Shown piece by piece: positions 1-12,653 of a DNA stretch of 12,653 nucleotides. How positions within the stretch are numbered: position 1 is the first letter of the stretch; each line of letters opens with the position of its first letter. Under the pieces are notes generated by a model. The model did no database searches. It was given only the letters and a program-made list of their open reading frames with translations, and was not told the origin of the DNA. The stretch is from the NCBI GenBank assembly GCA_015494005.1, contig WGCB01000155.1:1-12653 (forward strand), read 5' to 3'. Made by a program: the position numbers and the translations under genes. The stretch comes from Caldilineaceae bacterium. GTDB lineage: Bacteria; Chloroflexota; Anaerolineae; Caldilineales; Caldilineaceae.

Positions 1-32
1 AGGTGGGGGCGTTCCAGAATGGATTCGGACAT
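1..32 (-). CDS. Partial CDS, first 10 codons of an unidentified gene after cpaF
   Basis: An ATG at 32-30 is followed by ten open codons (MSESILERPH, next residue Leu) before the window ends. A Shine-Dalgarno AAGGAG (44-39) overlaps the TAA stop of cpaF and sits six bases before the ATG, so the two genes should be translationally coupled. This makes it the next cistron of the pilus operon. The fragment is too short to identify. By context a further Tad component (prepilin peptidase, accessory TPR or FHA protein) is possible, but nothing in ten residues supports a choice. Confidence 0.6.
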   Translation of the reverse strand, partial: MSESILERPH

Positions 33-38
33 GTTCAG

Positions 39-44
39 CTCCTT
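39..44 (-). promoter_or_regulatory. Shine-Dalgarno overlapping the cpaF stop codon
   Basis: AAGGAG on the minus strand shares two bases with the TAA stop of cpaF and lies six bases upstream of the ATG at 32-30. The overlap suggests ribosomes finishing cpaF can re-initiate on the next cistron. Confidence 0.65.
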
Positions 45-1398
45 ACCAGCGCTTCTTCTTGGGGGGGGCCGTGGGCATAAAAAGGTCCGGCGACACCTGG
101 AATCCAGCGGCCTCGATCTTCTCGATGAACTTGGGCCGGATGCCGGTGGCGCTGAAATAGCCCTGGACCCGGCCGTCCTTCATGCCCCGGCGCACGAAGT
201 GGAAGATGTCCTGCATGACGATCACATCCCCCTCCATGCCCTGGACCTCGGCGATCTGCACCACCTTGCGGCTGCCGTCGGGCATGCGCTCCAGCTGGAT
301 GACCAGGTCGAAGGCCGAGGCGATCTGCTCCCGGATGGCCCGGAGAGGCAGCTCCATGCCCGCCATGAGCACCATGGTCTCCACCCGGCGCAGGGCGTCC
401 CGGGGGCCGTTGGCGTGGACCGTGGTCAGGGAGCCCTCGTGGCCGGTGTTCATGGCCTGGAGCATGTCCAGGGCCTCGCCGCCCCGCACCTCGCCCACCA
501 CGATGCGGTCCGGCCGCATGCGCAGGGCGTTGATCACCAGCTGGCGGATGGTGATCTGGCCCTTGCCCTCCACGTTGGGGGGGCGGGCCTCCAGGGGGAT
601 GACGTGGCGCTGTTGCAGGCGCAGCTCCGCCGCGTCCTCGATGGTGATGATGCGCTCCCGGTCCGGGATGAAGGAAGAGAGCACGTTCAGCAGGGTGGTC
701 TTGCCGGTGGAGGTGCCGCCGGAGACCAGGATGTTCAGCTTGGCCAGGACCGCCACCCGCAGGAAGTCGATCATCTCCTGGGAGATGGTGCCGCTGGCCA
801 CCAGGTCCTCCACGGACATGATGTGGCGGACGAACTTGCGGATGCTGATGCAGGGGCCCACCAGGGCCAGGGGCGGGATGACCACGTTGACTCGGGAGCC
901 GTCGGGCAGGCGGGCGTCCACCATGGGGCTGCTGCCGTCCACCCGGCGGCCCAGGGGCGCCACGATGCGGTCGATGATGCGCAGGACCTCCGCCTCGTCC
1001 TGGAAGCGGACCTCCGCCTCCTCCAGGATGCCGTTGCGCTCGATGAAGACCTGGTCTGGCCCGTTCACCAGGATCTCGCTGATGCTGTTGTCCTGCAGCA
1101 GGGGCTCCAGGGGGCCCAGCCCCAGGAGGTCCGCCACGATCTGTTCGAACATTTCCGTTCGTTCACTGCGGCTCAGGGGCAGGCCCGTCTCGGCCAGCAC
1201 CTCCTGGAAGATGCGTTCCAGGGAGCGGCGCACATCGCTGTCGTTGGTGATATTGGCGCCGGGGTTCAGCTGGGCCAGCAGACGGCGCTGCACCTTCTCT
1301 CGGATGGTCAGGTAGGCATCGTTGGGGCGGCTGCCGTTCCCGGCCTGGCCGCTCCGGCCTACCGTGGTTCCAGCCCGGTTATTGCGGAAGTTCAACAT
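43..1398 (-). CDS. cpaF: Tad pilus assembly ATPase CpaF/TadA
   Basis: 451 residues, the usual size for the TadA/CpaF branch of the type II/IV secretion ATPases. This hexameric cytoplasmic motor hydrolyses ATP to drive Flp pilus assembly through TadB/TadC. All hallmark motifs are visible: Walker A GGTSTGKT (227-234), Asp box ITIEDAAEL (251-259), Walker B RIVVGEVRGGEAL (298-310) and His box TGHEGSLTTVHAN (318-330). The N-terminal domain contains LLGLGPLEPLLQD (91-103) and SEILVNGPDQVFIERNG (107-123), typical of the family. The first 30 residues are low-complexity and the C-terminus ends in KKKRW. The ATG at 1398 follows an AGAGGA Shine-Dalgarno. It is the last complete cistron here and lies 105 bases after the propeller gene, separated from it by a heptamer repeat. 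Identity is certain from the motifs; the role in pilus assembly follows from the neighbours. Confidence 0.96.
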   Translation of the reverse strand: MLNFRNNRAGTTVGRSGQAGNGSRPNDAYLTIREKVQRRLLAQLNPGANITNDSDVRRSLERIFQEVLAETGLPLSRSERTEMFEQIVADLLGLGPLEPLLQDNSISEILVNGPDQVFIERNGILEEAEVRFQDEAEVLRIIDRIVAPLGRRVDGSSPMVDARLPDGSRVNVVIPPLALVGPCISIRKFVRHIMSVEDLVASGTISQEMIDFLRVAVLAKLNILVSGGTSTGKTTLLNVLSSFIPDRERIITIEDAAELRLQQRHVIPLEARPPNVEGKGQITIRQLVINALRMRPDRIVVGEVRGGEALDMLQAMNTGHEGSLTTVHANGPRDALRRVETMVLMAGMELPLRAIREQIASAFDLVIQLERMPDGSRKVVQIAEVQGMEGDVIVMQDIFHFVRRGMKDGRVQGYFSATGIRPKFIEKIEAAGFQVSPDLFMPTAPPKKKRW

Positions 1399-1449
1399 GC
1401 TTGGTCCTCTCGTTCGGTGCTCCAGTGACGGCTACTGCGGTCGTCGGCC

Positions 1450-1498
1450 AACTCCCAACTCCCAACTTCCAACTCCCAACTTCCCAGTTCCTCGCTCC
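1450..1498 (-). repeat. Heptanucleotide tandem repeat between the propeller gene and cpaF
   Basis: Five consecutive heptamers run from 1450 to 1484 on the plus strand: AACTCCC, AACTCCC, AACTTCC, AACTCCC, AACTTCC. Two degenerate units continue the period of seven to 1498. On the transcribed strand this reads as repeated GGGAGTT/GGAAGTT starting just after the stop of the upstream gene and ending about 50 bases before the cpaF ATG. It is untranslated and resembles the short heptamer repeats (STRR) known from cyanobacteria. Confidence 0.85.
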
Positions 1499-1503
1499 CA
1501 GCC

Positions 1504-3351
1504 TCACCGCACCCAGATGGGATCGTACTCGTCCCAGGGCACGTTGCTGATGTTGCGGACATTGCGGCCATCCGCGTCCATGACGTAGATCTGCATCACT
1601 CCGTCCCGGTTGGACCAGAAGACGATCCGGCTGCTGTCCGGCGACCAGGAGGGGTGCTTGTCCCACTCCCAGGTGTTCCGGGTCAGGGCTCGGGCGTTGG
1701 TGCCGTCCACAGAGATGACCCAGATGTCGTCGCCGCCCAGTTCCTGGCTCACGAAGGCGATGCGGGAGCCGTCCGGCGACCAGGCCGGGTCGTAGCTCAT
1801 GCCGGTCAAGGCGGTCAGCTCCTTGGGCGGCAGGGGCCCGTAGGTGGGATGGGGCGGCCGGTCGATGTAGATCTGGGGGATCTTGCCCCCGGCGGTCTCC
1901 CGCTCCTGGACGAAGGCCCGGTAGCGGCCATCCGGGGAGAATTGGGCCTGGACGACCAGCTCCTCGTACTGGCGGCGCAGGTCCCGGTTGTCGCCCAGGT
2001 ACTGCCGGTTGCTGCCGTCCGGATCCATGACCCAGAAGCCGGGTTGATCCTCGTTGTTGGAGCGGAAAACGATGCGGTTGTGGTAGGCCGCCAGAGGCCG
2101 GGGCGTGGGCGGCACCGGGATGGGCGTGGGCGTGATGGTGGGTGTGGCCGTGGGTGTGGGCGTGGGCGTCAGGGACGGCAGGATCTGGGCGATGCGCCCT
2201 TCGGCCAGGGCCGTGTCGCTCACCGGCAGGGCCGCGGCCTTGCGGTACTGCTCGTAGGCGAAGTAGACATCCCCGGAGTCCCGGTGCTGGTCCCCGCTGC
2301 GCACGTAGGCGTCGTAGAGGAGCTCCGCCAGGATGCCGCCCAGGTAGTCGGGCCGCTGATCGTAGACCCCGCGCAGGCGCAGGACCGCGTCGTCCCAGCG
2401 GGCCGCATCGTACCACTCCTTGCCGTCCAGGTAGAGGGTGGCCAGCCGGTGCTCCAGGATGGCCTGGTCGTTGGCTGGCTCCAGGCTCAGGGCCTTCTGG
2501 AAGTAGTCCAGGGCCAGGGGCATCTGCTCCGGCGCCGGCGGATCCTGTTCCAGGATCTGCCGGCCCAGCTTCAGGTAGAGGTCGAAGAGGCGTTCCCGGA
2601 CGGTGTCGCTTTTGTAGTGGATGCTGATCTCCTGGATCTGCTGGTAGGTGTCCAGGGCCTTCGCGTCCAGGTTGAGCTTGCGGTAGGTCTCGGCCAGGGC
2701 GAAGAGCTCGTCCAGCTGCTGCCGGTTCTGGATGGCCACGATGCGGTCGCTCACGTCCCGGTAGCCCGGGGCCTGGACCAGGATGTCGTTGTAGGCCTCC
2801 AGGGCAGCCTGGTATTCCCCGGCTTCCTCCAGGGCCACAGCCTTCCGGTAGGCGGTCAGGAGGGCCCGCTGCTCAATCACCTGGTTCAGCCCGGCCAGGG
2901 CTTCCCCCTCCTCCGGCTTCACCGAGAGCACCTGGCGGAAGTTGGCCTCGGCCTGGTCCAGGTTGCCCGCCTCCAGGAAGGTGTAGCCCTCGGCCAGGAT
3001 CTGCTTCAGCTGCTTCTCCTGCCGGGCCTCCGCGATGACGGGCATGACGTAGCGGCTGGCCAGAACGAAGCCTTGGAAGAGGAGCACGGCCACCACCACG
3101 ACCACCGCGCTGCGGAAGAGCAGGGGCTGCCAGGGGTAGGCCCAGCGCTTGGCCTTGATCTCCGTCTGGGCCTCCAGGCCGGCCTTGAAGAGGGCCATTT
3201 CCAGGGCGTCCTCCACAGTGGGGTTGCCCGGGTGCTGGCGGGCCAGCTCCTGGAAGCAGCGGATGGCCTCCTGCCATTCGCCCGCCTGCAGGTGGGCCAT
3301 GCCTTCGGTGTAGAGAGGCGTCCCGGTGATGGGGATCAGATTGCTGGACAT
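1504..3351 (-). CDS. TPR / transmembrane / TPR / Thr-Pro linker / PD40 beta-propeller protein of the Tad locus
   Basis: 615 residues from the ATG at 3351, which follows GGAGGA by seven bases. An in-frame start ten codons upstream is less well placed. Order of parts: a TPR-like helical segment (about 12-60); one transmembrane helix (about 81-102, SAVVVVVAVLLFQGFVLASR); several TPR-like repeats (about 115-385, e.g. EAGNLDQAEANFRQVL and EAGEYQAALEAYNDIL); a Thr-Pro linker (395-417); and TolB-type PD40 strands (about 425-615) marked by FSPDGRYRAF, WSPDGSRIAF and WSPDSSRIVF. Basic residues before the helix suggest an N-in topology, placing the large TPR array and propeller outside the cell. About four PD40 units are seen, fewer than a usual closed propeller. 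It sits between tadC and cpaF, 107 bases after tadC. Tad loci often encode a TPR protein (TadD); this may take that place with an added binding domain. That role is inferred, not shown. Confidence 0.85.
   Translation of the reverse strand: MSSNLIPITGTPLYTEGMAHLQAGEWQEAIRCFQELARQHPGNPTVEDALEMALFKAGLEAQTEIKAKRWAYPWQPLLFRSAVVVVVAVLLFQGFVLASRYVMPVIAEARQEKQLKQILAEGYTFLEAGNLDQAEANFRQVLSVKPEEGEALAGLNQVIEQRALLTAYRKAVALEEAGEYQAALEAYNDILVQAPGYRDVSDRIVAIQNRQQLDELFALAETYRKLNLDAKALDTYQQIQEISIHYKSDTVRERLFDLYLKLGRQILEQDPPAPEQMPLALDYFQKALSLEPANDQAILEHRLATLYLDGKEWYDAARWDDAVLRLRGVYDQRPDYLGGILAELLYDAYVRSGDQHRDSGDVYFAYEQYRKAAALPVSDTALAEGRIAQILPSLTPTPTPTATPTITPTPIPVPPTPRPLAAYHNRIVFRSNNEDQPGFWVMDPDGSNRQYLGDNRDLRRQYEELVVQAQFSPDGRYRAFVQERETAGGKIPQIYIDRPPHPTYGPLPPKELTALTGMSYDPAWSPDGSRIAFVSQELGGDDIWVISVDGTNARALTRNTWEWDKHPSWSPDSSRIVFWSNRDGVMQIYVMDADGRNVRNISNVPWDEYDPIWVR
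2101..2169 (-). repeat. Low-complexity coding repeat for a Thr-Pro linker
   Basis: Residues 395-417 of the propeller protein are an alternating Thr-Pro stretch (TPTPTPTATPTITPTP and following). It is encoded by repeated ACGCCC/ACACCC codons that give a GT-rich low-complexity tract on the plus strand. Such tracts can vary in length by slippage. Functionally it is an extended spacer between the TPR array and the propeller. Confidence 0.85.
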
Positions 3352-3458
3352 GAAACGTTCCTCCAGAGGCGCTGTGGGCAAGGGCCGGCGCCACGTTGTG
3401 GGTTCAAGTTCGGGTCGGGCCGCTCAAGGTGGGGCGGACCGGCTCGAGGCAGGTCGCC

Positions 3459-4424
3459 TCAGTTGCCTGAGGTCAGGCGCTCCATCCAGAACAGGAAAGT
3501 GGGAATGGACGGGCCCAGGATGACGATGAACAGGGCCGGGAAGATCAGGAAGACCAGAGGGAAGACCATCTTCACGCTGGCCTGCCGGGCCTGCTCCTCC
3601 GCCATCTGGCGGCGCTTGGTGCGCATCTCCGCAGCCTGGGAGTGGAGCACCTGGGCGATGCTCACGCCCAGCTGGTTGGACTGGATGAGCACGCTCACGA
3701 AGGTGCGCAGCTCCTCCACGCCAGACCGTTCGGCCATGCGCTGCAGGGCCACGTCCCGGGGGGTGCCCACCCGCATCTCCGCGGCCACCCGGCGGAAGGC
3801 CTCGGTGAGGGGGTTCTGCCACTTCTGCCCCACCTGGGCCAGCGCGGACTCAAAGGCCAGGCCGGCCTCCACGCTGATGGTCAGCATGTCCAGGGCGTCG
3901 GGCAGGGCTCGCAGGATGGCCTGGCGACGTCGCTTGGCCTTGGCCCGCAGCCAGAAGAGGGGCAGGAAGAAGCCCACGCCGGCGAAGAGCAGCCCGTTGC
4001 GCAGGGCCATCTGGAAGGAGAGGCTGCGGCCGAAGTAGAGCACCCCGCCCACCCCCAGGATCAGGGCCGTGAGCAGGCGCAGGCCGAAGAAATCCAGGAC
4101 CGTCAGGCCCAGGGGCTCCCCAGCCTGGAGGAGCATCTCGTGGATCTTCTCCAGGTTGCGCTTGGGGGCGAAACCGCCCAGGATGCTCAGCAGGCGGCGC
4201 AGCAGGGGCAGCAGCACCCGCACGGCAAAGGGGCGGCTGATCTCCACCGTCTCGAAGTAGGTCTGCCGGTCCAGGTAGCTGTCCAGGCGGGACTGGACCT
4301 GGCGCACCGGGCGGGCCGGGGCGAAGGCCATCCAGATCAGGACCACGGCCAGGAACGTCAGGGCGGCAGCAGTGGCCGGGGATGTGAAGATGTCGTAGCT
4401 CGTCAACAGGGTGACCAGATCCAT
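3459..4424 (-). CDS. tadC: Tad pilus platform protein TadC (T2SS F domain)
   Basis: 321 residues, an inner-membrane platform protein that pairs with TadB and contacts the CpaF ATPase during fibre assembly. Predicted helices lie at about 17-36, 113-131, 143-160 and 286-304. The GspF-type domain covers about 172-300 and opens with LPDALDMLTISVEAGLAFESAL in two adjoining parts (174-185 and 184-195); the later VSVLIQSNQLGVSIAQVL (243-260) is the other family signature. The cytoplasmic stretch RAKAKRRRQ (160-168) precedes the domain. The ATG at 4424 follows AAGGAG by nine bases. Only 24 bases separate it from tadB upstream, so the pair is surely co-transcribed. TadC rather than TadB is assigned from order, the 'DALDMLTISVEAGL' signature and the longer N-terminal region. 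Confidence 0.92.
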   Translation of the reverse strand: MDLVTLLTSYDIFTSPATAAALTFLAVVLIWMAFAPARPVRQVQSRLDSYLDRQTYFETVEISRPFAVRVLLPLLRRLLSILGGFAPKRNLEKIHEMLLQAGEPLGLTVLDFFGLRLLTALILGVGGVLYFGRSLSFQMALRNGLLFAGVGFFLPLFWLRAKAKRRRQAILRALPDALDMLTISVEAGLAFESALAQVGQKWQNPLTEAFRRVAAEMRVGTPRDVALQRMAERSGVEELRTFVSVLIQSNQLGVSIAQVLHSQAAEMRTKRRQMAEEQARQASVKMVFPLVFLIFPALFIVILGPSIPTFLFWMERLTSGN

Positions 4425-4448
4425 CGGGTTCGACTCCTTTGCCAGGGG

Positions 4449-5396
4449 CTAGACCTGGATGTCCACAATGCGGCGAATGACCAGGAAACCGGCAGTCTGC
4501 ATCAACAGGGCGGCCACGGGCAGCAGCCGGATCCAGCCGGGCTCGAACAGGCGGGCCATGTAGTCCGGGTTGATCATGAAGAGCAGGGCCACCAGGCCCA
4601 GGGGCAGGGCGGCCAGGATGTAGCCGGTGATGCGCTGCTGGGCCGTCAGCACCCGGATCTCCCGCTGGATGCGCAGCCGGTCCCGGACCGTCTCACCGAT
4701 GATCTCCAGGGTCTGGGCCAGGTTGCCGCCGGTCTCGTACTGGACGTTGATGGCCGTCACCACCATGTCCGCCTCGTCCGTGCCGATGCGGTCCGCCATC
4801 TGGCGCAGGGCCTGGTGGATGGGGAAACCCAGGTCCACCGTGCGCATCACCCGTTCCAGCTCCGTGGAGGCCGGGTCCCCGATCTGATCGATGACCAGCT
4901 CGATGGACTGGGTCAGGCCGTAGCCGGAGCGCAGGGCGCCCACCAGCAGGGTCAACAGCTGGGGCACCTGCTCGGTGAAGGCCTTCTGTCGCTGCTTGCG
5001 GCGATAGCGGGCATAGAAGATGGGCAGGTAGGCGGCGAAGGCCCCCAGGGCCAGCCCCACGGCCAGGTGGAAGCGGAAGGCGCCGAAGATCAGGCCCAGG
5101 GCGCCGGCCCCGATGACGATCATGGTGAACTCAGCCGCCGTCAACGGCAGATCCGCCTGGCTCAGGAGCTCCGCCTGGCTGGGGCCCAGGCCCAGGCCGG
5201 CCAACAGGCGGTTGATGCGCCGCCGGGCCGAGGGCTCCGGCTCCAGCTCGGAAAGCTGGGCGAAGGCGCTCTTGCGGCCGTACTGGTCCAGCCGCTCCTC
5301 CACCTCGTCCTGTCCGTTGGCGAAGTGCCAGATGGCGCCGAAGGTCACGACGACGCCCAGGGCAACGAGGATTCCGAAAAGTAGTGGTCCGACCAT
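4449..5396 (-). CDS. tadB: Tad pilus platform protein TadB (T2SS F domain)
   Basis: 315 residues, partner of TadC in the inner-membrane assembly platform. Predicted membrane helices lie at about 3-22, 92-108, 110-128, 256-275 and 290-308. The GspF-type domain (about 143-270) shows EQVPQLLTLLVGALRSGYGL in two overlapping parts (142-160) and the paired signature INVQYETGGNLAQTLEIIGE (216-235). The basic stretch ARYRRKQRQKAF (129-140) marks the cytoplasmic side. The ATG at 5396 is preceded by a modest AGGTAGGTG Shine-Dalgarno. The gene follows cpaE by 79 bases and precedes tadC by 24. The GSGYGL/SGYGL-type and YETGGNL motifs are typical of TadB, which gives a confident call. Confidence 0.92.
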   Translation of the reverse strand: MVGPLLFGILVALGVVVTFGAIWHFANGQDEVEERLDQYGRKSAFAQLSELEPEPSARRRINRLLAGLGLGPSQAELLSQADLPLTAAEFTMIVIGAGALGLIFGAFRFHLAVGLALGAFAAYLPIFYARYRRKQRQKAFTEQVPQLLTLLVGALRSGYGLTQSIELVIDQIGDPASTELERVMRTVDLGFPIHQALRQMADRIGTDEADMVVTAINVQYETGGNLAQTLEIIGETVRDRLRIQREIRVLTAQQRITGYILAALPLGLVALLFMINPDYMARLFEPGWIRLLPVAALLMQTAGFLVIRRIVDIQV

Positions 5397-5475
5397 GGTG
5401 CACCTACCTGATTTCTGCGCCGCTCTCTGTCACGCGGCACAAGGAACGAGTCTGGCGAGTCTGGGTGGGCTGGAT

Positions 5476-6735
5476 CTAGGCGCTGGCCATGCGCAGGCGG
5501 CCGAAGAGCTGTTTGACTAGCTCCGCAGGGGAGCGGTCTGCCTCGGAGCGGACCGGGGCGGCGTAGTCCAGGCTGGGTGTGTCCTCGCTGAGCAGCTGGG
5601 CGAAGGAGCGGAAAGCCTTGCTCACTGCGCTGCGGGGGTGGCTCATCACCGCGGGCACGCCCCGGTTGACGCTGTATGTGGCCAGGGGCTGGTCGTCCGG
5701 GATGCGGAACTTGACCCGCACCCGCAGCCGGCGCTCGATGTCCCGCACCGGCACGCCGCCCCGCATGGTGGCCCGGTTCAGCACCAGCCAGACCTTGTCC
5801 TCCGGGTAGCCCCGGCTCAGGAGCTGATCCAGCATGAGCCGGGTGTTGCGCAGCCCCACCATCTCGGGCAGGACGCTCATGACGATGCGGTCGGCCCCGT
5901 CCAGGAAGGCGAAGGCCGTCTCGTCCATGGGCAGGCCCAGGTCCACGATGACCCAGGGGAACATGCGCTTCAGCTTGGCCAGCACCTGCTGCACATGGGG
6001 CAGGGAGATGGGGCTGGTCAGGTCCGCGGGGGGCGGGGCCAGGAGCACTCGCAGCCCGGAGACGTGGGTGGCCAGCACGCCGGAGATGAGTTCCTCGTCC
6101 AGATGGGTGAGGCGAGGCAGCAGGTCGGCGATGTTGGTGGTGCCGGGCAGGTTCAAGGCCACGTCCAAGGCAGGGGCGGCGTAGTCCGCATCCACCAGGA
6201 CCACCGGCTGGTTGGTGTGGCGGCGCAGGCTCAGGGAGGTGTTGATGGCCAGGGTGGTGCGGCCGGTGCCTCCCTTGGGCGCACAGAAGACCACGATGCG
6301 GCCCTCCACCGCCGGGGTGCTCTGGGTCAGAGCCGGGCGCACGGGCTGCAGGGCCAGGGCCTGCTGCACAGTGGAGGCCAGGCGATCCGGCTGCACCGGC
6401 TTGGTGACGAAGCCCCGAGCCCCGGCCAGCACCACCTGGCTGGCCTCGGCGATGGCGTTCCCCTCCACCAGGGCCAGAAGGACGGCCTCGGGCGTCCGGC
6501 GGGCCAGCTGGGTGATGAGCAGCACCGAGCTGGCTCCTCCCAGATCGTCGTCCACGATGATCAGGTGGGGCACCAGATCCCGGGCCCGGGTGACGGCCAG
6601 CTCCGGCTGGGAGACCCAGTTGAAGCGATAGTCGCCGACACGGCCATTCAGGGCGTTCTCGATCTCTTTGGGCCGCTCCGTGTTGCTCGAGACGAGGAGC
6701 ACGCGCAGGGTTTCGCCGGGTGTGTAGTTGGTCAT
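5476..6735 (-). CDS. cpaE: Tad pilus localisation ATPase CpaE/TadZ with variant P-loop
   Basis: 419 residues. CpaE/TadZ proteins are MinD/ParA-like ATPases fused to a receiver-like domain and place the pilus machine in the cell. The receiver-like domain (about 10-130) keeps a possible phospho-acceptor D62 and K112 (FVTKP) but has Ser-Ser (16-17) where receivers carry the acidic pair, so phosphorylation is doubtful. The ATPase domain (about 145-385) has the deviant Walker A APKGGTGRTT (152-161). The signature K154 is present, but the P-loop lysine is Arg159 (codon CGC). VLVDADY (179-185) and VIVDLG (262-267) give the following acidic motifs. The C-terminus AELVKQLFGRLRM (404-416) could form an amphipathic membrane-binding helix. 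The ATG at 6735 follows GGAGG by seven bases; cpaB lies 30 bases upstream. Confidence 0.92.
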   Translation of the reverse strand: MTNYTPGETLRVLLVSSNTERPKEIENALNGRVGDYRFNWVSQPELAVTRARDLVPHLIIVDDDLGGASSVLLITQLARRTPEAVLLALVEGNAIAEASQVVLAGARGFVTKPVQPDRLASTVQQALALQPVRPALTQSTPAVEGRIVVFCAPKGGTGRTTLAINTSLSLRRHTNQPVVLVDADYAAPALDVALNLPGTTNIADLLPRLTHLDEELISGVLATHVSGLRVLLAPPPADLTSPISLPHVQQVLAKLKRMFPWVIVDLGLPMDETAFAFLDGADRIVMSVLPEMVGLRNTRLMLDQLLSRGYPEDKVWLVLNRATMRGGVPVRDIERRLRVRVKFRIPDDQPLATYSVNRGVPAVMSHPRSAVSKAFRSFAQLLSEDTPSLDYAAPVRSEADRSPAELVKQLFGRLRMASA

Positions 6736-6765
6736 GACAGCCTCCGTTTGTTGGGCTGGATAGGG

Positions 6766-7584
6766 CTAGCGACCCACCTCGACGGGGATCTGGTAGCGGT
6801 TGATCATGTAGTCCACGTCCACCGGCGCCGTCTCGAAGGGCTGGTCCGCGCCCGGGGCCCGCAGGACGATGTCCGGGATGGCTTCCGAGTCCAGGGCGAA
6901 CTTCAGCACCAGGGCATCCTGGGGGCTGACGGTGAGGAGGATGGCCTCGGCCCGGCTCTTGTCCGAGCCGCCGGTGGGGGTCTTGCCAGCCACCACCGCG
7001 GCCACCGTGACGTTCTGCAGCGCGTTGAAGGTGGCCAGCTCTTCCTCGTTCATGGTGCCGGCGCTGCCTGTCTCACCGCCGCCGGCCAGCTGGGTCACCC
7101 GTCCCGTGGGCACCTCCAGGCTGAAGAGCAGATCCACCTGGTCGCCGGGCTTGAGGATGCCCACCTGGCTCATGAGATCCTTGGCGGGGAAGGCCATGAG
7201 GACCTCGTCCTCGGCCACCACCAGGGCCATGCGGCCATCCTCGGAGGTGACGTTGGGGTCCACCAGGCGCTGGGCCAGGATGATCTCCCCGGGGTAGAGG
7301 TCCACCAGGGTGACCATGCCCACTGCGTCGTCCAGCTGGCGGACAGCCCCCTCGGGGACGGTCTCCACGGGCAGGTTGCGGACCTCCAGGTCCTCACTGG
7401 TGAGGGGACTGCGGATGTCGATGGCCCGGGTGGCCACCACCACAGAGACCTCTGGCCCGGAGAGGACGGATCCGCTTCCCTGGGCTTGGGTGGCATTGGA
7501 CAGGGTGGTGAAGGCGACGAAACCTGCCATAACGGCTACCACCAGACCGGTGAACAGCCATAGAAATCCTCGTAGACGGCCCAT
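6766..7584 (-). CDS. cpaB: Tad pilus assembly protein CpaB/RcpC (SAF domain)
   Basis: 272 residues. An N-terminal membrane helix (about 8-28) follows the basic MGRLRG, so the protein is an anchored or secreted extracytoplasmic component. The SAF domain (about 46-106) has the family pattern: ATRAIDIRSPLTSEDL (51-66), the pair NLPVETVPEGAV (70-81) and LYPGEIILAQRL (96-107). The RcpC-type domain (about 118-245) contains PAKDLMSQVGILKPGDQVDL (133-152). In diderms CpaB/RcpC works with the secretin and periplasm. No secretin gene is present here, so it may act in the cell wall space. The ATG at 7584 follows an excellent GGAGGA by six bases. It lies between the VWA gene and cpaE, the usual neighbourhood. 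Confidence 0.92.
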   Translation of the reverse strand: MGRLRGFLWLFTGLVVAVMAGFVAFTTLSNATQAQGSGSVLSGPEVSVVVATRAIDIRSPLTSEDLEVRNLPVETVPEGAVRQLDDAVGMVTLVDLYPGEIILAQRLVDPNVTSEDGRMALVVAEDEVLMAFPAKDLMSQVGILKPGDQVDLLFSLEVPTGRVTQLAGGGETGSAGTMNEEELATFNALQNVTVAAVVAGKTPTGGSDKSRAEAILLTVSPQDALVLKFALDSEAIPDIVLRAPGADQPFETAPVDVDYMINRYQIPVEVGR

Positions 7585-7701
7585 GATGTTTCCTCCAAGA
7601 TGCGGTGCAAGGGGATGCAGTGCTCGGGTCAGCGTTTGGTTGACGGTTGGTGTAAGAGTCGGCGTGTCCGCTGCAGCGGTGCTGCGAACTCGCGGGCGGC
7701 G

Positions 7702-8859
7702 TCACTCGATGAGCCGCAGGCGAATCTGGTCGAAGATGCTCTGGTAGATGGCGTCCAGGTCCGCGGAGGTGGGGGCGTAGTAGGACGTGCCGCCGGTGAT
7801 GTCCGCGATGTCCTGCATGAGCCCCTGGTCCGCCTTGTCTCCCAGGGCGATGGTGTAGATGACGATGTGGTCCTGGGCGGCCAGGGTGGCCTGGTTGCGG
7901 GCCGCGTCCTTGGCCACCGGGCAATAGTCCGGGCAGCCACCGCAGGAGTCCGCGGAGGTGAGCCCCTTGTTGGGCAGCCCATCCGTCAGGAAGACGATGA
8001 TGGGGATGGCCTCCGGTCGGCGGCGGCTTCCGGTCAGCTCTTCCCGGCCTCGCAGAAGCCCACCCGCTGCGTTGGTGCAGCCGGCCGCGTTCAGGGCGTC
8101 GATGGCCGATTTGACCTGGTTGAAGTTCTCCGTCAGCCCCTGGTCCAAGGTGTAGTCGTGGGAGTAGGAGGCCAGGGCGATGTGGGCCAGGTTGGGGTTG
8201 TTCAGGTCCACGAAGGTTTTGGCCGCGTTCTTGGCATCGGTGATGGGCTGGGGTGGCAGATACCAGGAGCCGCCGCAGCTTTCGCAGGTGCCCTGGGTGA
8301 CGTAGCCGGCGCAGGGCTCCAGGTTGGGGCCCAGGCTGCAGGAGTCGTCGTCCATGCTGCCCGAGCGGTCCATGACCAGGACGATGTCCACTGGGGAGAA
8401 ACCGCCTCCGGCCTCGCCGCTGGCGCTCATGGTGTCCACGCCCACCAGGCCGGCGATGAAGGTGGGCACCGTGACCCTGGCCGTCACTCGCACACCGATG
8501 GAATCTGCGGGCACAAAGCCGTCGCCCACCGGCTGCTCCGAGGGCAGGTAGACCGCCTCGAAGGAGTCTGCCTCGTTCTGGCCCACGGTGTACTCCTGGA
8601 TGGCGCTGAACACCTCTGCGTCCGTGCCCCCGTCGATGAGGACCCAGGCCCCGGCCAGGGCGCCGGCGTCCGCGGCGTTCTGCATCTTGCGCCGCTCGGA
8701 GTAGGCCATGCCCACGTCCACGGAGAGGGCCACCAGGGCCAGCAGGGCGATCAAGGTGACGGCCGTGGTGATGAGGGCGTCGCCCCGATCGCTCTTGATG
8801 CGGTTCACAATGGTGCGTGGCAGTTCGGTGATGGTCTTCATGGTTGGCTCGTTTCGCAT
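7702..8859 (-). CDS. tadG: TadG-type VWA-domain protein of the pilus locus
   Basis: 385 residues. The N-terminus is of the TadE/TadG pilin-like type: RGDALITTAVTLIALLALVA (25-44) is a hydrophobic helix, followed by ERRKMQNAADAGALAGA (55-71), the hallmark of the Tad/Flp N-terminal family. A von Willebrand A domain (about 157-380) begins VDIVLVMDRSGSMD (157-170). Its metal site looks complete: D164, S166, S168, T262 and D293. Such proteins are thought to be minor, possibly tip or adhesive, components of Tad pili. Two insertions in the VWA fold bring seven cysteines (174, 183, 192, 195, 306, 309, 313), and C261 is next to the metal-site Thr. The ATG at 8859 is chosen because AGGAGA lies seven bases upstream; the next Met (8841) has a weak site. 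Confidence 0.9.
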   Translation of the reverse strand: MRNEPTMKTITELPRTIVNRIKSDRGDALITTAVTLIALLALVALSVDVGMAYSERRKMQNAADAGALAGAWVLIDGGTDAEVFSAIQEYTVGQNEADSFEAVYLPSEQPVGDGFVPADSIGVRVTARVTVPTFIAGLVGVDTMSASGEAGGGFSPVDIVLVMDRSGSMDDDSCSLGPNLEPCAGYVTQGTCESCGGSWYLPPQPITDAKNAAKTFVDLNNPNLAHIALASYSHDYTLDQGLTENFNQVKSAIDALNAAGCTNAAGGLLRGREELTGSRRRPEAIPIIVFLTDGLPNKGLTSADSCGGCPDYCPVAKDAARNQATLAAQDHIVIYTIALGDKADQGLMQDIADITGGTSYYAPTSADLDAIYQSIFDQIRLRLIE

Positions 8860-8890
8860 CCTGCTGTCTCCTGGAACTGGCTCAGATGCC

Positions 8891-8922
8891 GGAACTCAAG
8901 CGTGCTGGAACTCGGGCGTGCT
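8891..8922. repeat. Tandem pair of 16-mers between tadE and tadG
   Basis: GGAACTCAAGCGTGCT (8891-8906) is followed directly by GGAACTCGGGCGTGCT (8907-8922), differing at two positions. It lies wholly in the 70-base gap between the first-listed TadE stop and the tadG Shine-Dalgarno. A simple local duplication is the likely origin. Confidence 0.7.
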
Positions 8923-8929
8923 GGCCAGG

Positions 8930-9316
8930 TCATTCGATGCGCATGGTGGTGTTGGCCCGCAGTTGGATGTTCGGGTTGCCGCCCAGGGCCTCGATCACCG
9001 GGCCGGTGAGGAGGGTCTCCTGGTAGGTCACCTCCACCTGGATGGTGTTGCCGCCGGGGTAGGTGACGGAGACGCTCAGGGAGGCTGGATCCAGCCCCGT
9101 GGTGAGCTCTCGGGTGCGGGCCTCGATTCCGGCCACGTCCGTGGGGTGGATGACCCCGTAGCGGGCGCCTTCCCGGGCGGCGTTTCCGATGGTGTCGTAG
9201 GAGAAGATGACAATGGCGAAGTCGGCAATCCCCAGGATAAGCAACAAGAGCACGGGCAAAACCAGCGCGTACTCGACTAGATCCTGTCCTTTTTCCCTGC
9301 GTAATTGCCGGAGCAT
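8930..9316 (-). CDS. tadE: TadE-type pseudopilin with Flp-like processing site
   Basis: 128 residues from the ATG at 9316, preceded by AGGAG eight bases away; a longer open frame upstream lacks this support. It starts MLRQLRREKG and continues QDLVEYALVLP into a hydrophobic helix (about 14-37). Gly10 followed by Glu at +5 and Tyr at +6 is exactly the Flp/TadV cleavage pattern, so the protein is probably processed like a pilin. GNAAREGARYGV (44-55) is the conserved TadE motif. The rest (about 75-128) is a small beta-rich domain. TadE/TadF pseudopilins are minor components needed for pilus formation. It lies 31 bases after the second TadE-type gene and 70 before tadG. The two TadE-type proteins share the NAAREGARY segment and are paralogues. 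Confidence 0.9.
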   Translation of the reverse strand: MLRQLRREKGQDLVEYALVLPVLLLLILGIADFAIVIFSYDTIGNAAREGARYGVIHPTDVAGIEARTRELTTGLDPASLSVSVTYPGGNTIQVEVTYQETLLTGPVIEALGGNPNIQLRANTTMRIE

Positions 9317-9347
9317 CTTTCCTTCTCCTGTTGGCAGCCGTGTCCTC

Positions 9348-9731
9348 TCAGCGGACTCGGAATGTGGCTGAGACCTGCAAGGGCAGGTTGTCGAATCCAA
9401 TGATTCCCCCTAAAATGGTGGGGAAGTTCATCTGGACAGTCACTGTCACTGGGTTGCCAGGCCCCTGGTTGTCCACGTTGATGACGGCGGTGGACAGATC
9501 CACGTTGCTGTCTGCGGCTTCCTGGCGCACAATGTTGGCGATGGTGCTCACGTCATCTGGCTGATCCACGGCGTAACGGGCGCCTTCCCGGGCGGCGTTG
9601 ATCATGGTGATGTAGGTGTGGTAGGCCCTGCCGAAGTCCACAACGCCGATGAGGAGCGAAAACAGGAGGGGGATGAGCAAGGCCACCTCGATGAGGTTGG
9701 AGCCCTTCTCCTCACGGATTCTGGCGTTCAT
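9348..9731 (-). CDS. tadE: TadE-type pseudopilin, second paralogue
   Basis: 127 residues from the ATG at 9731, with GAGGAG nine bases upstream. The N-terminus MNARIREEKG is followed by SNLIEVALLIP and a hydrophobic helix (about 14-37). Gly10 and Glu at +5 match prepilin processing, but the +6 residue is Val rather than Tyr. INAAREGARYAV (44-55) is the TadE signature shared with the neighbouring paralogue, and the C-terminus FPTILGGIIGFDNLPLQVSA (103-122) is of the common TadE type. It is probably a minor pseudopilin or TadF equivalent. It is separated from the proximal pilin by 177 bases that carry a strong hairpin, and overlaps nothing. Confidence 0.88.
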   Translation of the reverse strand: MNARIREEKGSNLIEVALLIPLLFSLLIGVVDFGRAYHTYITMINAAREGARYAVDQPDDVSTIANIVRQEAADSNVDLSTAVINVDNQGPGNPVTVTVQMNFPTILGGIIGFDNLPLQVSATFRVR

Positions 9732-9842
9732 GTTCCGTTTCTCCTCGAAGCCCGTTTCGCTCTGATTCACAGATGCGTTCGGTGGCGTGCGGTGCACACG
9801 CTTGGTAAACACGGTGGGGGTAGGCACACTGGGTGCAGCAGC

Positions 9843-9884
9843 GGGCAGTGGCGGCGAGCAAGGCACAGGTCACCGCCACTGCCC
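9843..9884 (-). terminator. Strong hairpin just after the pilin genes, possible partial terminator or RNA-stabilising stem
   Basis: GGGCAGTGGCGG (9843-9854) and CCGCCACTGCCC (9873-9884) form a perfect 12-bp, GC-rich stem with an 18-base loop. It begins 25 bases downstream of the pilin stop codon at 9909 on the transcribed strand. No U-tract follows it. A site between abundant pilin and less-needed assembly genes suits an attenuator or 3'-end protector; that role is inferred. Confidence 0.6.
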
Positions 9885-9908
9885 ATAAAGCGTGCCTGAA
9901 TGGTTCGG

Positions 9909-10088
9909 CTACGGGGTGGCCAGCTGACCGGCGATGGTGTTGAAGACGGCGCTGACAGCGTTGGCCACGCCAGGCAGGGCGGCGGCCACAACCAGGACGA
10001 TGAGGACGATGAGCAGGGCGTACTCGATCAGGTCCTGGCCCTCTTCGTTGCGGGACAGCCAGTTAAGCAGGTGGGTGAGTGTGAACAT
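9909..10088 (-). CDS. flp: Flp-type major pilin, second copy
   Basis: 59 residues. Leader MFTLTHLLNWLSRNEEG ends in Gly17, and the mature part starts QDLIEYALLIVLIVLVV. Glu at +5 and Tyr at +6 after the glycine are the diagnostic Flp motif cut by a TadV/CpaA prepilin peptidase, leaving a mature pilin of about 42 residues. The body is a single hydrophobic helix followed by a short tail ending QLATP. The ATG at 10088 follows a very strong AAGGAGGAG (10105-10097) by eight bases, fitting high expression. It differs from the upstream copy only at residue 45 (Val here, Ile there). It polymerises into the fibre extruded by the Tad machine. Confidence 0.96.
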   Translation of the reverse strand: MFTLTHLLNWLSRNEEGQDLIEYALLIVLIVLVVAAALPGVANAVSAVFNTIAGQLATP

Positions 10089-10162
10089 GATGGTTGCTCC
10101 TCCTTGGAACGAAAGTGGTCTGCGATGCGTTGTTGGGATGTACAAGTTAGGCAATCACGGGT
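9909..10162 (-). repeat. Tandem duplication, copy 2 (pilin plus leader)
   Basis: This 254-base unit covers the second pilin and about 74 bases of its leader, and matches 10213-10467 at an offset of 304. The coding parts differ at seven of 180 positions. The 56 bases upstream of the ATG are identical, after which a few changes and a one-base indel appear before similarity ends at CACGGGT. Confidence 0.92.
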
Positions 10163-10212
10163 AGAACGGACGATGAGCAGATTTGCAGCCGGTCACCACG
10201 TGGGTGTTGGAG

Positions 10213-10392
10213 CTACGGGGTGGCCAGCTGGCCAGCGATGGTATTGAAGACGGCGCTGATGGCGTTGGCCACGCCAGGCAGGGCGGCGGCCACGACCAGG
10301 ACGATGAGGACGATGAGCAGGGCGTACTCGATCAGGTCCTGGCCCTCTTCGTTGCGGGACAGCCAGTTGAGCAGGTGGGTGAGTGTGAACAT
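10213..10392 (-). CDS. flp: Flp-type major pilin, first copy
   Basis: 59 residues, translated directly from the sequence: MFTLTHLLNWLSRNEEG, then QDLIEYALLIVLIVLVVAA, then ALPGVANAISAVFN, ending TIAGQLATP. Gly17 with Glu at +5 and Tyr at +6 is the Flp prepilin motif. Mature length is about 42 residues. The Shine-Dalgarno AAGGAGGAG (10409-10401) is eight bases before the ATG. This is the first gene of the locus and the nearest to the predicted promoter. Compared with the second copy, six of seven nucleotide changes are silent and the seventh gives Ile45 for Val45, so both are under selection to stay the same protein. Both can be expected to enter the same fibre. Confidence 0.96.
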   Translation of the reverse strand: MFTLTHLLNWLSRNEEGQDLIEYALLIVLIVLVVAAALPGVANAISAVFNTIAGQLATP

Positions 10393-10467
10393 GATGGTTG
10401 CTCCTCCTTGGAACGAAAGTGGTCTGCGATGCGTTGTTGGGATGTACAGGTTCAGACAATCACGGGT
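10213..10467 (-). repeat. Tandem duplication, copy 1 (pilin plus leader)
   Basis: Partner of 9909-10162. It includes the first pilin, its Shine-Dalgarno and about 75 leader bases. The two copies are separated by about 50 unrelated bases (10163-10212). Confidence 0.92.
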
Positions 10468-10696
10468 GCTTCGGAATACATGCTTTCGAATACAGATGTG
10501 GGTGAACTAACGTAGTACTTTGGGTTGAACGCGGACAACATTCACATATCCTAGGGATATGGGGGCTGCCATCCCACTGGAACGGTTGTCACGCTGCATT
10601 TCTCTGGCAGGGCACCTCCTTCACGTCTACTGCACACGTGGTTTCTGCTCGGAGTAATTTCGGATGTAAACCGATAAAGGGTAGTGCCGTCCATTG

Positions 10697-10732
10697 AAAG
10701 CAAGAACCGTTGTTCTCAATGGTTCTTGCTTT
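10697..10732. terminator. 16-bp hairpin with tetraloop in the predicted pilus leader
   Basis: AAAGCAAGAACCGTTG (10697-10712) pairs with CAATGGTTCTTGCTTT (10717-10732) around a TTCT loop, with one G-T wobble. On the plus strand the stem runs into TTTT, as in an intrinsic terminator. On the minus strand the arm ends in TTTC. It could terminate or attenuate transcription in either direction, or be a structured element of the leader RNA. Confidence 0.6.
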
Positions 10733-10918
10733 TCCAGACAGGATAAAGCAAGTTTCCTTAACTCGTCGGGGGCAACAAGTTGTGCGCTATATGCGGTTGT
10801 TTTTCTTCAGGTTGTCAGCAGGGAGAGAGATACCAGATGAGGAAAGGCAACCTGTGACAATGATGTCCCGACGATGTTTGCCTCGAGTAGAGGAGTGATT
10901 TCTGCCTGTTTCGGCGCT

Positions 10919-10947
10919 AGTGTAGCACCGGCCAGTGGCCTTGTCAA
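10919..10947 (-). promoter_or_regulatory. Sigma70-type promoter candidate for the pilus locus
   Basis: On the minus strand, TTGACA (10947-10942) is a perfect -35 box, followed after exactly 17 bases by TACACT (10924-10919), matching four of six positions of TATAAT. Transcription would start near 10912 and leave a leader of about 520 bases before the first pilin. The interrupted palindrome GGCCA-G-TGGCC (10930-10940) fills the spacer and could be a repressor site. Confidence 0.5.
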
Positions 10948-10967
10948 TAGGTTTACCGGGCACAAAA

Positions 10968-10986
10968 GTTACAAAGCGGTTACAAA
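10968..10986. promoter_or_regulatory. Direct repeats upstream of the promoter candidate, possible activator site
   Basis: GTTACAAA occurs at 10968-10975 and again at 10979-10986, a spacing of 11 bases, about one helical turn. The pair lies just upstream of the -35 box on the minus strand, where an activator would bind. No known regulator motif is recognised. Confidence 0.35.
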
Positions 10987-11237
10987 CCGGTGTCAGCGGC
11001 CAATTGGCACAAAGAGGCTATACCGCAAGGAAGTCAAGGTCGATAGTGTAAGGCTGTAGCTGACGGAAATGTGCTGGCCGACCAGGATGCCACGTTCTCT
11101 CCTCGGCAGCCGAAGCACGACCGACGGAAACCATAGAAAATCGTATCTGGGTAAAATGGCGTAGCCGTTTCGAGTGAAGTGTGTCCCCATCCCCGCACAC
11201 CATCGAACGACGACAACGTAGCCAAGGAAGATGAGAG

Positions 11238-11831
11238 ATGGACTGGTCAACAAGCATGGCTGTATCCCCAATCGGATTCCTGACCGCCCTCCTGCTGGTG
11301 ACCGTCTGGCACGAGGCTGGTCATCTGCTGGTGGCCCGCCTGGTGGGCATCCCGGTCAAACTCGTCGCTCTGGGCCTGGGACCTGCCGTCTGGCGACGCT
11401 CCGGGGACGACGGCGTGGATCTGGTGCTCCGGGCCCTGCCCACGGGCATGTCCATCGGCGTGCCCGGCCGCCGGGACGCGGACGGCCAGCTGCGTCGGCC
11501 CATCCACCACGACATCCTCATGGCGGCGGGGGGACCGGTGGCCAGCTTTGTTCTTTCCCTGGGCCTGGTGGGCCTGGCTGTCCTCCTGGGGCCTGCCGCT
11601 GCCCTCTATCCCTGGCTGGTGGCCACGGCAGCCCTCTCCACCCTGTTGGCTCTCTTGAACCTGCTGCCTTTGCCGGGCTTGGATGGCGGACATCTCCTCG
11701 TCCTGGGGATCGCCGCCCTGGGCTTCCAGCTTTCGCCCCAGCAGGAGGTGGCCCTGCATCGCTACGGGCTGCGCCTGTTGGCCCTGGTGGTGGCCGTCAT
11801 CGCCGTGGTGCGGATGGCCGGGATCTTCTAG
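11238..11831 (+). CDS. Compact M50-family (site-2-protease-like) intramembrane metalloprotease
   Basis: 197 residues, a multi-helix membrane protein. HEAGH (25-29) inside the first helix supplies two zinc ligands and the catalytic Glu26. NLLPLPGLDGGHLL (141-154) supplies the third ligand, Asp149. Both are diagnostic of M50 proteases. AGGPVASFVLSLGLVGLAVL (97-116) is the usual GGP-containing helix. No PDZ domain is present and the loops are short, so it is smaller than RseP and closer to the minimal or SpoIVFB-like types. The ATG at 11238 follows AAGGAAG; Met7 is an alternative. Such enzymes cut transmembrane helices of anti-sigma factors or other membrane proteins; the substrate here is unknown. 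It is divergent from the pilus locus, and any link to it is speculative. Confidence 0.87.
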   Translation: MDWSTSMAVSPIGFLTALLLVTVWHEAGHLLVARLVGIPVKLVALGLGPAVWRRSGDDGVDLVLRALPTGMSIGVPGRRDADGQLRRPIHHDILMAAGGPVASFVLSLGLVGLAVLLGPAAALYPWLVATAALSTLLALLNLLPLPGLDGGHLLVLGIAALGFQLSPQQEVALHRYGLRLLALVVAVIAVVRMAGIF

Positions 11832-11897
11832 CCATTATCCAGGGCGTTTCTTCGCCTGCACTTTTGCCTCCCCTTATCCCATCCCATACCCCATGAG

Positions 11898-11931
11898 CGA
11901 AGGGACCGGCGTGAAAGCGCCGGTCCCTTCG
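11898..11931. terminator. Perfect 14-bp hairpin between convergent genes
   Basis: CGAAGGGACCGGCG (11898-11911) pairs fully with CGCCGGTCCCTTCG (11918-11931) around TGAAAG. It lies 66 bases after the M50 stop and about 49 bases after the tRNA 3' end on the other strand, so it can serve both directions. Neither side has a U-tract, so termination by stem strength alone is an inference. Confidence 0.65.
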
Positions 11932-11979
11932 CGTCTGCCTCGGTTGGTTGGCCTCAATGGCTTCGGTGGCCTGTGCTCG

Positions 11980-12065
11980 TGGTAGGTCGGGTGGGATTCG
12001 AACCCACACGGGGTTTCCCCCAGCGGATTTTAAGTCCGCCGCGTCTGCCGTTCCGCCACCGACCC
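11980..12065 (-). tRNA. tRNA-Leu, anticodon UAA
   Basis: The minus strand folds into a class II tRNA of 86 bases including an encoded CCA. Parts are: acceptor GGGTCGG (12065-12059) with CCGACCT (11990-11984); D-stem GCG/CGC; anticodon stem GCGGA/TCCGC with loop CTTAAAA, giving anticodon TAA; a long variable arm with a GGGG/CCCC stem; and T-arm GTGGG-TTCGAAT-CCCAC. The discriminator is A, as expected for leucine. The first acceptor pair is G1-U72 rather than G-C, which is unusual. It lies 76 bases downstream of mltG on the same strand. Confidence 0.96.
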
Positions 12066-12141
12066 GCTTCTGGCAGCCCTCCGCGCGCCACCACCCGCAT
12101 TGTAGCCAGGCCTGACGAGGCTGTCAATTTGCCCGCCAGTT

Positions 12142-12653
12142 TCAGCGGCCCAGGTAGCGGGCCACGTTCTCCTGGTGCTCCTGGAAGGTGCGGGCGAAGA
12201 CATGCGCCCCATCCCCGTCCGGGGTGGCCACAAAATAGAGGAAATCGTGCTCCTCCGGGTAGAGGACAGCCCGGATGCTCTCCAGCCCGGGGCTGGCGAT
12301 GGGGCCCGGCGGCAACCCGGGATAGAGGTAGGTGTTGTAGGGGCTATTCACCTGGCTGTACTCAGCTAGGGAGACCGGCGTCTTCCACCACTGGCCGCTC
12401 TCCGGCTGGTAGCCCATGGCGTACTGGACCGTGGGATCGGCCTCCAGCCGCATGCCGGCGGCCAACCGGTTCAGGTAGACCCCCGCGATGCGAGCCCGCT
12501 CCTCTGGGAGCACCGCCTCCCGCTCCACGATGCTGGCCAGGGTCAGCGCTGCGTGGAGGTCCAGGTCCGTGGCCCCCTCCGCCACCGCCTGCTCGTCGAG
12601 GGGGACAACCTTGGCCCCGAAACTGTCCAGCTGACGGCGAAGGAGGTCCAGGG
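12142..12653 (-). CDS. mltG: Endolytic murein transglycosylase MltG, C-terminal part
   Basis: The frame is open to the right edge of the window, so the gene is incomplete; about 170 C-terminal residues are present and the true start lies outside. An internal GTG at 12585 is not the start, since homologous sequence ([19 protein letters not shown]) continues upstream of it. Family motifs seen are [11 protein letters not shown], with the conserved catalytic Glu in [31 protein letters not shown]; and [20 protein letters not shown] in one block of 20 residues. The end [20 protein letters not shown] is also typical. MltG cleaves nascent glycan strands at the membrane and sets their length. It is unrelated to the pilus locus. 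Confidence 0.95.

Follow-up and report, generated by a model that had tools for sequence, protein, structure and literature searches.

A TPR stalk protein with a four-unit PD40 head, encoded between tadC and cpaF, is probably a dedicated part of the Tad machine in some Chloroflexota

The window analysed here is a stretch of 12,653 nucleotides (positions 1-12,653 of contig WGCB01000155.1) from a Caldilineaceae bacterium (GCA_015494005.1; genome 87.86% complete). It carries a Tad operon with the minus-strand order Flp, TadE, TadE, vWA/Tad, CpaB, CpaE, TadB, TadC, X, CpaF, as assigned with Pfam and NCBIfam (Table 1). The gene set of a Tad system (CpaF, TadB, TadC, CpaB, CpaE, TadE/G and Flp) is complete together in the window. 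X denotes the protein encoded between tadC and cpaF, at a distance of 107 nt from the former and 105 nt from the latter. An earlier note on this DNA had described a 615-residue gene at this place, in the same direction and inside a Tad operon, and the reading frames and the Pfam and NCBIfam matches of the neighbours confirm this description and add the minus strand, on which the note is silent. The frame of X is open and uninterrupted in the ORF scan and conserved in the alignment with relatives, which rules out gene decay or a frameshift.

Upstream of the TadE genes, the Flp pilin region is near-duplicated (9908-10148 and 10212-10452, 97% over 241 nt), probably by a recent duplication. The vWA domain of the Tad/TadG-like protein (7702-8859) could, at a guess, be an adhesive tip part. 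A tandem array of period 7 (CCAACTC; GGGAGTTGG-like on the coding strand) occupies 1448-1486, in the gap that separates X from cpaF. Two sigma-70-like matches are located on the minus strand at 10947-10919 and 12127-12099 (10 and 11 of 12); the former precedes the pilin genes and is a possible promoter of the operon, the number of sites being near chance. The promoter scan of the window returned 3 sites where 1.3 (sd 1.2) were expected and the terminator scan 3 where 5.5 were expected, with none at 43-3458, and neither count is evidence. The same genome carries a second cpaB-cpaE-tadB-tadC-X-cpaF operon (C794:4360-6231, L048), whose X belongs to another subgroup and is 35% identical.

Table 1. 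Genes of the Tad operon and parts of X, with positions in the window and residue numbers of X.
Feature	Residues of X	Position	Strand	Basis
CpaF/TadA motor ATPase		43..1398	minus	T2SSE 5e-65; TIGR03819 5.1e-104, 348.1 bits, just under cut-off 373.15
X, 615 aa: TPR / membrane helix / TPR / Thr-Pro linker / PD40 head		1504..3351	minus	ATG 3351, stop 1506-1504
TadC platform protein		3459..4424	minus	T2SSF 9.2e-18; order in operon
TadB platform protein		4449..5396	minus	T2SSF 6.7e-19; order in operon
CpaE/TadZ, response-regulator and MinD-like domain		5476..6735	minus	Response_reg 6e-8; TIGR01968 9.4e-18, 64.5 bits, cut-off 212.9
CpaB/RcpC		6766..7584	minus	TIGR03177 3.5e-29, above its cut-off
Tad/TadG-like protein with vWA domain		7702..8859	minus	Tad 1.3e-11, VWA 8.3e-15
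TadE-like minor pilin, approximate start		8930..9400	minus	TadE 1.6e-14
TadE-like minor pilin, approximate start		9348..9866	minus	TadE 7.2e-15
Flp pilin		9909..10154	minus	Flp_Fap 0.0014, weak: 18.9 bits, below cut-off 32.2; near-copy upstream
N-terminal TPR-like helices, predicted cytoplasmic	12-62	3166..3318	minus	Pfam, model; side from charge bias
Membrane stretch, within predicted helix 74-127	81-99	3055..3111	minus	hydropathy, model
Predicted extracytoplasmic TPR solenoid, 12 helices	131-394	2170..2961	minus	Pfam, model
Thr/Pro linker, low pLDDT at 396-413	396-420	2092..2166	minus	sequence, model
Four-unit PD40 head, TolB-like fold	421-615	1507..2091	minus	Pfam, model, superposition
Helix between head blade 1 and blade 2	456-468	1948..1986	minus	model
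Head motif WEWDKHP, highly conserved	561-567	1651..1671	minus	alignment of relatives
C-terminal strand	608-613	1513..1530	minus	strand from model; pairing with blade 1 inferred

Pfam matches place PD40 at the C-terminus of X (E 1.9e-19) and TPR families at residues 13-43 and across the middle, with TPR_2 as the strongest (7.3e-16). Residues 81-99 form the sole hydrophobic stretch over the threshold of the hydropathy scan, and the sequence and the scan give X no N-terminal hydrophobic or lipobox segment. No signalling domain was found in X with Pfam or NCBIfam. The 15 residues on the N-side of the membrane stretch are more positive than the 15 on the C-side in 21/21 aligned proteins, including that of the window. 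This charge bias, together with the model, supports an N-in/C-out topology, in which TPR elements would lie on either side of the membrane.

The structure of X was predicted with AlphaFold2 from a 105-sequence alignment, which is composed of 88 of the 120 listed proteins, 16 loci and the window; the proteins left out include those with a double head. The model of whole X has a mean pLDDT of 91.5 and a pTM of 0.66, and the latter value would fit domains that are joined flexibly. Three helices (residues 12-62) are followed by a helix that contains the membrane stretch (74-127), twelve helices (131-394) and a beta domain (427-613), and the linker is loose, with pLDDT below 50 at 396-413. TPR-like helices flanking a single membrane helix, as proposed in the earlier note, are supported by Pfam, the model and the charge bias. 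The structure prediction, which that note had suggested as a check, reproduces the domain order, and its count of about four PD40 units agrees with the strands of the model. Among the 105 chosen rows, the stalk is nearly constant at 285-319 residues and the linker-bearing stretch ranges from 30 to 80 (33 in the window). This pattern would follow from a stalk whose length is set by the machine and a tether that is adjusted to the envelope.

The head alone folds confidently as one chain (AlphaFold2, pLDDT 97.3, pTM 0.91). By the usual propeller topology, a C-terminal strand can complete blade 1. In a superposition of its four blades on TolB, which has six, 177-181 residues are aligned over a target range of ~265. 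This suggests that about two TolB blades are skipped, and the head may be open on one side, where a further subunit, as considered in the earlier note, might close it. Seven- and eight-bladed propellers also match the head, at similar coverage and higher rmsd. In 58 of 67 non-redundant cassettes, which were selected by the WEWDKHP motif itself so that divergent cassettes are missed, the stop lies 55-57 residues past the first W of the motif. The other nine comprise eight with tails of at least 81 residues, all of them in Tad X proteins, and one at 64. A degenerate six-blade propeller is not favoured, given the constant size of the cassette and the fixed distance of the stop from the motif.

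The four-unit cassette usually forms the C-terminal end of its protein and is also present on non-Tad proteins, and a membrane-like stretch precedes the head in 23/26 of the other proteins examined. The genome of the window has five cassettes, of which two are in copies of X. The PD40 domain that the earlier note had described is real, and its cassette is not confined to Tad. Tad heads and other heads are split by one branch with a support of only 77, which suggests that heads are probably not traded freely.

Relatives of X were gathered by a whole-X search of the window's relatives, from the matches listed, and by a scan of genome contigs with the 105-row alignment, which used head-derived patterns and confirmed 510 stretches, the best 80 of which entered the set. 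The loci were thus picked by similarity to X or to its head, without Tad context, and are the best-scoring part of longer lists. This best-scoring set comprises 55 non-redundant loci in which a TPR match and a PD40 match are joined, including the window and its second copy. Two of them (L080 and L081, about 26-29% over most of the length, non-Tad) were set aside as another family, which leaves 53 loci. Outside the 53 stand L066 and the head-only loci at a contig start (L120, L127, L129, L152 and L159), in all of which cpaF is next.

The order tadC-X-cpaF is found in 42 of the 53 non-redundant loci of this best-scoring set, the window included. Seven more are cut by contig ends (at most 400 nt from the match), four of them as tadC-X and three as X-cpaF. 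Three loci (L110, L118 and L131) have tadC-X with a TadE-like match, not cpaF, as the next Tad match, and one (L063/L128, from a MAG labelled Litorilinea aerophila) has X-cpaF without tadC and an EF-G-like gene, judged by eye, upstream. No tadC was found in this MAG, in a search that had no control and shows little. The earlier note had allowed that X is a chance neighbour if its homologues occur mostly away from Tad loci, and among the loci collected here they do not; a survey of the gene between tadC and cpaF in relatives, which it had recommended, finds the position conserved in the X-bearing lineage. This fixed position, combined with the co-occurrence with cpaF in the order, rules out a chance neighbour. 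At L110, a 941-aa protein with an SBBP beta-propeller match (L110:2554-5376) follows X at the usual place of cpaF; its CBM_25 and Ig-like matches are weaker and below cut-off.

Co-occurrence was examined in 46 genomes of the window's order, with X called by profile at E 1e-90 and cpaF at E 1e-60. X is present in 19/46 and cpaF in 18/46: 17 genomes have both, 26 have neither, two have X only and one has cpaF only (Fisher p 1.6e-9, with relatedness not corrected for). In the two X-only genomes (G016 and G017), X itself reaches the first bases of its contig, and in the cpaF-only genome (G023) the gene between tadC and cpaF codes for an X-like TPR protein that carries a bacterial SH3 domain as its head. 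Among 24 class members outside the window's family, cpaF (E 1e-80) is present in 19 and full-length X in at least four, counted among the matches listed. A survey of the phylum with X at E 1e-70, in which four candidates were scored per genome, found it in at least 2/301 genomes, namely the window's own and G050, which matches in the TPR part only. The joint presence and absence of X and cpaF in the order indicates that X is inherited with the pilus motor and is thus probably a dedicated part of the Tad machine.

The class contains two kinds of Tad locus. X-type loci have the order cpaB-cpaE-tadB-tadC-X-cpaF, whereas the other loci, here called type I, have cpaE-cpaF-tadB-tadC without X. No match to the TPR part of X was found in any of 20 regions that surround other cpaF genes in the class, and the PD40 matches in two of these regions (L194 and L209) are far from cpaF. 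The genes cpaE, cpaF and tadB are consecutive, with both neighbours visible, in 10/20 type I regions. Behind tadC, the ORF in 11/12 type I loci resembles what we take to be a ComF-type phosphoribosyltransferase, often followed by one that is presumably ribosome hibernation factor-like; L204 differs from the other 11, and no TPR or PD40 protein was recognised by eye at this place in the 12 loci. In a CpaF tree of 69 non-identical rows, three of them of unclear type, 49/50 X-type CpaF proteins fall on a single branch (SH-aLRT 96) and 14/16 type I proteins on another (SH-aLRT 95), and those of L078, L203 and L207 fall outside both main branches. One genome (G051) carries both kinds. Gene order and the CpaF tree together suggest that X accompanies a cpaF that has changed its place and belongs to a Tad lineage of its own. 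The expectation that X is conserved across the Tad loci of Chloroflexota therefore stands for one lineage, in which X is fixed between tadC and cpaF, and fails for type I loci, from which it is missing.

Variants of X were observed at several loci. In L066:5772-7670 (genome G023), an SH3 domain (SH3_3, 2.1e-12) and a further C-terminal region replace PD40 in the gene between tadC and cpaF. This single case of SH3 in the place of PD40 is consistent with a head that binds the envelope and can be exchanged. The 877-aa X at L046:8842-11472 (genome G054) bears two tandem four-unit PD40 heads, each on its own Thr/Pro linker. An X-like TPR protein without a PD40 head is present in the Tad loci L073 and L078, with no cpaF match in the fetched region of L073, and L082 is truncated at a contig end. 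TPR-membrane-TPR proteins that are distantly related to the stalk, most of them with a Thr/Pro tail and lacking a PD40 match, are also found in Tad-free regions (L069-L072 and L074-L077), of which L074-L076 resemble each other by ORF lengths only. In L072, the genes beside the stalk encode a protein of Ig-like repeats, one of BNR/sortilin type and a histidine kinase with GAF and PAS domains, and the gene next to the L070 stalk is also BNR-type. As judged from these gene neighbourhoods, a membrane TPR stalk beside a propeller appears to be a theme that recurs, in L070 and L072 as separate genes.

A secretin (RcpA/CpaC), which belongs to the diderm form of Tad, was matched in none of the 46 genomes of the order, with a model that responds in 6/14 control genomes. 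A published survey reports that, of 3,780 Chloroflexota genomes, about 1,234 have Tad, with secretins absent (PMC12488501). For Litorilinea aerophila, another study reports a multilayered envelope and pilus-like structures taken for Tad pili, and lists an operon of tadA, tadB, two tadZ, tadE, tadC and flp (PMC13319060). The main texts of these two papers do not mention PD40, propeller, tetratricopeptide, TPR or TolB. Propeller, WD40 and TPR are likewise unmentioned in PMC8460266, on the Myxococcus Kil system, and in PMC12075869, as are PD40 and TolB in the former and TadD in the latter. In Caulobacter, the proposed secretin partner is a lipoprotein for which binding to peptidoglycan is predicted (PMC13170226). 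This points to the use of wall anchors by Tad machines. No description of an X-like protein was found in the titles and abstract starts of the open-licence literature.

There is strong support for X as a Tad part, probably one that is dedicated to the machine of some Chloroflexota and has not been described before. We give a probability of about 0.5 to the reading that X is a structural scaffold of a secretin-less Tad subtype in some Anaerolineae, which would span the envelope and hold or guide the pilus base. The short N-terminal TPR would lie in the cytoplasm beside TadB, TadC and CpaF, a contact suggested by gene order. One helix would cross the membrane and continue as the stalk, with the TPR solenoid in the wall zone, and a flexible Thr/Pro tether would carry the TolB-like four-blade head outside. 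The likeliest job of X would be to keep the pilus base in place within a thick layered envelope and to guide it. Several copies may stand around the platform; both an oligomeric collar and anchoring in the envelope are suggested by the architecture. X would then serve, in another way, the purpose that secretin, pilotin and wall-binding lipoproteins have in diderms, and the head would be an exchangeable distal binding part. The scaffold reading draws on the gene position, the co-occurrence with cpaF, the branch of X-type CpaF, the charge bias, the secretin search, the SH3 variant, the nearly constant stalk length and the multilayered Litorilinea envelope with its Tad pili. It is also supported by the Litorilinea-labelled MAG, in which X keeps adjoining cpaF even without tadC upstream. 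Against it count L110, L118 and L131, which have no cpaF beside X, and L073 and L078, which have no PD40 head. Type I loci have neither X nor a recognisable TPR gene, which indicates that secretin-less Tad apparently manages without X, and the presence of the cassette on other proteins indicates that the head need not act on the pilus. A more specific picture can be offered only tentatively: in a Tad lineage of Chloroflexota with layered envelopes, a collar of membrane-anchored TPR stalks, whose tethered four-blade propeller (or SH3) heads would lock the pilus base into the wall or outer layers, may replace the route of secretin, pilotin and wall anchor, and the truncated TolB-type propeller may be a general C-terminal module with which these bacteria bind the envelope.

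X might instead be a load or contact sensor, whose head would attach outside to the fibre, to a minor pilin or to a surface ligand and whose cytoplasmic TPR would signal to CpaF or to CpaE with its receiver-like domain. TPR elements on both sides of the membrane helix and the adjoining motor gene would suit this role, as would the company of the non-Tad stalks, namely Ig-like, BNR propeller-type and histidine kinase proteins at L072 and a BNR-type protein at L070. A sensor is nevertheless unlikely, since Pfam and NCBIfam find no signalling domain in X, the cytoplasmic part of the model amounts to about three helices and a 25-residue Thr/Pro linker would transmit force poorly. Rather improbable is an assembly factor that escorts or stabilises exported TadE/TadG and CpaB and stays outside the finished machine. 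Its appeal is that a TPR protein right behind tadC holds the place of TadD in classical loci. TadD is itself a five-repeat TPR lipoprotein pilotin (PMC10499894). However, no secretin to escort was found in the 46 genomes, the membrane helix of X is internal, with an N-terminal hydrophobic or lipobox segment absent, and a 195-residue head would be superfluous for an escort.

We give the least credit to a general surface-display protein whose gene came to lie in the Tad operon and is expressed along with it, and whose head would act on matrix or polysaccharide with no mechanical tie to the pilus. The C-terminal cassettes on other proteins, 23/26 of them behind a membrane-like stretch, and the five cassettes in the genome of the window, two of them in X copies, are in its favour. 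The strong position bias and the co-loss with cpaF across many genera argue against it, as does the separation of Tad heads from other heads (support only 77), so that heads are probably not traded freely. X is a concrete and conserved candidate for the part by which a pilus machine would cross an envelope in the absence of a secretin, a question that arises above all in Chloroflexota. X also sets a Tad lineage apart, in gene content as in gene order, and the Tad loci without X in the same class, with G051 carrying both kinds, provide a natural control. Beyond Tad, the four-unit C-terminal propeller cassette is common to several protein types of these bacteria.

In classical Tad loci, tadD directly follows tadC. 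X is likewise a TPR protein of a pilus locus directly after tadC; as far as sequence matches and gene order go, it would occupy the TadD position, and position and TPR agree with TadD. TadD binds the C-terminus of the secretin (PMC10499894), and MshN is named as a TadD homologue (PMC6668835). X differs from TadD, a soluble periplasmic lipoprotein, in its membrane helix at 81-99 with TPR before it, in the Thr/Pro linker, in the PD40 head and in the missing lipoprotein signal, and the secretin partner of TadD was not found in the order (46 genomes). No family named TadD is among the NCBIfam matches of X, nor among the fold matches listed. X is not filed as TadD because of the missing lipoprotein signal, the secretin not found in the order and its other topology, which set it apart from the description of TadD.

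The head resembles TolB, which has six blades and an N-terminal domain, whereas X has four units with an extra helix and is membrane-tethered. X as TolB is ruled out by the TIGR02800 score (92.8 bits against a cut-off of 343.15) and by four units in place of six blades; no Tol-Pal partner was found with Pfam among the operon genes scanned. A weak NCBIfam match to FlcA (2.8e-4, residues 79-197), which we take from the family name to be a periplasmic flagellar collar, covers the membrane helix and TPR; it scores 19.5 bits against a cut-off of 300, concerns another machine and leaves the PD40 head outside. Within Tad, CpaB/RcpC is likewise a protein of the wall zone, reported to form a dodecameric periplasmic conduit (PMC12307814), but has SAF-type domains where X has TPR. 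The operon of X has its own CpaB, so that X adds to CpaB and does not replace it. Type I loci of the same class share the core of cpaB, cpaE, cpaF, tadB and tadC with X loci and differ in the order cpaE-cpaF-tadB-tadC and in missing X. X is an accessory part of a new kind within the known Tad system.
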